Origin: Phytomonospora endophytica
GTDB lineage: Bacteria > Actinomycetota > Actinomycetes > Mycobacteriales > Micromonosporaceae
Direction of reading: 5' to 3'
Assembly (NCBI RefSeq): GCF_014202425.1
Contig: NZ_JACHGT010000004.1
Span: 138,307 to 202,306 of the forward strand
Length of the DNA stretch: 64,000 bases
The notes under the pieces were generated by a model, which worked only from the letters and a program-made list of their open reading frames with translations, made no database searches and was not told the DNA's origin. The translations under genes were made by a program, and so were the position numbers. Shown here one piece after another: positions 1 to 64,000 of this stretch (the stretch's first letter is position 1; each line of letters starts with the position of its first letter).

Positions 1-872
1 GCGCCGGGATCGACGGGCGTGCCGTGGCCCATGCCGGAGACGAGGTAGCGGCGGACCCTGTCGCCGCCGTAGGTCTCCATCGTGGTGCCGGCGGGCAGTT
101 GAGTCGTCGCGGTCGGCGTCGCGGGGACTCCGGCGACGTCGGTCCACTGATCCCTTGACTCCTCGGCGTTGCGGACGGCGACGGTGTAGTCGGCGGTCCC
201 GTGCCAGATCGCGACCTTGGGCCGTGGCCCGGTGTAGCCGGGGTATGCGTTGCGGGCGAGGTCGCCCCAGGCGGCCGGGGTCTTGTCGGCGCCGGGACTC
301 ATACAGGAATAGGCGCTGACGACGTCGGCCGCGCACCGGTAGGGGATGCCGCCGATGACCGAGCCCGCGGCGAAGGTGTCGGGGTAGGCCGCGAGCATGA
401 CGGCGCTCATGGCGCCGCCCGCGGACAGGCCGGTGACGTGCACGCGGGCCGGATCGCTTTTGTTGCCCGCGATCGCCTGCGTCACCATCTGCCGGATGGA
501 GAGTGCCTCGCCCTGGCCCCGCGCGGTGTCACCGGGGAGGAACCAGTTGAAGCAGCGGTTGGCGTTGTTGGCGGTCTTCTGTTCGGCGTACACCAGCGCG
601 AACCGCCACGCGTCGGCGAACTTCTGCCACCCGGAAGCGGCGTGGTAGGCAGCGGCGGTCTGGGTGCAACCGTGCAGGACGACGACGAGCGGCGCGCCTT
701 CCGGCAGACCCTCGGGCACGTAGGAGTACATCGCGAGGTTGCCGGGGTTGGATCCGAAGGAGGCGACCGGTCGCAGCGTCGCGGCCCGTGCCGGGGCGGC
801 CGTGACGAGGATCGTCGCCGTGATGAGCACGAGGAGGCTCGCCAGAGCGGGGAGCAGGCGTCTGATGGTCAT
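1..872 (-). CDS. Secreted PHB-depolymerase-family esterase (C-terminus outside window)
   Basis: Partial minus-strand gene starting at ATG 872, with a GGAG about 10 nt upstream; its 3' end lies beyond base 1. Residues 1-30 form a signal peptide (MTIRRLLP, hydrophobic core, APARA cleavage region), so the product is exported. The mature part has the features of the Esterase_PHB family (alpha/beta hydrolases related to CE1 feruloyl/acetylxylan esterases): a VVVLHGCTQTA oxyanion-hole region, an NRCFNWF segment, and the nucleophile elbow GLSAGGAMS. Members hydrolyse polyhydroxyalkanoates or acyl esters on plant polysaccharide. The true substrate cannot be told here. It is divergent from a ROK regulator across an intergenic region with two perfect palindromes, so it may be that regulator's target. 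Confidence 0.85.
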   Translation of the reverse strand, partial: MTIRRLLPALASLLVLITATILVTAAPARAATLRPVASFGSNPGNLAMYSYVPEGLPEGAPLVVVLHGCTQTAAAYHAASGWQKFADAWRFALVYAEQKTANNANRCFNWFLPGDTARGQGEALSIRQMVTQAIAGNKSDPARVHVTGLSAGGAMSAVMLAAYPDTFAAGSVIGGIPYRCAADVVSAYSCMSPGADKTPAAWGDLARNAYPGYTGPRPKVAIWHGTADYTVAVRNAEESRDQWTDVAGVPATPTATTQLPAGTTMETYGGDRVRRYLVSGMGHGTPVDPG

Positions 873-956
873 GGTGGAGCTCCGAACCTTAAGACGTGAC
901 CCGGGCCGTTTCGCCCGGATTACGGCCAGGTTAGGGACCGCCCGACCGAAGAGCTA

Positions 957-971
957 TGTGGACGGTCCACA
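957..971. promoter_or_regulatory. 15-nt perfect palindrome, candidate operator
   Basis: TGTGGAC-G-GTCCACA is a perfect inverted repeat between the divergent esterase and ROK genes. Together with the palindrome at 1009-1021 it is a candidate regulator site. Binding by the adjacent ROK protein is inference. Confidence 0.45.
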
Positions 972-1008
972 CAGGATGGAGGCATGCCGGGGCGGCCTTA
1001 CTAACGAA

Positions 1009-1021
1009 CCGTTTGAAACGG
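1009..1021. promoter_or_regulatory. 13-nt perfect palindrome, candidate ROK operator
   Basis: CCGTTT-G-AAACGG is a perfect inverted repeat about 46 nt upstream of the ROK start. An AT-rich centre between GC arms is usual for ROK/XylR-type operators. It is centred 51 bp from the palindrome at 957-971, about five helical turns. Confidence 0.45.
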
Positions 1022-1066
1022 CGGTATGTTCGACACCGCGCCGGACGGCGCCGTGGAGGGAGTGGG

Positions 1067-2269
1067 ATGTCGGGGTTCGCCGCGACCGGGCCGCACGTGC
1101 TGCGGCGAATGAACGCGACCGCCGTGCTCGGCGCGCTGCGCGCCTCGGCGGGGGGCACCGCCCGGGTCGCCGACCTGATGGGCGCCACGGGACTGTCCCG
1201 TCCGGCGGTGACGCGGGCGCTGGGGCTGCTCGCCGACGCCGGGATCGTGGAGTTCTTCGAGGGCAACGACTCGCGGGTCGGGCGACCGGCCGTGCGGGCG
1301 CGCTTCCGCGCCGAACTCGGCCACGTCGCCGGGATCGACGTCGGCCCGCACAAGGTGCTCGTCATGATCACCGACCTCGCCGGGAACGTCCGCGCGCAGC
1401 ACCGGGTGGTCGGACCGCCCGCGCAGACCGGTCCCGAACTGGCCGGACTGCTGCGTACGACGCTGGTCGAGGCCGCCGACGAGGCCGGTGTCGCGCCGGG
1501 CGATCTGTGGGCCGTCGGTGTCGGCACGCCCGGTGTCGTCGACCATGAGCGCGGCGAGGTCGTGCTGGCGCCGAGCATCCCGGGCTGGGCGGGTGTCTCG
1601 CTGCTCGCGGAACTGCGGGAGTGGCTCGGCTGTCCGGTGCACATCGACAACGACGTCAACCTCGCCGTCGTCGCCGAACGCTGGCGCGGTGAGACCAGCG
1701 ACAACCTGCTGTTCGTGCAGTGGGGCGAGCGGATCGGCTCGGGGATCGTCATCGGCGGAAAGCCCTACCGGGGCGCCAACTCCGCCTCCGGTGAACTGGG
1801 CTTCCTGGACCTGGTGACGCCGATCGACGCCGAGCCGCCGCAGGCCAGCGACGGTCTCGGCTCCTTCGAGCGGCTCGTCGGCGCGCGGGCGATCCTCGGT
1901 CTGGCCGTGGAACGCTGCGCCGGTCTGCGGGCCGCGTTGGAGCACGGCGACATCGCGCCCCTCTTCACGGCCGCCGAAGGCGGCGACGCCGATGCGGTGG
2001 CCACCGTCGATGTCGTCGCGGCCCGCTTCGCACGTGGTCTCGCCGCGCAGCTGCTCATCCTCGACCCGGGTCTGGTCGTCGTCGGTGGGGGCGTCTCGCG
2101 GGCCGGGACGGTGCTCTTCGACGCCGTCCGGCGGCACCTGCGGCGGCTGCTGCTCGTCCCGGTCGAGCTGCGCGTCTCGGCCCTACGCGAACAGGGCGTG
2201 GCGCTGGGCGCGGTCCGGATGGCCCTCGACAGCGCCGAACGGCGGCTGGCGAAGGACACCGCGGCCTGA
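1067..2269 (+). CDS. ROK-family transcriptional regulator
   Basis: A 400-aa cytoplasmic regulator. ATG 1067 is chosen because GGAGGG lies just upstream and the protein begins at the winged-helix domain; the frame stays open further 5' but gives no plausible sequence. Residues about 10-75 form the N-terminal wHTH (LMGATGLSRPAVTRALGLL), followed by a ROK sugar-kinase-like fold (GIDVGPHK near 90, VGVGTPGVVD near 150, IDNDVN near 190, GIVIGG near 230). The usual ROK zinc motif CxCGxxGCxE is not present where expected, which suggests a regulator that binds a sugar without the zinc site. It is divergent from the esterase, and a GH89 glycosidase lies 1 kb downstream, so a carbohydrate-sensing role fits. 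The ligand is unknown. Confidence 0.88.
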   Translation: MSGFAATGPHVLRRMNATAVLGALRASAGGTARVADLMGATGLSRPAVTRALGLLADAGIVEFFEGNDSRVGRPAVRARFRAELGHVAGIDVGPHKVLVMITDLAGNVRAQHRVVGPPAQTGPELAGLLRTTLVEAADEAGVAPGDLWAVGVGTPGVVDHERGEVVLAPSIPGWAGVSLLAELREWLGCPVHIDNDVNLAVVAERWRGETSDNLLFVQWGERIGSGIVIGGKPYRGANSASGELGFLDLVTPIDAEPPQASDGLGSFERLVGARAILGLAVERCAGLRAALEHGDIAPLFTAAEGGDADAVATVDVVAARFARGLAAQLLILDPGLVVVGGGVSRAGTVLFDAVRRHLRRLLLVPVELRVSALREQGVALGAVRMALDSAERRLAKDTAA

Positions 2270-2482
2270 CCGGCCCGGACCAACGCCGAGGAGCGGCGGG
2301 TCGTCCCAGCGCATCGCGGTGGAACAGGCCGCCGTTCACGCAGCCAGGCCGCGTTCGGCGTGTCCCAGGGTGTCCCACGAGAGGTGCGTGTTCCCTGGCC
2401 CCGGTGGTCGACTGACTCCCGTCACGAGGTCCGGGTGAGCGAACGGCTCGCCGGGAGCGACTCGAAGAAGGGACCGCAAGCC

Positions 2483-3052
2483 ATGAACGCCCACACCAGC
2501 ACCGCACCTCTCGTCACCGCCGAAACCGAGCGGCGTCCCGAGGCCCGCCGCCGGCGATTCACCCTGAACGGCTCACTGTGGGTCGTGCAGGTGGTCGGCG
2601 GCTTCTTCTTCGCCGGCAGCGGCTTCGGGAAGGTCCTGCTGTACGACGACGCCCTGTACGCGTCGGCGCCCGATGCCGTGGCCTGGTACGCGGCGGTGTC
2701 GCAGCCGCTCATCGTGTTCATCGGCCTCGTCGAGGTCCTCGGCGGCATCGGCCTGATCCTGCCGGCGATGACCCGGGTCCTGCCGAGACTGACGCCGCTC
2801 GCCGGTGCCGGGCTGGCGCTGACGATGATCCTCGCCGCCGGGTTCCACATCATGCGCGGCGAGTACTCGCTGCTCCCCGCCAACGTCGTCCTCGCGGGGA
2901 TCGCGGTGTTCACGACGGTCGGACGCTGGAGCCTGAGGCCCGTCGAGCCCAGGCCGCTGACCACGGCCCGCGTGCTCGCCTCGGCCGCGGTCGTCACCGC
3001 GCTGATCCTGCTGGCGTTCGCCCCGACCTGGTACACGATGACCAACGGGTGA
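2483..3052 (+). CDS. DoxX-family membrane protein
   Basis: A 189-aa integral membrane protein. ATG 2483 follows AGAAGGGA at a 9-nt spacing and is preferred over ATG 2360, whose extra 41 residues look non-coding. About 25 Arg-rich cytoplasmic residues precede four hydrophobic segments, the DoxX/DoxD-like four-helix layout; GSGFGKVL in helix 1 and GLVEVLGGIGLILP in helix 2 are typical. Family members are linked to redox stress (for example with SodA and SseA in mycobacteria), but many stand-alone copies have no known role. No redox partner lies beside it here. Confidence 0.75.
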   Translation: MNAHTSTAPLVTAETERRPEARRRRFTLNGSLWVVQVVGGFFFAGSGFGKVLLYDDALYASAPDAVAWYAAVSQPLIVFIGLVEVLGGIGLILPAMTRVLPRLTPLAGAGLALTMILAAGFHIMRGEYSLLPANVVLAGIAVFTTVGRWSLRPVEPRPLTTARVLASAAVVTALILLAFAPTWYTMTNG

Positions 3053-3247
3053 GGCCGGGTTCGGTTCTGTGCAGGCAGCACGTGGGCGTAGTCGCCCGGC
3101 GGCGAGATCGACCACCGGCCACGGCGGCGCGGGCGGATCCGGAGTCTGACGGATCCGCCCGCGCCCGACGCCGCCCCGGCCCTTGGGGTTCGCGGGTCGG
3201 GTGGCGCGAGAAACCTTGGGCCACAACGATTCCGGACCAACACGCCC

Positions 3248-3276
3248 TTGACTCCCACACCCCCGATCCCTAGCTT
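3248..3276 (+). promoter_or_regulatory. Promoter of the GH89 gene
   Basis: TTGACT (3248-3253), a 17-nt spacer and TAGCTT (3271-3276) match housekeeping -35/-10 hexamers at ideal spacing. The predicted transcript has a leader of roughly 35 nt before GTG 3317. Confidence 0.55.
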
Positions 3277-3316
3277 AGTAACGATTGGTTCGTAACTTTG
3301 GACTGAGGTGGATTCT

Positions 3317-6300
3317 GTGCGCTTCCTGTTACGTGTGATCGTTCCCGTCGTCATGGCCTTCGTCTCCGTCGCGGCGGCCGCCGTCCCCGTAGCCGCCGAC
3401 CCTCCGCACCACGACGCCTGGGACACCGACCCGGTCGAGGACCTGCTCGAACGCGTCCTCGGCGACCGCAAGGCCGACCAGTTCACGCTTCGCGCGCTGC
3501 CGGCCGACGGCACCGAGCGCTTCGTCATCGGCCGTTCGCGGCAGCGCGTCCAGGTGGCCGCGACGACACCGAGCGCGCTCCTGTCCGGCGTCAACGCCTA
3601 CCTCGACCGCGTCGCCGGCGTCGACGTGTCCTGGAACGGCGACTCCCTCGACCGGCTTCCGCGTCGGCTTCCCCTGCCCGACAGCGAGATCCGGCAGGAG
3701 GCGAGCGTCGCCAACCGCTTCGGCCTCAACGACACCGACGACGGCTACACCGGCGCCTACCGCACCTGGAAGGACTGGGAGCGCGAGATCGACGTCCTCG
3801 CGCTGCACGGCATCAACCAGGTCTTCGTCCCGGTCGGCGCCGAGGCGGTCTACCTCGATGCCTTCCAGCGCTTCGGTTACACCGCCGAGGAACTGCGCGC
3901 GTGGATCCCGCAGCCGACCCACCAGCCCTGGTGGCTGCTGCAGAACATGTCGGGCTTCCCCAGCGCCGTCACCGCCGAGCTCGTCGAGGAGCGCGCCGAA
4001 CTCGGCGCCCGCATCGTCGAGCGGCTGCGCGAACTCGGGATGACCCCGGTCCTGCCCGGCTACTTCGGTACCGTGCCACCGGGTTTCACCACCAAGGTGC
4101 CCGACGCGCGCACGGTGCCGCAGGGTAAATGGGTCGGCTTCGACCGCCCCGACTGGCTCGACCCGACCAGCCCGGCCTTCGCCCGTGTCGCCGAAGCCTT
4201 CTACGACAGCTCGAAGCGGCTCTTCGGCGCCACGACGCACTACAAGATGGACCTCCTGCACGAAGGCGGTACGCCCGGCCCGGTACCGGTCGGCCCGGCC
4301 AGCAAGGCCGTCCAGGACGCGCTCGAAACCGCGCGCCCCGGCGGGATCTGGGTCTTCCTCGGCTGGCAGAGCAACCCGCGCCCCGACACCCTCGCCGCCA
4401 TCGACCGCTCCCGCATCTTCATCGTCGACGGCCTCTCCGACCGTTACACCGACACCGACCGCAACCGCGACTGGCCCGACAGCACCTGGGCCTTCGGTGC
4501 GATCTGGAACTACGGCGGCCACACCACGATGGGCGCCAACACCGCCGTCTGGGAGGACCGCTTCTGGCGCTGGCGCGCCGAATCCGGCAGCACCCTCGAC
4601 GGCATCGCCCTCATCCCCGAAGCCAGCGACAACAACCCCGCGGCCTTCGACTACATCACCGGACTCGCCTGGCGGGACGGACCCGTCGCGCCCGCCGACT
4701 GGTTCGCCGACTGGGCGGCCCGCCGCTACGGCGGCGGCGACGCCTCGGCGAAGGCGGCCTGGCGGGCCATCGGCGCCACGGCCTACGCCATGCCCCCCGA
4801 CGGCTTCACCCAGCCGCAAAGCGGACTGTTCAGCGCACAGCCCTCACTGACCACCGACACGCCGTCGATCTGGTCGCCCAAGAAGATGCGCTACAACCCC
4901 ACCGCCTTCGCCGCGGCCCTCCCCGCGATGCTCGACGTCGACGAGGATCTCCGCGACAGCTCCGCCTACCGCTACGACCTCGTCGACGTCGCCCGGCAGG
5001 TCCTGTCCAACCGCAGCCGCACGCTGCTGCCGCAGATCAAGGGCGCCTTCGACCGCGAGGACGCCGCCGAGTTCGAGCGCCTGTCGGGACTCTGGATCCG
5101 TTCCATGGAACTGATGGAGGCCCTCGCGGCCACCAACAGCCAGACCATGCTCGGTCCCTGGCTCGCCGACGCGCGCTCGTGGGGCGAGAACCGGGAGCAG
5201 GCCGACGCCCTGGAGACCAGCGCCCGCACCCTCCTCACGGTCTGGGGAACCCGCGACGGCTTCAACGCCGGGCTCGCCGACTACGCGAACCGGGAATGGT
5301 CGGGCCTGATCGGCACGTACTACCTGCCGCGCTGGCGGGCCTACTTCGACGAGTTGTCGGCGGCCCTCGCCGAGGACCGCGCCCCGAAGGCCTTCCACTG
5401 GTACGCCGTGGGCACCGACTGGTCCGCCGAGCACGGCCGGCTCGCCATGAAACCGCGCGGGGACGTCCACGCCATCGCGGAACGGATCCTGGATCTGTTG
5501 CGCGCCAACCCCGAACCGCTCACCTCGACGGCGACGGTCAGCCCGGGCACCGTCCCCGACGGGTCGACCGCCACGGTCACCGCGACCGTCCGCAACACCG
5601 AACCGTTCGCCACCGCGACCGGTGGATCGGCGACGCTGACCGTCCCGGAGGGGTCGGGACTGCACGTCCGTCAGCCGACGGTGGACGTGCCCGACCTCGC
5701 CCCCGGCGGTTCGGCGACGGTGACCTTCACCGTCGACGCGACCGAGGCGGCGGACACGCCGCTGGCGCGGATGACGGTCACGGCCACCGCGTCGACCGGC
5801 ACGTCGGTGAACAAGGTCCGGGTCGTGCGTGTCACCACCGTCGAGGCGCCGAACCTCACGCGCACCACCAACAGCTCGGTCTTCGGGCAGGTCGGCGACC
5901 GCTATCTCATCGACGGCGGCGGCAACGACCTGTGGGGCACGACGAAGCACTTCGGGGCGATCTACCGCGACGGGGTGCTCACCGACGGCACGACGATCAC
6001 GACGCGGGTGGTGAGCCAGGACCGCACCGGTCCGTGGGCGCGCTCGGGACTGATCATCGGCACCGACCTGTCCGGGAACATCAGCCGCGGCTTCGCCAAC
6101 ATCGCGCTGACACCGGACAAGGGTTGCGTCTTCGCCCACGACTCCAACAACGACGGGACCATCGACCGCAACCTGCAGGCGCCGGGCTTCTCGGCTCCCC
6201 TGTGGGTCAGGCTGACCCGCGTCGGTGACACCGTGACGGGCTCGTGCAGCGCCGACGGTACGAAGTGGACGGACGCGGGCTCGTTCGTCGTGCCCGCAGG

Positions 6301-6394
6301 GGTTCCGCTCGATGCCGGGCTGTTCATGACGGCCGCCAACGGCGGGTCCGGCGCCCGGGGCGCGGTGGAGTTCGACGGATTCACCGTCACCTGA
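3317..6394 (+). CDS. Secreted GH89 alpha-N-acetylglucosaminidase with two C-terminal accessory domains
   Basis: A 1025-aa exported enzyme. GTG 3317 is preferred because AGGTGG lies 5 nt upstream; GTG 3308 is the alternative. A signal peptide (to about residue 30, VAAD) is followed by a small N-terminal domain and the GH89 (NAGLU) catalytic barrel, with QPWWLLQNMSG, KMDLLHEGG (Glu316) and LIPEASDNNP (Glu435) marking the two active-site acids expected in the family. Residues about 735-845 look like a NEW3/CARDB-type Ig domain, and about 850-1025 like a concanavalin-type module ending EFDGFTVT. It should cleave terminal alpha-GlcNAc from glycans outside the cell. Codon 5 is TTA (3329-3331), rare in such DNA and typical of bldA-dependent genes. 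Confidence 0.9.
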   Translation: MRFLLRVIVPVVMAFVSVAAAAVPVAADPPHHDAWDTDPVEDLLERVLGDRKADQFTLRALPADGTERFVIGRSRQRVQVAATTPSALLSGVNAYLDRVAGVDVSWNGDSLDRLPRRLPLPDSEIRQEASVANRFGLNDTDDGYTGAYRTWKDWEREIDVLALHGINQVFVPVGAEAVYLDAFQRFGYTAEELRAWIPQPTHQPWWLLQNMSGFPSAVTAELVEERAELGARIVERLRELGMTPVLPGYFGTVPPGFTTKVPDARTVPQGKWVGFDRPDWLDPTSPAFARVAEAFYDSSKRLFGATTHYKMDLLHEGGTPGPVPVGPASKAVQDALETARPGGIWVFLGWQSNPRPDTLAAIDRSRIFIVDGLSDRYTDTDRNRDWPDSTWAFGAIWNYGGHTTMGANTAVWEDRFWRWRAESGSTLDGIALIPEASDNNPAAFDYITGLAWRDGPVAPADWFADWAARRYGGGDASAKAAWRAIGATAYAMPPDGFTQPQSGLFSAQPSLTTDTPSIWSPKKMRYNPTAFAAALPAMLDVDEDLRDSSAYRYDLVDVARQVLSNRSRTLLPQIKGAFDREDAAEFERLSGLWIRSMELMEALAATNSQTMLGPWLADARSWGENREQADALETSARTLLTVWGTRDGFNAGLADYANREWSGLIGTYYLPRWRAYFDELSAALAEDRAPKAFHWYAVGTDWSAEHGRLAMKPRGDVHAIAERILDLLRANPEPLTSTATVSPGTVPDGSTATVTATVRNTEPFATATGGSATLTVPEGSGLHVRQPTVDVPDLAPGGSATVTFTVDATEAADTPLARMTVTATASTGTSVNKVRVVRVTTVEAPNLTRTTNSSVFGQVGDRYLIDGGGNDLWGTTKHFGAIYRDGVLTDGTTITTRVVSQDRTGPWARSGLIIGTDLSGNISRGFANIALTPDKGCVFAHDSNNDGTIDRNLQAPGFSAPLWVRLTRVGDTVTGSCSADGTKWTDAGSFVVPAGVPLDAGLFMTAANGGSGARGAVEFDGFTVT

Positions 6395-6402
6395 CGGCGA
6401 AC

Positions 6403-6440
6403 GGGATTCCCTCGTGCCCCCGTGTGCACGAGGGAATCCC
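6403..6440. terminator. Bidirectional hairpin terminator
   Basis: A perfect 15-bp stem (GGGATTCCCTCGTGC with its complement) around an 8-nt loop sits between two convergent stop codons. There is no T-tract, as is usual in actinomycetes. It can serve both the GH89 gene and the membrane-protein gene. Confidence 0.8.
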
Positions 6441-6447
6441 CCGGTTC

Positions 6448-6834
6448 TCAGTACTGCTGGGGAGCGCCGTGCGGCGGGGGCGGCGGCCCCTGCGGCGGCG
6501 GACCCTGCGGGAACATCGGCTGCTGCGGCGGAACGCCGACCGGGGGCTTGGCCTCGGCCTTGCGCCTGCCGCCGGCGGCGACCCCGACGCTGCCCAGGAT
6601 CAGGGCCAGCCCGGCACCGATGTTGATGTGCGCCTCGTCCTTGGTCTTGGACGTCAGCGTGAGGCCGTCGGTCGTGCAGACCTGTTTCTCGTTCTCGGCC
6701 GAGCAGCTCCAGCCGCCGGTGACGTCGGTGCCGACCTGGTCGTAGTCCTCGTAGAAGATGCTGTAGCCGACGATGACGAAGAAGATTCCGGCGACGAGCA
6801 GCACGATCTGGAAAACGCGCGCGAGGGGGTGCAT
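6448..6834 (-). CDS. Small two-helix membrane protein with Pro-rich tail
   Basis: A 128-aa protein of unknown function starting at ATG 6834 (MHPLARVF); an upstream in-frame start at 6885 lacks a ribosome site. It has one membrane helix at about residues 7-28, a loop with a Cys pair (WSCSAEN, KQVCTT) that probably faces outside, a second helix at about 72-90 (GAGLALILGSVGVAAGG), and a cytoplasmic tail rich in Pro, Gly and Gln. It lies just downstream of the SARP gene on the same strand. The TCAAG direct repeats at 6918-6945 lie about 85 nt before its start, so SARP control is plausible. Compare the protein at 9948, on the other side of the SARP gene, which has a similar Pro-rich end. Confidence 0.7.
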   Translation of the reverse strand: MHPLARVFQIVLLVAGIFFVIVGYSIFYEDYDQVGTDVTGGWSCSAENEKQVCTTDGLTLTSKTKDEAHINIGAGLALILGSVGVAAGGRRKAEAKPPVGVPPQQPMFPQGPPPQGPPPPPHGAPQQY

Positions 6835-6917
6835 GGGGCTTTGCTTCCGATCCGTTTGACGTGCGGTACAAGCGATCGCGGCCACGCTAACAGCGGAAAC
6901 GCCGGACGGCCCGTCGC

Positions 6918-6945
6918 TTCAAGGTCGGCTCAAGGTCGGCTCAAG
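6918..6945 (+). promoter_or_regulatory. Three TCAAG direct repeats at 11-bp spacing (SARP-box-like)
   Basis: TTCAAGGTCGG, CTCAAGGTCGG and CTCAAG begin at 6918, 6929 and 6940, exactly one helical turn apart, as in AfsR/SARP binding sites. The last copy overlaps the SARP stop codon. The repeats point away from the small membrane-protein gene they precede; a candidate -10 for that gene (TAGCGT, minus) lies at 6889-6884. Confidence 0.6.
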
Positions 6946-9826
6946 AAACCGCGGCGGGATGCTCGCGCGCCCATGCCGCGAGCCCGGCGCGCGCGGTCTC
7001 CACGGCTCGCAGCGACTCGGCCTCCTGATCGAGCGCGGGCATCGCGCCGTACGCGGCCGCCGCCGATCGCGCGTGCGGGAGCGCCCGCTCGTGCTCACCG
7101 AGACCGTTGTGTGCCTTGGCGAGGACCAGGTCCGTCAACGGTCCCGCGTACGGCGGTTTCAGCTGCCACAGGCCCTCGGCCTCGGCCACCAGTTCAAGGG
7201 CACGCGTGTGCTCCCCGAGTTCGTTGAGCGCCTCGGCGTAATAGCACAGGGTTCCCGGCAGGTGCGCCATGTTCGTCGGCATCGAGCGCAGGTAGGCGAG
7301 GTTGGCCTCGTAGACGGTCCGCGCCAGGTCCGCGCGGCCGGCACGGACGAGAAGCGTTCCGAGGAAGTAACACCAGCGCTGGTGGTACGGGGGTGACGCG
7401 GACTCGGCCGTGGCGATCACCTCGCCGAGCACGTCCAGCGCGGCGACTACGTCACCGGACGCGATTTCCACTTCGGCCCGGGCGAGAAGGCGCTGGACGA
7501 GGAAGCTCCCCGGGCCACCGGTGATGTCGATCGCTTCGATGCGATCGACGTGTTTCCGGGCCCGGTCGACCTCGCCGCGCCGGACGAGTACCTGGACGAG
7601 CGTGCAGGTGAAGGAGACCTCGTTGTACGGTCTGCCGACCTGGGCGGCGAGTTCGATGCCCTCGCTGAGCAACCGGACGGCTTCCGGGAATTTACCCGCC
7701 TCCTTGTGCCGGCGGCCCTGGTTGCCCACGGCCACCATCATCTGGAGATCGGTGAGATCGGCCGCTAGGTCGATGATGTGCCTGCCGAGTTCGATGGCGG
7801 CGGCGCTCTCGCCCCGGGTGCGCAGCCAGTTCGCGCGCAGGCTCTGCATCTGGAAGACGCCGTGGGCGTCGTCGGCGCGCACGGCACTGCGCAGCCCCAG
7901 CGTTGCCAGTTCGTCGACGCGGTCGAGGAAGCGGCCCGCATCGACGGCGTCCATGAAGCGGCTGACCAGGTTCCACACCCGCGGGTGTTCCCGGAGGGTG
8001 TCGCAGGCGCGGAAGAGGTTGGCCTCCTCGGCCACGGCGTTGTCCAGCCGATGCGCGAAGTGCCAGTCGATGAACATGTCGGCGACGGCGGCGACACCGG
8101 CTTCACCGAGTTCGGCCTCCGCGCGGGCGGCGGCGTACAACCGCACCAGGTCATGGGTGCGGTAGCGTCCGGGCCGGTACTCGTCGACGAGGTGGGCTTG
8201 GACGAGCCGGCGCAGGAGGCGCTCGGCCGTCTCGGTCGGTTCACCCGATACGGCGGCGATCAGGTCGACGGAGGCGTCCTCGCCGGGTGTCGCGCCGATC
8301 CGGCAGAACAGCGCCCGGGCCGCCGGGTCGAGGGCGGCGTACGACTGGTCGAGCGCGGCGGTCACGGTCGCATCCGGGTCACCGTCCACGGACAGCAGCG
8401 CGAGGCGGTCGCGGTCCGCGAGATCCCTGACGTACGGGCCGATCCCGCCGGTGACGCCGCCCGCCACGTTCGCCGCCGCGATGCGCAGCGCGAGGGGCAG
8501 GTCGCCGCAGAGTCCGGCGAGCCCGTCGGCGTCGGCGTCGCCGACCTCGCCGAGGATCCGGCGCAGCAGCCGGATCGAGTCCGGCCGGGCGAGCACGCCC
8601 AGCGCGACGGCCACCGCGTCGTCGACGGCGACGAGGCCGGGGAGCCTGTCGCGGCTGGTGACCACGGTGAGGCAGCCCGTTCCCGGCATCAGCGGGCGGA
8701 CCTGCGCGGCGGTGCCGGCGTTGTCGAGGACGACGAGCATCCGCCGCCCGTTCGTGTGGGCGCGGAACACTTCGGCGGCGTGGTCGACGTCGGCGGGGAC
8801 GTCGGTCACTCCGACGGCGTGCAGCAGGCGGGCCAGCGCGTCCCCGGGCGTGACGGTGTCACCGCGATCGAAGCCGCGCAGGTTGATGTAGAGCTGCCCG
8901 TCGGGGAAGCTCGCGCGGTTCGCATGTCCCCAGTGGACGGACAGCGCGGTCTTGCCCGCGCCCGCCTGGCCGGTCACGAGGATCGTGCGACCGCGTGCGG
9001 CGGCCGAGGAGAGCGCGGCCAGGTCCGCGTCGCGGCCGGTATAGGTGGCGATGTCGGCGGGCAGCTGGGCGGGCGCGACCGAAGCGCCACCGGCCCTTGT
9101 GGACAGTCCCAGATCCTGCCCGAGGACGCGCTTGTGCAGTCCCCGAAGCTCCGGCGACGGGTCGGCGCCCAGCTCGTCGCGCAGGCGGATCCGCGTGGCC
9201 TCGAAGCGATGCAGCGCCTCGGCCGGGCGACCGGAGCGGTACAGGGCGAGCATCAGATGCCCGACCAGCGGCTCCGCGAGCGGACGGTCGGCGACCAGGG
9301 CAGCGAGCTCGTCGACGACGGCGGCGTGCCGGCCGGCGGCCAGTTCGGCGGCGTAGCGGGAGGCGAACAGTCCCGAGCGCTCCCGGTCGAAGGTCGCGCG
9401 GAACTCCTCTGCCCAGCGCCCGCCGATCCCGGCGAGCGGTTCGCCCTGGGCGAGCGCGCACGCGCGCCGCCACAGTTCGAGGGCCTCACCGTCGGCGGTC
9501 GCGGCCTTGGCGGCCAGGGCGCGCAGGCGATGGAGGTCGACGGCGTCGGCGTCGGCGGCGAGGAGGTAGCCCTGCCCGGCCCGGTCGATGGTGGCCCCGG
9601 CGGGGCGCAGCTCGGCGCGCAGGCGGGCGATGTAGCTGTACAGGACGCTCGTGACGGTCTCGGGCGGCTCGCCGTTCCAGACGCGGTCGATGAGGTCGCG
9701 CTGCGAGACCGGGACGCCCGGCTCGGCCGCCAGTACCGCGAGGACGCAGGCGCGTTTGGGCGCGCCGATCCGCGTGGTGCTGTCCACGGCGGCGATCGTG
9801 ACGGGACCGATGAGGCGGATCAGCAC
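6941..9826 (-). CDS. AfsR-type SARP transcriptional activator (wHTH-BTAD-NB-ARC-TPR)
   Basis: A 961-aa cytoplasmic regulator starting at GTG 9826 with AGGAG 10 nt upstream. Order: OmpR-like winged helix (residues 1-95, RVWNGEPPETVTSVLYSYIARLR), bacterial transcriptional activation domain with TPR-like helices (about 100-245), an AP-ATPase/NB-ARC module with Walker A GQAGAGKT near 285-292 and MLVVLDNAG near 365, then a C-terminal TPR superhelix (about 600-940). This matches the large SARP class typified by AfsR, which activates promoters carrying 11-bp direct repeats and is often modulated by ATP binding and Ser/Thr kinases. No secondary-metabolite cluster lies nearby. Matching repeats flank the gene on both sides and recur at 43054. 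Confidence 0.93.
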   Translation of the reverse strand: MLIRLIGPVTIAAVDSTTRIGAPKRACVLAVLAAEPGVPVSQRDLIDRVWNGEPPETVTSVLYSYIARLRAELRPAGATIDRAGQGYLLAADADAVDLHRLRALAAKAATADGEALELWRRACALAQGEPLAGIGGRWAEEFRATFDRERSGLFASRYAAELAAGRHAAVVDELAALVADRPLAEPLVGHLMLALYRSGRPAEALHRFEATRIRLRDELGADPSPELRGLHKRVLGQDLGLSTRAGGASVAPAQLPADIATYTGRDADLAALSSAAARGRTILVTGQAGAGKTALSVHWGHANRASFPDGQLYINLRGFDRGDTVTPGDALARLLHAVGVTDVPADVDHAAEVFRAHTNGRRMLVVLDNAGTAAQVRPLMPGTGCLTVVTSRDRLPGLVAVDDAVAVALGVLARPDSIRLLRRILGEVGDADADGLAGLCGDLPLALRIAAANVAGGVTGGIGPYVRDLADRDRLALLSVDGDPDATVTAALDQSYAALDPAARALFCRIGATPGEDASVDLIAAVSGEPTETAERLLRRLVQAHLVDEYRPGRYRTHDLVRLYAAARAEAELGEAGVAAVADMFIDWHFAHRLDNAVAEEANLFRACDTLREHPRVWNLVSRFMDAVDAGRFLDRVDELATLGLRSAVRADDAHGVFQMQSLRANWLRTRGESAAAIELGRHIIDLAADLTDLQMMVAVGNQGRRHKEAGKFPEAVRLLSEGIELAAQVGRPYNEVSFTCTLVQVLVRRGEVDRARKHVDRIEAIDITGGPGSFLVQRLLARAEVEIASGDVVAALDVLGEVIATAESASPPYHQRWCYFLGTLLVRAGRADLARTVYEANLAYLRSMPTNMAHLPGTLCYYAEALNELGEHTRALELVAEAEGLWQLKPPYAGPLTDLVLAKAHNGLGEHERALPHARSAAAAYGAMPALDQEAESLRAVETARAGLAAWAREHPAAVS

Positions 9827-9894
9827 GGTGGCGGCTCCTGGAGGGGCGGGCTCGGGAGACGACGACCATCCTACGGTGCCGCCGGGTCAGGCCC

Positions 9895-9939
9895 GCTCAA
9901 GATCCGCTCAAGGTCGCCGGAGGCCGAGCCGGTTAGGAT
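9895..9939 (+). promoter_or_regulatory. SARP-box-like repeats plus -10 of a leaderless promoter
   Basis: GCTCAAGATCC (9895-9905) and GCTCAAGGTCG (9906-9916) are an 11-bp-spaced direct repeat in the -35 region. The -10 TAGGAT (9934-9939) ends 8 nt before ATG 9948. The repeats also lie 69-90 bp upstream of the divergent SARP start, so autoregulation is possible. Confidence 0.6.
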
Positions 9940-9947
9940 CACGCGCC

Positions 9948-10517
9948 ATGAGCATGCAACCACCTGCCCCGGGATATCCGCCGTCGCAGGCCTACCCGCC
10001 GCCCGGCCCGCCCGGCCGGATGGGCCCGCCTCCGCCCCCGCCGCAGATGGCCGGCCCGATGCCGGTCCGGCCGGTCGCGGGGACGCGTCCGACGGGCGCG
10101 ACGGTCGCGGGCGTCGCCCTCGGCGGGCTCGCGCTGCTCTTCCTGGTCGGCGCGATCATGGAGTTCGCCGACATCGTGCCGCGCGGCGCGCCCTTCTCGT
10201 CGATCACGAACGTCCGCGGGGTCTTCCTCATCGTCATGGGTCTCGGCGCGGCGGGCGCGGCCGTCCTCGCGTTCGTCAACCCCGACTTCGGTCGCGTGTT
10301 CGCCGCCGCGGCCGCCGGTGCGGGCATCTGGGAGGCCGCCGGGGGCTGGCGCGAGATCATGCTGGCCCTGTTCGACGAGAACAGCGGCATCTACCCCAAC
10401 GAGTTCTGGATCCGCATCGCCCCGGTGGTCCTTGGGGGCTTCCTCGGGATTCTGGCCCTGGTCATGCTCGCGAGCCCCAAGATCAGCGACTGGTCGGTGG
10501 CGAAGCGGGGCAGCTAG
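9948..10517 (+). CDS. Pro-rich N-terminus membrane protein, likely SARP target
   Basis: A 189-aa protein of unknown function. ATG 9948 (MSMQPPAPGYPP) is the start; the open frame continues 5' but overlaps the promoter and the SARP gene. Residues 1-50 are a proline/glycine-rich cytoplasmic segment. Four hydrophobic stretches follow (near 52-72, 88-106, 114-130 and 158-175), so it is an integral membrane protein. There is no Shine-Dalgarno and the -10 ends 8 nt before the ATG, so the mRNA is probably leaderless. The repeats in the -35 region make it the best direct target of the divergent SARP regulator. A TGA/TAG-spaced convergent dusB follows 3 nt downstream. Confidence 0.72.
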   Translation: MSMQPPAPGYPPSQAYPPPGPPGRMGPPPPPPQMAGPMPVRPVAGTRPTGATVAGVALGGLALLFLVGAIMEFADIVPRGAPFSSITNVRGVFLIVMGLGAAGAAVLAFVNPDFGRVFAAAAAGAGIWEAAGGWREIMLALFDENSGIYPNEFWIRIAPVVLGGFLGILALVMLASPKISDWSVAKRGS

Positions 10518-10520
10518 GCC

Positions 10521-11729
10521 TCAGCCGCCGGAGTGCTCCAGGTCGGCGCCCGACGGGACCGTGTCGTCGTCGGGGTCGTCGAGCCAGCCCTCGGGGAGCT
10601 GGACCCGCGCGGGGGAGTTCGTGCGGCCGCGGGACTGGCCGAGGATCGACGTCGGGAAGGGCTGGTCGGTGTCGAGGCCGCCGAGCAGGTCGTCGAGTTC
10701 GGTCAGCGAGGAGATCATGGCCAGGGCGCGGCGGGTGTCGCTGCCGACGCTGAAACCCTTGAGATACCAGGCGACGTGCTTGCGGAAGTCGGTGCAGCCG
10801 TGCTCCTCGGCGCCGATTCTGCGGCGCTTCTCGGGGCGCAGCGTCGTGCCCTCGTCGGCGGGTTCACCGGCGTCGGTGTACCAGGCGACGAGGAGTTCGG
10901 CGTGGCGGCGCATGATGCGCGCGACCTCGTCGAGGTGGGGGAGGACGCGCTCGTCGTCGCGGGGTTCGCGGCCTTCGGCGCGGGCTTTGAACGCTGCGGC
11001 GAGGTCGGCGAACAGCCACGGGCGGCCGAGGCAGCCGCGGCCGACGACGACGCCGTCGCAGCCGGTCTCGTCGACCATGCGCAGGGCGTCGGTCGCCTCC
11101 CAGATGTCGCCGTTGCCGAGGACCGGGACGTCGAGGTGCTGTTTGAGGGCGGCGATGGCCGTCCAGTCGGCCTCGCCGGAGTAGCGCTGCGCGGCCGTGC
11201 GCGCGTGCAGGGCGACCCACGCCACACCCGCGTCCTGGGCGATGCGGCCGGCGTCGAGGTAGGTGAGCAGGTCGTCGTCGATGCCCTTGCGCATCTTGAC
11301 GGTGACGGGGATGTCGCCGGCGGCGCCGACGGCGGCGCGCACGATCTGCTCGAACAGGCGGCGCTTGTAGGGGATCGCCGAGCCGCCGCCCTTCTTGGTG
11401 ACGCGCGGGACGGGACAGCCGAAGTTCATGTCGATGTGGTCGGCGAGGTCCTCGTCGACGATCATCTCGACGGCCTTGCGGACCGTGACGGGGTCCACTC
11501 CGTAGAGCTGGAGACTGCGCGGCGACTCGTTCGGGCCGAAGGCGACCATGCGGGTGGTCTTCGGGTTGCGCTCGATGAGCGCGCGCGTCATGACCATCTC
11601 GCAGGTGTAGATGCCGGCCCCCTGCTCGGCGCACAGCTGACGGAAGGCGACGTTGGTGATCCCGGCCATGGGCGCGAGCACCACGGGCGGGTCAACGGTG
11701 TATTTGCCGAGAGTCAGGGGAGCGATCAC
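10521..11729 (-). CDS. dusB: tRNA-dihydrouridine synthase DusB
   Basis: A 402-aa enzyme of the COG0042 family that uses FMN and NADPH to reduce uridine in the tRNA D-loop. GTG 11729 is proposed because it precedes the conserved N-terminus (LGKYTVDPPVVLAPMAGITN); the frame remains open 198 nt further. FMN-binding TIM-barrel landmarks are present: APMAGITN, DMNFGCPVPRVTKKGGGSA (catalytic Cys in NFGCP), VKMRKG, LHARTAAQRYSG and GNGDIWEA, followed by a helical C-terminal domain. The C-terminal 50 residues are longer and more acidic than in Escherichia coli DusB (about 320 aa), which is usual for actinobacterial forms. It is convergent with the SARP-target gene. Confidence 0.93.
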   Translation of the reverse strand: MIAPLTLGKYTVDPPVVLAPMAGITNVAFRQLCAEQGAGIYTCEMVMTRALIERNPKTTRMVAFGPNESPRSLQLYGVDPVTVRKAVEMIVDEDLADHIDMNFGCPVPRVTKKGGGSAIPYKRRLFEQIVRAAVGAAGDIPVTVKMRKGIDDDLLTYLDAGRIAQDAGVAWVALHARTAAQRYSGEADWTAIAALKQHLDVPVLGNGDIWEATDALRMVDETGCDGVVVGRGCLGRPWLFADLAAAFKARAEGREPRDDERVLPHLDEVARIMRRHAELLVAWYTDAGEPADEGTTLRPEKRRRIGAEEHGCTDFRKHVAWYLKGFSVGSDTRRALAMISSLTELDDLLGGLDTDQPFPTSILGQSRGRTNSPARVQLPEGWLDDPDDDTVPSGADLEHSGG

Positions 11730-11795
11730 GTCTTCGAGGATGACACACCGGACGCGCGCGGGCGCACCGGCGGGGAGGGTCCGGCGCAGGTCAGG

Positions 11796-11975
11796 GTGGG
11801 GGGAACAACATCGCTTGGAGGCGTCTGTTCGACCGGACTCGCCGACGGCCGTCGATTCGCGACGCCCTCGAAGGCCTGTGCGGAGCTCATCGGCTCGAAG
11901 TACGACGGATGGACCGCCTGGGTGCACATCGCGAGCGGACGGACGCTCGCGCGGATCCGCGATGAGGCCGGGTGA
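11796..11975 (+). CDS. 59-aa DUF4357/RAMA-like domain micro-protein or remnant
   Basis: A small frame starting at GTG 11796 encodes 59 residues with the pattern of the DUF4357 / restriction-system modified-DNA-reader C-terminal module: TPSKACAELIG, then YDGWTAWVHI, then GRTLARIRDEAG. The usual consensus is roughly PSxAAxxVxGxxxNGWxxW followed by GxxLxELR. Such domains normally end longer proteins (GIY-YIG nucleases, restriction systems). Here no 5' partner exists, because divergent dusB begins 66 nt upstream. It may be a stand-alone reader or the tail of a lost gene. The start has only a weak ribosome site. Confidence 0.4.
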   Translation: MGGTTSLGGVCSTGLADGRRFATPSKACAELIGSKYDGWTAWVHIASGRTLARIRDEAG

Positions 11976-12054
11976 ATGACCAGGACCGGTGCGGCCTTCC
12001 CGGAGCCGGGACGGCCGCGCCGGTCCCCTGCGCCTCGTGCCGCATCACGCGTGC

Positions 12055-12603
12055 TCAACGGTCCCCGAACAACATCCCCTGGAACGCCTCCGCCGCCGCC
12101 TCCACCCCGTCCCGGTCGCCGGTCAGGAGCAGGTCGAGGAGCAGGCCGCGCGCGGTCGCGATGGCCAGGCGGGCCCGTGCGGTCGCGGCGGCCTCCGGGA
12201 CGCCGTGTGCGACGAGCAGCTCCGTCAGGGGCGTGAGCCAGGCGTCGATGACGGTCTTGGCGAAGTCGGTGCTCCAGCCGGGGGAGTGCAGGGCCAGCGC
12301 GTAGACCTCGAAGAAGAGACGTTCGGCGGGGGCGAGGCCGGGGGCGGTGATGCCGCGCCAGAAGGCCCGCGACGCCTCGACCGGGTCGATCTGGTCCTTC
12401 AGCGACGCCAGGGCGGCGCGCTGTTCGGCCTCGACGCGGGCGACGACTTCGGCGAGCAGCCCCTCGCGCGAACCGAAGTGGTAGATGAGCATGCGGTGGC
12501 TGGTGCCGACGGCGGCGGCCATCTGCCGGAGGCTGTGGTCGCGGAAGCCGTTGGCGCGCAGGTACTCGACGCAACGGTCGAGCAGGGCCTCAGCGGGACT
12601 CAC
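12055..12603 (-). CDS. TetR-family regulator
   Basis: A 182-aa repressor-type protein starting at ATG 12603. The N-terminal HTH is clear (LRQMAAAVGTSHRMLIYHFGSREGLLAEVV, residues about 24-54); the rest is an all-helical ligand and dimer domain. It is translationally coupled to the preceding SRPBCC gene, whose stop lies 14 nt inside it. A perfect 12-bp-arm inverted repeat at 13003-13030 covers the operon's first start codon and is its likely operator, giving autorepression of a two-gene unit. The ligand is unknown; SRPBCC partners often bind hydrophobic molecules. Confidence 0.85.
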   Translation of the reverse strand: MSPAEALLDRCVEYLRANGFRDHSLRQMAAAVGTSHRMLIYHFGSREGLLAEVVARVEAEQRAALASLKDQIDPVEASRAFWRGITAPGLAPAERLFFEVYALALHSPGWSTDFAKTVIDAWLTPLTELLVAHGVPEAAATARARLAIATARGLLLDLLLTGDRDGVEAAAEAFQGMLFGDR

Positions 12604-13009
12604 CGGCGGCCTTCAGTCCGGCGGCCTCCATCGTCATGAAGCGGCGGGTCTTCGCGCCCCCGAGCAACCCGAAGAGCCAGGCGAGGGGCCCGGTCTGGCG
12701 CACGCCGATGTCGATGCGGGTGCCCTCGCCGTCGGGGCTGATGCGATGCCAGCCGAGGGTGCGCACGCCGGGGGAGCGGGCCTCCCAGTCGAAGGACTCG
12801 CCCTCGTCAAGCTTCGTGACCGTCCAGGTCAGGACGGGCATGCCGGGCTGGGTGAGGCGGTAGCGGCGGCCGACGGCCAGCTCGGGGGCGTCGACGGGCG
12901 CGATGGCGGTGATCGAGGCGGTCCAGTTCGGCCAGTCGGCGATGTCGGTGAGGACGGCCCAGCACGCGGCCTTGGAAGCGGTGGAGGTGGTGGTGGCGGT
13001 GAACTCCAT
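12590..13009 (-). CDS. SRPBCC-family (START-like) protein
   Basis: A 139-aa cytoplasmic protein starting at ATG 13009, with the helix-grip fold signature of polyketide cyclase/dehydrase and Bet v1-like proteins: the N-terminal strand MEFTATTTSTASKAACWAVLTDIADWPNW and the mid region GRRYRLTQPGMPVLTWTVTKLDEG. These proteins bind or cyclise hydrophobic ligands. The real ligand is unknown. It is first in an operon with a TetR gene. The start codon lies inside the operator-like palindrome, and TACCAT (minus strand) ends 7 nt before the ATG, so the transcript may be leaderless and repression would act directly at the -10. Confidence 0.8.
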   Translation of the reverse strand: MEFTATTTSTASKAACWAVLTDIADWPNWTASITAIAPVDAPELAVGRRYRLTQPGMPVLTWTVTKLDEGESFDWEARSPGVRTLGWHRISPDGEGTRIDIGVRQTGPLAWLFGLLGGAKTRRFMTMEAAGLKAAGESR

Positions 13010-13030
13010 GTACCAGATGGTACATGGAGT
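13003..13030. promoter_or_regulatory. 28-nt inverted repeat over a start codon, TetR operator candidate
   Basis: ACTCCATGTACC-AGAT-GGTACATGGAGT has two perfect 12-nt arms. It covers the ATG of the SRPBCC gene (13009) and the putative -10 of its leaderless promoter. The GGTAC core is common in TetR operators. Confidence 0.6.
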
Positions 13031-13039
13031 CGCCCGCGT

Positions 13040-13432
13040 CTAGAACTCGCACTCCAGCGTGAACCGGTGCACCCCGTCGCTGATCTCGATCGTCCCCTCG
13101 CCGCTGATCCCCTCCAGGCCGTCGGCGCCGGAGCCGGCCACGATGCGCCAGGTCAGGGACGCGTCGTCGCCGTCGGCGCGGGCCTCGTGCTGGAGGACGA
13201 AGGAGCCCGTGCGGCCGTCGATCGTGCCGGTGAACTTCTCCAGGCCGACGTAGGTCCGCAGCGTCTCGGCGGCGTTGGCGAAGGTGAGGATCTCGGTGAG
13301 ACTGGTGCCGCCTTCGAGGTCTCCGTGGAAGGCCTTGGTGATGCGCGCCCGGCCGAGCTGGGCGCCGGGACTGTCGTCTACGGTCGTCGGCTCCCAGCCG
13401 GTCAGGTCGAAGGTTCCGGTCAGTCGTGGCAT
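13040..13432 (-). CDS. DUF3224-domain protein
   Basis: A 130-aa cytoplasmic protein starting at ATG 13432. It matches DUF3224, a small beta-barrel family (allene-oxide-cyclase-like fold) common in actinomycetes: the TGTFDLTGWEP start, RARITKAFHGDLEG, and the end GEGTIEISDGVHRFTLECEF. No reaction is established for the family. It lies 8 nt downstream of the membrane protein at 13441-13845 on the same strand, so the two are probably cotranscribed. The TetR/SRPBCC promoter sits between its stop and the next gene. Confidence 0.82.
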   Translation of the reverse strand: MPRLTGTFDLTGWEPTTVDDSPGAQLGRARITKAFHGDLEGGTSLTEILTFANAAETLRTYVGLEKFTGTIDGRTGSFVLQHEARADGDDASLTWRIVAGSGADGLEGISGEGTIEISDGVHRFTLECEF

Positions 13433-13440
13433 GGCGCGAG

Positions 13441-13845
13441 CTAGGCCACCAGCAACCCGACCCCCAGCGTCACCACGCCCGCCGCGAGCGACAGCGCGCC
13501 GAGGCCGAGGATCGCGATCGCCTTGTTGGGTCGCGTGCGGTCCTTACCGGCCGAGGCGGCGAAGAAGCCGCCGGACATGAGGATCGCGGCGAGGGGCACG
13601 CCGAGGCGGGCGACCCAGGCGGCGGGGCCGGTGAGGGTCGTCGACGGCATGAGCAGCTGGACGACGAGGCCGAGGATGACCAGCACTCCGGCGTGGGCGT
13701 GGCCGGCACGGGCGAAGGACTTCTGGAAGTCGGTCATCGGGACCTGCCCGCGCACGATCTTGGTCATGAAATAGCCGCCGAACTCGATGGTGACGATGGT
13801 GAGCAGCATGATTCCGGCGAGGATGCGTCCGGTGTCGTCCAGCAT
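13441..13845 (-). CDS. Four-helix integral membrane protein
   Basis: A 134-aa protein of unknown function starting at ATG 13845. Four hydrophobic segments (about 8-30, 50-68, 80-98 and 108-130) separate short polar loops. HAHAGVLVILG in helix 2 carries two His residues, seen in several actinobacterial membrane-protein families, but there is no cofactor evidence. It heads a pair with DUF3224. Its promoter region holds TAGGAT (13860-13855, minus) ending 9 nt before the ATG, and a second TTGACA-17-TAGCCT promoter further upstream inside the padR 3' end, so it may have both leaderless and leadered transcripts. Confidence 0.7.
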   Translation of the reverse strand: MLDDTGRILAGIMLLTIVTIEFGGYFMTKIVRGQVPMTDFQKSFARAGHAHAGVLVILGLVVQLLMPSTTLTGPAAWVARLGVPLAAILMSGGFFAASAGKDRTRPNKAIAILGLGALSLAAGVVTLGVGLLVA

Positions 13846-13854
13846 GACCGCGTG

Positions 13855-13920
13855 ATCCTATCTAGTCAGTGTCAAGTTACTGTCATGCTGAGGCTAGCCC
13901 GCCATCTAGTCACTGTCAAG
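13855..13920 (-). promoter_or_regulatory. Promoter region with two 17-nt direct repeats
   Basis: ATCTAGTCAGTGTCAAG (13860-13876) and ATCTAGTCACTGTCAAG (13904-13920) differ at one base and are 44 bp apart. On the minus strand the outer copy supplies TTGACA, 17 nt from TAGCCT (13896-13891). TAGGAT (13860-13855) forms a second -10 next to the ATG of the membrane-protein gene. The repeats look like tandem regulator sites; the regulator is not known. Confidence 0.5.
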
Positions 13921-14446
13921 ACGCCAGTTCGGCGATGGTCCTCGACAGCCATTCGCGTTCGGCCTTCGAGGTCGCGCGGGCGACCTCGACCATGCCCTTG
14001 CGGAAGGGGTCGGCGACGTCGCCGCTGCGCACACGCGAGCCGTCGCGCACGAAGAACCCGGCCGGGGCCTCGATGAACTCCAGGCGGCGGCGCAGCACGG
14101 CGGCCTGGTCCCCGGCCGACGGCAGGTGGCGCAGGAACGCGAGCACGGTGAAGAACCTGTTCCGGTCGGTGATGTCGACCGGCGACGGCTCCCGCAGTCG
14201 CCGCAGCAGCTCGGCGCGGCCCCCGTCGGTGAGGGTCAGAACCTGCCGGGGCGCGGCCCCCGTGCCCGACTCGGTCCGCCGGTCGAGGAGCCCGCCCTTC
14301 TCCAGGCGTGCGATCGCCGGGTAGAGGGCGCCGTCGCTGACGGGCTTGACGTGCCCGGTCAGCGCCGAGATCCGCGACTTCAGCTCATAGCCGTGCAGCG
14401 GCTCCTCGTAGAGGAAACCCAGGATCGCCAGCGTCAGCACGCGCAC
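13916..14446 (-). CDS. PadR-family transcriptional regulator
   Basis: A 176-aa regulator. GTG 14446 (VRVLTLAILGFL) is chosen because PadR proteins begin directly at this helix; an upstream frame to ATG 14539 would run through the operator region and overlap the divergent gene. The winged helix is clear (EEPLHGYELKSRI, VSDGALYPAIARLEKGGLL), with a C-terminal coiled-coil dimer domain (residues about 95-176). PadR proteins commonly repress adjacent drug exporters, and here a MATE-type exporter is divergently transcribed 91 nt away with tandem palindromes between them. The gene's end overlaps one of the direct repeats upstream of the next gene. Confidence 0.88.
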   Translation of the reverse strand: MRVLTLAILGFLYEEPLHGYELKSRISALTGHVKPVSDGALYPAIARLEKGGLLDRRTESGTGAAPRQVLTLTDGGRAELLRRLREPSPVDITDRNRFFTVLAFLRHLPSAGDQAAVLRRRLEFIEAPAGFFVRDGSRVRSGDVADPFRKGMVEVARATSKAEREWLSRTIAELAS

Positions 14447-14492
14447 TCCATCCACTTGTCGACCGGGCTCCCAGGCTATATCGTTCCGAGGC

Positions 14493-14522
14493 ACCTCGAT
14501 TCGAGGTAACACGATTCGAGTT
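14493..14522. promoter_or_regulatory. Tandem palindromes, candidate PadR operators
   Basis: ACCTCGA-T-TCGAGGT (14493-14507) is a perfect 15-nt palindrome, followed at once by AACACGA-T-TCGAGTT (14508-14522) with one mismatch. Both share the core CGATTCGAG and sit between divergent padR and the MATE gene. Confidence 0.62.
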
Positions 14523-14537
14523 ATTGGAGCGCCCCTC

Positions 14538-15911
14538 ATGCACCGCCGCCGACTCCTCTCCCTCGCCGGTCCCGTCTACCTCGAACTGCTCGCCGGGGTC
14601 GTCGCCGGCGTCATCGACATCGCCTGGGTCGCCCGGCTCGGCGCCGGTGCCGTGGCCGCCGTCGCGGTGGCCACCAACGTCGAGAACGCGCTGATGGGCG
14701 TGATCCTCGTCGTCGAACTCGGCGCGACCGTCCTCATCGCCCGCCGCAGAGGCGCCGGCGACGACGCCGGCGTGCGCACGGCGATCCGCGCGACCTGGCT
14801 GCTGTTCGCGCTCGTCACACCCGTCGTCGCGGTGGGCGGGTGGCTCGCCCGCGACCACATCGGGGCGGTCTTCGCCGCGCCCGGCGAGGCCCGCGAGATG
14901 ACCGTCGCCTTCCTCGCCGTCGGTCTCCCGGGCATCGCGGTGTACTTCGCCCAGCTCACCGTCAACGGGATCTTCAAAGGACTCGGCGACACGCGCACGC
15001 CCATGCGGCTGGCCGTCCTCGGCAACGCCGTCCTGCTCGTCCTCGACCCGCTGCTCATCTACGGCCTCGCCGGGTTTCCCCGCCTCGGCGTCGCGGGCGC
15101 CGCGGTCGCGACGGTCACCGGGCGGCTCATCGCCCTGGCCGCCGGACTACTTTTGCTGCGCGCGAGAACCCGAGCCTCCGCCCCACTCGGCGAGGTCTGG
15201 GCCGACGCGCGCCGGATCGCCGCCACGGGGGTGTCGATGGCCGCCGAGTTCGCCACCCGGATGGTGGGCGCGCTGGTGATGGTCGCGGCCGTCGCCCGCT
15301 TCGGGCCGGTCGCGGTCGCCGCCTACGGCATCGGCACGAAGGCGATGTACACGGCGACCATGGGCTTCTACGCGATCCGCCAGGCCGCCACCATCCACAC
15401 CTCCCACACGCGGGGTGCGGGCGGCGGGACCGACGCGATCGCGCGGGAAACCCTGCTCATCGGCCTCGGCGCCGGGACCGTCGCGGCCGTCGCCGCCTTC
15501 GTCGCGGGCCCGTGGGCGATGCGGGTGTTCACCGACGACGCGCAGGTCGTCGCCGCCGGGGTCTCCTACCTGCGCTGGATGGCGCCCTACCTGCTCGTCC
15601 TGGCCTGCCTCATCGCCTCGACGGGCGTGCGGCTCGGCGAGGGCGCGGGCGGGAGACTCTTCGCCGTCACGCTCACCGGGACCCTCCTCCAGGTCCCCCT
15701 GGCGTTCGGGTTGTCGGTCCCGCTCGGCCTGCCCGGGGTGTGGCTGGCGCCGACGCTGTCGGTGACGATCCAGTTCGTCCTGCTCAGAGGTGGCCGGCCC
15801 GCCCGGGGAACGACGGGCCGGCCACGATCGATCACACCGTGGCGCGAACGAGCGAGGGGTCGTACACGTCGGACACGAACGGACCGACCGACGACGTCGC
15901 CGCGGACCTGA
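14538..15911 (+). CDS. MATE-family multidrug exporter
   Basis: A 457-aa inner-membrane transporter starting at ATG 14538 with GGAG upstream. Twelve hydrophobic segments in two pseudo-repeats, with VYLELLAGVVAGVIDIAWVARLG at the start and a GIFKGLGDTRTPM loop after helix 4, fit MatE (DinF/NorM type) Na+ or H+ antiporters. The last helix ends near residue 415 (QFVLLR); the following 42 residues are Arg/Thr-rich, translate through the terminator hairpin at 15790-15825 and overlap the convergent protease gene by 80 nt. That tail looks like a lost stop codon or small frameshift near 15790. Divergence from padR suggests drug- or metabolite-responsive expression. Confidence 0.88.
   Translation: MHRRRLLSLAGPVYLELLAGVVAGVIDIAWVARLGAGAVAAVAVATNVENALMGVILVVELGATVLIARRRGAGDDAGVRTAIRATWLLFALVTPVVAVGGWLARDHIGAVFAAPGEAREMTVAFLAVGLPGIAVYFAQLTVNGIFKGLGDTRTPMRLAVLGNAVLLVLDPLLIYGLAGFPRLGVAGAAVATVTGRLIALAAGLLLLRARTRASAPLGEVWADARRIAATGVSMAAEFATRMVGALVMVAAVARFGPVAVAAYGIGTKAMYTATMGFYAIRQAATIHTSHTRGAGGGTDAIARETLLIGLGAGTVAAVAAFVAGPWAMRVFTDDAQVVAAGVSYLRWMAPYLLVLACLIASTGVRLGEGAGGRLFAVTLTGTLLQVPLAFGLSVPLGLPGVWLAPTLSVTIQFVLLRGGRPARGTTGRPRSITPWRERARGRTRRTRTDRPTTSPRT
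15790..15825. terminator. 12-bp hairpin terminator at a convergent junction
   Basis: GTGGCCGGCCCG and its perfect complement flank a 12-nt loop. It starts 7 nt past the snapalysin stop (minus) and lies inside the C-terminal tail of the MATE frame. Confidence 0.7.
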
Positions 15912-16401
15912 ACAGCTGGTTGACCCGGTTGGCCTCACCGGCGTTCGGGTACGGGTTCGAGCAGCCGGTGCCGGCGCTGCCGCCCGACATCAGGTACGAG
16001 CAGATGCCGTTGTAGGTGTCGGGCAGGCCGAGGCCGTGCCCGATCTCGTGGGCGACGATGCGCAGCGCGTTGTGGCCGGCGGCGATGTCACGGCTGTCGA
16101 TGTAGATCGTGGCGCAACCCAGGCCGCACACGTAGGCGCGGGAGCCGCCGCCGGTCGTGCCGTAGATGCGGATGCTGCCGCTGCCGGAGCTGACCATGCG
16201 CACGTTCGGCGCCGCGCTGTTCCAGATCGAGGCGGCCTGGCTCGACTGGGAGCTGTAGGCGTACGCCGTGTAGTAGACCGTGCGGACGTTGACGCTCTGG
16301 TCGGCCACGGCCGCCGACTGGGTGGCGAACTGGGCGCCGGCCAGGGCGAGCACGAAGGTGAGGGTGCCGACGAGAAGACGGAGCGCTCTCTTGGATAACA
16401 C
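15832..16401 (-). CDS. Snapalysin-type secreted zinc metalloprotease (peptidase family M7)
   Basis: A 189-aa exported protease. The start is GTG 16401. A signal peptide covers residues 1-33 (LLVGTLTFVLALAG, AVAD), followed by a very short pro-region and the catalytic domain. HEIGHGLGLPD (His118, Glu119, His122, Asp128) is the M7 HExxHxxGxxD site, with the family's YLMSGGSAGTGCSNPYP just after and a CGLGC disulphide candidate before. Streptomyces SnpA is about 227 aa, so the propeptide here is reduced. The LysR-type activator that usually flanks snpA is absent. Codon 2 is TTA (16398-16396), suggesting bldA dependence. Confidence 0.92.
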   Translation of the reverse strand: MLSKRALRLLVGTLTFVLALAGAQFATQSAAVADQSVNVRTVYYTAYAYSSQSSQAASIWNSAAPNVRMVSSGSGSIRIYGTTGGGSRAYVCGLGCATIYIDSRDIAAGHNALRIVAHEIGHGLGLPDTYNGICSYLMSGGSAGTGCSNPYPNAGEANRVNQLFRSAATSSVGPFVSDVYDPSLVRATV

Positions 16402-16556
16402 GGGGGTCTCCCTTGGGTACGCGACCGTGCCGGGTCGCGGGTGGGCCGACGGACACCGTCGCTGTCGCCTCGCGGTGTCCGTGAGGACCTTTCAGACGGT
16501 ATTGAAAGGTGCCTAACCGGCGCCAGTAGGGAAAACCCTTGAATAACGGGGTATTA

Positions 16557-17437
<881 letters not shown>

Positions 17438-17615
17438 TCAATCGCTTAACGTCACTTGTCTGGCTGAGTGTCGGTGTGTGTGACAGGGTGGAAATGAGCG
17501 CGTATACGCGGCGTGGAGTGCGATTTCCCACTGTGGACTTACGATCACCACGCGGAGCCGTTAGCCTCCACGACCACCCGCCGCAACGACGCGGCCGCGC
17601 AGTCGGGAGGCCGAA

Positions 17616-20324
<2,709 letters not shown>

Positions 20325-20327
20325 CCA

Positions 20328-20371
20328 CGACGTGAAGGTCCCCTCCGGCCGCGGCCGGAGGGGACCTTCAC
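20328..20371. terminator. 21-bp hairpin terminator after ppdK
   Basis: A perfect 21-nt inverted repeat around a 2-nt centre begins 3 nt after the ppdK stop and ends 8 nt from the stop of the convergent small membrane-protein gene. It can act in both directions. Confidence 0.85.
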
Positions 20372-20379
20372 GTGCGAAC

Positions 20380-20586
20380 TCACCGCTGGTAGGGATGTCC
20401 CCAGTAGTTGAACGGGGGCCGGTCGGCGGTGGAGTGCACGAGCCTGCGCGTGCGTGGCTCGTGCCGTTCGTCGATGGTGATGTCCGGGTGGTCGTGCTCG
20501 TGCGAGGCCCGGCGGCTCCAGATGTAGACACCTAGACCCAGGGCGACGCCGAGCGCGACGAGAATGATGGCCGCTGCGATGTCCAT
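20380..20586 (-). CDS. 68-aa single-helix membrane protein
   Basis: Starts at ATG 20586. Residues 1-24 form one hydrophobic helix (AAAIILVALGVALGLGVYIW) followed by a basic stop (SRRAS) and a polar C-terminus with several His, Asp and Arg residues ending FNYWGHPYQR. The function is unknown. It may be cotranscribed with the 57-aa frame at 20647-20820, 60 nt upstream on the same strand. High third-position GC and a clean hydrophobic/polar split support real coding. Confidence 0.6.
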   Translation of the reverse strand: MDIAAAIILVALGVALGLGVYIWSRRASHEHDHPDITIDERHEPRTRRLVHSTADRPPFNYWGHPYQR

Positions 20587-20646
20587 ACCTTCGTGTACCC
20601 GGGACGGCGCGGTATCAATCGGCCGGAAGTGCCCGATAACAGCGGG

Positions 20647-20820
20647 CTAGGCGGCGAGCGGCAGGGAATCGCCCGCCGCGGGTGCGGTGTCCTCGGCGGC
20701 GAAGAACGCCTCCCAGGGGTCACCGTCGTCGACGAGAGGCGCGAAGTCCTCGTCGTCCACTCGGTCGTGGACCGGGAGCGCGGGGCGGCCGCCCGGATGG
20801 ATCGGCGATCGAGTGGTCAT
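20647..20820 (-). CDS. 57-aa acidic small protein
   Basis: A small gene starting at ATG 20820 behind a good ribosome site (GGGAAGGAAC), ending TAG 20649-20647. The product begins MTTRSPIHPGGRPALPV, then an acidic middle (DRVDDEDFAPLVDDGDPWEAFF) and an Ala-rich end (DSLPLAA). There is no membrane helix, Cys or known motif. Its role is unknown. Many Asp/Glu codons end in C or G, in line with neighbouring genes. I found no modification enzyme nearby that would make it a RiPP precursor. Confidence 0.5.
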   Translation of the reverse strand: MTTRSPIHPGGRPALPVHDRVDDEDFAPLVDDGDPWEAFFAAEDTAPAAGDSLPLAA

Positions 20821-21031
20821 TGTTCCTTCCCAGGGGGGTCATGAAGTCCGTTCAACCGGCACAACGACCCGCGCCGTCCGTCCATTCCGGACGGTGACGC
20901 AGCACTCACCCGGCCCGAGCCGCGCTTACGGCTCGCCGGGAGGCGCGTCAGGCGACCTGAAGAAAACCGTAAGGCCCCTCCGGCAGAGTTCTCCTTGTCA
21001 GCGAGACCGGGAACGAAAACAGGAGAAGACA

Positions 21032-21577
21032 ATGCGCAAGCTCATCAACTCGACCTACATCACCCTCGACGGCGTCATCGAGAACCCGATGTGGACCATG
21101 CCGTACTTCGACGCCGAGTTCGCCGAGTCGCAGACGAGCAACGCCGACGCGCTGCTGATGGGCCGCGAGACCTACGACGGCTTCGCCGCGGTGTGGCCGA
21201 CGATGGACGAGAGCGACCCGAGCACCGGTGCGGCCTACTTCAACAGCGTCAAGAAGTACGTGGCCTCCACGACCCTGACCGACCCGTCGTGGAACAACAC
21301 CGAGGTCCTCGAAGGCGACCTGGTCGAGGCCGTCGCCAAGCTCAAGGCGTCCGAGGGCAAGGACATCCTGCAGTACGGCTTCGGGACGGTCACCACCGCG
21401 CTCATCGAGGCCGGCCTCGTCGACGAGGTCCGCCTGTGGATCCACCCCGTCATCGAAGGGGGCGACAGCGTGTCGGCGCCGCTCAAGGGCTTCAAGGCGA
21501 GCTTCGAGCTGCTGGACACCAAGATCAACCCCACGGGCCTGATCATCGCCACCTACCGTCCCAAGGCCGCCGAGTAA
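21032..21577 (+). CDS. Dihydrofolate-reductase-like (RibD C-terminal) protein
   Basis: A 181-aa cytoplasmic protein starting at ATG 21032 with AGGAGAAG 4 nt upstream. It carries the RibD C-terminal/DHFR-like Rossmann fold of COG0262: KLINSTYITLDGVIENP at the N-terminus, ADALLMGRETYDGF, then LQYGFGTVTTALIEAGLVDEVRLWIHPVIEGG. These stand-alone proteins are predicted NADPH reductases of pterin- or flavin-like compounds; most have no proven substrate. It stands alone with its own terminator. Confidence 0.88.
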   Translation: MRKLINSTYITLDGVIENPMWTMPYFDAEFAESQTSNADALLMGRETYDGFAAVWPTMDESDPSTGAAYFNSVKKYVASTTLTDPSWNNTEVLEGDLVEAVAKLKASEGKDILQYGFGTVTTALIEAGLVDEVRLWIHPVIEGGDSVSAPLKGFKASFELLDTKINPTGLIIATYRPKAAE

Positions 21578-21594
21578 ACCCACCCCGTCGACCT

Positions 21595-21616
21595 GGGCCC
21601 CGCTTCGGCGGGGCCC
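21595..21616 (+). terminator. Hairpin terminator after the DHFR-like gene
   Basis: GGGCCCCGC-TTCG-GCGGGGCCC: a perfect 9-bp stem with an extra-stable TTCG tetraloop, followed by a T-containing stretch, 18 nt after the stop codon. Confidence 0.85.
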
Positions 21617-21759
21617 GGTTCCGTTTCCCCGCGCGCGCCTCACGTCCGGTCGGTCCGTGCCCACCGGATGGCGAACAGGTTGCCGCACGCCGACCCCTTG
21701 ACCACCGTGCGGTGACGCAGCAGTATCGAGGCACCCGATCCCAACGAGGGGAGTCCATT

Positions 21760-22113
21760 GTGGGCAGCCGGTGGTACACGATCGTGATCGACGCGGCGGA
21801 TCCGGCCCGGCTCGCGCGCTGGTGGGGAGAGGTGCTCGGCTACGAACTCCTCTACGAGGCCTCCGACGAGGCCGTCATCGGCGCCAAGGACAACGGCCAC
21901 CCCGGACTCTGCTTCGTGTCGGTGACCGACCCCAAGTCGGTCAAGAACCGCCTGCACATCGACCTCAACCCCGACGACCAGGCCGCCGAGGTCGAGCGGC
22001 TGGTCGACATGGGCGCCCGCCACGTCGACATCGGCCAGCAAGAGGTCGGCTGGGTCGTGCTCGCCGACCCCGAGGGGAACGAGTTCTGTGTGCTGACGCC
22101 GCGGGAGCAGTGA
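21760..22113 (+). CDS. VOC-family (glyoxalase-like) protein
   Basis: A 117-aa single-module protein. GTG 21760 (VGSRWYTIVIDAADP) is proposed with ACGAGGGGAG about 7 nt upstream; the open frame extends far 5' across the previous gene and is not real there. It has the paired beta-alpha-beta-beta-beta units of the vicinal-oxygen-chelate superfamily: ARLARWWGEVLGYELLYE, NRLHIDLNPDD and the end WVVLADPEGNEFCVLTPRE. This is the short glyoxalase-like form common in actinomycetes. The substrate is unknown. Confidence 0.85.
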   Translation: MGSRWYTIVIDAADPARLARWWGEVLGYELLYEASDEAVIGAKDNGHPGLCFVSVTDPKSVKNRLHIDLNPDDQAAEVERLVDMGARHVDIGQQEVGWVVLADPEGNEFCVLTPREQ

Positions 22114-22246
22114 ACCGGGCGGCTCGGATCGCCGACGCGCGTCCGTCTGTCGGGGAATCTCGCACGGTCTCGCCTTGAGGACCGAAGCTGTCCGCAATCG
22201 CTCATAGCCTTCGGGTACCAGCACATGAGCGAAACGGAGAACCACC

Positions 22247-23062
22247 ATGACCATCCTCGTCACCGGAGCGACCGGAACCGTCGGCGGCCAGATCGTCCGC
22301 CAGCTGCACGAGGCCGGCCACGCGGTCCGCGCGCTCACCCGCGACCCCGCCAAGGCCACGCTGCCCGAGGGCGTCGAGGTCGTCGCGGGCGACCTGACCG
22401 ACCCGGACACCCTCACAGGCGTCTTCGACGGCGTGACGGCCGCGCACCTCATCACCTTCGGCGGCGACTACGAGAGCCTCACGACCGGCCAGCGCATCAT
22501 GGAACTGGCCCGGGAGGCCGGCGTCGGGAAGGTCACGATCCTGCGCGGGCCCGGCGACGACGCCTTCCTGGAGACCGTCCAGGCGAGCGGAATCGACTGG
22601 ACGATGCTGACCCCGGTCGAGTTCATGTCGAACCACCGGGAATGGGCCGACCGGATCCGGGAGAGCGGCGAGGTCCGCGAAGGCTTCCCCGAGTCCCTGA
22701 GCGCGCTCGTCCACGAGGCCGACATCGCCGCCGTCGGGGTCGCCGCCCTCACCCAGGACGGGCACGCCGGGCAGACCTACACGATCACCGGCCCCGAGGC
22801 CCTGACGATCCGCGACAAGGTCACCGTCCTCGCCGAGGCGCTCGGCCGCGACCTCACCCTCGTCGAGCTCACCGAGGAACAGGTCCTCGCGCAGCTGCTC
22901 GCCGAGGGCTGGGACGAGGGTTCGGCGGCGTGGATGGTCGACGTCCGCAAGAACACCCCCGAGATCGGCTACACGGTCGTCGACACCGTCGAGCGCGTCA
23001 CCGGCAGGCCCGCGCGGACCTTCGCGCAGTGGGGCCGGGAGAACGCGGGACTGTTCTCCTAG
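22247..23062 (+). CDS. NmrA-like NAD(P)-binding SDR protein
   Basis: A 271-aa atypical SDR starting at ATG 22247 with GGAGAACC upstream. The Rossmann motif GATGTVGG is at residues 7-14, with RALTRDP after beta-2 (an Arg typical of NADPH binding). The classical Tyr-x3-Lys pair is missing, as in the NmrA/SDRa5 group that senses redox state or reduces quinones. The middle holds WTMLTPVEFMSN and the C-terminal half covers ADIAAVGVAALTQDGHAGQTYTITG. It is monocistronic and ends at a strong hairpin. It may be a quinone-oxidoreductase-like enzyme or a redox sensor. Confidence 0.85.
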   Translation: MTILVTGATGTVGGQIVRQLHEAGHAVRALTRDPAKATLPEGVEVVAGDLTDPDTLTGVFDGVTAAHLITFGGDYESLTTGQRIMELAREAGVGKVTILRGPGDDAFLETVQASGIDWTMLTPVEFMSNHREWADRIRESGEVREGFPESLSALVHEADIAAVGVAALTQDGHAGQTYTITGPEALTIRDKVTVLAEALGRDLTLVELTEEQVLAQLLAEGWDEGSAAWMVDVRKNTPEIGYTVVDTVERVTGRPARTFAQWGRENAGLFS

Positions 23063-23070
23063 AGACGCGA

Positions 23071-23103
23071 AAGGGCCGGGAGACCAGAGGTCTCCCGGCC
23101 CTT
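23071..23103. terminator. 15-bp hairpin terminator between convergent genes
   Basis: AAGGGCCGGGAGACC-AGA-GGTCTCCCGGCCCTT: a perfect 15-bp stem, 8 nt after the NmrA-like stop and 14 nt from the convergent beta-propeller stop. Confidence 0.85.
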
Positions 23104-23117
23104 CGGCGTGTCGTGCG

Positions 23118-25043
23118 TCAGGCGGGGCGGTCGAGGGTGACCGACACCCGGAAGGGCTTGCCCTTCGGGTCGTAGGCGCCGCCGTACTCGAAGCCCTCGG
23201 CGGGGATCTCGGCGCGCGAACCGTCGGCGAAGACGGCCTCGCCGATGCGGAAGTTGTGCACCAGGCCGCCGCCGAAGTCGGCGATCGCCAGCACCGGCGC
23301 GGTCGTGACCTGCACGCCCGTCTCGCCCGGCTGGAGCATCGAGCCCAGGTCCTCGGCGCAGACCGGGTCGGCGAGGCGCGAGTCGGTCAGGCTCCGGGCG
23401 ACGGAACCACCCGTGCCCTCCAGCTGCACCCACTTCACGGCGCGGTCGCCGCGCGAGGTCACGAGCAACTGCGAACCGTCGCGGGTGTGCGTCACGCAGG
23501 TGGGGTTGGCGCCCACCGGGATCTGCCCGACCTCGGCGACCTGCGCCGGGTTCTCCAGCGACAGGACCCGCAGCATGCCGTCGCGGGTGGCGACATAGCC
23601 GTACTTGCCGTCCCAGGCCAGGCTCGCCGCGTTCGGCGAGGACGGCAGCGCGACGACGTTGCCGACGGTCGGCGTCATGCCCTTCTTGCCGCTGAAGGTG
23701 TAGGGCCATTCCTTCTTGCCGTCACCGGTCAGCGGGGGACCGGTCACCGTCTCGCCGAAGTACGCGTCGTTGGTGGCGGTGAACAGCGGCGTCAAGTCGA
23801 CCGTGACGGCCTTGCGCTCGGCCGCCGATACGATCACGGCCCTGCCGTTGTGCGCGACGTTCTGCGCGGTGGCCGCGCGGCCCTCCGGTGTCGTCAGCCA
23901 CTCCCCGCGGCGGTCCAGTTCGGTGTTGCCGTGGTAGTCGGTGGTCACGCCGATCCCGGTCGGTGCGACCAGCTCGGGCAGCGGCACGACACCGAGGAGC
24001 TTCATCCCGACGGTGAAGCCGGAGTTCGGCAGCGCCGGGAAGGGGGTCGCGAAGTCGGCGCGGGTGTTCTGCTGCTTACCGGTCAGCGCCACCACGGCCA
24101 CGCCGCCCTGGATCTTCTTGGTGTCCCAGACCGTGATCAGCGCGAACTCGTTGCCCGGTGTGACCGCGACGGCCGTCGGCACGAGGTTCTTCGGCAGCTT
24201 CAGGCACTGGCCGCCCTGCGTGCCGCTCGTCCCGGCCGTGGCGATCAGGCCCTTGTTGAAGACCATGACCGCGTGCGCGGCGCCGTCGAGCCCGTCGGCG
24301 CGGGCCATGTCGACCAGATCTCCGATCGGGATGTCGGCGTCACTGGCGCATTGACCGGCCTCGCCGTTGGCGAGCTCGACCTCCGGATGGCCGTCGGTCG
24401 ACAGGCGCCCGCCCTCGCGGGGGGCGTAACCGACGGTGGTGGTCGTCGTCTCGACCGAGGTGATGTGGTCGACACCCGGCAGCTGCTCCTCCTTCGGGAC
24501 GTAGCCGACCTGCCCCTGGATGTTCCGCAGCGAATCGAGGCTGGGCGGGGGCGTCGAGCCGAGCTGCCACTGCCGGTCGACGTTGCCGAGCGGCAGGTTG
24601 AGCGGCTTGTCGTCGACCTTCGGCGCGGTGGTCAGGCCGTCGAAGTCGGTCTTGCCGTGATACTTGTGCCAGTCGGGGCCCATCCGCCAGTTCAGGCCCT
24701 CGTCGGTGGCCAGTTTGCCCGCCATGTCCACATACGCGGCGGGATCGATGGTCCCGTCGGCGGCGAGCAGCGGGTCGGGAGCCTCCGGCGGCGCCGACGC
24801 GCTCGGCGAGGCGTCGTCCCCGGCGCCCCCACCGGGACCGGGCGAGTCCGGCGGCAGGAACACGATCCATCCGATCAGCGCGAGCATGATCGCCACACCC
24901 GACAGGTAGATCGCCATCCGGACACCGCGGCCGTGGGTCTCCGGCGCCAGCGTCTTCGTCGGCGGAGGCGGAGGCTGCGGCGCCGCCTGCTGTTCTGGCT
25001 CGGCGGGACCGGATTCAGGATTGGGAACCATTGGGGGCCTCAT
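23118..25043 (-). CDS. Membrane-anchored beta-propeller protein
   Basis: Up to 641 aa starting at ATG 25043 or, equally possible, ATG 25031 (MVPNPESG). A Pro-rich cytoplasmic N-terminus (to about 40) is followed by one membrane helix (MAIYLSGVAIMLALIGWIVFL, about 43-63) and a long extracellular region with a Ser/Pro-rich linker. Residues about 240-610 repeat blades of the YVTN/LVIVD kind, such as PTAVAVTPGNEFALITVWDTK, ASLAWDGKYGYVATRDGMLRV and PTCVTHTRDGSQLLVTSRGDRAV. Probably a cell-surface binding or scaffold protein. No enzyme motif was found. It is divergent from dnaG across 277 nt. Confidence 0.72.
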   Translation of the reverse strand: MRPPMVPNPESGPAEPEQQAAPQPPPPPTKTLAPETHGRGVRMAIYLSGVAIMLALIGWIVFLPPDSPGPGGGAGDDASPSASAPPEAPDPLLAADGTIDPAAYVDMAGKLATDEGLNWRMGPDWHKYHGKTDFDGLTTAPKVDDKPLNLPLGNVDRQWQLGSTPPPSLDSLRNIQGQVGYVPKEEQLPGVDHITSVETTTTTVGYAPREGGRLSTDGHPEVELANGEAGQCASDADIPIGDLVDMARADGLDGAAHAVMVFNKGLIATAGTSGTQGGQCLKLPKNLVPTAVAVTPGNEFALITVWDTKKIQGGVAVVALTGKQQNTRADFATPFPALPNSGFTVGMKLLGVVPLPELVAPTGIGVTTDYHGNTELDRRGEWLTTPEGRAATAQNVAHNGRAVIVSAAERKAVTVDLTPLFTATNDAYFGETVTGPPLTGDGKKEWPYTFSGKKGMTPTVGNVVALPSSPNAASLAWDGKYGYVATRDGMLRVLSLENPAQVAEVGQIPVGANPTCVTHTRDGSQLLVTSRGDRAVKWVQLEGTGGSVARSLTDSRLADPVCAEDLGSMLQPGETGVQVTTAPVLAIADFGGGLVHNFRIGEAVFADGSRAEIPAEGFEYGGAYDPKGKPFRVSVTLDRPA

Positions 25044-25308
25044 CGGTGATTCTCTGTTTCCCTCATGGACGACAGCTGGGCGGCACTCGCGATCACTTCG
25101 CAGGCGTGGGCGGTTCGCACTCGCAGGGCAGACTACTCGAACGAGACCTTTGCCCGAAGCCGGGCGAACCGCGTTCCCGATGGGTCACAGGCGCGCTCGC
25201 GGTGGCGCGGAGACGGTCGCTGTGGGGACATGGCCTCGGACTCTAGCGCATCACCCCGGGCCCTCGACCGGTGAAGTCGCGCCTACCTGGCCCCCCGCGT
25301 GGGACGGG

Positions 25309-25314
25309 TAAGGT
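25309..25314 (+). promoter_or_regulatory. -10 box of a leaderless dnaG promoter
   Basis: TAAGGT ends 6 nt before GTG 25321 and no Shine-Dalgarno is present, so transcription should start at or within 1-2 nt of the start codon. Confidence 0.5.
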
Positions 25315-25320
25315 TGCCGC

Positions 25321-27168
25321 GTGGCCGGCCGGATCCGCGATGAGGACATCGCAGCAGTGCGAGAACGCACCGCGATCGACGACATCGTCGCCGAGCACGT
25401 GACCCTCAAACCCGCGGGCAGCGGCAACCTCAAGGGTCTGTGCCCCTTCCACGACGAGAAGAGCCCGAGCTTCCACGTCACGCCCTCCCGCGGCTTCTAC
25501 TTCTGTCACGGCTGTGGCGTCGGCGGCGACGCGATCAGCTTCCTGATGCGCCTGGAACACCTCAGCTTCGCCGAGTCGGTGGAGCGGCTGGCGTCCAAGG
25601 CCGGTTACCAGCTGCGTTACGAGGACGCCGGTGGAAGCACCATCATGCGTCCCAAACAGGGCGTCAAACAGCGTCTGCTCGCCGCCCACACCGAGGCCGC
25701 CGTCTACTACCGCGAGCAGCTCGCCCGTCCCGAGGCGCTGATCGCGCGCGAGTTCCTCAACCAGCGCGGCTTCGACCGGACGGCCGCCGAGACCTATCAC
25801 TGTGGTTTCGCCCCCGACGCCTGGGACGCGCTGACCAAGCACCTCCAGCAGAAGGGCTTCTCGTCGAACGAGCTCGTCGACGCGGGCCTGGCCAAACCGG
25901 CGCGCTCGGGGCGGCTCATCGACCGCTTCCGCAACCGCCTGCTGTGGCCGATCACCGACCTGGCGGGCGACGTCATCGGCTTCGGCGCGCGCAAGCTCGC
26001 CGAGGAGGAGGACGGGCCGAAGTACCTCAACACCCCCGAGACGCCGCTGTACAAGAAGAGTCAGGTCCTCTACGGCATCAACCACGCCAAAAGGGAGATC
26101 GCCAAGCAGAGCCGGGCGGTCATCGTCGAGGGCTACACCGACGTCATGGCCTGCCACGTCGCGGGCGTGCCGACGGCCGTGGCGACGTGTGGGACGGCCT
26201 TCGGGTCGGAGCACATCAACGTGCTGCGGCGGATGCTGATGGACTCGGACGAGTTCGGCGGTGAGATCGTCTTCACCTTCGACGGCGACGCCGCCGGGCA
26301 GAAGGCCGCGCTGCGGGCCTTCGAGGACGAGCAGAAGTTCGTCGCGCAGACCTTCATCGCCGTCGCCGCCGACGGCATGGACCCCTGTGACCTGCGCCTG
26401 GCCAAAGGCGACGAGGCCGTCCGCGACCTGGTCGCCACCCGCGAGCCGCTGATCGCCTTCGCGCTGCGCAGCGTGCTCGCCCGCCACGACCTCGACACCG
26501 TCGAAGGGCAGGTCGCCGGGCTGCGCGCGACGGCGCCGATGATCGCCAAGATCAAGGACCGCTCGCTGATCCCCGGCTACGTCAACCATCTCGCGGGCCG
26601 TCTCGGCATGGAGGTCGAACGCGTCCGCCGGGCCGTGGCGACCGTCAAGGGCGAGCGCGTGGAGCCGCCGCGCCGGCCGCAGGTCCTCGCCGCGGACAAC
26701 CCGCGCTGGCTGGTCGAGCGTGAGGCCCTGAAGCTGGCGATCCAGTCGCCGGCGCTGGCCGGACCGTACTTCGACGCCGTCGACGACTCGCACTACGGGC
26801 ATCCCCTGCACGCCGAGATCCGCAAGGCCATCGCGGCCGCGGGCGGCGCCTCGGTCGCCTCGGGCGGGCCGGTGTGGATCTCGGCGGTCACCGACTCCTG
26901 CGCCGATCTGGGCGCGCAGGCGCTCGTCGGCGAGCTGGCCGTCGAGCCGTTGCGGGTGATGGGCGAGCCGGAGCCGCGCTACGTCGAGCTGACGCTCGCG
27001 CGGGTGCAGTTGCCTCTGGTGACCGAGCAGGTCAACGCGATCAAGTCGCGTCTCCAGCGGGTCAACCCGGTCGAGGAGAAGGACCTGTACATGAAGCTGT
27101 TCGGTGAGCTGATCTCGCTCGAACAGCACGCGCGGAGCCTGCGGGAGCAGGCGAGCCGGGCGGTCTAG
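25321..27168 (+). CDS. dnaG: DNA primase
   Basis: A 615-aa replication primase that makes RNA primers at the fork with DnaB. GTG 25321 gives the normal N-terminus ([16 protein letters not shown]). The zinc ribbon CHC2 has Cys41, His44, Cys62 and Cys65; the RNA-polymerase core follows (about 120-240); TOPRIM begins at [10 protein letters not shown] (Glu near 269) with [11 protein letters not shown]; the C-terminal helicase-binding region is short and variable. Length is normal (about 600-640). Translation appears leaderless. The end overlaps the convergent GNAT gene by 4 nt. In many actinomycetes dnaG lies with rpoD or dgt; neither is here. Confidence 0.97.
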
Positions 27169-27659
27169 AGCGACCGGACCATGGTCACGGCCGTCGGGCG
27201 GGTGTCGACGGTGATGAAACCCTCGGCCTCGTAGAGTCGCCGGGCGGGGTTGTCGAGGTCGACGCCGAGCGAGATCCGGGCGTGCCCGGCCGCGTGGGCG
27301 CGGTCCAGGAGCTCGCGCAGCAGTGTCCGGCCGATTCCCTTGCCGCGCCAGGGACGCACGACGCCGATGGCGAGTTCGGGCACGTCGGCGGCGACGAAGC
27401 CGTAGGCGGGCTCCTCGGGGGTGAACAGCCGCGACCAGCACGCGCCGATCGGTGCGCCGTCCTCGTCGGCGGCGACGACACCGATGTCGCCGGGCCGTTG
27501 CCAGCCGGTGACGTAGCGGGCGGCCTTGACGTCGGCGAGGATGCGGGCGACGCGTTCGGGGCTCGTCGCGCCGGTGTGTCCCCAGTCGCCGGCCTCGACG
27601 AGCATGTCGGTGATGAACGCGCTGTCGCCGGGTTCGGCCGGGCGAAGAGTGAAGGCCAT
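27165..27659 (-). CDS. GNAT-family N-acetyltransferase
   Basis: A 164-aa protein starting at ATG 27659. It has the GNAT fold: MAFTLRPAEPGDSAFITDML at the N-terminus and the acetyl-CoA pyrophosphate loop in motif A, VVRPWRGKGIGRTLLRELL (about 100-118, Q/RxxGxG/A form), followed by ISLGVDLDNPARRLYEAEGF, the usual motif B end. The acceptor is unknown. Its stop overlaps the dnaG stop region, so the two genes are strictly convergent. Confidence 0.87.
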   Translation of the reverse strand: MAFTLRPAEPGDSAFITDMLVEAGDWGHTGATSPERVARILADVKAARYVTGWQRPGDIGVVAADEDGAPIGACWSRLFTPEEPAYGFVAADVPELAIGVVRPWRGKGIGRTLLRELLDRAHAAGHARISLGVDLDNPARRLYEAEGFITVDTRPTAVTMVRSL

Positions 27660-27720
27660 GGGGGGATCTTGTCCGACGGTGGGCGGGCTCGGCGAATCGT
27701 CCCATCTGACGGACGCCGGT

Positions 27721-27734
27721 GGAGAGCGCTTTCC
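27721..27734. promoter_or_regulatory. Upstream LacI-type operator (one mismatch)
   Basis: GGAGAGC-GCTTTCC, centred on AGCGCT, resembles LacI-family operators. It lies exactly 144 bp from the perfect copy at 27864-27879, which could allow DNA looping. Confidence 0.5.
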
Positions 27735-27830
27735 CTTGGTATGCCGGTGAAACGGCAGGTCATCCGCTCGGTGCCGACATTTCCGGCTCGGGCCCGCGAG
27801 ACGTCACGCGTCCGAAACGCCCGGGAAACC

Positions 27831-27860
27831 TTGACAGTAGGCGATTCGGCTCACTAGCGT
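27831..27860 (+). promoter_or_regulatory. Promoter of the beta-helix/discoidin gene
   Basis: TTGACA (27831-27836), an 18-nt spacer and TAGCGT (27855-27860). The transcript would begin within the LacI-type operator just downstream. Confidence 0.6.
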
Positions 27861-27863
27861 CGC

Positions 27864-27879
27864 GGGAGAGCGCTCTCCC
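27864..27879. promoter_or_regulatory. Perfect 16-nt LacI-type operator
   Basis: GGGAGAGC-GCTCTCCC is a perfect palindrome with the central CG and GAGCGCTC core favoured by actinobacterial LacI-family sugar repressors. It begins 3 nt after the -10 box, where binding would block transcription start. Confidence 0.65.
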
Positions 27880-27914
27880 ACTGCATGTGACACCACGGCC
27901 CCAAGGAGCCCTCC

Positions 27915-30053
27915 ATGCGCAGACGCCACGTCCTCGGCATCGCCGCGGCCACCGTGACCTCCCCGTTAATCGCCGGGGTGACCGCGGCACCGGCCGCCGC
28001 GGCCGACCCCGTCCTCGGTCCCAACACCTTCGTCTTCGACCCCTCCATGTCGGCCGCGAGCATCCAGAGCCGCCTCGACGCCGTCTTCGCCGAACAGGAG
28101 AGCAACCAGTTCGGGCCCCAGCGCTATGCCCTCCTGTTCAAGCCCGGCACGTACGACGTCAACGCCAACGTGGGCTTCCACACCTCCATCGCGGGCCTCG
28201 GGCGCAATCCCGACGACGTCACCCTCAACGGTGTGACCGTCGACGCCGGCTGGTTCGGCGGCAACGCCACCCAGAACTTCTGGCGCTCGGTGGAGAACCT
28301 CGCCATCGCCCCACCGCCCGGCTTCAACCGCTGGGCCGTCTCCCAGGCCGCACCCATGCGGCGGGTCCACGTCCGCGGCGACCTGAACCTCGCGCCGAGC
28401 GGCTACGGCTGGGCCAGCGGCGGGTACATCGCCGACAGCCTCATCGACCGGGTCGCGCAGCCCTACTCCCAGCAGCAGTGGCTCACCCGCGACAGCCGGA
28501 TCGGCGGCTGGCTCAACGGCGTGTGGAACATGGTCTTCTCCGGTGTGGCGGGCGCGCCCGCCGCGAGTTTCCCGAACCCGCCGTACACGGTCCTGCCGAC
28601 CAGTCCGGTGACCCGCGAGAAGCCCTACCTCCACATCGACGGTTCCGGCCAGTACCAGGTCTTCCTGCCCGCGCTGCGACGCAACTCGCAGGGCACGACC
28701 TGGGCGAGCGGCCCGACGCCCGGCACGTCGCTGCCGCTGTCGTCCTTCCACGTGGCCACGCCCGGCGTCGGCGCGGCGACCCTCAACGCCGCGCTCGCGG
28801 CGGGCAAGCACCTGCTGTTCACGCCGGGGATCTACCACCTGAACCAGACGCTCAACGTCACCCGCGCGGGAACCGTCGTGCTCGGCATCGGCTACGCCAG
28901 CCTGATCCCCGACAACGGGATCACCGCGATGACGGTGTCCGATGTGGACGGCGTGCGCCTCGCCGGGCTGCTCTTCGACGCCGGGACGGTCCGCTCGCCG
29001 GTTCTGCTCCAGGTCGGCCCGTCGGGCGCGGGCGCCTCGCACGCCGCCGACCCGACGACCGTGCAGGACGTCTACTTCCGGATCGGCGGGCCCGGCCCGG
29101 GCGCGGCGACGACGAGCCTGGTCGTCAACAGCCGCGACGTGATCATCGACCACATCTGGGCCTGGCGCGCCGACCACGGCGCCGGGGTCGGGTGGACCAC
29201 CAACCCGGCCGACACCGGCGTGATCGTCAACGGCGCCGACGTCATCGCCTATGGGCTGTTCGTCGAGCATTACCAGAAGTACCAGGTGATCTGGAACGGA
29301 CAGCGCGGCCGGACGGTGTTCTTCCAGAACGAGATGCCCTACGACCCGCCGAACCAGGCGGCCTGGCGGACCGGCGCCAACGGCTACGCCGCCTACAAGG
29401 TCGCCGACGGCGTCACCGCCCACCAGGCGTGGGGCGTCGGGAGCTACTGCTACTTCAACGTCGACCCGAGCATCGTCGCCGACCGGGGCTTCGAGGCCCC
29501 GAACACCGCCGGCGTCGAGTTCCGCAACCTGCTCGCGGTGTCGCTCGGCGGTAACGGGACGATCCGGCACGTCATCAACGACACCGGCGGTCCCGCCCAG
29601 GGGACCGCCACCGTCCCCGCCTACCTCGCCTCCTACGGCGGCGGCACCGCGCCCGGCCCGCAGAAGCTCGCCCGCACCGGCTGGACCGCCACCGCCTCGG
29701 CCACCGCCGGCGCCGACGTCCCCGGCAACATGCTCGACGGGACGGGAACCCGCTGGAGCAGCGGGACGCCGATGGCGAACGGCCAGTGGATCGTCGTGGA
29801 CATGAAGGCGGCGCACAATCTCCGCCAGATCACCATGGACTCCGGCGGCTACGGCGGCGACTACGCGCGCGGCTACCAGGTCTACCTGTCGACGGACGGG
29901 ACGAACTGGGGTAACCCGGTTGCGACGGGATCGGGCACGGGTGCGCTGGTCACGGTCGGTTTCCCGGCTCGGGCGGCACGTTACGTGAGGGTCGTGCAGA
30001 CGGGCGCTGCGAGCAGCTGGTGGTCGATCGTGGAGTTCGACGGGTACGTGTGA
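27915..30053 (+). CDS. Secreted beta-helix protein with C-terminal discoidin (F5/8) domain, probable polysaccharide-active enzyme
   Basis: A 712-aa exported protein starting at ATG 27915 behind AAGGAG. The N-terminus MRRRHVLGIAAATV is a Tat-like signal with cleavage near APAAAA. Residues about 35-570 have the short repeated turns of a right-handed parallel beta-helix (SLVVNSRDVIIDHIWAWRADHGAG, TGVIVNGADVIAYGLFVEHY), as in pectin lyases and GH55/GH87-type glucanases; related proteins are often labelled adenylyl cyclase, which the sequence does not support. Residues about 575-712 form a discoidin/CBM32 module (LARTGWTATASAT, YVRVVQTG, SIVEFDGYV). LacI-type operators suggest sugar induction. Codon 18 is TTA (27966-27968). 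Confidence 0.72.
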   Translation: MRRRHVLGIAAATVTSPLIAGVTAAPAAAADPVLGPNTFVFDPSMSAASIQSRLDAVFAEQESNQFGPQRYALLFKPGTYDVNANVGFHTSIAGLGRNPDDVTLNGVTVDAGWFGGNATQNFWRSVENLAIAPPPGFNRWAVSQAAPMRRVHVRGDLNLAPSGYGWASGGYIADSLIDRVAQPYSQQQWLTRDSRIGGWLNGVWNMVFSGVAGAPAASFPNPPYTVLPTSPVTREKPYLHIDGSGQYQVFLPALRRNSQGTTWASGPTPGTSLPLSSFHVATPGVGAATLNAALAAGKHLLFTPGIYHLNQTLNVTRAGTVVLGIGYASLIPDNGITAMTVSDVDGVRLAGLLFDAGTVRSPVLLQVGPSGAGASHAADPTTVQDVYFRIGGPGPGAATTSLVVNSRDVIIDHIWAWRADHGAGVGWTTNPADTGVIVNGADVIAYGLFVEHYQKYQVIWNGQRGRTVFFQNEMPYDPPNQAAWRTGANGYAAYKVADGVTAHQAWGVGSYCYFNVDPSIVADRGFEAPNTAGVEFRNLLAVSLGGNGTIRHVINDTGGPAQGTATVPAYLASYGGGTAPGPQKLARTGWTATASATAGADVPGNMLDGTGTRWSSGTPMANGQWIVVDMKAAHNLRQITMDSGGYGGDYARGYQVYLSTDGTNWGNPVATGSGTGALVTVGFPARAARYVRVVQTGAASSWWSIVEFDGYV

Positions 30054-30065
30054 TCCGGACCTTTC

Positions 30066-30095
30066 GGGCCGCGCGCCGGGAACGGCGCGCGGCCC
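30066..30095 (+). terminator. 13-bp hairpin terminator with GGAA loop
   Basis: GGGCCGCGCGCCG and its perfect complement flank the tetraloop GGAA, 12 nt after the beta-helix gene stop and before the ABC operon promoter. Confidence 0.8.
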
Positions 30096-30121
30096 CGCCC
30101 GGGAACGGGCGGCGAATACGG

Positions 30122-30151
30122 TTGGACTCCGTCACACCCCCGCTGTACCGT
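30122..30151 (+). promoter_or_regulatory. Leaderless promoter of the ABC-exporter operon
   Basis: TTGGAC (30122-30127), an 18-nt spacer and TACCGT (30146-30151), which ends 6 nt before GTG 30158. Confidence 0.6.
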
Positions 30152-30157
30152 CGCCGC

Positions 30158-31081
30158 GTGCAAGACATGATCTCCGCCCGCGGCCTCATCAAGCGCTATG
30201 GCGACCACACCGCCGTCGACGGCATCGACATCAACGTCCCCAAAGGCCAGGCGTTCGGCTTCCTGGGCCCCAACGGCGCGGGCAAGTCCACGACCATGCG
30301 CATGATCGGCTGCGTCTCGCCGCCCACGGCGGGCGAGCTGCGCATCCTCGGCATGGACGCCGCGACCGACGGTGCCAGGATCCGGGCCCGCCTCGGCGTC
30401 GTTCCCCAGGACGACACGCTCGACACCGAGCTGAACCTCCTGGAGAACCTCGTCATCTACGCCCGCTACTTCGGCATCAGGTACAAGGTCGCCCGCGAAC
30501 GGGCCCGTGAACTGCTCGACTTCGTCCAGCTGTCCGACCGCGCCGAGTCGAAGGTCGAAGACCTCTCCGGCGGCATGCGCCGGCGGCTGACGATCGCCCG
30601 TTCACTGATCAACGAACCCGAACTGGTCATGCTCGACGAGCCGACCACCGGCCTCGACCCGCAGGCCCGCCACCTGGTGTGGGAACGCCTCTTCCGCCTC
30701 AAGCAGCGCGGTGTCACCCTCGTCCTCACCACCCACTACATGGACGAGGCCGAACAACTCTGCGACCGTCTCGTCGTCATGGACGGCGGCCGCATCGCCG
30801 CCGAGGGCACGCCCCGCCAGCTCATCGAGGCGCACGTGACCCGCGAAGTCGTCGAACTGCGCTTCAACACCGAAGACCACGGCACCATCGCCGAGAAGCT
30901 CGACGGCACCGCGCAACGCGTCGAAGTCCTCCCCGACCGCGTCCTCCTCTACACCGACGACGGCGAATCCACCGTCGCCGAGGTCCACGGCCGCGGCCTC
31001 CAGCCCGCCAGCGTCCTCGAACGCCGCGCGACCCTGGAAGACGTCTTCCTCCGCCTCACCGGCCGGACGCTGGTCGACTGA
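30158..31081 (+). CDS. ABC transporter ATPase (ABC-2/DrrA type)
   Basis: A 307-aa ATPase. GTG 30158 is preferred over ATG 30167 because the -10 box ends 6 nt before it. It has Walker A GPNGAGKST, Q-loop VVPQDDTL, signature LSGGMRRRL, Walker B LVMLDEPTTGLDP and H-loop TTHYMDEAEQL; the C-terminal 80 residues are the DrrA-like regulatory domain. It energises the two permeases that follow. The stop overlaps the next start by 1 nt (ATGA), so they are coupled. Substrates of this class include drugs, lipids and secondary metabolites; no biosynthetic genes adjoin. Confidence 0.95.
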   Translation: MQDMISARGLIKRYGDHTAVDGIDINVPKGQAFGFLGPNGAGKSTTMRMIGCVSPPTAGELRILGMDAATDGARIRARLGVVPQDDTLDTELNLLENLVIYARYFGIRYKVARERARELLDFVQLSDRAESKVEDLSGGMRRRLTIARSLINEPELVMLDEPTTGLDPQARHLVWERLFRLKQRGVTLVLTTHYMDEAEQLCDRLVVMDGGRIAAEGTPRQLIEAHVTREVVELRFNTEDHGTIAEKLDGTAQRVEVLPDRVLLYTDDGESTVAEVHGRGLQPASVLERRATLEDVFLRLTGRTLVD

Positions 31082-31890
31082 TGACCACCGTCTCCGAAAA
31101 CGTGGAGTCGCCCTCCCGCGCGACCGGATCGGGAGCCCTCCACGCCTTCGAGCACTGGCTGCTCAACTACCGCCGGACCTGGCACGGCTCGGTGTTCTCC
31201 GGCTTCCTCCTGCCCCTCCTGTTCATCCTCGGACTCGGCATGGCCGTCGGCGGCTACGTCAACGGTTCCGACGCCATCGGCGGCGCCGACTACGTCGCCT
31301 TCATCGCCCCCGGCCTGCTCGCCTCGACGGCCTTCCAGATCGCCACCGGCGAACTGACCTGGCCCGTCTACGCCGCCACCCGCTGGGGCAGCCAGTACAA
31401 GGCCATGCAGGCCTCACCGCTGACCAACGACGACATCCTCAACGGCCACCTGCTCTACGCGCTGTTCCGCGCGGCCGTCTCCGCCGTCGTCTTCTTCCTC
31501 GTCATGGCCGCCTTCGGGCTGCTCGACTCGCCCCTCGCACCGCTGGCGATCCTCGCGGCGATGCTCACCGCGCTCGCCTCCATCGGCGCGGTGTACGCGA
31601 TCTCGATGTCGGTGAAGAACGAGTCGGCGCTGTCGATCGTGCACCGCTTCGGGATCCTGCCGCTCACCTTGTTCTCGGCGGTGTTCTTCCCGCTCGACCA
31701 GCTTCCACTGGCGATCCGGCCACTCGCCTGGATCTCGCCGGTGTGGCACGGCGTCGAGCTGTCCCGCGCGTCGACGCTGGGCGTCGCCCCGCCCTGGCCC
31801 TGGCTCGCGCACCTGGCGGTGCTCGTGGTCTGGGCGGTCGGCGGCTGGATGTTCGCCCGCGCCGCTCTCGCGAAGCGACTGAAGGTCTGA
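31081..31890 (+). CDS. ABC-2 type permease, first of two
   Basis: A 269-aa integral membrane subunit starting at ATG 31081, overlapping the ATPase stop. Six hydrophobic helices match ABC-2 permeases: FSGFLLPLLFILGLGMAVGGYV, then FIAPGLLASTAFQIATGELTWPVY, a helix 3-4 hairpin, and FPLDQLPLAIRPLAWISPVWHGVELSR near the end, which is the conserved ABC-2 signature region. It probably pairs with the permease at 31904 as a heterodimer. A 13-nt gap with GAGAGGAGGAACC leads to the next gene. Confidence 0.92.
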   Translation: MTTVSENVESPSRATGSGALHAFEHWLLNYRRTWHGSVFSGFLLPLLFILGLGMAVGGYVNGSDAIGGADYVAFIAPGLLASTAFQIATGELTWPVYAATRWGSQYKAMQASPLTNDDILNGHLLYALFRAAVSAVVFFLVMAAFGLLDSPLAPLAILAAMLTALASIGAVYAISMSVKNESALSIVHRFGILPLTLFSAVFFPLDQLPLAIRPLAWISPVWHGVELSRASTLGVAPPWPWLAHLAVLVVWAVGGWMFARAALAKRLKV

Positions 31891-31903
31891 GAGGAGGAAC
31901 CAC

Positions 31904-32701
31904 ATGACGGTCATGACCACGCTCGCCATCCGCCAGAAGGGCCTGCGCCCCGGCGCGATGGTCGAGCGCAACTACGCGGTCCACAAACACGGCTGGCTGG
32001 TGATCCTCACCGGACTGCTGGAGTCGCTGTTCTACCTGTTCTCCCTCGGTGTCGGGGTCGGCGCGCTCGTCAAGCAGATCGAACTGCCCGACGGCCGGAT
32101 GGTCGACTACGCGGTCTTCGTCGCCCCCGCGATGCTGGCCAGCGCGGCCATGAACGCCGCGGTCGCCGAGACGACCTTCAACGTGTTCGGCAAGCTCAAG
32201 TGGATGAAGCTCTACGACGGCGTGCTCGCCACGCCGATGCGGCCGCGCGACGTCGCCGCGGGCGAGATCTCGTGGGCGCTGATCCGCGGTGGGATCTACA
32301 GCACGGCCTTCCTGGTCGTGATGGCCGGGCTCGGGCTGACCGAGACGTGGTGGTCGCTGCTGGCGCTGCCCGGTTCGGTACTCGTCGGGCTGGCCTTCTC
32401 CGGGATCGGGCTGCTGGCCACGACGTACTTCCGCAACTGGCCGGACTTCGACTGGATGATGGCGTTCATCTTCGTGATGTTCCTGTTCTCCGGGTCTTTC
32501 GCGCCGATCGAGAACTACCCCGAGCCCCTCCAGTGGATCGTGCACGCTTCGCCGCTGTACCACGGGATCGAGCTCCTGCGGGCCTGCACGCTGGGTGAGC
32601 TGTCGCCGTGGATGCTCGTGCACGCGGCCTACCTGGTCGCGGTGGCGGCGGTGTGCCTGGCCTTCGCGTCGCGGCGGCTGTCGCGGGTGCTCTACAAGTA
32701 G
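31904..32701 (+). CDS. ABC-2 type permease, second of two
   Basis: A 265-aa integral membrane protein starting at ATG 31904 after a strong ribosome site (GGAGGAA). It shares the ABC-2 layout of the preceding gene but is clearly diverged: MVERNYAVHKHGWLVILTGLLESLFYLFSLGVG, a helix 2 region ending AVAETTFNVFGKL, and FAPIENYPEPLQWIVHASPLYHGIELLRA. Two unlike permeases with one ATPase give a DrrABC-like heterodimeric exporter. It ends 22 nt before the convergent caspase gene; no strong hairpin separates them. Confidence 0.92.
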   Translation: MTVMTTLAIRQKGLRPGAMVERNYAVHKHGWLVILTGLLESLFYLFSLGVGVGALVKQIELPDGRMVDYAVFVAPAMLASAAMNAAVAETTFNVFGKLKWMKLYDGVLATPMRPRDVAAGEISWALIRGGIYSTAFLVVMAGLGLTETWWSLLALPGSVLVGLAFSGIGLLATTYFRNWPDFDWMMAFIFVMFLFSGSFAPIENYPEPLQWIVHASPLYHGIELLRACTLGELSPWMLVHAAYLVAVAAVCLAFASRRLSRVLYK

Positions 32702-32723
32702 TGCCGGACCGGCGCTGCCGCGG

Positions 32724-34673
32724 TCAGTCGCGGTAGCGCCAGATCCGCACCCCGTCGGGCGTCGGCGCGGCCAGGTGCGTGCGCGACCAGACGGCGCCGC
32801 CGAAGGTCGTGACGGAGCCGAGTTCGGTGACGCGGCCGGTGGGGACGTCGAGGAGCGCGACTCGGGAGGTGACGGGGACGCCGTCGTCGGCCGGGATCCT
32901 CGGCGCGCTGATGGCGGTGAACTCGTCGACTCGCCAGAAGTGGCGGTCGTGACTGGAGACGAGACGGCCGTCGCGGTCGTGGATCCGGGTCATGGTGTGG
33001 CCGTCGGCGCGTCCGAGCATGGCCCGGTAGGTCCCGAGGTTCTCGATGAGGTCGTCGGGTGCCCAGAGGGCGGCGGTGCTCAGACCACGGGCGCCGAGCC
33101 AGATCGCCGCCGCCTTGGACCGTTCGTCGGCGATGACCAGCTCGTGCGTCTGCGGGGACTTCAGCAGCCGGGACAGTTCGCCGCGATTGCGCCAGGACAG
33201 GGTCGTGTCCAGCCCCGGCACCGTGAAGTCGGTGAGCGAGAGCCGCGTCGATCCGTCCACAAGGGACTTCACGGTGAGCGAGGCGCGGTCCTCCGCACGG
33301 GTGAGGACCCACATGAGCCCGTCGCTGGTGATGTCCCCGGAAGCGCTGTCGACGGCCTCGATCCCGGTCTCGTGCCGCACGCCCCCGCGCAGTTCGAGCC
33401 GGATGAGCCGGCCCGTGCCGTCGGCCGTGGCGAGCTCCCACGTACGACCGAGCCCGTCGGCGATGAAGCCGCTGGGATCGTTGAAGTCACCTTCGTACTC
33501 CCAGATCAGGGAGCCGTCCTCGGCCGACACCCCGCTCAGGCGCTGGACGGTGTCGCCGTCGTCGTCGAAGCCGACCATCATGGTCGTTCCCGACACGCTG
33601 ATCATGGCCAGGTGAACGCCGCCGTCCGCCCGGCGGAAGGAGACGGCGCCGGTCGCCGGGTCGAGCAGCGAGGTACCGGTCTCGTCGATGATCTGGAGGC
33701 AGTTGTTGTAGTCGACGACCTGGTCGTCCTCACCGAGCGGCCTCGCCCAGGCCACGGCGCCTCCGCGCAGGTCGATCCCGATCAGCGCGCGCTCGGTCTC
33801 GAAGTAGGCGGTGTCACCGGCGATCCCGAAGCAGCCGTCCTTCTTGAGGCGGATGTGGACGTCGATGCCTTCGCGCCGCAGCCGGGGCGGAGGCGGTGAA
33901 CTCGCCGTCGCGGTCTTCGCCGGACTCGCGGCCCGCCAGGCCCTGTTGCGGGCGAGTACGGCCCGGGCACCGTCCTCGTGGACGCGCCACTGCGGTTCGG
34001 GGCCGCCGATCGCGCGCAGGCCGCTGCGGGCACGGTGGTAGATCGCCTCCACGTCCAGGAACTCCGGTCCGCCGGTGACCCCCTGGCCGAGCAGGCGGAT
34101 GAGTTCTCCACTGAAGGCGGTGTACCGGTCCTCCGGCGGCGCCCACGCGAACTCGGTCTCACCGCAGGCGGTCAGGACGCAGGTGCCGCGGATCGCGGCG
34201 AGGTCGGTGATCTGGTCGGCGGCGCTGAGCGTGCCGTCGAAGGCCGCGCCGGCGAAGCAGCAGTCGAGGATGACCGTCTTCCACGCCGCCTGGGATCCGT
34301 GGTCCAGCAACAGATCCCGGATGTCGCGATAGGACAGTGCCGTCCAGCGGCGGCCCGGCGACGAGCCGGACAGCATGAGCCGCAGCCCGTCGCGGTCGGC
34401 GAGTCCGTGTCCGGCGAAGTAGACGATGAGCGCCTCGGTGGCCTCGACGGCGGAGGTGTGGATGCGGTCCAGCACCTCGGAGGGGCCCGCCTGCTCGTCG
34501 ACGCGGCAGATGTTCTCCTCGGGGATCCCCCACACGAGCGGGTCGGCGAGCAGCCGCCGCAGTTCGGCGACGTTGTTGGCCACACCGGGGATGTCGGCGA
34601 AGACGTCCTCGCGGTACTTGGGCACGCCGATCAGCACGACCCGCGAACCCTCCGAGCCGGGCAGCCCCGTCAC
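32724..34673 (-). CDS. Caspase-like peptidase fused to a beta-propeller (conflict-system effector candidate)
   Basis: A 649-aa protein. GTG 34673 overlaps the stop of the EACC1-like gene (GTGA), indicating coupling; the long open frame further 5' lies inside that gene. Residues 10-235 are a peptidase C14 caspase/metacaspase fold: RVVLIGVPKY, LIVYFAGHG with catalytic His89, and VILDCCFAGAAF with Cys138/139. A Pro/Ser/Thr linker (about 245-270) leads to a domain of repeated WD/PQQ-like strands (about 275-649), such as LIGIDLRGGAVAWARPLG and VWSRTHLAAPTPDGVRIWRYRD, read as a propeller. Bacterial caspases of this kind act as proteases in immunity or regulated death; the propeller may bind the trigger or target. 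No signal peptide or membrane helix. Confidence 0.85.
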   Translation of the reverse strand: MTGLPGSEGSRVVLIGVPKYREDVFADIPGVANNVAELRRLLADPLVWGIPEENICRVDEQAGPSEVLDRIHTSAVEATEALIVYFAGHGLADRDGLRLMLSGSSPGRRWTALSYRDIRDLLLDHGSQAAWKTVILDCCFAGAAFDGTLSAADQITDLAAIRGTCVLTACGETEFAWAPPEDRYTAFSGELIRLLGQGVTGGPEFLDVEAIYHRARSGLRAIGGPEPQWRVHEDGARAVLARNRAWRAASPAKTATASSPPPPRLRREGIDVHIRLKKDGCFGIAGDTAYFETERALIGIDLRGGAVAWARPLGEDDQVVDYNNCLQIIDETGTSLLDPATGAVSFRRADGGVHLAMISVSGTTMMVGFDDDGDTVQRLSGVSAEDGSLIWEYEGDFNDPSGFIADGLGRTWELATADGTGRLIRLELRGGVRHETGIEAVDSASGDITSDGLMWVLTRAEDRASLTVKSLVDGSTRLSLTDFTVPGLDTTLSWRNRGELSRLLKSPQTHELVIADERSKAAAIWLGARGLSTAALWAPDDLIENLGTYRAMLGRADGHTMTRIHDRDGRLVSSHDRHFWRVDEFTAISAPRIPADDGVPVTSRVALLDVPTGRVTELGSVTTFGGAVWSRTHLAAPTPDGVRIWRYRD

Positions 34674-35050
34674 TCCGGCGACTCCCCTTCGAGCAGGCCG
34701 AGAACGCCGAGCGCGCCGCGGACCTCCTCGGGCGTACCGGCACTGAGCACCACCCGCCGGGCTCCACATTCGACGGTGATCTCCAGCGGCCGGTCCTGCT
34801 GCCGCGCGACCGTGCGCCGCGACGTGAGCCACGCGCCGGTCGCCGCGACCGCACCACCGACCGCGGCGGCGGTGTTCGCCACCGCGAGGATCGTCTCCAG
34901 CACCCCGCCCAGCTGGCCTTCCGCGCCGGATCCGTAGATCCGGGTCAGCCGCGCCTCGGTCGCGACCCGTGGTGTCCGGGCCAGCGCCCGGTAGAGATCC
35001 TCGCCGTCGAGCTGACGCGACGACGAGGCCACCGTGAACCTGACTTCCAC
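34670..35050 (-). CDS. EACC1-like effector-associated constant component
   Basis: A 126-aa protein starting at GTG 35050 (VEVRFTVASS) behind AGGGGG; ATG 35095 is an alternative. The pattern is that of EACC1 proteins of actinobacterial conflict systems: an N-terminal beta strand and DLYRALARTPRV helix, a Gly-rich turn (GAEGQLGG), one long hydrophobic helix (LETILAVANTAAAVGGAVAATGAWL), a basic TSRRT segment, then two strands (LEITVECGARRVVLSA) and a helix (PEEVRGALGVLGLLEG). EACC1 is reported as a constant partner next to variable effectors such as caspases, trypsins and TIR proteins. It is coupled by a GTGA overlap to the caspase gene. Biochemical role unknown. Confidence 0.7.
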   Translation of the reverse strand: MEVRFTVASSSRQLDGEDLYRALARTPRVATEARLTRIYGSGAEGQLGGVLETILAVANTAAAVGGAVAATGAWLTSRRTVARQQDRPLEITVECGARRVVLSAGTPEEVRGALGVLGLLEGESPE

Positions 35051-35121
35051 CGCACCCCCTGCGTAACCGGTGAATCTGGCGGTCGGCCACCACATCCCCT
35101 GGCGAGCAAGGGATGCGACGG

Positions 35122-36978
35122 TCACTTCACCATTGTGGACGCACGCGTGCTCCGCAGGCCAGCACGCGAGGGCATGTCTCGTAGCGCTTTCGCCACGGCC
35201 GCCGCGTGGGTCAACTGCGGATCATGACCGGCACCGGGGATCACCGTGACCGCGACGGGTCCCGGATCGCCGACCAGCGGATCCTCCTCACCGGCGATGA
35301 GGTGGACGCGTCCGCGTTCGAATCCCCCCAGCAGCGCCAGAAGTCCGGCGCGCTCGCCGGTCCGCTGAGCATCGCGCAGGAAACGCGCGGTCCTCCGCGC
35401 GACACCGGGCCGCCGAAGTTGGGCGGCGGCGCTCGCGACGGCGACGCGCGCCCCTCCCGTGGCGTCGGCTCCGACGAGCGTCGCGGTGAGCCGGTCGGCG
35501 GACATCCGGCGCAACACCGGACCGGCCAGCAGGGGCGTCCGCAGCGGCCACGACGCGCGCTTCTGCAGGAAGTACGGCGACACCAGCACCAGCCCGCCGA
35601 TCCGATCGGGATGCGCGGCCGCGTAACGGATCGCGGGCCCGCTCGCCGCCGAATGCGCGACGATCACCGGCCGCGACCGCACGGGCGCCAGCAGGTCCGC
35701 GAGCCACTCCGCGGGCCCCGCCGTGGATGGCGCCGAACGTCCGAGCCCGGGCAGGTCCGCGACCAGCACGCGCTCCTCGCCGAGCTCGCCGAGGACCCCG
35801 CGCCAGGACTCGCCGTCGAGCGGGAGCCCGTGCAGCAGAACGAAAGCGGGCGCGACCCGGTCGCCCGCGAGGTAGGTCCGCGCACCGGCCACGTCGTGGA
35901 ATCCGCCGGGCGTCGTGGTGGGGGAGTCGCCGAAGCCGTCGGCGACGAGGCGGTCGGCCCACCGGAGCAGCGATTCCTCGACGGGCGGCATCGCCAGCCC
36001 TGCGGTGGCGGCGAGGCGCTCGGCCGAGGCGGTGTCGTAGCGCTCGTCGGTCAGGAACCCCAGGGTCTCCGGGTCTGCGCCGGTGAGCCAGGCCGGAAGC
36101 CGCCGCAGCAGTGACACGGGGATGTGGCGTTTCGGTGCCTTGACGCCGAGGTGCCCGGCGAGAAGCCGGACGAGTCCGGGGAGCTCGGGTGTATCCGGAT
36201 TCAGGATCCAGTGGGCGCCACCGGGTTCATGATCATGGACGGGTGTCATGGCCATGAACCGTGCCAGGTGGTCGACGGTGGTCACGGGCACGAAGGTGCG
36301 GGCATCGCCGGGCAGTGCGGGGAGCCTGCCGCGCCAGATGTCGCGCACCAGGTCGGCGAGCCCGATGTACTGGCCCGCCTCGCCGGTCGCGGAGTGGCCG
36401 ATGACGGTGCTGGGGTTGACCACCGTCAACGGCACGCCGAGTTCGGCGGCGAGCACGCGCACGGCCGCGTCGCTCTCGGTCTTCGAGCCCTCGTAGGCGC
36501 CTTTTTCGCGGTACAGGCGGCTCAGTTCGGGCTCGGGGATCGGGTATCGCGGCTCGGGATCGAGGCCGACGCGGTAGCCGGAGACGTGCACGAGGCGGCG
36601 CAGGTCCGTGCGGGTCGCGGCCCAGTGGAGCACGTTGAGGGCGCCGTCGACGTTGGCGGCCCGGGCCTCCTCGCGGCCGAGCCCGAAGCGGTACAGGCCG
36701 GCGGTGTTGTGGACGTCGCGGACGCCGGTGAGCAGCACGTCGTCGGCCGGGGTGAGGCCCAGGCTCGGGCCGCCGGTGACGTCTCCGGTGACGACGGTGA
36801 GCCGGTCGTCGGGGGTGTCGTGCTCGCGCAGCCAGGTCCGAAGGTCCTCCTCGGAGCGGGCCGGGTCGCGGAGCACGGCGGCGACGGCGCGGCCCTCGGC
36901 GAGGAGGTGAAGCAGCAACCAGCGGCCGATGAGCCCGGTGGCGCCGAAGACGGCCGTGTCGGGGAGGGGTGCGGTCAT
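35122..36978 (-). CDS. Fusion of NAD-dependent epimerase/reductase and alpha/beta-hydrolase
   Basis: A 618-aa two-enzyme fusion starting at ATG 36978 (MTAPLPDT) with GAGAGGAAC upstream. Residues 1-345 are an extended SDR (3-beta-HSD/dihydroflavonol-reductase-like): FGATGLIGR, VHVSGYRVG, YEGSKTE (Tyr-x3-Lys) and NPSTVIG. Residues about 355-605 are an alpha/beta hydrolase: FVLLHGLPLDGESW (oxyanion HG), nucleophile in VAHSAASG, acid near EEDPL, and His in IPGAGHDPQ. The nucleophile elbow is HSAAS rather than GxSxG. Both halves keep active-site residues, so sequential reduction and hydrolysis of one substrate is possible. A TetR gene upstream and a shared 19-nt motif suggest ligand-induced expression. 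Confidence 0.85.
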   Translation of the reverse strand: MTAPLPDTAVFGATGLIGRWLLLHLLAEGRAVAAVLRDPARSEEDLRTWLREHDTPDDRLTVVTGDVTGGPSLGLTPADDVLLTGVRDVHNTAGLYRFGLGREEARAANVDGALNVLHWAATRTDLRRLVHVSGYRVGLDPEPRYPIPEPELSRLYREKGAYEGSKTESDAAVRVLAAELGVPLTVVNPSTVIGHSATGEAGQYIGLADLVRDIWRGRLPALPGDARTFVPVTTVDHLARFMAMTPVHDHEPGGAHWILNPDTPELPGLVRLLAGHLGVKAPKRHIPVSLLRRLPAWLTGADPETLGFLTDERYDTASAERLAATAGLAMPPVEESLLRWADRLVADGFGDSPTTTPGGFHDVAGARTYLAGDRVAPAFVLLHGLPLDGESWRGVLGELGEERVLVADLPGLGRSAPSTAGPAEWLADLLAPVRSRPVIVAHSAASGPAIRYAAAHPDRIGGLVLVSPYFLQKRASWPLRTPLLAGPVLRRMSADRLTATLVGADATGGARVAVASAAAQLRRPGVARRTARFLRDAQRTGERAGLLALLGGFERGRVHLIAGEEDPLVGDPGPVAVTVIPGAGHDPQLTHAAAVAKALRDMPSRAGLRSTRASTMVK

Positions 36979-36990
36979 GATGTTCCTCTC

Positions 36991-37009
36991 TAGACCGATC
37001 TGCATAATC
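36991..37009. promoter_or_regulatory. 19-nt TetR-box copy 1, upstream of the fusion gene
   Basis: TAGACCGATCTGCATAATC lies 12 nt before the fusion-gene ATG. It matches 17 of 19 bases of the copy at 37690-37708 that precedes tetR itself. A shared operator is the simplest reading. Confidence 0.65.
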
Positions 37010-37103
37010 TGAGTCGACGATCGTGCGTCGTGCGGGCGGATGTGACCTTCGAATGGAGCGGGGACTTACCTTCTCGGCGGCGTTCCCGCCGCTCGGACCG
37101 TGT

Positions 37104-37679
37104 TCAGCCGGTTGTCAGGAGTCTGGCGATGTGGCGACCGGCCTGGTCGACGGGTGTGCGGCTGCGGGCCGTGCGGGCGAGCAGGAGGGCGCCTTCGATG
37201 AGCGCGAGGACCGTCGCGGCGAGGTCGTCCACGTCGGCGGTGGGGTGGCCGTCGGCGAGCAGCGCCCCGGCGAGGGCGCGTCGCCAGCTCGTGTAGATGC
37301 CGTCGCAGACCGCCGCAAGGGCGTCGTTGGAGGCGGCGACCTCCAGTGCGACGGTGGCCACCGGGCAGCCTTTGGCGTAGTCGGCGGCGACCATGCGGTC
37401 GGTGAGGGCGCCGAGTAGTCCCATGACGAGGTCGCGGGAGTCGCGCGTCGTCGCGGCCGCCTCGGCGACCATGCCGTCGACCTCGCGCCCGGCGGCGGCC
37501 AGGGCCTCGGTGACGAGCTGGTCCTTGCCGCCGGGGAAGTGGTGGTAGATCGAGCCGCGGGGCGCGCCGGAGGTCGCGATGACCTCGTTGAGGCCGGTGC
37601 CGTGGTAGCCCTTGGCCTCGATCAGCGCGCGCGTCGCCGTGATCAGCCGTGCTCTCGTCTCATCGCCCTTGGTGGCCAT
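37104..37679 (-). CDS. TetR-family regulator (LmrA/YxaF-like)
   Basis: A 191-aa regulator starting at ATG 37679. The HTH is NEVIATSGAPRGSIYHHFPGGKDQLVTEAL (about residues 30-60); the HFPGGKDQL form and the C-terminal domain starting GCPVATVALEVAAS are typical of the LmrA/YxaF group, which often represses oxidoreductase or efflux genes. The 19-nt motif at 37690-37708 lies 10 nt before its ATG and recurs before the SDR-hydrolase fusion, so it probably represses both itself and that gene. A 125-nt gap separates the two. Confidence 0.88.
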   Translation of the reverse strand: MATKGDETRARLITATRALIEAKGYHGTGLNEVIATSGAPRGSIYHHFPGGKDQLVTEALAAAGREVDGMVAEAAATTRDSRDLVMGLLGALTDRMVAADYAKGCPVATVALEVAASNDALAAVCDGIYTSWRRALAGALLADGHPTADVDDLAATVLALIEGALLLARTARSRTPVDQAGRHIARLLTTG

Positions 37680-37689
37680 GGGAAGAGAA

Positions 37690-37708
37690 TAGACCGATCG
37701 TCATAATC
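37690..37708. promoter_or_regulatory. 19-nt TetR-box copy 2, upstream of tetR
   Basis: TAGACCGATCGTCATAATC lies 10 nt before the tetR ATG (minus strand). It shares 17 of 19 bases with the copy at 36991-37009. The internal GACCGATCGTC is nearly a palindrome. Confidence 0.65.
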
Positions 37709-37731
37709 GACGCGGAGCGACCCCGCCGGCG

Positions 37732-38277
37732 TCAGTAGCGTGAGGCCCGCATGTCGTCGGCCAGGATCCGGTCGACGGTCTCGTCGACGGTCAGATCGCT
37801 GGAGTCGAGCCACAGTCCGCGCCTCGGCGTCGTCGCGAAGTCGGCGCGCATCGCGTCGACGGCGGCCGTCAGGTCGGAACCCCAGTCGCGGTAGGAGTTC
37901 GACCCGCGTCCGATCTCCCGGCGCACGACCGCCTCCGTGGACGGCCACAGCACCACCAGATGCCGTTCGGCGTCCCGGACGTCGTCCATCCATGTGGACA
38001 CGTCCTCACCCATGATGATGTCGCTGCACACGAAGTCGACGCCGCCGCCCGCGTAATGCGAGGCCAGCAGAGCCGACCCCGCGTACCGAAGCCGCAGCTC
38101 CCGCACCGCCGCCGGATCCGGATCCGGCGTCATGTCGACGTGACCGGACACCACCGCGTGATAGAGGACGTCACCGTCGAAATGCGCCGCCAGGGGTGAG
38201 ATCCGCCGGGCCAGGGCCGCGGCGACGGTCGACTTCCCGGCGGCCTGGAGACCGGTCACGAGCACAACGCGAGACAT
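37732..38277 (-). CDS. P-loop small-molecule kinase/phosphotransferase-like protein
   Basis: A 181-aa cytoplasmic protein starting at ATG 38277. Walker A GLQAAGKST is at residues 9-17; an FDGDVLYHAVVSG segment follows where related kinases hold the acceptor; VDFVCSDIIMGED is in the Walker B position; the lid region holds several Arg residues (VVRREIGRG). The size and layout resemble chloramphenicol-3-O-phosphotransferase-like and shikimate/gluconate-kinase-like proteins of the AAA_33 group. The substrate is unknown. It is not obviously in an operon. Confidence 0.75.
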   Translation of the reverse strand: MSRVVLVTGLQAAGKSTVAAALARRISPLAAHFDGDVLYHAVVSGHVDMTPDPDPAAVRELRLRYAGSALLASHYAGGGVDFVCSDIIMGEDVSTWMDDVRDAERHLVVLWPSTEAVVRREIGRGSNSYRDWGSDLTAAVDAMRADFATTPRRGLWLDSSDLTVDETVDRILADDMRASRY

Positions 38278-38331
38278 GGGGACATGATCGCGACGAGGAC
38301 GCGGACGGTCGAGCGTTTTTCGCCGCCGCCG

Positions 38332-39534
38332 TCAGCCCGCGAGCCGGAGTTCGAGCTCGCGGAGCAGGTCCTCGACGTCGACGCGCGTCGTCCCCACCGG
38401 CGTCGTCCTCGTCGTGCCGTAAGCCATTTCGACGAGGGCCGAGCGCACCGTCGCCAGCTCCGTCATCGAAGCGCCCACCTCGAACCACGAACCCTGTTCG
38501 GCCGCGACGGCGTCGGTGCGCAGCCGCACGGCGAAGGCCCGGGCGTCCGCGGCGGACAGGCCCGTGCGCGTCGCCCACTCGGCGTCACCGAGATCGCCGA
38601 GCACGATCGCGACGACGTCGGCGAGGAACCCGAACATCGCCGGATCCCCGTCGATGCGCACGCCCGTCGGGCGCAGGCGCAGCGTGGTCCGTTCGATCAC
38701 CGCGACCTCGCGGCCGACGACGTCCTCGCCGAGCCGGAAGCGGATATTCTGCAGACCCCACCCGCGGGCGAGCCGCGACGCCGTCGTCCCGTCGGGGCTC
38801 ACGGCACCGGGGTCGGCACCTGCCAGCAGCAGGACGCCCGCGGCCTTCTTGTGGTCACGCTCGACGGCGTGCATCAACGCCGTACGGCCCATCGCGTCGG
38901 CCGCCTCCACGTCCGCCCCGGCGCCCACGAGGACGTCGAGCGCCGCGTGATCACCCCGCCGCGCGGCCAGGACGATGACGGGCGTGCCGTCGGAACGCCG
39001 CCGGTCCGGGTCGGCGCCGTGCGCGAGCAGCACCCGCAGCACCGCCGGAGCGGCCGACGCCGTGACCGCGACGACCAAGGCCGCCTCCTCGTCGGGCCCG
39101 GACTCGGCGCCCTCGGCGAGCAGGTGGGCCAAGACCTCCAGGCCGCCCGGTGCCGGACGGTGGGTCGGCCGTCCGACCGCTTGGGCCAAGACGCCCGGCT
39201 CCGTCGTGAGCGCGCCCCGCTCCAGCAGCAGGCGGACGACGGCGGGCGCCGACGCCGTCACGGCCGCGCGCAACGGCGAGGCCCCGAAGCCACCGACCCG
39301 CGTGACACTCGCGCCCGCGTCCAGCAGCCGCCGCGCGATGTCGGCCCGGCCCGCGGACGCGGCCGCCACGAGCACCGACCGCCGCCAGCGCGTCACGAGC
39401 ACATCCGGGTCGGCGCCTCCGGCGAGCGCGCCCTCGACGGCCGCGTCGTCGCCATCGGCCACGGCCGCGATCAGCCGCCGGTCGGCGTCACCGCCTTCTC
39501 GCCCGGCACGCTCCGAGCCCGCCTTCTCCGTCAC
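38332..39534 (-). CDS. Ankyrin-repeat protein
   Basis: A 400-aa cytoplasmic protein starting at GTG 39534. TACGGT (39546-39541, minus) ends 6 nt before the start, so the mRNA is probably leaderless; the open frame upstream is antisense to the next gene. Residues about 20-265 hold six or seven ankyrin repeats (RLIAAVADGDDAAVEGALAGGADPD, DIARRLLDAGASV, LRVLLAHGADPDRRRSDG, LDVLVGAGADVEAADAMGRTALMHAVERD). The C-terminal 130 residues, with VAIVLGDLGDAEWATRTGLSAADARAFAVRL, form a separate domain I do not recognise. Ankyrins mediate protein contacts. The partner is unknown. Confidence 0.85.
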   Translation of the reverse strand: MTEKAGSERAGREGGDADRRLIAAVADGDDAAVEGALAGGADPDVLVTRWRRSVLVAAASAGRADIARRLLDAGASVTRVGGFGASPLRAAVTASAPAVVRLLLERGALTTEPGVLAQAVGRPTHRPAPGGLEVLAHLLAEGAESGPDEEAALVVAVTASAAPAVLRVLLAHGADPDRRRSDGTPVIVLAARRGDHAALDVLVGAGADVEAADAMGRTALMHAVERDHKKAAGVLLLAGADPGAVSPDGTTASRLARGWGLQNIRFRLGEDVVGREVAVIERTTLRLRPTGVRIDGDPAMFGFLADVVAIVLGDLGDAEWATRTGLSAADARAFAVRLRTDAVAAEQGSWFEVGASMTELATVRSALVEMAYGTTRTTPVGTTRVDVEDLLRELELRLAG

Positions 39535-39601
39535 CCGCCGACCGTATGCCACGCCACCGGCACGTCCCACCCGCTCGCAACCGCGACGTATCGTCGCCAC
39601 G

Positions 39602-40332
39602 GTGAACCGACCCGTCGACCTCGCCCGCCTCGGCCCCGTCGCCGTCGGGTTCGCCCTGGTCTTCGCGGCCCTGAGCGTGTGGAGCCCGTGGTGGGCGATC
39701 CCGACCGTCCTGCTCGCCTTCGTCGCGGGACGGCTGCCCGGCCTGGCCCGGGCGACCGTGCTCGTCACCGTCGGTGCGCTCGCCGCGGCCGTGACCGCGC
39801 TGGCGCTCGAACCGGCGTGGATCCCGCACGGCTTCCGCTTCCTCGCGCTGCTGCTCGCCGAGACGATGGTGCCGTGGTTCGCCGGGCGGTTCCTCGCCGA
39901 TGCCGGCCGGGAGGGCGCCCGCCTGCCTGAACGCGCGCCCCTCACGACCCCGCCCCACCTCGCCACCGCAGTGCCCGCCGCCGGATCCGGCTCACCATCG
40001 CCGCCGCCGTCCTCGTCCCCCTGGTCACCTTCGCCGTCGTCGGTGCGGGACTGCGCGGCTGGGAACTGCTGTCGGCGCGCGGCTCGGTCCTCGACGCCGA
40101 GGTCTTCGCGGGCCTGCGCCCAGGCCAGGAACGCGGCGACTTCGCGCACCTTCTGCCCACCACCGAGACACCGGCCCACCCGGAGGCGCCCGAACCACCC
40201 GGCACCGCCTGCGAGTACTACGAGATCACCTCCGACCCCTTCGACGACCGCTCCGGCGACGCCTACCGCCTCTGCTTCGCCGGCACCATCCTGCTGTCCG
40301 CCGACATCGTCTCCGAGGAGCCCGGCGCATGA
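39602..40332 (+). pseudogene. Sensor histidine kinase remnant lacking its catalytic core
   Basis: GTG 39602 (leaderless; TATCGT ends 7 nt upstream) opens a frame coding the N-terminal membrane sensor of a LuxR-partner kinase: four helices ending ETMVPWFAGRFLADAGREGARLPERA. In intact relatives the HisKA_3 and ATPase domains follow. Here the frame decays near 39935-39975, and from about 39931 a different frame encodes the usual C-terminal extension: a helix (RLTIAAAVLVPLVTFAVVGAG) and a region ending PGTACEYYEITSD and DAYRLCFAG, stopping at TGA 40330-40332 in ATGA overlap with the response regulator. About 200 residues, including the phospho-His and ATP site, are missing. An internal deletion with a frameshift is the best explanation. 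Confidence 0.68.
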
Positions 40333-41012
40333 TCCGCGTCCTGATCGCCGACGACGAACCCATGGTCCGCGCCGGGGTGCGCGCGGTCCTGTCTGCCGGC
40401 CACGGCATCGAGATCGTCGCCGAGGCCGCCGACGGCCACACCGCCGTCGAGCTCGCCCGGCGCCACCGGCCCGACGTCGCCGTCCTCGACATCCGCATGC
40501 CCGGCACCGACGGGATCGCCGCCGCCACCGAGATCCGCCGCACCCTCCCGGACACCGGCGTGGTCATGCTGACGACCTTCGGCGAGGACGACTACATCCT
40601 CCGCGCGCTCGGGGCCGGCGCCACCGGCTTCCTGGTCAAGTCCGGCGACCCCGACGAGCTCATCGCCGGGGTCCGTGCGGTCGCCGACGGCGCCGCCTTC
40701 CTGTCACCGAAGGTCGCCGCCAGGGTGGTCGCGCATCTCGCCGCCGGGGGCGACGGGACGCGCGCGACCCGTCGCGCGGACGCCCGCGCGCGGGTCGGCG
40801 CGCTGAGCCCCAGGGAACGGGAGGTGCTGTCGTACCTCGGCGCCGGATGGGCCAACGGCCGCATCGCCCGCCGGCTGGGCGTGGTCGAGGGGACGGTGAA
40901 GTTCCACGTGAGCGCGATCCTGTCGCGTCTCGGCGTGGAGAACCGGGCCGCCGCGGCCGTCGTCGCCCACGAGGCCGGAATCGTCCCGGCGGAACCGCCG
41001 CACGAGCACTGA
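40329..41012 (+). CDS. NarL/LuxR-family response regulator, now probably orphan
   Basis: A 227-aa regulator starting at ATG 40329, overlapping the kinase-remnant stop (ATGA). The receiver has acidic pocket Asp8/Asp9, phospho-acceptor Asp54 (VLDIRMPG), Thr in MLTTFGEDD and Lys in FLVKSGD; the LuxR HTH follows (LSPREREVLSYLGAGWANGRIARRLGVVEGTVKFHV, about 155-190). All key residues are intact, so the regulator may work with another kinase, with acetyl phosphate, or unphosphorylated. Its last 309 nt are overlapped in antisense by the PAP2 frame. Confidence 0.92.
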   Translation: MIRVLIADDEPMVRAGVRAVLSAGHGIEIVAEAADGHTAVELARRHRPDVAVLDIRMPGTDGIAAATEIRRTLPDTGVVMLTTFGEDDYILRALGAGATGFLVKSGDPDELIAGVRAVADGAAFLSPKVAARVVAHLAAGGDGTRATRRADARARVGALSPREREVLSYLGAGWANGRIARRLGVVEGTVKFHVSAILSRLGVENRAAAAVVAHEAGIVPAEPPHEH

Positions 41013-41660
41013 CCCGAACCGCGTCAGCGCCAGATGAGCGGCGACGACGCCACCCGCGCCCAGGACCGCGCCCGCGAGCACGTCGTGCGGGTAGTGCACG
41101 CCGACGACCACGCGCAGCACCGCCACCGCCGCCGCGAGCGGAAGCGCGACGGCCGTCAGCCGCGGCCGCAGGATCATCAGCGCGACCGCGACGCCCATCG
41201 CGACGGTCGCGTGGTTGCTGGGGAAGGACCAGTCGCCCGGTTCGGGACACTCCGCGATCGCCGAGGCGCCCGGCACCGCCCGGCACGGCCGCTCCTCGTC
41301 GACGGCGAGCTTCCAGGCCTCGCTGAGCCCGTAGGCGGCGACGGTCCCGACGCCCGCGACCACGCCCGCCGCCGAGCGGACGTGGTCCCGCCGCCGGACG
41401 GCCGCCAGCCACGTGAACGCCGTCCACAGACCGAGCACGGCGAGACAGGTGAGGGTGAGGATCTCCAGTGCGGTGGCCAGGCCGGCGGGCGGGACGTCGG
41501 ACAGCGCGCGGTACAGCGACGCCGAGGCGCCGTCGGTGACCATCGCGAGTTCGTTCGTGCCGACACCGCCGGGTGACAGCCAGGCGGTGACGGCGACGGC
41601 GACGGCGAGCACGGCGACGGCGCCGAGGCCGCGCGCGAGGTGCGTTCTGAGCTGGTTCAT
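40704..41660 (-). CDS. PAP2-family membrane phosphatase with overlong antisense tail
   Basis: ATG 41660 (MNQLRTHLARG) is the start; TAGCGT (41674-41669, minus) ends 8 nt before it, a leaderless layout. Residues 1-215 give six membrane helices and the three phosphatase motifs: KLAVDEERP, FPSNHA and RVVVGVHYPHD. It should hydrolyse lipid phosphates such as undecaprenyl pyrophosphate or phosphatidic acid on the outer membrane face. The natural end is near residue 220 (HLALTRFGS); the frame then runs 309 nt antisense to the response regulator, giving about 100 Arg/Gly/Asp-rich residues with no domain. A lost stop or small frameshift near 41025-41040 is likely. Confidence 0.82.
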   Translation of the reverse strand: MNQLRTHLARGLGAVAVLAVAVAVTAWLSPGGVGTNELAMVTDGASASLYRALSDVPPAGLATALEILTLTCLAVLGLWTAFTWLAAVRRRDHVRSAAGVVAGVGTVAAYGLSEAWKLAVDEERPCRAVPGASAIAECPEPGDWSFPSNHATVAMGVAVALMILRPRLTAVALPLAAAVAVLRVVVGVHYPHDVLAGAVLGAGGVVAAHLALTRFGSVLVRRFRRDDSGLVGDDGRGGPVLHAETRQDRAHVELHRPLDHAQPAGDAAVGPSGAEVRQHLPFPGAQRADPRAGVRATGRARPVAPGGEMRDHPGGDLR

Positions 41661-41823
41661 GGCGGTGGACGCTATGGACCGCGGCGCCCGCCGGGAATGC
41701 CTGAAAGACCAGGCGGGGCCTTGACCTTCGACCAGGCAGGGTGTCGAACGCAGCCGGTCGGAAGCCCGACGAAGACGGTCCGGCGGAGCCTTTCGTCGGT
41801 CCGCTCGACTAAGGTGCACCTAC

Positions 41824-43050
41824 ATGGGCACCAACGACGACTCCGGACCGCCCGTGACGACGCTGCGCGTCGGCATGATCGGCTACGCGTTCATGGGCCA
41901 GGCGCACTCGGCGGCCTGGCGCGACGTGAACCCGGTGTACGCCGACCTGCCGGTCTCGGTCCAGCTGACGGCCCTGTGCGGCCGTAGCACCGAGATGGTC
42001 ACCGCCGCCGCCCGCCAGTACGGCTGGAGCCGCGCCGAGACCGACTGGCGCGCCGTCGTCGAGGCCGAGGACATCGACATCGTCGACATCAGCACCCCCG
42101 GCGACACCCACGCCGAGATCGCCATCGCCGCGTTGCGCGCCGGGAAGCACGTGCTGTGTGAGAAGCCGATGGCCAACACCGTCGAGGAGGCCGAGCGCAT
42201 GGCGGCCGTCGCCGCGGAGTCACCCGGCCTCGTCGCGATGGTCGGCTTCACCTACCGCCGCGTGCCCGCCGTGACCTTCCTGCGCCACCTCGTCCAAAGT
42301 GGACGATTCGGGAGGCTGCGGCACGTCCGCGCCGTCTACCTCCAGGACTGGCTCGCCGACGCCGACGCGCCCTGGACCTGGCGCCTCGACAAGGACAAGG
42401 CCGGATCGGGCGCCCTCGGCGACATCGGCGCCCACATCGTCGACATGGCCGCCTACGTCACCGGCCAGCACATCACGCGGCTCGTCGCCGACACCGAGAC
42501 CTTCGTGACCGAGCGGCCCCTGTCCGACGACGACGGCACCGGCGAGGTCACCGTCGACGACACCGCCTCCTTCCTCGCCCGCCTCGACGGGGGCGCCGTC
42601 GCGACCTTCGAGGCCAGCCGCTTCGCCACCGGCCGCAAGAACGGCCTGCGCCTGGAACTCAACGGCAGCAAGGCCTCGGCGGTCTTCGAGCTCGAACGGC
42701 CCAACGAGCTGATGTTCTACGAGACCGACGCGCCCGCCGCCGAACAGGGCTTCCGCCGCATCCTCGTCACCGAGAAGACGCACCCCTACTTCGACGTGTG
42801 GTGGCCGCCCGGGCACACCATCGGCTACCAGCAGCCGTTCACGCACCAGGCGCACGACTTCATCCGCGCCGTCATCGACGCCACCCCCGCCAGCCCGGAC
42901 TTCGCCGACGGCCTGCGCGTCCAGCGCGTCCTCGACGCCGTCCAGCGCAGCACCGAGACCGGCGCGTGGGTCGAACTGCCCGCGCCCGAGGCGAAAGGCG
43001 CCACGAAACGCAAACCCCGCCGTGGAGTGCTGCGCAGGAAAGGGAAGTAG
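41824..43050 (+). CDS. Gfo/Idh/MocA-family oxidoreductase
   Basis: A 408-aa NAD(P)-dependent sugar or inositol dehydrogenase starting at ATG 41824. TAAGGT (41810-41815) ends 8 nt upstream, so the mRNA is likely leaderless. The Rossmann domain (VGMIGYAFMGQAHSAAW, residues about 15-31) and the catalytic motif CEKPMANT (Lys near 116) are clear; GSGALGDIGAHIVDMAAY holds the second conserved Asp and His. The C-terminal 15 residues are Lys/Arg-rich. With the sugar-phosphate isomerase (46091) and ThuA-like protein (47129) it suggests an inositol- or disaccharide-type catabolic set, interrupted by a TPR gene. Confidence 0.9.
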   Translation: MGTNDDSGPPVTTLRVGMIGYAFMGQAHSAAWRDVNPVYADLPVSVQLTALCGRSTEMVTAAARQYGWSRAETDWRAVVEAEDIDIVDISTPGDTHAEIAIAALRAGKHVLCEKPMANTVEEAERMAAVAAESPGLVAMVGFTYRRVPAVTFLRHLVQSGRFGRLRHVRAVYLQDWLADADAPWTWRLDKDKAGSGALGDIGAHIVDMAAYVTGQHITRLVADTETFVTERPLSDDDGTGEVTVDDTASFLARLDGGAVATFEASRFATGRKNGLRLELNGSKASAVFELERPNELMFYETDAPAAEQGFRRILVTEKTHPYFDVWWPPGHTIGYQQPFTHQAHDFIRAVIDATPASPDFADGLRVQRVLDAVQRSTETGAWVELPAPEAKGATKRKPRRGVLRRKGK

Positions 43051-43053
43051 CCG

Positions 43054-43096
43054 CTCAAGGTTCCTTCAAGGTTTTCCCCACCCGGCGGCATACCTT
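43054..43096 (+). promoter_or_regulatory. SARP-box-like repeats plus -10 of the TPR gene
   Basis: CTCAAGGTTCC (43054-43064) and TTCAAGGTTTT (43065-43075) are an 11-bp-spaced direct repeat. The -10 TACCTT (43091-43096) ends 7 nt before ATG 43104. The repeat-to-minus-10 distance is within 1 bp of that at the 9948 gene. Confidence 0.6.
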
Positions 43097-43103
43097 GCCT
43101 CGC

Positions 43104-45977
43104 ATGGACTCCAGCGACCACGGCCGCGCTCTCACCGACCTCGCCGACGCGATCGGGGCCGCCGGGGCCGGGGACGGTGACCAGGCCGCCGCCGTCCTCG
43201 CCGAGACGCTGCGGCGCCACGGCGACGACCCGGAGTTGGCGCGCTCGGCCGAAGAACTCGGCCAGTCCCGGGCCCCGACCGCGCTGGCCGCCGCGTTCCT
43301 GCGATCCGCCGCACGGGGCTTCCCGGCCGACGGCGCGCCCACCTCGGCACTGGAGTCCCTGGCGGGCTGGTTCTCCCGCAACGGTGAGTTCGCGGCGGCC
43401 GCCGACGTGTGGACGGTGGTCGTCGCCGGACTTCCCGACGCCGACGAGCGGCGGCCGAAAGCCCTGCGAGCGCTCGTGACGAGCCTCGCCGAGGCCGCCG
43501 ACCGGGACGGGTCCGATGTGGACGCCCGTATCGTCACGGCCGTCGAAGACCTCCTCGCCCGAACCGGCGACCTCGCGCGCTACGCCTTCGCCGAACGCGT
43601 CGTCGACGGCCAGATCGCCCGGCTCCTCGCCGCCGACCGCCTCGACGAGGCCATCGGCCACTCGCACCGCCTCCGGGACCGCTACGGCCTGGTGCCCGGC
43701 GCCGACCCCGGCGACGCCGCCATCCTCCACGACCGTCACGCCCACCTTCTCGGCCTGGCCGCGCGTCCTGAGGAGTCGTTCGCCGCTTCCGAACGCGCGA
43801 TCGCGCTCGCCGAGTCGGTGCGGCCGTACCCCTTCCCGCGGCTGCCCGGGCTGCTGCGCTTCCACTCGAACCGCCTGCTGACCCTCGGCCGCGAAGAGGA
43901 GGCCATCGCCGTCGCCTTCGGCGCGGTCGAGGCCGCCGAACACGGTGACAGTCCATTGGAGACGGCCTACTCCCTGAGCGACGCGGCGGCGAAGCTGATC
44001 AACGCCGGCCACGCCGAGGCCGCCGACTGGTCACGCCGGGCGGTCGACGCCTGGCTGGAGCTCGACGCCGACGGCGTCGGCGAGGCTCCCGCCGACCTCG
44101 CGATCGCGCTGATGAACCAGCGCGTCCTCTGGCTGCGGAACGGGGCCCACCACGAGGCGCGGGAGTGCTCCGAAACGGCGGTGCGCCGGCTGGAGAGAGC
44201 CGTCCACGGCGACACCTCCCTCCGCCCTGCCCTGGGCAAGGCGCTGACCGCCCACTGCGCCGACCTGGAAATCCTGGACGAGACCACGCGCATGGAGTGT
44301 CACGCCGCCGAGGCCGTGAACCTGTACACCGAGCTCGACGCCCGCGCCGAGCTGGCCGGAGCGCTCGACCTGCACGCCCGCGCGCTGTGGGCCGAAGGCC
44401 GCGCCAGCGAGGCACTGGCACGGTCCACGCGCGCCCAGGCCCTCTACACCGAGCTTCTGGCGTCCGACCGCGAACGCCTCCGGCGGACCGCGGCCGAGTC
44501 CCTGGCCCGCCATGCCACCCTCCTGGACGGCACCGGTCGCGCGACCGAGGCCGTCGCCTGCTCCGCCGAGGCCGTGCGGCTGCTCGACCGGGACGACGTC
44601 GACTGGTGGTCGCGCGCCTTCACGCACGCCGAACACGCCGGACGCCTGCTCGGCCTGGGGCGCGCCGAGGAGGGCATGACGCACTCCCTGCGCGCCCTCG
44701 CGATCGGCGAAGAGCACGCCGCCGACGGCGACCCCGACGCGGGCCATGTTCTGCTCGGCCTCCTCACCGACCTCGCGCGCGACCTGGTCGCGCACACCGC
44801 CGACGGGCTCGGCCACTCGGCGCGGACGGTGGCCTTCGCGGTCGATCTCGCCGCCACCGACCCGGCCGTCTACGGCGGACTCGCCACCCGCGCCATCGAG
44901 AACCACGCCGCCTTCCTGTCCGACGACGACCGGCCCGGCGAAGCGCTCGACCATGTGCGGCGCGCCATCGCGCTGTGCACCGAACTCGTCGACGCCGACC
45001 GTTCCCGGCACCTCGGACGCCTCGCCGAACTGCGCGACACCGAGGTCCACCACCTCGGCCTCGCCGGACGCCGCCCGGAGGCCGCGGCGGCCGCCGAGGA
45101 GGCACTGCGCACCTGGCGCGAGGCCGTCGCGCTGGCCCCCGGCCTGCGTCAGACGGCCGCCCGTGCCATCGCCTGGATCGCCTGGACACGCGGTGAACTC
45201 GGTGATCCGGCCCGCGCCGCCACGATCGCCGAGGAGGCCCTCCGGCTCGCCGAGGACCTCACCGGCGGCCCGGAACTCGCTCCCGAGATCGTCACCCTCC
45301 ACCGCGACCTCGCCAGGCTCCGGCTCCTGGCCGGGGACCGGGCGGGGGCCGTCGGGCCCGCCCTCGACTCCGTCGCGCTCGCGCGCGCCACCAATGACCT
45401 CCAGCTGCGCGAATCGCTGTCGGCGTTCGTCCAGGTCCTCGTCGAGAACGGCCGCGCCGCCGAGGCCGTCGAGCCGGCGGCCGAATGCCTCACCCTGTCG
45501 CGCGGGCTCGGCGGCCCGCACGACCTCGCCAACGCGATCGACGCCTACGCCGAGACCCTCGCCGAGACCGGACGGCACGCCGAGGCCCTGGTGAGCGCGG
45601 CCGAGGCCGTCCCCATGTGGGAGGAACTCGGCGCGACCACCGATCTCGCCTGGTCGCTGTCACAGCGCGCGAAGTGGCTCGCCGCGATGGGTGTGGCACC
45701 TGAGGAGCCCCTGGCCATGTCGGCGCGGGCCGTCACCCTCCTGCGGGACGCCCACGCCGAGGATCCCGACCTGCGCGAAGACCTCGCTCACGCGCTGACC
45801 GAGCACGCCCGGCGACTGGCGGCGGCGGGCGAGTACGGCGAGGCACGAGCCGCGGCCACCGCGGCCGTGGGGCACTGGCGCGCCCTCTCCGCCGAGCTGC
45901 CCGCCCCGTACGAACCGGGGCTGCGGGCCGCGCTGAACGTGGCGGCGGGGGTGGGGGCGGGCGAAGAGTCCGCATAG
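43104..45977 (+). CDS. Giant tetratricopeptide-repeat protein
   Basis: A 957-aa cytoplasmic protein starting at ATG 43104; the open frame extends 5' through the oxidoreductase gene but is not coding there. The whole length is built of TPR-like helix pairs, for example [55 protein letters not shown] and [25 protein letters not shown]. No enzymatic or HTH domain was found. The repeats resemble the C-terminal part of SARP/NB-ARC regulators. Its promoter carries the same TCAAG direct repeats as the SARP locus 33 kb away, so it may be part of that regulon as a scaffold or antagonist. This is inference. Confidence 0.85.
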
Positions 45978-46010
45978 GCCGGTGGCCGGTATCCACGCCA
46001 AGATCCCCCG

Positions 46011-46038
46011 TTCACTTACACCCCGGAAGGTCTAGGCT
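46011..46038 (+). promoter_or_regulatory. Promoter of the isomerase gene
   Basis: TTCACT (46011-46016), a 16-nt spacer and TAGGCT (46033-46038). The leader would be about 45 nt and contains AGGAG near 46080 before GTG 46091. Confidence 0.4.
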
Positions 46039-46090
46039 CGTCGCGAAACCAACGCACCCTGATCCGCACCCCACCCCGTCAGGAGCCGAC

Positions 46091-47119
46091 GTGACCGACC
46101 TCCCCGCCCAGCGCCGACCCGTCACCCTCTTCACCGGCCAGTGGGCCGACCTGCCTTTCGCCGAGGTGTGCCGCCTGGCCTCCGAATGGGGCTACGACGG
46201 CCTGGAGATCTGCTGCTGGGGCGACCACTTCGACGTCGTGAAGGCACTGGAGAGCGACTCCTACATCGCCGAGAAGCGCGACCTTCTCGAAAAGCACGGC
46301 CTCGGCGTGTGGGCGATCTCCAACCACCTCACCGGACAGGCCGTCTGCGACCACCCCATCGACGACCGGCACAAGTCGATCCTGCACCCCGAGGTCTACG
46401 GCGACGGCGACCCCGAAGGCGTCCGGACTCGTGCCGCCGAACGGATGCAGGCCACCGCCCACGCGGCCGCCGCCCTCGGCGTGTCCACAGTGGTCGGTTT
46501 TACCGGCTCACCGATCTGGCATTACGTCGCGATGTTCCCGCCGGTGCCGGAGGAGACGATCGAGGCCGGATACCGCGAGTTCGCCGACCGCTGGAACCCC
46601 ATCCTCGACGCCTTCGACGACGCCGGCGTCCGCTTCGCCCACGAGGTGCATCCCAGCGAGATCGCCTACGACTACTACTCGACGGTCAAGACCCTCGACG
46701 CGATCGGCCGCCGACCGGCCTTCGGCCTCAACTGGGACCCGTCGCACATGGTCTGGCAGGACCTCGATCCCGCCGGTTTCATCCTCGACTTCCCCGACCG
46801 CATCTACCACGTCGACTGCAAGGACACCCGCGTCCGCGTCGGCGACGGCAGGCGCGGACGCCTGTCCTCGCACCTGTCGTGGGGCGACCCGCGCAGGGGC
46901 TGGGACTTCGTGTCGACCGGCCGCGGCGACGTGCCGTGGGAGGACTGTTTCCGCGCCCTCAACTCCATCGGATACGACGGCCCGATCTCCATCGAATGGG
47001 AGGACGCGGGCATGGACCGCCTCCACGGCGCGCCCGAGGCCCTCGACTTCGTCCGCGACCTCAACGCGATCACGCCTCCGGCGGCGTCCTTCGACGCGGC
47101 CTTCTCCGCAGACCGGTAG
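46091..47119 (+). CDS. Sugar-phosphate isomerase/epimerase (AP-endonuclease-2-like TIM barrel)
   Basis: A 342-aa enzyme starting at GTG 46091 with AGGAG upstream. The COG1082 TIM-barrel pattern is clear: [57 protein letters not shown] (metal-binding Glu and His), [18 protein letters not shown] and [11 protein letters not shown]. These bind a divalent metal and isomerise sugars or inosose. The protein follows a Gfo/Idh/MocA dehydrogenase, with a TPR gene between, and precedes a ThuA-like gene by 9 nt, so the pair 46091-48031 is probably an operon with an extra internal leaderless promoter. Confidence 0.9.
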
Positions 47120-47128
47120 GTTGACGCC

Positions 47129-48031
47129 ATGGCTCGACGGGCGGCGGCGACACTCACGGCGGCACTCCTGACGGTGTTCGCCGTCGCCGGACCGGCCGGT
47201 CCGGCGACGGCGGAGGAACCGCCGGTGTTCTCCGTGCTGATGTTCACGCCGCCCGACGGGGACGCCGCTGTCGAGAAGGCCGAACAGGCCATGGGGATCA
47301 TGGGCCGCGCCTACGGCGTGCGCGTCGACATCACCCACGACCCGGCCGCGATGAACGCCGGCCGCCTCGCCTCCTACCAGGCGGTCCTGTGGGCAGGCGT
47401 GACCGGCGACGTCGTCGACGAGGCCGGGCAGGCCGCGCTGACCGCCTACGTCGAAGGCGGCGGCGGTTTCGTCGCGGCGAGCGCGGCGACCGTCAACGCC
47501 GAACCCGACTGGGCCTGGTACGCCGAGACCGTCGCGCCGAGGGTGATCGCCGACACCGGCGGCGCCGAGAAGAAGGACGTGACGCTGGTCGCCGAGCACC
47601 CGGCGGCGAAGGACGCGTCGACGAACTGGGACATGAACGACCGCTGGTACGCGCCGGTGGTGGATCCGGCCGACATCGACGGGACGACCGACATCGCCTC
47701 CTACCAGAGCGGCGAGGTCACCGTCACGACCGCGTGGGCGCGCGACGCCGGGAGCGGCCGGGTGATGGTCACGTCGATGGGCAACGACTACGACGCCTGG
47801 GGCGAGGGCGACTTCGTGAAGATGATCCGGGGCGGACTGTGGTGGGCGAGCGGCACCGGCGCGCCCGTGCTGGTCCGGGCCGAGATGGCCGCGCCGTCGT
47901 GGCCCTATGTCGTGTCCTTCGTGCTGTGGGTCGGCGCGATCGTCGTCGGCGGCGTGATCGCCGTCTCGCGGACGGCGACCCGGGACCGGGACGAACCGGT
48001 GCCCGTGTCGCCCGCGGGTCAGAAGCCCTGA
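47129..48031 (+). CDS. ThuA-like extracytoplasmic protein with C-terminal membrane anchor
   Basis: A 300-aa protein starting at ATG 47129. TAGGTT (47117-47122), overlapping the previous stop codon, ends 6 nt before it, so a leaderless start is possible besides read-through. A signal peptide (to about 27, GPATA) is followed by a glutamine-amidotransferase-like ThuA domain (residues about 33-245: SYQAVLWAGVTGD, GGGFVAASAATV, MNDRWY, GRVMVTSMGNDYDAWGEGDFVKMIRGGLWWASG) and one helix (WPYVVSFVLWVGAIVVGGVIAV, about 262-283) with a short cytoplasmic tail. ThuA proteins are linked to trehalose-type sugar use; the reaction is unclear. Confidence 0.82.
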   Translation: MARRAAATLTAALLTVFAVAGPAGPATAEEPPVFSVLMFTPPDGDAAVEKAEQAMGIMGRAYGVRVDITHDPAAMNAGRLASYQAVLWAGVTGDVVDEAGQAALTAYVEGGGGFVAASAATVNAEPDWAWYAETVAPRVIADTGGAEKKDVTLVAEHPAAKDASTNWDMNDRWYAPVVDPADIDGTTDIASYQSGEVTVTTAWARDAGSGRVMVTSMGNDYDAWGEGDFVKMIRGGLWWASGTGAPVLVRAEMAAPSWPYVVSFVLWVGAIVVGGVIAVSRTATRDRDEPVPVSPAGQKP

Positions 48032-48303
48032 GGCAGGTGGTCGGGGGTCTCGAAGCGGGCCGGCTTGTACTCTTCGCTCTCACCGAGGACCGCCGCGCCG
48101 ACCTTCGTGCGGGACAGGGCGTCCTTGCCCTTCCCGGCGATCCGGCCGACCTGCGCCTGCACGAGTCCGGCCGCGCTCTGCACGGTGGGGTTCTCGCGGA
48201 CACGCTTGGCCGCCCGCAGAAGCTGCTCGTAGCGCTCCCGTCCGGCCTTGGTGCCTAGCACGTAGCCGACCGCGAACCCCGCCACGAACGCCATTTTGCG
48301 CAT
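48019..48303 (-). CDS. YtxH-like small envelope protein
   Basis: A 94-aa protein starting at ATG 48303 with AAAGGGG upstream. It has an N-terminal helix with small residues (KMAFVAGFAVGYVLGTKAGRERY), the hallmark of YtxH/GP13-type proteins, followed by an amphipathic, charged helix (EQLLRAAKRVRENPTVQSAAGLVQAQVGRIAGKGKDAL). The function is unknown; homologues respond to general stress in Bacillus. The end overlaps the convergent ThuA-like gene by 13 nt. Confidence 0.78.
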   Translation of the reverse strand: MRKMAFVAGFAVGYVLGTKAGRERYEQLLRAAKRVRENPTVQSAAGLVQAQVGRIAGKGKDALSRTKVGAAVLGESEEYKPARFETPDHLPQGF

Positions 48304-48464
48304 GGGTCACCCCTTTCGTCGAAGCCACTGACTCATAGGGTGCCCATTTTGCCGGGGATCATGCGTCTTGGCAGGAAGAGGGCCCGATCGGGTGGCGGGA
48401 TATCCGGTTGGATGGGGCCGTCGGGGGTGCTGTACTCTATGTCAGGCGCCGCAAGCGGCGCCGA

Positions 48465-48537
48465 TCCCTGTTAGCTCAATTGGCAGAGCAGCCGGCTGTT
48501 AACCGGCAGGTTGATGGTTCGAGTCCATCACAGGGAG
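48465..48537 (+). tRNA. tRNA-Asn (GTT anticodon)
   Basis: A full cloverleaf: acceptor TCCCTGT (48465-48471) with ACAGGGA (48530-48536), discriminator G, D arm GCTC/GAGC, anticodon stem GCCGG/CCGGC with loop CTGTTAA (anticodon GTT), and T arm GATGG-TTCGAGT-CCATC. CCA is not encoded. A TACTCT -10-like box lies about 30 nt upstream. Confidence 0.97.
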
Positions 48538-48548
48538 CAGCGAGGCGA

Positions 48549-48583
48549 AGGCCCCCGACCCGTGTCGAGGGCCTCATTTTTTT
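48549..48583 (+). terminator. Classical intrinsic terminator after tRNA-Asn
   Basis: An 11-bp stem with one mismatch (AGGCCCCCGAC / GTCGAGGGCCT), a 4-nt loop, then CA and seven T residues (48577-48583). It is the only clear U-tract terminator I found in the window. Confidence 0.9.
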
Positions 48584-48590
48584 GCCCGGA

Positions 48591-49010
48591 TCAGGATCGC
48601 AGAACGTCGAGGACGGCCGCCGTGTCGAGGTAGAAGGGCCGGATCTCACTGATGCGGCCCTCGTCGAAGGTGAACCACTGCATCACCCACGTGTCCAGCT
48701 CCCGGCCGGTCGCGCGGGAGCGCAGGACGCCGCGGCTGCGCGCGACGGCGACGGGGCCGTCGGCGGCCAGATACTGCTCGGTGAACGCCAGCGAGGACCA
48801 TGCCGCGCTCATCGCCGACATGAACGCCTCGATGCCTTCCGGCCCGCTCCAGCGGCCGCCGTAGGGGAGTGCTTCGGCCTGATGCATGACGACGTTCGGG
48901 TGCAGGTGCTCGGCCATCCCGTCGAAGGAGGCATTGCCGGGACCGCCGGCGGTCAGGTAGTCGGCCTCGGCGGCGAAGAAGGCGCGCAGGGCGCGCAGTG
49001 AGTCGGTCAT
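48591..49010 (-). CDS. NTF2-like/SnoaL-like protein
   Basis: A 139-aa protein starting at ATG 49010 (MTDSLRALRAFF); the longer open frame upstream is antisense to the GNAT gene. The cone-shaped NTF2-like fold is suggested by an N-terminal helix, FDGMAEHLHPNVVMHQAEALPYGG, GPEGIEAFMSAMSAAW and alternating strands ending WFTFDEGRISEIRPFYLDTAAV. Such proteins act as small hydrolases or isomerases, or as ligand binders; the role here is unknown. It is divergent from the GNAT gene. Confidence 0.8.
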   Translation of the reverse strand: MTDSLRALRAFFAAEADYLTAGGPGNASFDGMAEHLHPNVVMHQAEALPYGGRWSGPEGIEAFMSAMSAAWSSLAFTEQYLAADGPVAVARSRGVLRSRATGRELDTWVMQWFTFDEGRISEIRPFYLDTAAVLDVLRS

Positions 49011-49089
49011 GGAGTGGTGAACACCGTCGGCGGCCACGCGGTTGCGATCCACGTGCGCTCGCCCGGCCGCCCATGGCAACGTGACGCGC

Positions 49090-49500
49090 ATGCGAGTCGA
49101 CCTCTTCGAGCCCGGGCGTGACCTCGCCGCCGTCCTCGCCATGTGCGCCGCCGAGGGCTGGCCGGGCTGGTCGGACCCCGGCCGCGTCCGCCGCGCGCTC
49201 GGTGCCGCCGGGTGCCTCGCGCTCGTCGCCCTCGACGGGGAGGAGACCGTCGGCTTCGCCCAGATCCTCACCGACGGCGTCCTCACCTCGTACCTCGCGC
49301 TGCTGGTCACGGCCGCGACGCACCGGCGGCGAGGCGTCGCGCGGGCACTCGCCGACGAGGCTTTCGCGCGTACCGGCGTCGGGCGCATGGACCTGCTCGC
49401 CGACGAGGACGCGCACGGTTTCTACCGGTCGATGGCCCATCGGCGGCTGCCCGGATTCCGGGTCTTCGACGGTTACCGGGGCGGGCATCTCGAAGCCTGA
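49090..49500 (+). CDS. GNAT-family N-acetyltransferase
   Basis: A 136-aa protein starting at ATG 49090 (MRVDLFEPG), with GTG 49081 as alternative. Motif A is VTAATHRRRGVARALADEAF (acetyl-CoA loop R-R-G-V-A), preceded by VALDGEETVGFAQI, with the C-terminal FYRSMAHRRLPGFRVFDGY segment. Its substrate is not predictable. The length is short but within the range of minimal GNAT proteins. Confidence 0.85.
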   Translation: MRVDLFEPGRDLAAVLAMCAAEGWPGWSDPGRVRRALGAAGCLALVALDGEETVGFAQILTDGVLTSYLALLVTAATHRRRGVARALADEAFARTGVGRMDLLADEDAHGFYRSMAHRRLPGFRVFDGYRGGHLEA

Positions 49501-49615
49501 ACGCCCGACTGTCGGATCAAGGACAAAACGGAGCCCGCTCGGCCGACCCGTCACAAAATCAATCGCCGAACGCTGTAACACCCCAACCACCCCCCGACGC
49601 TGCAATATTTGAACC

Positions 49616-49819
49616 ATGGAGCAGCAGGACAAGGGGGATTCGATGGCGGAGGAACTGCGACTGCTCATCCGCGACGCGGAGGCGGCGCTGATGGCGCACG
49701 CCCCCGACCCCTTCAGCGGCCGGTGTCCCACCTGCCGCATCGCCGGTCCGTGCACCGAGTACGAACCGGCCGCCAACCGCCTGGGAGAGCTGCGCGACCA
49801 GCGCGACCATCACGTCTGA
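49616..49819 (+). CDS. 67-aa Cys-motif protein
   Basis: Starts at ATG 49616, just after an AT-rich CAATATTTGAACC that is unusual for this region and may be its promoter. An N-terminal amphipathic helix (EELRLLIRDAEAALMAH) is followed by RCPTCRIAGPC (C-x2-C-x5-C) and a helical end. Three cysteines could bind a metal with one outside ligand, or act in redox; no family assignment is possible. It ends 29 nt before the DUF389 gene on the same strand. Confidence 0.6.
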   Translation: MEQQDKGDSMAEELRLLIRDAEAALMAHAPDPFSGRCPTCRIAGPCTEYEPAANRLGELRDQRDHHV

Positions 49820-49848
49820 GGCGGCCGCCGTCCCGTACGGTGGCAACC

Positions 49849-50811
49849 GTGCTGCACCTGCGAATCATCACCCCCGACGACCGCACCGAGGTCGTCACCG
49901 AGCTGCTGACCGAGCACCCGGCCGTCACCAACCTCGTGGTCCTCCCCGGTGCCGCGCGCAGCCCCGCCGGCGACGTCGTCCTGTGCGACGTCGCGCGCGA
50001 GGCCGCCAACGAGATCCTCGAAGGCCTCGACGAACTCGGCATCGACCACGACGGCTCCATCGCCGTCGAACGCGTCGACCTGGCCATCTCCGACCGCGCC
50101 GAGAACGCCAAGGAACTCGCGCCCGGCCATGGCGACGACGCCGTCGTGTGGGAGGAGTTCGGCCGCCGCGTCGACGACAGCAGCCTGCTCACCTGGTCTT
50201 TCGTGGCCTTCCTGGCCATCGCCGTGCAGATCGCCGCGATCGGCATCCTCGTCGACTCGCCGATCCTCATCGTCGGCGCCATGGTCCTCGGCCCGGAGTT
50301 CGGGCCCATCGCCGCGATCTGCTTCGGGCTGCTGCGCCGCAGACCCGGCCTCATCTGGTGCTCGATCAAGACCCTGGTCATCGGTTTCGCGGTGGCGATC
50401 GCGATCACCTGGCTGTGCGCCTTCGTGTCCTACAAGATCGGCTGGATCGACGGGACCTGGCTCGACGGCGTCGGCCGCGAGACCCAGTTCATCGTCAAAC
50501 CTGACCGCTGGTCCTTCATCGTCGCGCTGCTCGCCGGTGCCGCCGGGATGCTGTCGATGACCTCCGACAAGTCCACGGCCCTCGTCGGCGTCTTCATCTC
50601 CGTCACGACCGTCCCCGCCGCCGGGTACATCGCCGTCGCCCTCGCCGTGGCGCACTGGGCGGAGGTGACGCCCTCGCTGGTGCAGCTGGGCGTCAACCTC
50701 GGCGGGATGATCGTCGCCGGGCTGGCGACGCTGATCGTGCTGCGGGTGGTGTGGGGCCGCGCGCGGCTGCGGGAGCGGATCTCGCGGCGGACGGTCCGGC
50801 CTAGCCGGTGA
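49849..50811 (+). CDS. DUF389-family membrane protein
   Basis: A 320-aa integral membrane protein starting at GTG 49849; TACGGT (49836-49841) ends 7 nt before it, a leaderless layout. Residues 1-110 are a soluble N-terminal ferredoxin-like domain (LHLRIITPDDRTEVVTELL). Six helices follow with the DUF389 signature LIVGAMVLGPEFGPIAAICFGLL, AGMLSMTSDKSTALVGVFISVTTVPAAGYIAVALA and QLGVNLGGMIVAGLATL. The family is widespread but its function is not established. Its stop overlaps the convergent ridA-like gene by 11 nt. Confidence 0.9.
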   Translation: MLHLRIITPDDRTEVVTELLTEHPAVTNLVVLPGAARSPAGDVVLCDVAREAANEILEGLDELGIDHDGSIAVERVDLAISDRAENAKELAPGHGDDAVVWEEFGRRVDDSSLLTWSFVAFLAIAVQIAAIGILVDSPILIVGAMVLGPEFGPIAAICFGLLRRRPGLIWCSIKTLVIGFAVAIAITWLCAFVSYKIGWIDGTWLDGVGRETQFIVKPDRWSFIVALLAGAAGMLSMTSDKSTALVGVFISVTTVPAAGYIAVALAVAHWAEVTPSLVQLGVNLGGMIVAGLATLIVLRVVWGRARLRERISRRTVRPSR

Positions 50812-51208
50812 CGACGGCCAGCGCGTCGATCTCGACCAGCATCTCCTCGCGCGGCAGGCCCGTCATGACCGTCGTGCGGCACGGCAGGACGCCCGAGGGG
50901 ACACGCGCGGAGACGAACTCGCCGTATGCGTCGTTCATCGCCGCGAAGTCGTCGCGGGTCGTGAGGTAGACGCGCAGCATGATCACGTCGTCGAGGCTCG
51001 CGCCCCCGGCCTGGAGGATCGCCTCGACGTTGGCCAGCGTGCGCAGGGTCTGCGCCTTGACGTCGCCGGGGTGGAGGTACTCGCCGGTGGCGGGGTCGAC
51101 GGGGCCCTGCCCGGAGACCTGGAGGAGCGGGCCCTTGCGGACACCCTGTGAGAAGGTGTGCGCGGGGGCGGGGGCGGCATCGGTACGGATCGCGGTCTTG
51201 TCGGCCAT
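50801..51208 (-). CDS. RidA-family enamine/imine deaminase
   Basis: A 135-aa protein starting at ATG 51208. TAAGTT (51220-51215, minus) ends 6 nt upstream, so it is probably leaderless. It has the YjgF/YER057c/UK114 pattern: HTFSQGVRKGPLLQVSGQGPVDPATGE, QTLRTLANVEAILQAGGASLDDVIMLRVYLT and the C-terminal MLVEIDALAVV. The CRTTVMTGLP region contains an Arg close to the usual active-site Arg. RidA hydrolyses reactive enamines such as 2-aminoacrylate from PLP-dependent dehydratases. It is divergent, with a shared -10 box, from a PLP D-amino-acid deaminase that could produce such intermediates. Confidence 0.9.
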   Translation of the reverse strand: MADKTAIRTDAAPAPAHTFSQGVRKGPLLQVSGQGPVDPATGEYLHPGDVKAQTLRTLANVEAILQAGGASLDDVIMLRVYLTTRDDFAAMNDAYGEFVSARVPSGVLPCRTTVMTGLPREEMLVEIDALAVVTG

Positions 51209-51213
51209 GCGGG

Positions 51214-51220
51214 TAACTTA
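51214..51220. promoter_or_regulatory. Symmetric -10 element shared by divergent genes
   Basis: TAACTTA reads TAACTT on the plus strand and TAAGTT on the minus strand. The minus copy ends 6 nt before the RidA-like ATG; the plus copy ends 9 nt before GTG 51229. Divergent promoters appear to overlap at one melted region. Confidence 0.5.
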
Positions 51221-51249
51221 CATCTCTCGTGATCATTGAGGAGGCGGCG

Positions 51250-52473
51250 ATGCGCGAGCAGGCCCGGCTGGACGGACGTGCGCTCGACGCCGCCCGTGGC
51301 GAACGGCTCGACTGGCGTTTCAAGGCCCTGCCGCCGAGCGCGCACGGGAGCACCCTCGACGAGTGGCTGGCCACCGGCCCGCGCCTGTCCGATCTCGGCA
51401 CTCCGCTGATGACGCTCGACGCCGACGCCCTGGCGCACAACATCTCCGCGATGGCCGACTGGTGCGCCTCGGCCGGGGTGGCGCACGCGCCGCACGGCAA
51501 GACCACGATGGCGCCGGCGCTGTGGAAGCGGCAGTTCGACGCCGGCGCGGTCGCGATCTCGCTGGCCACCGTCCCGCAGCTGCGGGTGGCGCGCGCCTTC
51601 GGCGTCTCCAGCGTCCTGCTCGCCAACGAACTGTCCGACCCGGCGGCGCTGGACTGGCTGGCCGGATGGGCGGCCGAAGGCGCCGAGATCCGCTGCCTCG
51701 TCGACTCCGTCGCGGGAGTGTCCCTTATGGACGACGCCCTGCGCGACTCGGCCGGACCGCTCGACGTGTGCGTCGAACTGGGCGCCCCCGGAGCCCGCGC
51801 CGGGGCCCGCGGACTCGATGCCGCGAGGGAGGTCGCCGAAGCCGTGCAGCGTTCGTCGCGACTGCGGCTGGCCGGCGTCAGTGGCTGGGACGGCGGCGTC
51901 GCCCACGACGCGACCCCCGGCGACCTCGCGAAGGTCGACGCCCTGCTCGCCGAACTCCGTTCGCTGCACGAGAGCCTGAAGTACGAGACCGACGTGCCCG
52001 TCGTGACCGCGGGCGGCAGCGCCTACTTCGACCAGGTCGCCGAGAACCTCGCCGACCTCGACGACGCCCGGGTGGTCGTGCGCGCGGGCTCCTACATCAC
52101 CCACGACGACGGCACCTACGTCGAACTGAGCCCCGGGCTGCGCGGCCGTTCCGGTCCCGTCCCGCGCCCGGCCCTGCGCGCCTTCGGGCGCGTCATCTCG
52201 CGCCCCGAAACGGATCTGGCGATCCTCGACATCGGCCGCCGCGACGTGCCCTTCGACGCCGGGCTGCCCGTCCCGCTCGACCTGCCGGGCGCCTCGATCG
52301 TGCAGCTCAACGACCAGCACGCCTTCCTCACCGGCGAGATCGACGGCGTCGCGGTCGGCGACAAGGTCCGGCTCGGGATCTCCCACCCGTGCACGGCCTT
52401 CGACAAGTGGAACCTCATCCCCGTCTGCGACGCCGAAGGCACCGTGGTCGACGCGATCCGGACGTACTTCTGA
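51250..52473 (+). CDS. PLP-dependent D-amino-acid deaminase/aldolase (DSD1-like, fold III)
   Basis: A 407-aa enzyme. ATG 51250 has GAGGAGG in front; GTG 51229 would add 7 residues on a leaderless mRNA. It is an alanine-racemase-type TIM barrel: LGTPLMTLDADALAHNI followed by HAPHGKTTMAP, with the PLP Lys in HGKT, then VCVELGAPGARAGARG, AGGSAYFDQV, VRAGSYITHDDG and a C-terminal domain. GISHPCTAFDKWNLIPV gives the His and Cys that bind zinc in D-serine dehydratase and D-threonine aldolase relatives. It should act on D-amino acids. The stop overlaps the next start by 1 nt. Confidence 0.87.
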   Translation: MREQARLDGRALDAARGERLDWRFKALPPSAHGSTLDEWLATGPRLSDLGTPLMTLDADALAHNISAMADWCASAGVAHAPHGKTTMAPALWKRQFDAGAVAISLATVPQLRVARAFGVSSVLLANELSDPAALDWLAGWAAEGAEIRCLVDSVAGVSLMDDALRDSAGPLDVCVELGAPGARAGARGLDAAREVAEAVQRSSRLRLAGVSGWDGGVAHDATPGDLAKVDALLAELRSLHESLKYETDVPVVTAGGSAYFDQVAENLADLDDARVVVRAGSYITHDDGTYVELSPGLRGRSGPVPRPALRAFGRVISRPETDLAILDIGRRDVPFDAGLPVPLDLPGASIVQLNDQHAFLTGEIDGVAVGDKVRLGISHPCTAFDKWNLIPVCDAEGTVVDAIRTYF

Positions 52474-54050
52474 TGGGCGGCCTCGTCGTCCGCCGGGCGT
52501 CCATCGTGGACGGTACCGGCGCGCCCGCCTTTGACGGCGACGTGCGCGTCCACGACGGCCGGATCGCCGAGATCGGGCGGCCCGGCGAGCTCGACGGCCC
52601 GGGTATCGACGCCGCCGGACTGGTGCTGTCGCCGGGATTCGTGGACATGCACTCCCACTCCGAGGCGCGGCTGACCGACCCCGCCTTCACCGCGAAGTCG
52701 CGGCAGGGCGTCACCTGTGAGGTCGTCGGTCAGGACGGCCTGTCCTTCGCGCCCCTCGACGAGTCCACATCGGAGGGTGTGCGCGGGCTGATCACCGGCT
52801 GGCACGGCGTGGACGTACCGGCCTGGCCGAGCGTCGGCGCCTACCTCGACCACTTCGACACCGGCTCGCGCGCCAACGTCTGTTACCTCGTTCCGCACGG
52901 CAACATCCGCGCCATGGCGCTCGGCTTCGGCGCCCGCGCGGCCACCCCCGCCGAGCTCGACACGATGCGCCGGCTGCTCGCCGAAGGCATGCGGCAGGGC
53001 GCCTTCGGCATGTCGACGGGCCTGACCTACGTGCCAGGGATGTACGCCGACGCCGGGGAACTGACCGCGCTGTGCCAGACGGTCGCGTCCTTCGGCGGCT
53101 TCCACGACACTCACCACCGCTCGTACGGGGCCGGGGCCCTCGCGGCCTACGAGGAGATGATCGAGATCTCCCGCCGTTCCGGCTGCCCGCTGCACCTGGC
53201 GCACGCCACGATGAACTTCCCGCCGAACCGCGGCCGTGGGCCGGATCTGCTGGCGCTGCTCGACGCCGCGCTCGACTCCGGACTGGACCTGACCTTCGAC
53301 ACCTACCCCTATCTCGCCGGGTCGACGACCCTGGCGGCGCTGCTGCCGAGCTGGTCGGCGTCCGGCGGGCCGACGGCGATCCTGGAACGTCTCGGCGACG
53401 CGGGTCTGCGCGAGAAGATCGCCCATGACCTTGAGGTGACCGGATCCGACGGCTGCCACGGCGTCCCCGTCGACTGGGACACCGTCGAGATCGCCGGCGT
53501 CGCCGACGACGGCCAGTCCTGGGCCGTCGGGCGCACCATCGCCGCCCTCGCCGCCGAGCGGAACCGGCCGCCCTTCGAGGTCTTCGCCGGGCTCCTGCGC
53601 GACGACCGGCTCGGCACGACGATCCGGCAGCACGTCGGCGACGAGGACAACGTCCGCGCGATCATGCGCCACCGCGCGCACACCGCCGGGAGCGACGGGC
53701 TCTACCCCGGCGCGAAACCGCATCCACGTGCCTTCGGGACCTTCCCGCGCTACCTCGGGCACTACGTCCGCGAACTCCGCGTACTGTCCCTTGAGGACTG
53801 TGTCGCCCATCTGAGCGGCCGGGCCGCGCGCCGTCTCGGCCTGCGCGACCGCGGGCTCGTGCGCACCGGATACGCCGCAGACCTGGTCCTCTTCGATCCG
53901 GAAACGGTCGCCGACACCGCCACCTACGACGATCCCTTCGGTGCCCCCGAAGGGATCCGCCACGTCTTCGTCAACGGTGTCGCGGTACTCGCCGACGGTG
54001 AGGACACCGACGCGCTGCCCGGCCGGGCCCTGCGGCACCTGTCGCGCTAG
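52473..54050 (+). CDS. N-acyl-D-amino-acid deacylase (amidohydrolase superfamily)
   Basis: A 525-aa zinc amidohydrolase starting at ATG 52473, overlapping the deaminase stop. It has LVLSPGFVDMHSHSEARL (metal-binding HSH near residues 55-57), GITCEV-like GVTCEVVGQDG (family Cys), HDTHHRSYG, LAHATMNFP and the late FGTFPRYLGHYVRE and GYAADLVLFDPETV, typical of N-acyl-D-Glu/Asp/aminoacylases. It releases free D-amino acids from N-acyl forms, and the preceding enzyme could then deaminate them, giving a two-step catabolic unit with RidA clearing reactive products. It overlaps the convergent gene by 4 nt. Confidence 0.92.
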   Translation: MGGLVVRRASIVDGTGAPAFDGDVRVHDGRIAEIGRPGELDGPGIDAAGLVLSPGFVDMHSHSEARLTDPAFTAKSRQGVTCEVVGQDGLSFAPLDESTSEGVRGLITGWHGVDVPAWPSVGAYLDHFDTGSRANVCYLVPHGNIRAMALGFGARAATPAELDTMRRLLAEGMRQGAFGMSTGLTYVPGMYADAGELTALCQTVASFGGFHDTHHRSYGAGALAAYEEMIEISRRSGCPLHLAHATMNFPPNRGRGPDLLALLDAALDSGLDLTFDTYPYLAGSTTLAALLPSWSASGGPTAILERLGDAGLREKIAHDLEVTGSDGCHGVPVDWDTVEIAGVADDGQSWAVGRTIAALAAERNRPPFEVFAGLLRDDRLGTTIRQHVGDEDNVRAIMRHRAHTAGSDGLYPGAKPHPRAFGTFPRYLGHYVRELRVLSLEDCVAHLSGRAARRLGLRDRGLVRTGYAADLVLFDPETVADTATYDDPFGAPEGIRHVFVNGVAVLADGEDTDALPGRALRHLSR

Positions 54051-54583
54051 AGCGCCGGTGCCGGGGTGATCTCGCCCCAGACGGGTTCACCCTCGAACAG
54101 GTAGCAGGGCGAGGTCACCGAGACCGTCAGCTCCCGCCAGTCGGTGAAGGCCGAGAAGCCGTCTCCGGCGTCGGAGGCCTCGGTATCGGCCATCCCGGTG
54201 TAGGAGTCGAAGTCGATCTCGGCCTGCCAGCCCAGCTCGCCCCAGCGTTCGTAGAGGGCGATGATGTGGTCGTTCTGCGCCGAGACCCCCGGCGTGTAGC
54301 GGTATCCGGTGACGACGACGTAGCGGTCCTTGGGCGGCACCTCGAAGTTGGGGGCGTCGCAGAAGCCGGTGTGCGCGACGAGGGCGTCCATCGGCAGGTC
54401 CAGTTCCGCGGTGGCCGTGTCGAGGCGGACGACCAGCCGGGCGGCGACCTCCGCCGGATCGGCGGTGGCGATGGGCTCCTCGGTCTTCCCGCCCCTGCTC
54501 ATCACGCCGATGCAGCAGATCACGACGATGATCGGGGTGACCACCGCGGCGGTGACGTTGACGGCACCGGATCTCGTGGACAT
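54047..54583 (-). CDS. Single-pass membrane protein of unknown function
   Basis: A 178-aa protein starting at ATG 54583 with GGGAGG upstream; the longer frame 5' is antisense or intergenic. One helix near the N-terminus (VNVTAAVVTPIIVVICCIGVM, about 8-28) anchors an extracytoplasmic domain with two Cys residues (GFCDAPN, SPCYLF) that could pair, and a mid part DRYVVVTGYRYTPG and LYERWGELGWQAEIDFDSY. It resembles small actinobacterial lipoprotein-like or secreted proteins but has no recognised domain. No lipobox fits the usual pattern. Confidence 0.65.
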   Translation of the reverse strand: MSTRSGAVNVTAAVVTPIIVVICCIGVMSRGGKTEEPIATADPAEVAARLVVRLDTATAELDLPMDALVAHTGFCDAPNFEVPPKDRYVVVTGYRYTPGVSAQNDHIIALYERWGELGWQAEIDFDSYTGMADTEASDAGDGFSAFTDWRELTVSVTSPCYLFEGEPVWGEITPAPAL

Positions 54584-54684
54584 CGCGCCTCCCTTCGCCG
54601 GCGGCCCCGGGTGGGAGCCGTCCGGTTCCATGGAAACGCGCGAGGACGGGGACTGGTCCCCGTGCCACCGGCGGCTTTCGGGTC

Positions 54685-55230
54685 CTAGCCCTCCTTCGTC
54701 CGTTGGTAGTGGCGGGCGGCGCGGACCTTGTTGCCGCACTTGTTGGAGCACCATTCGCGGCGGGGATGGTCTTTGACGAACAGCAGGACGCAGCCGGGCC
54801 GTCCGCAGAGGCGCACGCGTCCGCCCTCCTCGCCGGCGAAGAGTGAGACGGCGTTCTCGGCGACTTCGGCGAGGGCGGCGGTGACGCCGGCGGTCTCGCG
54901 GTGCCGTTCGGCGCGCGGCGGGCCGGTGGGACGCAACTCGGTCCAATGCGGGGCGGCGCGGGCGGCGCGGTTGACGGTGGCGATCTCGGCGGAGTCCGGG
55001 GCCGCACCGTCCTCAAGGGACCGCGCGAGGCCGCGGATGGCGTCCCGCAGGGCGCGGGCGGCGGTGAGGTCCCCGTCCCCGACATCGGAGTGGCCGCCCG
55101 GCAGGCGGGGGGAGAGGCGCGCCAGCCACGCGGTCAGGTCCTCGCGGGTGCGCAGGCCGTCCTGCACGACTCCGCGCACGGCGTAGGTCGTGTTGGCCAG
55201 CTCGATCGCCAGGGGAAGTGCTCCGGTCAC
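54685..55230 (-). CDS. CGNR zinc-finger (ABATE-domain) regulator
   Basis: A 181-aa protein starting at GTG 55230; TACCGT (55242-55237, minus) ends 6 nt before it, a leaderless layout. The N-terminal ABATE domain (LPLAIELANTTYAVRG onward) is followed by the CGNR zinc finger: RVRLCGRPGCVLLFVKDHPRREWCSNKCGNKVRAARHYQR, with CxxxxC and CSxxxC ligands and the C-G-N-K variant of CGNR. These are predicted DNA-binding stress regulators. It is divergent from a VOC gene, with repeated CATGAGAA elements between them. Confidence 0.85.
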   Translation of the reverse strand: MTGALPLAIELANTTYAVRGVVQDGLRTREDLTAWLARLSPRLPGGHSDVGDGDLTAARALRDAIRGLARSLEDGAAPDSAEIATVNRAARAAPHWTELRPTGPPRAERHRETAGVTAALAEVAENAVSLFAGEEGGRVRLCGRPGCVLLFVKDHPRREWCSNKCGNKVRAARHYQRTKEG

Positions 55231-55277
55231 GGTCTAACGGTAGCCCGCCCTTGCATCCGTGAGAAGTGCGTGGCAGG

Positions 55278-55313
55278 ATTCTCATGGATAGATGAGCCAC
55301 TAGCCATGAGAAT
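55278..55313. promoter_or_regulatory. 10-bp-arm inverted repeat upstream of the VOC gene
   Basis: ATTCTCATGG (55278-55287) and CCATGAGAAT (55304-55313) are exact complements 16 nt apart. The right arm covers ATG 55306. A further related CGTGAGAA lies at about 55258-55265. Candidate sites for the divergent CGNR protein. Confidence 0.45.
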
Positions 55314-55770
55314 GGACGTGATCGTGAACGCCCTCAAAACCGGGCACGTCGGCCTGAACGTCACCGATCTGACCCGCTCGATCGCCTTCTACCAAAAGGT
55401 CCTCGACCTGACCGTCTTCGCCGAGCGCGACGCCGACGGCCGCCGCTACGCCATGCTGGGCCGCGACAGGACGCTCATGCTGACGCTCTGGCAGCAGAGC
55501 AGCGGAGAGTTCGCCACCGACCGCCCCGGCCTGCACCACCTCTCCTTCGAGGTGCCCGACCGGGCCGCCGTCGAGCGCGCCGAGGAGATCCTGCGCGACC
55601 TGGGCGCGACCCTCGTCCACGACGGGATCGTCCGCCACGGCGAACAGGGCACCTCGGGCGGCGTGTTCTTCACCGACCCCGACGGCGTGCGGCTGGAGAT
55701 CTTCGCGCCCGAGGTCGGCGGTGAAGCCCCCGCCCCGACGGGCAGCGCCCCCACCTGCGGGTTCTTCTAG
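55306..55770 (+). CDS. VOC-family dioxygenase/glyoxalase-like protein
   Basis: A 154-aa protein. ATG 55306 is listed, but GTG 55324 (VNALKTGHVGLNV) with GGACG in front is equally likely, since family members begin close to that point. VOC features: HVGLNVTDLTRSIAFYQKVLDLTVF, GRDRTLMLTLWQQ, LHHLSFEVPDRAAVERAEEIL (His ligand) and GGVFFTDPDGVRLEIFAPE (Glu ligand). The metal-binding His/Glu set is complete. The end is Pro/Gly/Thr-rich (TGSAPTCGFF). It is followed by a flavin-fold gene 8 nt downstream, so the two form an operon. Confidence 0.87.
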   Translation: MRMDVIVNALKTGHVGLNVTDLTRSIAFYQKVLDLTVFAERDADGRRYAMLGRDRTLMLTLWQQSSGEFATDRPGLHHLSFEVPDRAAVERAEEILRDLGATLVHDGIVRHGEQGTSGGVFFTDPDGVRLEIFAPEVGGEAPAPTGSAPTCGFF

Positions 55771-55778
55771 GGGGAGCG

Positions 55779-56660
55779 GTGATCCACGAAGGTGAGGTCG
55801 CGGTGCAGCGCCGGGCGGGCGTGCGCGCGCCGAAGATGGGCTCGGCCCGCGTCGGCGCCGACATCCCGCCGGTGGCCGCCGATTTCCTGTCGGAGCAGCC
55901 GATGATCGTCGTCGGCGCGGCCGACGACGCGGGTGCGCTCTGGGCGAGCGCGCTGTACGGGTGGCCGGGTTTCGTGACGGCGCCCGACGACCGGACCGTC
56001 GTGATCGAGGCCGTGCCGGACGAGGCCGATCCGCTCGCCGGGCTCTTCGAGCGCGAACGCGATCTCGGGATGATCGCGATCGAGCCGCAGACCCGGCGGC
56101 GGATGCGGATCAACGGGCGGGCGGTGCGCGACGGCGAGCGGCTCGTGGTGCACACACAGCAGGTCTATTCGAACTGCCCCAAGTACATCCAGGGTCGCCG
56201 GAGCACCGGTCTCTACCTGGCGGAGGAGGGCGCGGCCGTGCGCGGGACCGGGCTCTCGGCGGAGCAGGCCGGTCTCATCGCGCGGGCCGACACCTTCTTC
56301 ATCGCCACGGCCGCGGCGGGCCAGGGCGCCGACGTGTCCCATCGCGGTGGGGCACCGGGATTCGTGGCGGTGGAGGGGGACCGGCGGCTGTCCTTTCCCG
56401 ACTACCAGGGCAATTCGATGTACATGACCCTGGGCAACCTGGAACTCGACGCCCGCTGCGGTCTGCTGTTCTGGGACTTCGAGGGCGGCCGTGCCCTGCA
56501 CGTCACCGGCGACGCCCGCACCGACTGGGATCCCGAACGCGCGGCGAGCGTGCCGGGCGCGAAGCGGATGGTCGACGTGGACGTCACCGGGGTCGTGGAG
56601 ATCGTCGGCGGTCAGCGTCTGCGCTGGGAGTTCGAGGAACCGTCGAAGTTCAACCCCTAG
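55779..56660 (+). CDS. Pyridoxamine-5'-phosphate-oxidase-like (split-barrel flavoprotein) protein
   Basis: A 293-aa cytoplasmic protein starting at GTG 55779, with GGGGGAG close in front. The FMN split barrel spans about residues 30-270: SEQPMIVVGAADDAGALWASALYG, VYSNCPKYIQGRR (the CPKYIQ motif of the MSMEG_6526-like group), FFIATAAAGQGADVSHRGGAPGFVAV and LSFPDYQGNSMYMTLGNLELDARCGLLFWDFEGG. These enzymes use FMN or F420 to reduce or oxidise small molecules. It is cotranscribed with the VOC gene. It overlaps the convergent MarR gene by 4 nt. Confidence 0.85.
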   Translation: MIHEGEVAVQRRAGVRAPKMGSARVGADIPPVAADFLSEQPMIVVGAADDAGALWASALYGWPGFVTAPDDRTVVIEAVPDEADPLAGLFERERDLGMIAIEPQTRRRMRINGRAVRDGERLVVHTQQVYSNCPKYIQGRRSTGLYLAEEGAAVRGTGLSAEQAGLIARADTFFIATAAAGQGADVSHRGGAPGFVAVEGDRRLSFPDYQGNSMYMTLGNLELDARCGLLFWDFEGGRALHVTGDARTDWDPERAASVPGAKRMVDVDVTGVVEIVGGQRLRWEFEEPSKFNP

Positions 56661-57115
56661 CGCTCGGGGTAGACGGCCTCGCCGCCGGCGTTGGCGATGA
56701 TCCGCCGCAGGGTCTTCACTACGAGTAGATAGTCCTCATCGGACACTCCCTTGTGGAGTTCGCCGCGCACGCTCCCGGCCACTTCGCCGATCCGGGCGTG
56801 CGCGGCCCTTCCCGCGCCGGTCAGGGTCAGGCGTCCGGCGTCGCTCTGCACCAGCCAGCCACGGCTGCGGGCCTCCTCGACGGCGTAGGGGATCGTCGAG
56901 TCGTCTGCGGTGATGTCCCGCAGTTTGGCCGCCAGCGCGTCCCGGTCCATCCCGCCGGCGGCCTCGGTGTGGGACAGCACCCACCACAGCGGCTGGGTCA
57001 CGTCGAGTTCGGCGAATTTTCCGCGAACATGGGCCGCCACGGCCCGGTGCGTCTGCGCGGACCAGAAGCCGATGGGCTGGGCGAGGAGCCGCGCGTCGGT
57101 CTCGGTGTCGATCAT
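56657..57115 (-). CDS. MarR-family-like winged-helix regulator
   Basis: A 152-aa protein starting at ATG 57115; TAGCGT (57128-57123, minus) ends 7 nt before it, a leaderless layout. The centre has the wHTH (LAAKLRDITADDSTIPYAVEEARSRGWLVQSDAGRLTLTGAGRAAHARI), with helical flanks for dimerisation. The recognition helix is less canonical than in classical MarR, so a related wHTH family is possible. TTGAGG/CCTCAA inverted repeats at 57132-57155 lie next to its promoter and suit autorepression. Confidence 0.75.
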   Translation of the reverse strand: MIDTETDARLLAQPIGFWSAQTHRAVAAHVRGKFAELDVTQPLWWVLSHTEAAGGMDRDALAAKLRDITADDSTIPYAVEEARSRGWLVQSDAGRLTLTGAGRAAHARIGEVAGSVRGELHKGVSDEDYLLVVKTLRRIIANAGGEAVYPER

Positions 57116-57131
57116 GACCTTGACGCTAGAG

Positions 57132-57155
57132 CCTCAACGACGCTTGAGGTCAAGC
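57132..57155. promoter_or_regulatory. Overlapping TTGA/TCAA inverted repeats, candidate MarR operator
   Basis: CCTCAA-CGACGC-TTGAGG (57132-57149) and GCTTGA-GG-TCAAGC (57142-57155) overlap just upstream of the -10 at 57128-57123. TTGA/TCAA arms are usual for MarR-type sites. Confidence 0.45.
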
Positions 57156-57247
57156 CTCTCGGGGCGAGACGCCGGTCACCGACGCTGGCAGGATGGCAGC
57201 AGACGTCCGACGGCGTCCAGCGCGCCACGACCCGGGGGAGTAGACCA

Positions 57248-57922
57248 ATGGTTCGTCCACACGAGGAGAACGAAGGCTTAGGGCTGCCGCCGGAACTCGT
57301 GCGGCGCCTCATCGACAGCGTCACCAAGGTCGACCGCGACGCCATTCCCGCGCTGGCCTTCCGGCTGGCCACGACGGAACTGGCGCGCGTGAGCACCTTC
57401 TTCGAGGCGCTCGCGACCAGCGGCGAGGTCACCTACGAGGGCGAGGACCGCGACTGGCTGCTGTCGCTGACCTCCGGCTCGCACCACTCGATCGAGGCGG
57501 TGTCCCTCTACAACGTCGACGTCGGCCGGCATCACTTCCTGACCACCGATCTCGGCCGCCGTTATCTGGCCGAGCAGGCCAGGCTCTGCGACCGCGGTGT
57601 GCGCGTCCGGCGCATCCACGTCCTCGACGCCGCCGACGCGCACGGCGAGGAACTGCGCGAGGTGTGCCGGCAACAGCGCGAACTCGGCATCGACGTGCGC
57701 ATCCTCAACCCGGCCGACCGGGACGAGGTGCACGGGCCGATGCGCGACATCATCATCTTCGACGAGACGGTCAGTTACGAGACCACCCCGGCGGCCGAGA
57801 CGGGCGACGACGGGCCGATCATCGTCGCCACCCGGCTCGTGCTCCAGCCGGACTGGGTGCGAAGGCGCGGTGAGTGGTTCGGCGAGCTCTGGGAGGTCGC
57901 CACCGAGCCATTCGACGGTTAA
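57248..57922 (+). CDS. Hypothetical protein with PLD-like or nucleotide-binding C-terminus
   Basis: A 224-aa cytoplasmic protein starting at ATG 57248 with GGGGGAG upstream. The N-terminal half (ELVRRLIDSVTKVDRDAIPALAFRLATTELARVSTFFEAL) is helical. The second half alternates strands and helices: HHFLTTDLGRRYLAEQARLCDRGVRVRRIHVLDAADA, LREVCRQQRELGIDVRILNP and MRDIIIFDETVSYETTP, the pattern of PLD-like or related Rossmann-type domains used by many actinobacterial hypothetical proteins. No HKD motif is seen. The function is unknown. It ends 4 nt inside the convergent SWIM gene. Confidence 0.65.
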   Translation: MVRPHEENEGLGLPPELVRRLIDSVTKVDRDAIPALAFRLATTELARVSTFFEALATSGEVTYEGEDRDWLLSLTSGSHHSIEAVSLYNVDVGRHHFLTTDLGRRYLAEQARLCDRGVRVRRIHVLDAADAHGEELREVCRQQRELGIDVRILNPADRDEVHGPMRDIIIFDETVSYETTPAAETGDDGPIIVATRLVLQPDWVRRRGEWFGELWEVATEPFDG

Positions 57923-58551
57923 CCGGCCCAGGCGGTCAGGGCGTCGCGTGCGTCCTCGACGGCGTAGAACCCTTTCGCCGACAGGGATCCCGCCGCCACG
58001 CCGACGGGCGCCGGGGGTGGCGGCGGCGCGATCGACGACATCGCCGCGCGAACGTCCGACAGGAGCCGCGCGCGGTCGCCGCCGCGCAGGAACGGCAGCA
58101 GGAAGGGGTCGTCGTCGAAGCGGTCGGCGAAGGCGTGCGACACGGTGATGACGTGCACGCACAGGCCGCGCGCGCTGCACGGGCACTCGATGCTGAGTTC
58201 ACCGTCGCGCGGGAACAGGGACAGTCCGACGGTGGCGAGCACGCGGTCGACGTCCTCGGGAAGCCGGTCGTCGAGCAGGTCGGCGAGGCTGCGGGTGCGG
58301 CCGGCGAGCGCGCCGGCCGCGACCGTCCACTGTGCTTCGCCGAGGGGTGGGATCCGGATCGTCACGCCGTAGGCGCGGCCGGGCTGGTCGATCCAGGCGG
58401 TGATCGAGCCGGGTTCGACGAGCAGGTCGTCGACGGCCCCGGAGCGGATGAGCGCGCGGGCGCGCACGATCCGGCTGTCCGGATAGGACAGTCCGAGCGC
58501 TTCGAGCGTGCGCGGCCAGCGTTTGCCCCACCAGGTCTTCTGGGTGCTCAT
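57919..58551 (-). CDS. SWIM zinc-finger protein, partner of SNF2
   Basis: A 210-aa protein starting at ATG 58551, overlapping the SNF2 stop by 4 nt (ATGA). It begins STQKTWWGKRWPRTLEAL, typical of the SNF2-linked SWIM family, and contains a SWIM zinc site LSIECPCSARGLCVHVITVSHAFA (C-x-C-x(n)-C-x-H). SWIM domains bind DNA or proteins; with SNF2 helicases they form a two-gene set widespread in actinobacteria and thought to act in chromatin-like remodelling or genome maintenance. The C-terminal end is Pro/Ala-rich. Confidence 0.88.
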   Translation of the reverse strand: MSTQKTWWGKRWPRTLEALGLSYPDSRIVRARALIRSGAVDDLLVEPGSITAWIDQPGRAYGVTIRIPPLGEAQWTVAAGALAGRTRSLADLLDDRLPEDVDRVLATVGLSLFPRDGELSIECPCSARGLCVHVITVSHAFADRFDDDPFLLPFLRGGDRARLLSDVRAAMSSIAPPPPPAPVGVAAGSLSAKGFYAVEDARDALTAWAG

Positions 58552-60458
58552 TCGCCCACCTCCACTTCGGACAGTTCGACCAGCGCGCGCAGCCCCGCGT
58601 CGTCGAGGCGGGTGATCCACTCCTCGCCGGTCCCGACGATCGCGTCGGCGAGGGATCGCTTGCGCTCCAGCAGTTCGGCGACGCGTTCTTCGAGCGTTCC
58701 GCCGGTGACGAGTTTGTGCACGTCGACGCGCCTGGTCTGGCCGATCCGGTGGGCGCGGTCGGTCGCCTGGTCCTCGACGGCCGGGTTCCACCACCGGTCG
58801 TAGTGCACGACGTGGTTGGCGGCGGTCAGGTTCAGGCCGGTGCCGCCGGCCTTGAGGCTGACCAGCAGGATCGGCGGCGCCGAACCGTCCTGGAAGGCGT
58901 CGACCATCGCCTCGCGGCCGGTGCCGGACACGCCGCCGTGCAGGAAGGGCACGCGCGGCAGGTCCAGTTCGGCCGACAGGTGCCCGGCCAGCAGCTCGCC
59001 CATCTTGCGGTACTGCGTGAAGACCAGCGCGCGGTCCCCGGAGTCGACGATCTCGCCGAGCATCTCGGTGACGCGGTCGAGCTTCCCGGAGCGACCGGTG
59101 AGTGGTCCTTCGGTCTCGCCGAGGAACTGCGCGGGGTGGTTGCAGATCTGCTTGAGGGCGGTCAGCAGCGCCAGGACGCGGCCGTGGCGCTCGAAGCCGT
59201 CGCCGAGGCCGACGTCGAGGGCGCCTTTGACGGTCTTCCGGTAGAGCTTCGCCTGCTCGCGGGTGAGCGTGCAGGCCACGGTGGACTCCAGCTTCGCGGG
59301 CAGGTCGGTGGCGACCTCGCTCTTGAGCCGCCGCAACAGGTAGGGCGCGATGAGTTCGCGGAGCCGCGCGGTCGCGCCGGGGTCGCGGCGCAGCTCGATG
59401 GGCTCGGCGAAGCGTTTCGCGAAGCGCTTGTGCGGGCCGAGCAGGCCGGGGTTGGCGAAGTCCATGATGGACCACAGTTCGGCGAGGCGGTTCTCCACCG
59501 GTGTGCCGGTCAGGGCGATCCGGGCGCGCGCCGGGACGGCGCGCGCGGCCTTCGCGGTCTGGCCGGTGTGGTTCTTGATCTGCTGGGCCTCGTCGAGGAC
59601 CAGCACCTCCCAGTCCACATCGGACAGCAGCGCCAGGTCGCGGAGGAGCAGGCTGTAGCTGGTGATCACGACGGCACCCGGCGCGAAGGCGGTGGCCTCG
59701 CTCGCACGGCCGGGACCGTGGTGGCGGACGATCCGCAGCCCCGGGGCGAAGCGCGCGATCTCGCGCGCCCAGTTGCCGACGACCGAGGTCGGGCACACCA
59801 CGAGGTGCGGGCGCGTGGTGGAGCGCCCGGCCAGCAGCGCGATCGTCTGGAGCGTCTTGCCGAGGCCCATGTCGTCGGCGAGGATCGCGCCCGTCCGGTG
59901 CTCGGCGACCGCGCCGAGCCAGGCGATGCCGTGGCGCTGGTAGGGACGCGGGACGGCCTCGACCGGGACCCGCTCGGCCATGCGCTCGCGGGCCGCGAGC
60001 AGCGCGTCGGGGATCTTCGAGGGGGACGCGTAGGTGCCGTGGACGGCGTGGCGGAAGGCCGCGAGCAGCTCCGCGGCCGACCAGACCGTGTCCCCGTCGA
60101 GGGTGACGGCGTGCGCGGCCGGCGGCATCAGCGGCGCCAGGCCGTCGAGAGCGGAGTCCTCGCCGAGCGCGCCGAGCGCGGCGGCCCGCCACACGAGCGC
60201 CGAGTCGGAGACCTGCTTGCCGGTCGCCAGCGCGGCCAGCGCGGGCACCGCCTGAAGCAGCGGGACGAGCCGCGCCAGAGTGCGCGCGGGGCCGTCGGGA
60301 AGTGCGAGTGCGATCCAGCCGGGCTCACCCTCGGGCAGTCCCCGGCGGCGGGCGAGTTCGGCGGTGTCGTCACCGCCCCACCAGGCCATGCGGCCGCGGG
60401 AGGGGTCGGTGCGGTCGGGCAGGAAGGTCGCCTGGAGCAGCTTGGGCGGCAATGCCAC
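58548..60458 (-). CDS. SNF2-family DEAD/DEAH-like helicase (compact form)
   Basis: A 636-aa ATP-dependent DNA translocase starting at ATG 60458. Motifs: I in LADDMGLGKTLQT (near 195), Ia VVCPTSVVGNW, II LDEAQQIKN, III LTGTPVEN, IV region LVFTQYRKMG, V LLVSLKAGGTGLNLT and VI DRAHRIGQTR. The family commonly carries a long N-terminal SNF2-associated DUF3670 region (total about 900-1000 aa); here only about 175 residues precede the helicase core, so this is a compact version. It is coupled to the SWIM gene. Confidence 0.92.
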   Translation of the reverse strand: MALPPKLLQATFLPDRTDPSRGRMAWWGGDDTAELARRRGLPEGEPGWIALALPDGPARTLARLVPLLQAVPALAALATGKQVSDSALVWRAAALGALGEDSALDGLAPLMPPAAHAVTLDGDTVWSAAELLAAFRHAVHGTYASPSKIPDALLAARERMAERVPVEAVPRPYQRHGIAWLGAVAEHRTGAILADDMGLGKTLQTIALLAGRSTTRPHLVVCPTSVVGNWAREIARFAPGLRIVRHHGPGRASEATAFAPGAVVITSYSLLLRDLALLSDVDWEVLVLDEAQQIKNHTGQTAKAARAVPARARIALTGTPVENRLAELWSIMDFANPGLLGPHKRFAKRFAEPIELRRDPGATARLRELIAPYLLRRLKSEVATDLPAKLESTVACTLTREQAKLYRKTVKGALDVGLGDGFERHGRVLALLTALKQICNHPAQFLGETEGPLTGRSGKLDRVTEMLGEIVDSGDRALVFTQYRKMGELLAGHLSAELDLPRVPFLHGGVSGTGREAMVDAFQDGSAPPILLVSLKAGGTGLNLTAANHVVHYDRWWNPAVEDQATDRAHRIGQTRRVDVHKLVTGGTLEERVAELLERKRSLADAIVGTGEEWITRLDDAGLRALVELSEVEVGE

Positions 60459-60484
60459 CGTCCTTTCGTCACGGGAGGGGAAGG

Positions 60485-60507
60485 GTACGCATTACGTACG
60501 CTGTACG
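60485..60507. repeat. Alternating GTACG/CGTAC elements upstream of the SNF2 gene
   Basis: GTACG-CATTA-CGTAC-GCT-GTACG: three alternating half-sites in 23 nt, 27 nt before the SNF2 ATG. Possible regulator site. The rest of the 60459-60749 gap holds no other feature I can support. Confidence 0.35.
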
Positions 60508-60749
60508 ACAAGTATTCGGGCTGTTCGGTGAGCTTTTTCATGAAGGCTTGTGGCCGGTGGGGTTTTCGTGTCCCGGAGGCGGCGAGCGCGCGTGAGCTGG
60601 ACGTACGCCGGGCCGCGAGCTCCCGCCTCTTCCCGCCGGCGATCCTCCCGGACCGCCCGTACCTCTCGGTGCGTCCCGGAAACGTAACTAACCACCCCTT
60701 CTGCGCCGAAACGCTCCCGTAAGGCGCGTTCTCGGCGCACGATCTAGGC

Positions 60750-61064
60750 ATGAGCGCGCAACTACCCGAGCACGAGTACCTGCTGCTGAAGTACCTGGTC
60801 CGGTTCTACGCCGACGATCAGCGCACCGGCAGGCCGCGGACCACCCGCCAGATCGCCGCCGCGCTCGGCGGCGACTACCCCGGCGGCGACCGGGCGATCA
60901 TCGACACGCTGGCCGGGTACGGCGTCTACTTCAAGCACCCGGCGCGGCCGGGACCGGCGTCGGTCACGTCGATCACCAAGCGCGTGACCGAAACGGTCGA
61001 GAACGACTCCAGAACCAGCGGTGATCCGTCCACCTGGGACGTGCCCGCGGCCTGGGACGACTGA
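60750..61064 (+). CDS. 104-aa hypothetical protein
   Basis: Starts at ATG 60750. The N-terminal half is helical with a possible helix-turn-helix (EHEYLLLKYLVRFYADDQ, TRQIAAALGGDYPGGDRAIIDTLAGYGVYF); the C-terminal half is polar and probably disordered (SITKRVTETVENDSRTSGDPSTWDVPAAWDD). It may be a small DNA-binding protein, but no family is recognised. It is divergent from the SNF2 gene and ahead of the DUF981 gene by 71 nt. Confidence 0.6.
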   Translation: MSAQLPEHEYLLLKYLVRFYADDQRTGRPRTTRQIAAALGGDYPGGDRAIIDTLAGYGVYFKHPARPGPASVTSITKRVTETVENDSRTSGDPSTWDVPAAWDD

Positions 61065-61135
61065 CCCGATCTCGCCGAAGCCCGTCGCGCGGCGGCGGGT
61101 TTCGGCAAGATCGGCTTGAACGACGGGGGGACGTC

Positions 61136-61840
61136 ATGCTTGCCGAAGGTCTCAAGATCGACTGGGCGTCGATGCCCACGTACAACACCGTCATGGCCGT
61201 CGCGGCCGGGGCGGGACTGCTCCTGGTCGCGGCGTTCGGCCGGCGGCTCGCCGACACCGAGACCGCCCTGCCGGTCGAGGGTTTCGCGCTGGCCTTCGGC
61301 GTCGTCGGGGCGATCCTCACCGGCACGGGCCTGCACATGACCTTGACGTGGCCGCTGGCCGCCGGGGGCTTCCCCTTCGACAACGTCATCTTCGGGGAAC
61401 CGGCCCTCGCCTTCGGCGTCATGCTGCTGGCGGCCGCGCTGTACCTGTGGAAACGGGGCATGGCCCTGGCCGAATCGCCCGACCGGATCGGTCACGTCCG
61501 GCGTCTCGCCGGGCCGCTGTCGGTCTTCGTCCTCGGCATGGGCCTCGCCTGCTTCGGGATCGCCGCGGCGGGCGTGAAGTACAAGCTCTTCGCCGCGCCG
61601 CCGGAGGAACCGATCTCCGGCGAGTTCGCCGACTACCCGATGATCGAGGCCGTCTTCATCTCCGGCCTGTATTTCGTCGTCGGCCTCGGCGCGGTCCTGC
61701 TGCCCTTCGCGCTGCGCAAATGGAGCGCGGGCCTGGTCAAGCTCGTCTGGCTGTGCTGGACGCTGACGGGCCTGGCGTTCCTGCTCTTCGGCGCGCTGAA
61801 CTACTTCACGCACATCGGCCTGATCGTCAACACGATGTGA
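61136..61840 (+). CDS. DUF981-family integral membrane protein
   Basis: A 234-aa protein starting at ATG 61136. Six or seven hydrophobic helices with the DUF981 start (MPTYNTVMAVAAGAGLLLVAAFG), GAILTGTGLHMTLTWPL, FDNVIFGEPALAFGVMLLAAALYLW and the end GLAFLLFGALNYFTHIGLIVNTM. The family has no assigned function; members resemble membrane-bound redox or sensor proteins in having conserved His and polar residues in helices (His at GLHMT and FTHIG). Confidence 0.85.
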   Translation: MLAEGLKIDWASMPTYNTVMAVAAGAGLLLVAAFGRRLADTETALPVEGFALAFGVVGAILTGTGLHMTLTWPLAAGGFPFDNVIFGEPALAFGVMLLAAALYLWKRGMALAESPDRIGHVRRLAGPLSVFVLGMGLACFGIAAAGVKYKLFAAPPEEPISGEFADYPMIEAVFISGLYFVVGLGAVLLPFALRKWSAGLVKLVWLCWTLTGLAFLLFGALNYFTHIGLIVNTM

Positions 61841-61852
61841 GACACCGCGCCG

Positions 61853-61880
61853 GGCGGCCGCCGCTGAGGCGACGGCCGCC
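61853..61880. terminator. 8-bp hairpin between convergent genes
   Basis: GGCGGCCG and CGGCCGCC flank a 12-nt loop, 12 nt after the DUF981 stop and 9 nt before the stop of the convergent peptidase gene. Confidence 0.6.
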
Positions 61881-61889
61881 GGTGCACGG

Positions 61890-63242
61890 CTAGTCGCCCC
61901 AGACCTCGGCGTGCCGGTCGGTGAGCTTCGGCCACTTCTCGCGGGTCGGCTTGTACAGGTAGACGACACCGCCCGAGCCGCTGCTGACGCCGCCGGAACT
62001 GTTGTAGCGCTTCGTGCGCAGCCAGATGTTCTCGAACTGGCGCCGCTTGTACACGTGCCGGACGGCCTCGTTGCTCGGCGAGGCCGGGTCGTTGGCGATG
62101 ACGTCGCCCTCGGCGGTGAAGCCGATGACGGTCATCAGGTGCCCGGCGGTGCCGTAACCGGCGCCGTCGAGTTCCTCCTTGAGGAAGGACTGCGAGGTGA
62201 TCACCGGGATGCCGGCCTTGATCAACCGCTCCACATCGGACAGCGAACGCAGTCGCGTGACGATCGCGTCCATGTCCTCGTAGGTGGCGGCGTAGGCGGC
62301 GTTGAAGGGCCAGTTCCCGCAGCCCTCGTACTGGTAGTCGTAGGTGAAGCGGGCCGCGTGGCAGACCTCGGGGTCGTCGAAGTCGGGGTTGACCCACGAC
62401 GTGTCCTCGGCGGTGGGGTAGCGGTCCCAGTAACCGAGGATCATCGTCGACGACGTCGGGCTGCACCAGGCCTGCCCGCCGTTGTCGTACTCGGGGTACT
62501 GCCCGATGTGCGTGTTCTGCGAGAAACGCGGCACGGCCAGTTCGATCCCGCGTGCCTCACCGGGAGCGGAGGCGGGCACCTCGAAGCGATCCTCCACGTG
62601 GGACGCCATCGCGCCGACGCGCCACACCTTCGGCGACGCCTCGGCCCCGGGCCTGCGGTAGAGCGTGACGCGCAGGCGGTAGGCGGTGAGCCGGTTGGCG
62701 TCGGGGTCGTCGATGGAGAAGGTGTCGGTGTAGACCGTGCTGCGCGGGTCGCCCTGGCCGTCCACGGAGGTGCGCCGGATGTCGGCGTCCCCGGCGGCCC
62801 AGCGGCCCATCACGTACCAGGGGGTCAGCCCGCCGTCCTGGTAGCGGCCGAGCAGCTCGACCTGGATCCACGTGCCCGCGGGCGTGTCGGCGTTCCACGA
62901 CGGGACCAGCTCGCTGGCGCCGAAGCGCAGCTCGTGCCAGGGACCGGTCCACGTCCCGTACTCCCAGGCGGCGGTGGTGCCGGTGTGGGGATCGGTGTAG
63001 TCGACCGTCCCGGCGGGCCGGCCGAGGCGGATGCCGTCGCGGCCGTGGCCCGAGGCCTTGACGCCGTCGGTGCGGCCGCGGTGCCAGTCGGCGACCGAAC
63101 TCCACGCGCGGAAGTCGACGGGGTTGTCCGGCGGCTCGTGGTCGGCGCCGTCGGCGGCGGCGACGCCGGGAACGGCCACAGTGGACGCCGCGGCGGCCAG
63201 GCCGGCGGCGAGCACCACACGCCGGGACACGGACTTGCTCAT
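61890..63242 (-). CDS. Secreted C39-like cysteine peptidase
   Basis: A 450-aa exported protein starting at ATG 63242 with AGGAAG upstream (an upstream ATG 63335 lacks one). The N-terminus SKSVSRRVVLAAGLAAAAST is a Tat-type signal with cleavage near GVAAAD. Residues about 35-225 are a beta-rich domain (YTDPHTGTTAAWEYGTWTGPW); residues about 230-450 are a papain-like C39_2 domain with catalytic Cys in GQAWCSPTSSTM, His in GHLMTVIGF and Asn/Asp in VIANDPAS. No peptide exporter adjoins, so it is a stand-alone extracellular protease or amidase rather than a bacteriocin-processing unit. Confidence 0.87.
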   Translation of the reverse strand: MSKSVSRRVVLAAGLAAAASTVAVPGVAAADGADHEPPDNPVDFRAWSSVADWHRGRTDGVKASGHGRDGIRLGRPAGTVDYTDPHTGTTAAWEYGTWTGPWHELRFGASELVPSWNADTPAGTWIQVELLGRYQDGGLTPWYVMGRWAAGDADIRRTSVDGQGDPRSTVYTDTFSIDDPDANRLTAYRLRVTLYRRPGAEASPKVWRVGAMASHVEDRFEVPASAPGEARGIELAVPRFSQNTHIGQYPEYDNGGQAWCSPTSSTMILGYWDRYPTAEDTSWVNPDFDDPEVCHAARFTYDYQYEGCGNWPFNAAYAATYEDMDAIVTRLRSLSDVERLIKAGIPVITSQSFLKEELDGAGYGTAGHLMTVIGFTAEGDVIANDPASPSNEAVRHVYKRRQFENIWLRTKRYNSSGGVSSGSGGVVYLYKPTREKWPKLTDRHAEVWGD

Positions 63243-63348
63243 GTGGCTTCCTAACGGGAGATGAGAACTGGGTGAAGGATTCCTACTATTCCAAGCGCTC
63301 CGGCGGTAGGCAAGCATCGAAACGGGCCTTGACACGAGCCTTTTCGGC

Positions 63349-64000
63349 TCAGTAATAGCGTCGGAGTTCCGGCCAGATCACCGACCACGGTCGCGTGGTG
63401 CCCGTGCAGGTCCACAGTTCGGCGCCCTGTTCCTCGTTGTCGACACCGAAGCCGTTGTCGAAGGTCGCGGCCAGGACGCAGCCGGTGAAGAACGGGGCGA
63501 ACGCGGCCGTGTCGCCGCCTTTCTGGCGGAGGATCACCACGCCGCCGGCGGCGTCGGGCGGTGGACCCCAGTCATAGAAGGACATGTGGCCCGAATAGGG
63601 CTCGGGAAGACCCAGTTCGGGACCGTACCGGGCGATCGCGCCCGCCTGACCGTAGTTCTGGGTGAACACCACCGGCGGTTTCGAGCGCGACCAGACCTCC
63701 GCGGTCGCCTCGGCCAGCTCGCGCCAGCCGACCTGCTCGCCCTGTTCGGCGTTGATCCCGTTGACGGCGCCGAGCGCGGCGGGCGGCAGCACCGGCAGCG
63801 AGACCACGGCCGAGGAGGCCCCGGCGACGACCACGGCGGCGGTGAGCGACGCGCGTCGTCCGGTGTTCTTCACCCAGGCGAGGGCGGGCGCGGCTCCGGC
63901 GGCGGTGAGGGCCAGCAGGATCGGCAGGACGTAGTAGCCCTTGCCGCCCCCGGCGAGCGTGAGGGCGAACATCACCGGGTAGGCGACGGCGACCGGCCGG
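63349..64000 (-). CDS. GT39-like membrane glycosyltransferase, C-terminal part
   Basis: Only the last 217 residues are in the window; the N-terminal catalytic part lies past base 64000. What is visible is the end of the membrane domain (MFALTLAGGGKGYYVLPILLALTAAGAAPALAWV, then a second helix pair) and an extracytoplasmic C-terminal region with VVFTQNYGQAGAIARYGPELGLP, PYSGHMSFYDWGPP and GCVLAATFDNGFGVDNEEQGAELWTCTG, as in actinobacterial ArnT/PMT-like proteins. These transfer sugars from lipid-phosphate donors to wall polymers or proteins. The assignment rests on the GKGYY membrane segment and the C-terminal pattern. Confidence 0.75.
   Translation of the reverse strand, partial: RPVAVAYPVMFALTLAGGGKGYYVLPILLALTAAGAAPALAWVKNTGRRASLTAAVVVAGASSAVVSLPVLPPAALGAVNGINAEQGEQVGWRELAEATAEVWSRSKPPVVFTQNYGQAGAIARYGPELGLPEPYSGHMSFYDWGPPPDAAGGVVILRQKGGDTAAFAPFFTGCVLAATFDNGFGVDNEEQGAELWTCTGTTRPWSVIWPELRRYY

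Follow-up and report, generated by a model that had tools for sequence, protein, structure and literature searches.

A probably recent deletion of the kinase core in an AbsA1-type two-component locus that leaves an intact, candidate orphan response regulator

The window (the whole stretch of DNA analysed, 64,000 nucleotides) contains a broken gene for an AbsA1-type sensor kinase, hosted by a soil-type actinomycete, next to an intact response regulator gene. The most probable reading of this arrangement (probability of approximately 0.62) is an AbsA1-type two-component locus in which a recent deletion of about 0.67 kb has turned the kinase gene into a pseudogene, leaving an orphan regulator that is probably functional. 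The event itself is of an ordinary kind, namely a kinase pseudogene leaving an orphan regulator. It offers a clear snapshot of the birth of such a regulator, as the partner can still be read, a single deletion explains the lesion, and both the regulator and a conserved neighbour remain. The locus consists of the following parts, with frames given as position modulo 3.

39602..39901, + strand: N-terminal sensor remnant (frame 2) of an AbsA1-type histidine kinase, with about four transmembrane helices (profile match, hydropathy)
39893..39972, + strand: junction zone of 80 nt, inside which the frame changes from 2 to 1 (landmark distances, frame-aware alignment)
about 39943-39961..40332, + strand: C-terminal extension remnant, frame 1, with a transmembrane helix and an extracytoplasmic domain, ending at TGA 40330-40332
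40315..40320, + strand: GAGGAG, located 8 nt upstream of the regulator ATG, a candidate ribosome-binding site (sequence)
40329..41012, + strand: intact NarL/LuxR-type response regulator of 227 amino acids (Pfam, identity to orthologues, catalytic residues kept)
41010..41660, - strand: convergent PAP2-family membrane phosphatase, the third gene of the locus (Pfam PAP2, E 1.1e-18; synteny)

A profile of intact kinases matched the kinase remnant at two places only. Profile positions 44-144 were found in the sensor fragment (E 5.7e-18), which runs in frame 2 from GTG 39602 to approximately 39901 (translation MNRPVDLARL...PWFAGRFLAD), and positions 386-512 in the C-terminal fragment (E 6.2e-42), which runs in frame 1 to its TGA. 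Positions 145-385, covering HisKA_3 and HATPase_c, were without a match in the remnant. Similarly, neither HisKA_3 with its phospho-acceptor histidine nor the ATP-binding domain HATPase_c was retrieved by Pfam in either fragment, leaving the gene devoid of both domains of a functional HisKA_3-type sensor kinase. By hydropathy, the sensor fragment has about four helices and the C-terminal fragment one, and the third-position GC signal of frame 2 gave way to that of frame 1 within 39900-39990, at about 39970. The initial annotation, which had described a four-helix sensor and a C-terminal extension of one kinase type, lying in different frames with the core absent between them, was thus confirmed on each of these points. 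The sensor remnant is about 50% identical to intact kinases of Streptomyces and of genera of the same family. Relative to these relatives, the core has been deleted and the frame is broken, and from this comparison the kinase gene is inferred to be a pseudogene.

Orthologues of the regulator, with 72-79% identity, were retrieved from Streptomyces, Nocardia and genera of the same family, the genus of the window organism being represented by one genome in the comparison. In these orthologous loci, a kinase with sensor, HisKA_3, ATPase domain and C-terminal extension in a single frame lies directly upstream of the regulator; Pfam placed HisKA_3 and HATPase_c above cut-off in one example (L033), and the ATPase domain below cut-off in another (L037). 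The 33 loci represent 32 distinct ones, as L045 and L141 apparently stem from the same genome, and 30 of the 32 possess a complete core, the frame staying open all the way from the sensor to the C-terminus, so the possibility raised by the initial annotation, that relatives might lack the kinase domains as well, does not hold. The lesion of the window was absent from all other orthologous loci (33 compared). Independent lesions of other kinds were encountered, consisting of deletions in both kinase and regulator in L110/L190 (a related genome), a kinase frameshift before the histidine domain in L045/L141, and a regulator frameshift near residue 35-40 in L050. A convergent PAP2 phosphatase gene follows the regulator in nearly all close orthologues with enough flank, and this conserved kinase-regulator-PAP2 synteny identifies the window as the same locus and not a paralogue. 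The arrangement occurs in the window (40329-41660 for regulator and phosphatase) and in L030-L046, L050, L072 and L186-L190, from Streptomyces, Nocardia and genera of the same family, and its conservation suggests a functional link. A search of the literature on PAP2-linked systems or BamE-like kinase sensors yielded nothing useful. On the other side of the sensor remnant, a divergent gene for an ankyrin-repeat protein (38335-39534, - strand) starts about 70 bases upstream; no counterpart was found near the orthologous loci. Relocation of the core to another part of the genome was rejected, the best of 54 core matches being 51% identical and part of a paralogous kinase that has a regulator of its own.

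The size of the loss was determined from the distance between FAGRF and the ARRR stretch that precedes helix five, which served as landmarks in 21 orthologues. These landmarks are a median of 753 nt apart in the orthologues (678-843) and 80 nt apart in the window, a distance of 2 modulo 3, which means that about 673 nt are missing and that the frame is broken; the initial annotation had proposed such sizing against orthologous loci. A scan of the junction within 39893-39972 gave ARLPERAP, in the sensor frame, as the best short resemblance. This stretch is as compatible with the segment that precedes the histidine as with the terminal part of the ATPase domain, and about 6% of random stretches drawn from the window score as well. 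Assignment of exact breakpoints, or of a two-step history of in-frame core loss and a later shift, was therefore abandoned. Concerning the age of the event, the identity of each piece, sensor and C-terminal, was regressed on regulator identity across the orthologues, the pairs being non-independent. Both pieces of the window fell on the line of the intact kinases (mean residual z of +0.29 for the sensor and -0.47 for the C-terminal piece), and all five invariant residues of the C-terminal domain, its two cysteines included, are retained. As the fragments diverge no faster than intact kinases and the C-terminal one keeps its invariant residues, the loss looks recent; it is probably lineage-specific too, as judged from these sequence comparisons.

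The regulator itself is intact. Indeed, its receiver domain (Response_reg, E 3e-29) and helix-turn-helix (GerE, E 5.2e-16) were recognised by Pfam, and D8, D9, D54, T82 and K104 are all retained, as is characteristic of NarL/LuxR-type regulators and in agreement with the initial annotation of an intact Asp54 and LuxR helix-turn-helix. It carries seven unusual changes vs eight and seven in two other isolated lineages with intact loci; L174W, S175A and A192F are three changes in or near the helix-turn-helix. With regard to translation, the ATGA overlap between kinase and regulator, which the initial annotation had considered preserved, is indeed present in the DNA, but its translational significance is weakened. 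The kinase C-terminal frame that ends in it contains no ATG, GTG or TTG, which also excludes separate translation of the C-terminal domain, and it is not the frame of the sensor. The frame opened at 39602 meets no stop until 41326, crossing the regulator in the wrong frame, so that ribosomes from the sensor would pass on to that position and coupling has probably been lost. The overlap is not invariant either, as the kinase of close orthologues often stops 8-53 nt upstream. A frame-0 open reading frame from ATG 39900, which would fuse the regulator to upstream sequence, was discarded as a high-GC artefact, since the regulator's own ATG matches that of the orthologues. This reading frame (39900-41012) could mislead automatic annotation into a false N-terminal extension of 143 residues. 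A simple scan, a weak approach in high-GC actinomycetes, recognised no promoter or terminator. A strong second promoter of absA2 lies within absA1 in S. coelicolor (PMC6457490), which makes a promoter inside the kinase remnant plausible here.

The state of the regulator bears on a rather unlikely alternative, according to which the whole two-component system is decaying, the kinase having gone first and the regulator, no longer expressed or useful, being untouched because the event is recent. If the loss is recent, an intact regulator is no proof of its continued use; the probable break in translational coupling, with the sensor frame crossing the regulator to 41326, is consistent with such decay, as are the deletions in both genes of L110/L190 and the single frame lesions of L045 and L050. 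The residues and identity of the regulator, however, equal those of intact loci, and it has a GAGGAG site of its own. An assembly or sequencing error hiding an intact kinase in the true genome is improbable. In its favour, the fragments show no sign of relaxed constraint and the lesion is single and unusual within a draft of 35 contigs, but in the same assembly all 54 kinase-core matches are in open frames that no internal stop interrupts, and the junction is matched elsewhere in the genome only twice, by short and weak stretches. In particular, misassembly driven by a repeat was rejected, as the genome contains no long copy of the junction that could have misled the assembler, and short reads do not usually produce an error in which about 670 bases disappear and no gap is left.

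It is very doubtful that the outer modules have been kept on purpose, in the sense that a core-less receptor made of the helices and the BamE-like domain would be produced and the regulator would now work independently of phosphorylation. Hardly credible, too, is the general form of this idea, a core-less membrane protein of four helices and C-terminal domain, which ribosomal frameshifting, for example, might produce and which would serve as decoy, receptor or scaffold. The two outer modules have remained well preserved and show a coding-like third-position GC, and the resemblance of ARLPERAP to the end of the ATPase domain makes an in-frame loss of the core followed by a separate shift conceivable. 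Against this stand the near-chance level of that resemblance (about 6%), which suits the segment before the histidine just as well, the absence of an obvious slippery site, and the absence of any such protein from the relatives (33 orthologous loci). Moreover, a recent loss already explains the preservation of the modules.

The preferred reading, a probably recent deletion in an AbsA1-type locus, would start from an ordinary AbsA1-type kinase gene, adjoined by genes for a NarL-type regulator and, in convergent orientation, a PAP2 phosphatase. Loss of about 0.67 kb would have cost the kinase its histidine and ATP-binding domains and shifted the frame, yielding the pseudogene. Synthesis of the regulator probably continues, with the GAGGAG as ribosome-binding site and perhaps from a promoter within the kinase remnant. 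Deprived of its cognate kinase/phosphatase, it may act unphosphorylated; alternatively, it could receive phosphate from acetyl phosphate or from a paralogous kinase, for example that at G000:C6. Both roles offered by the initial annotation, a functional orphan or a phosphorylation-independent regulator, are compatible with this reading.

The nearest known system is AbsA1/AbsA2 of Streptomyces coelicolor (SCO3225/3226), with its homologues AbrA1/A2, SCO3638/39 and SCO3640/41. In AbsA1, four helices are located at the N-terminus and a fifth close to the C-terminus, and the C-terminal domain is extracellular (PMC9739842, PMC3881020). The intact orthologues of the window kinase share this order of four helices, core, fifth helix and extracellular C-terminal domain, the comparison with AbsA1 covering architecture. 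The layout of four plus one helices and an extracytoplasmic C-terminus flanking the core is thus represented by both ends in the window and is found whole in the orthologues. As in AbsA1/AbsA2, a LuxR/NarL-type regulator is adjacent, whereas the window locus differs in its deleted core, its broken frame and the PAP2 phosphatase alongside. In the AbsA system, it is in its phosphorylated form that the regulator represses (PMC6457490); by analogy, loss of the kinase would relieve repression. Further, 18 orphan response regulators without an adjacent kinase have been listed in S. coelicolor (PMC9739842). The regulator of the window resembles these in being intact and without a usable adjacent kinase. 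Unlike them, it is still accompanied by the remains of its former partner, which makes the origin of the orphan visible.

The C-terminal domain of the kinase, in which one transmembrane helix precedes an extracytoplasmic part with two invariant cysteines, is a more interesting by-product than the pseudogene itself, given its predicted BamE/BLIP-like fold. No Pfam or NCBIfam model was found for this domain. A comparison with the BamE family (Pfam PF04355) returned 0 families for the window copy and a best E of 0.095 in 2 of 34 relatives, short of the curated cut-off. The structure was predicted with a pLDDT of 91.8, with helices at residues 46-50 and 58-64 and strands at 83-88, 101-107 and 110-117. 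The top 33 Foldseek matches of the model were all BamE or beta-lactamase inhibitory protein (BLIP) (best E 7.3e-3, probability 0.99), and VIA gave a Z of about 6 for the same resemblance. The predicted structure therefore has the alpha-alpha-beta-beta-beta order of BamE and BLIP, a resemblance of fold and not of function. In contrast with these proteins, the domain of the window is joined to a histidine kinase via a transmembrane helix and has no sequence family match above cut-off. AbsA1-type kinases possess in it an unnamed, widespread extracytoplasmic domain that is a candidate sensing module. Within the family, 168 out of 355 genomes gave matches to this domain. In one further genome (G692; L168, 1714-3196), a remnant of the same domain type adjoins a transposase-like gene, representing another decayed kinase.
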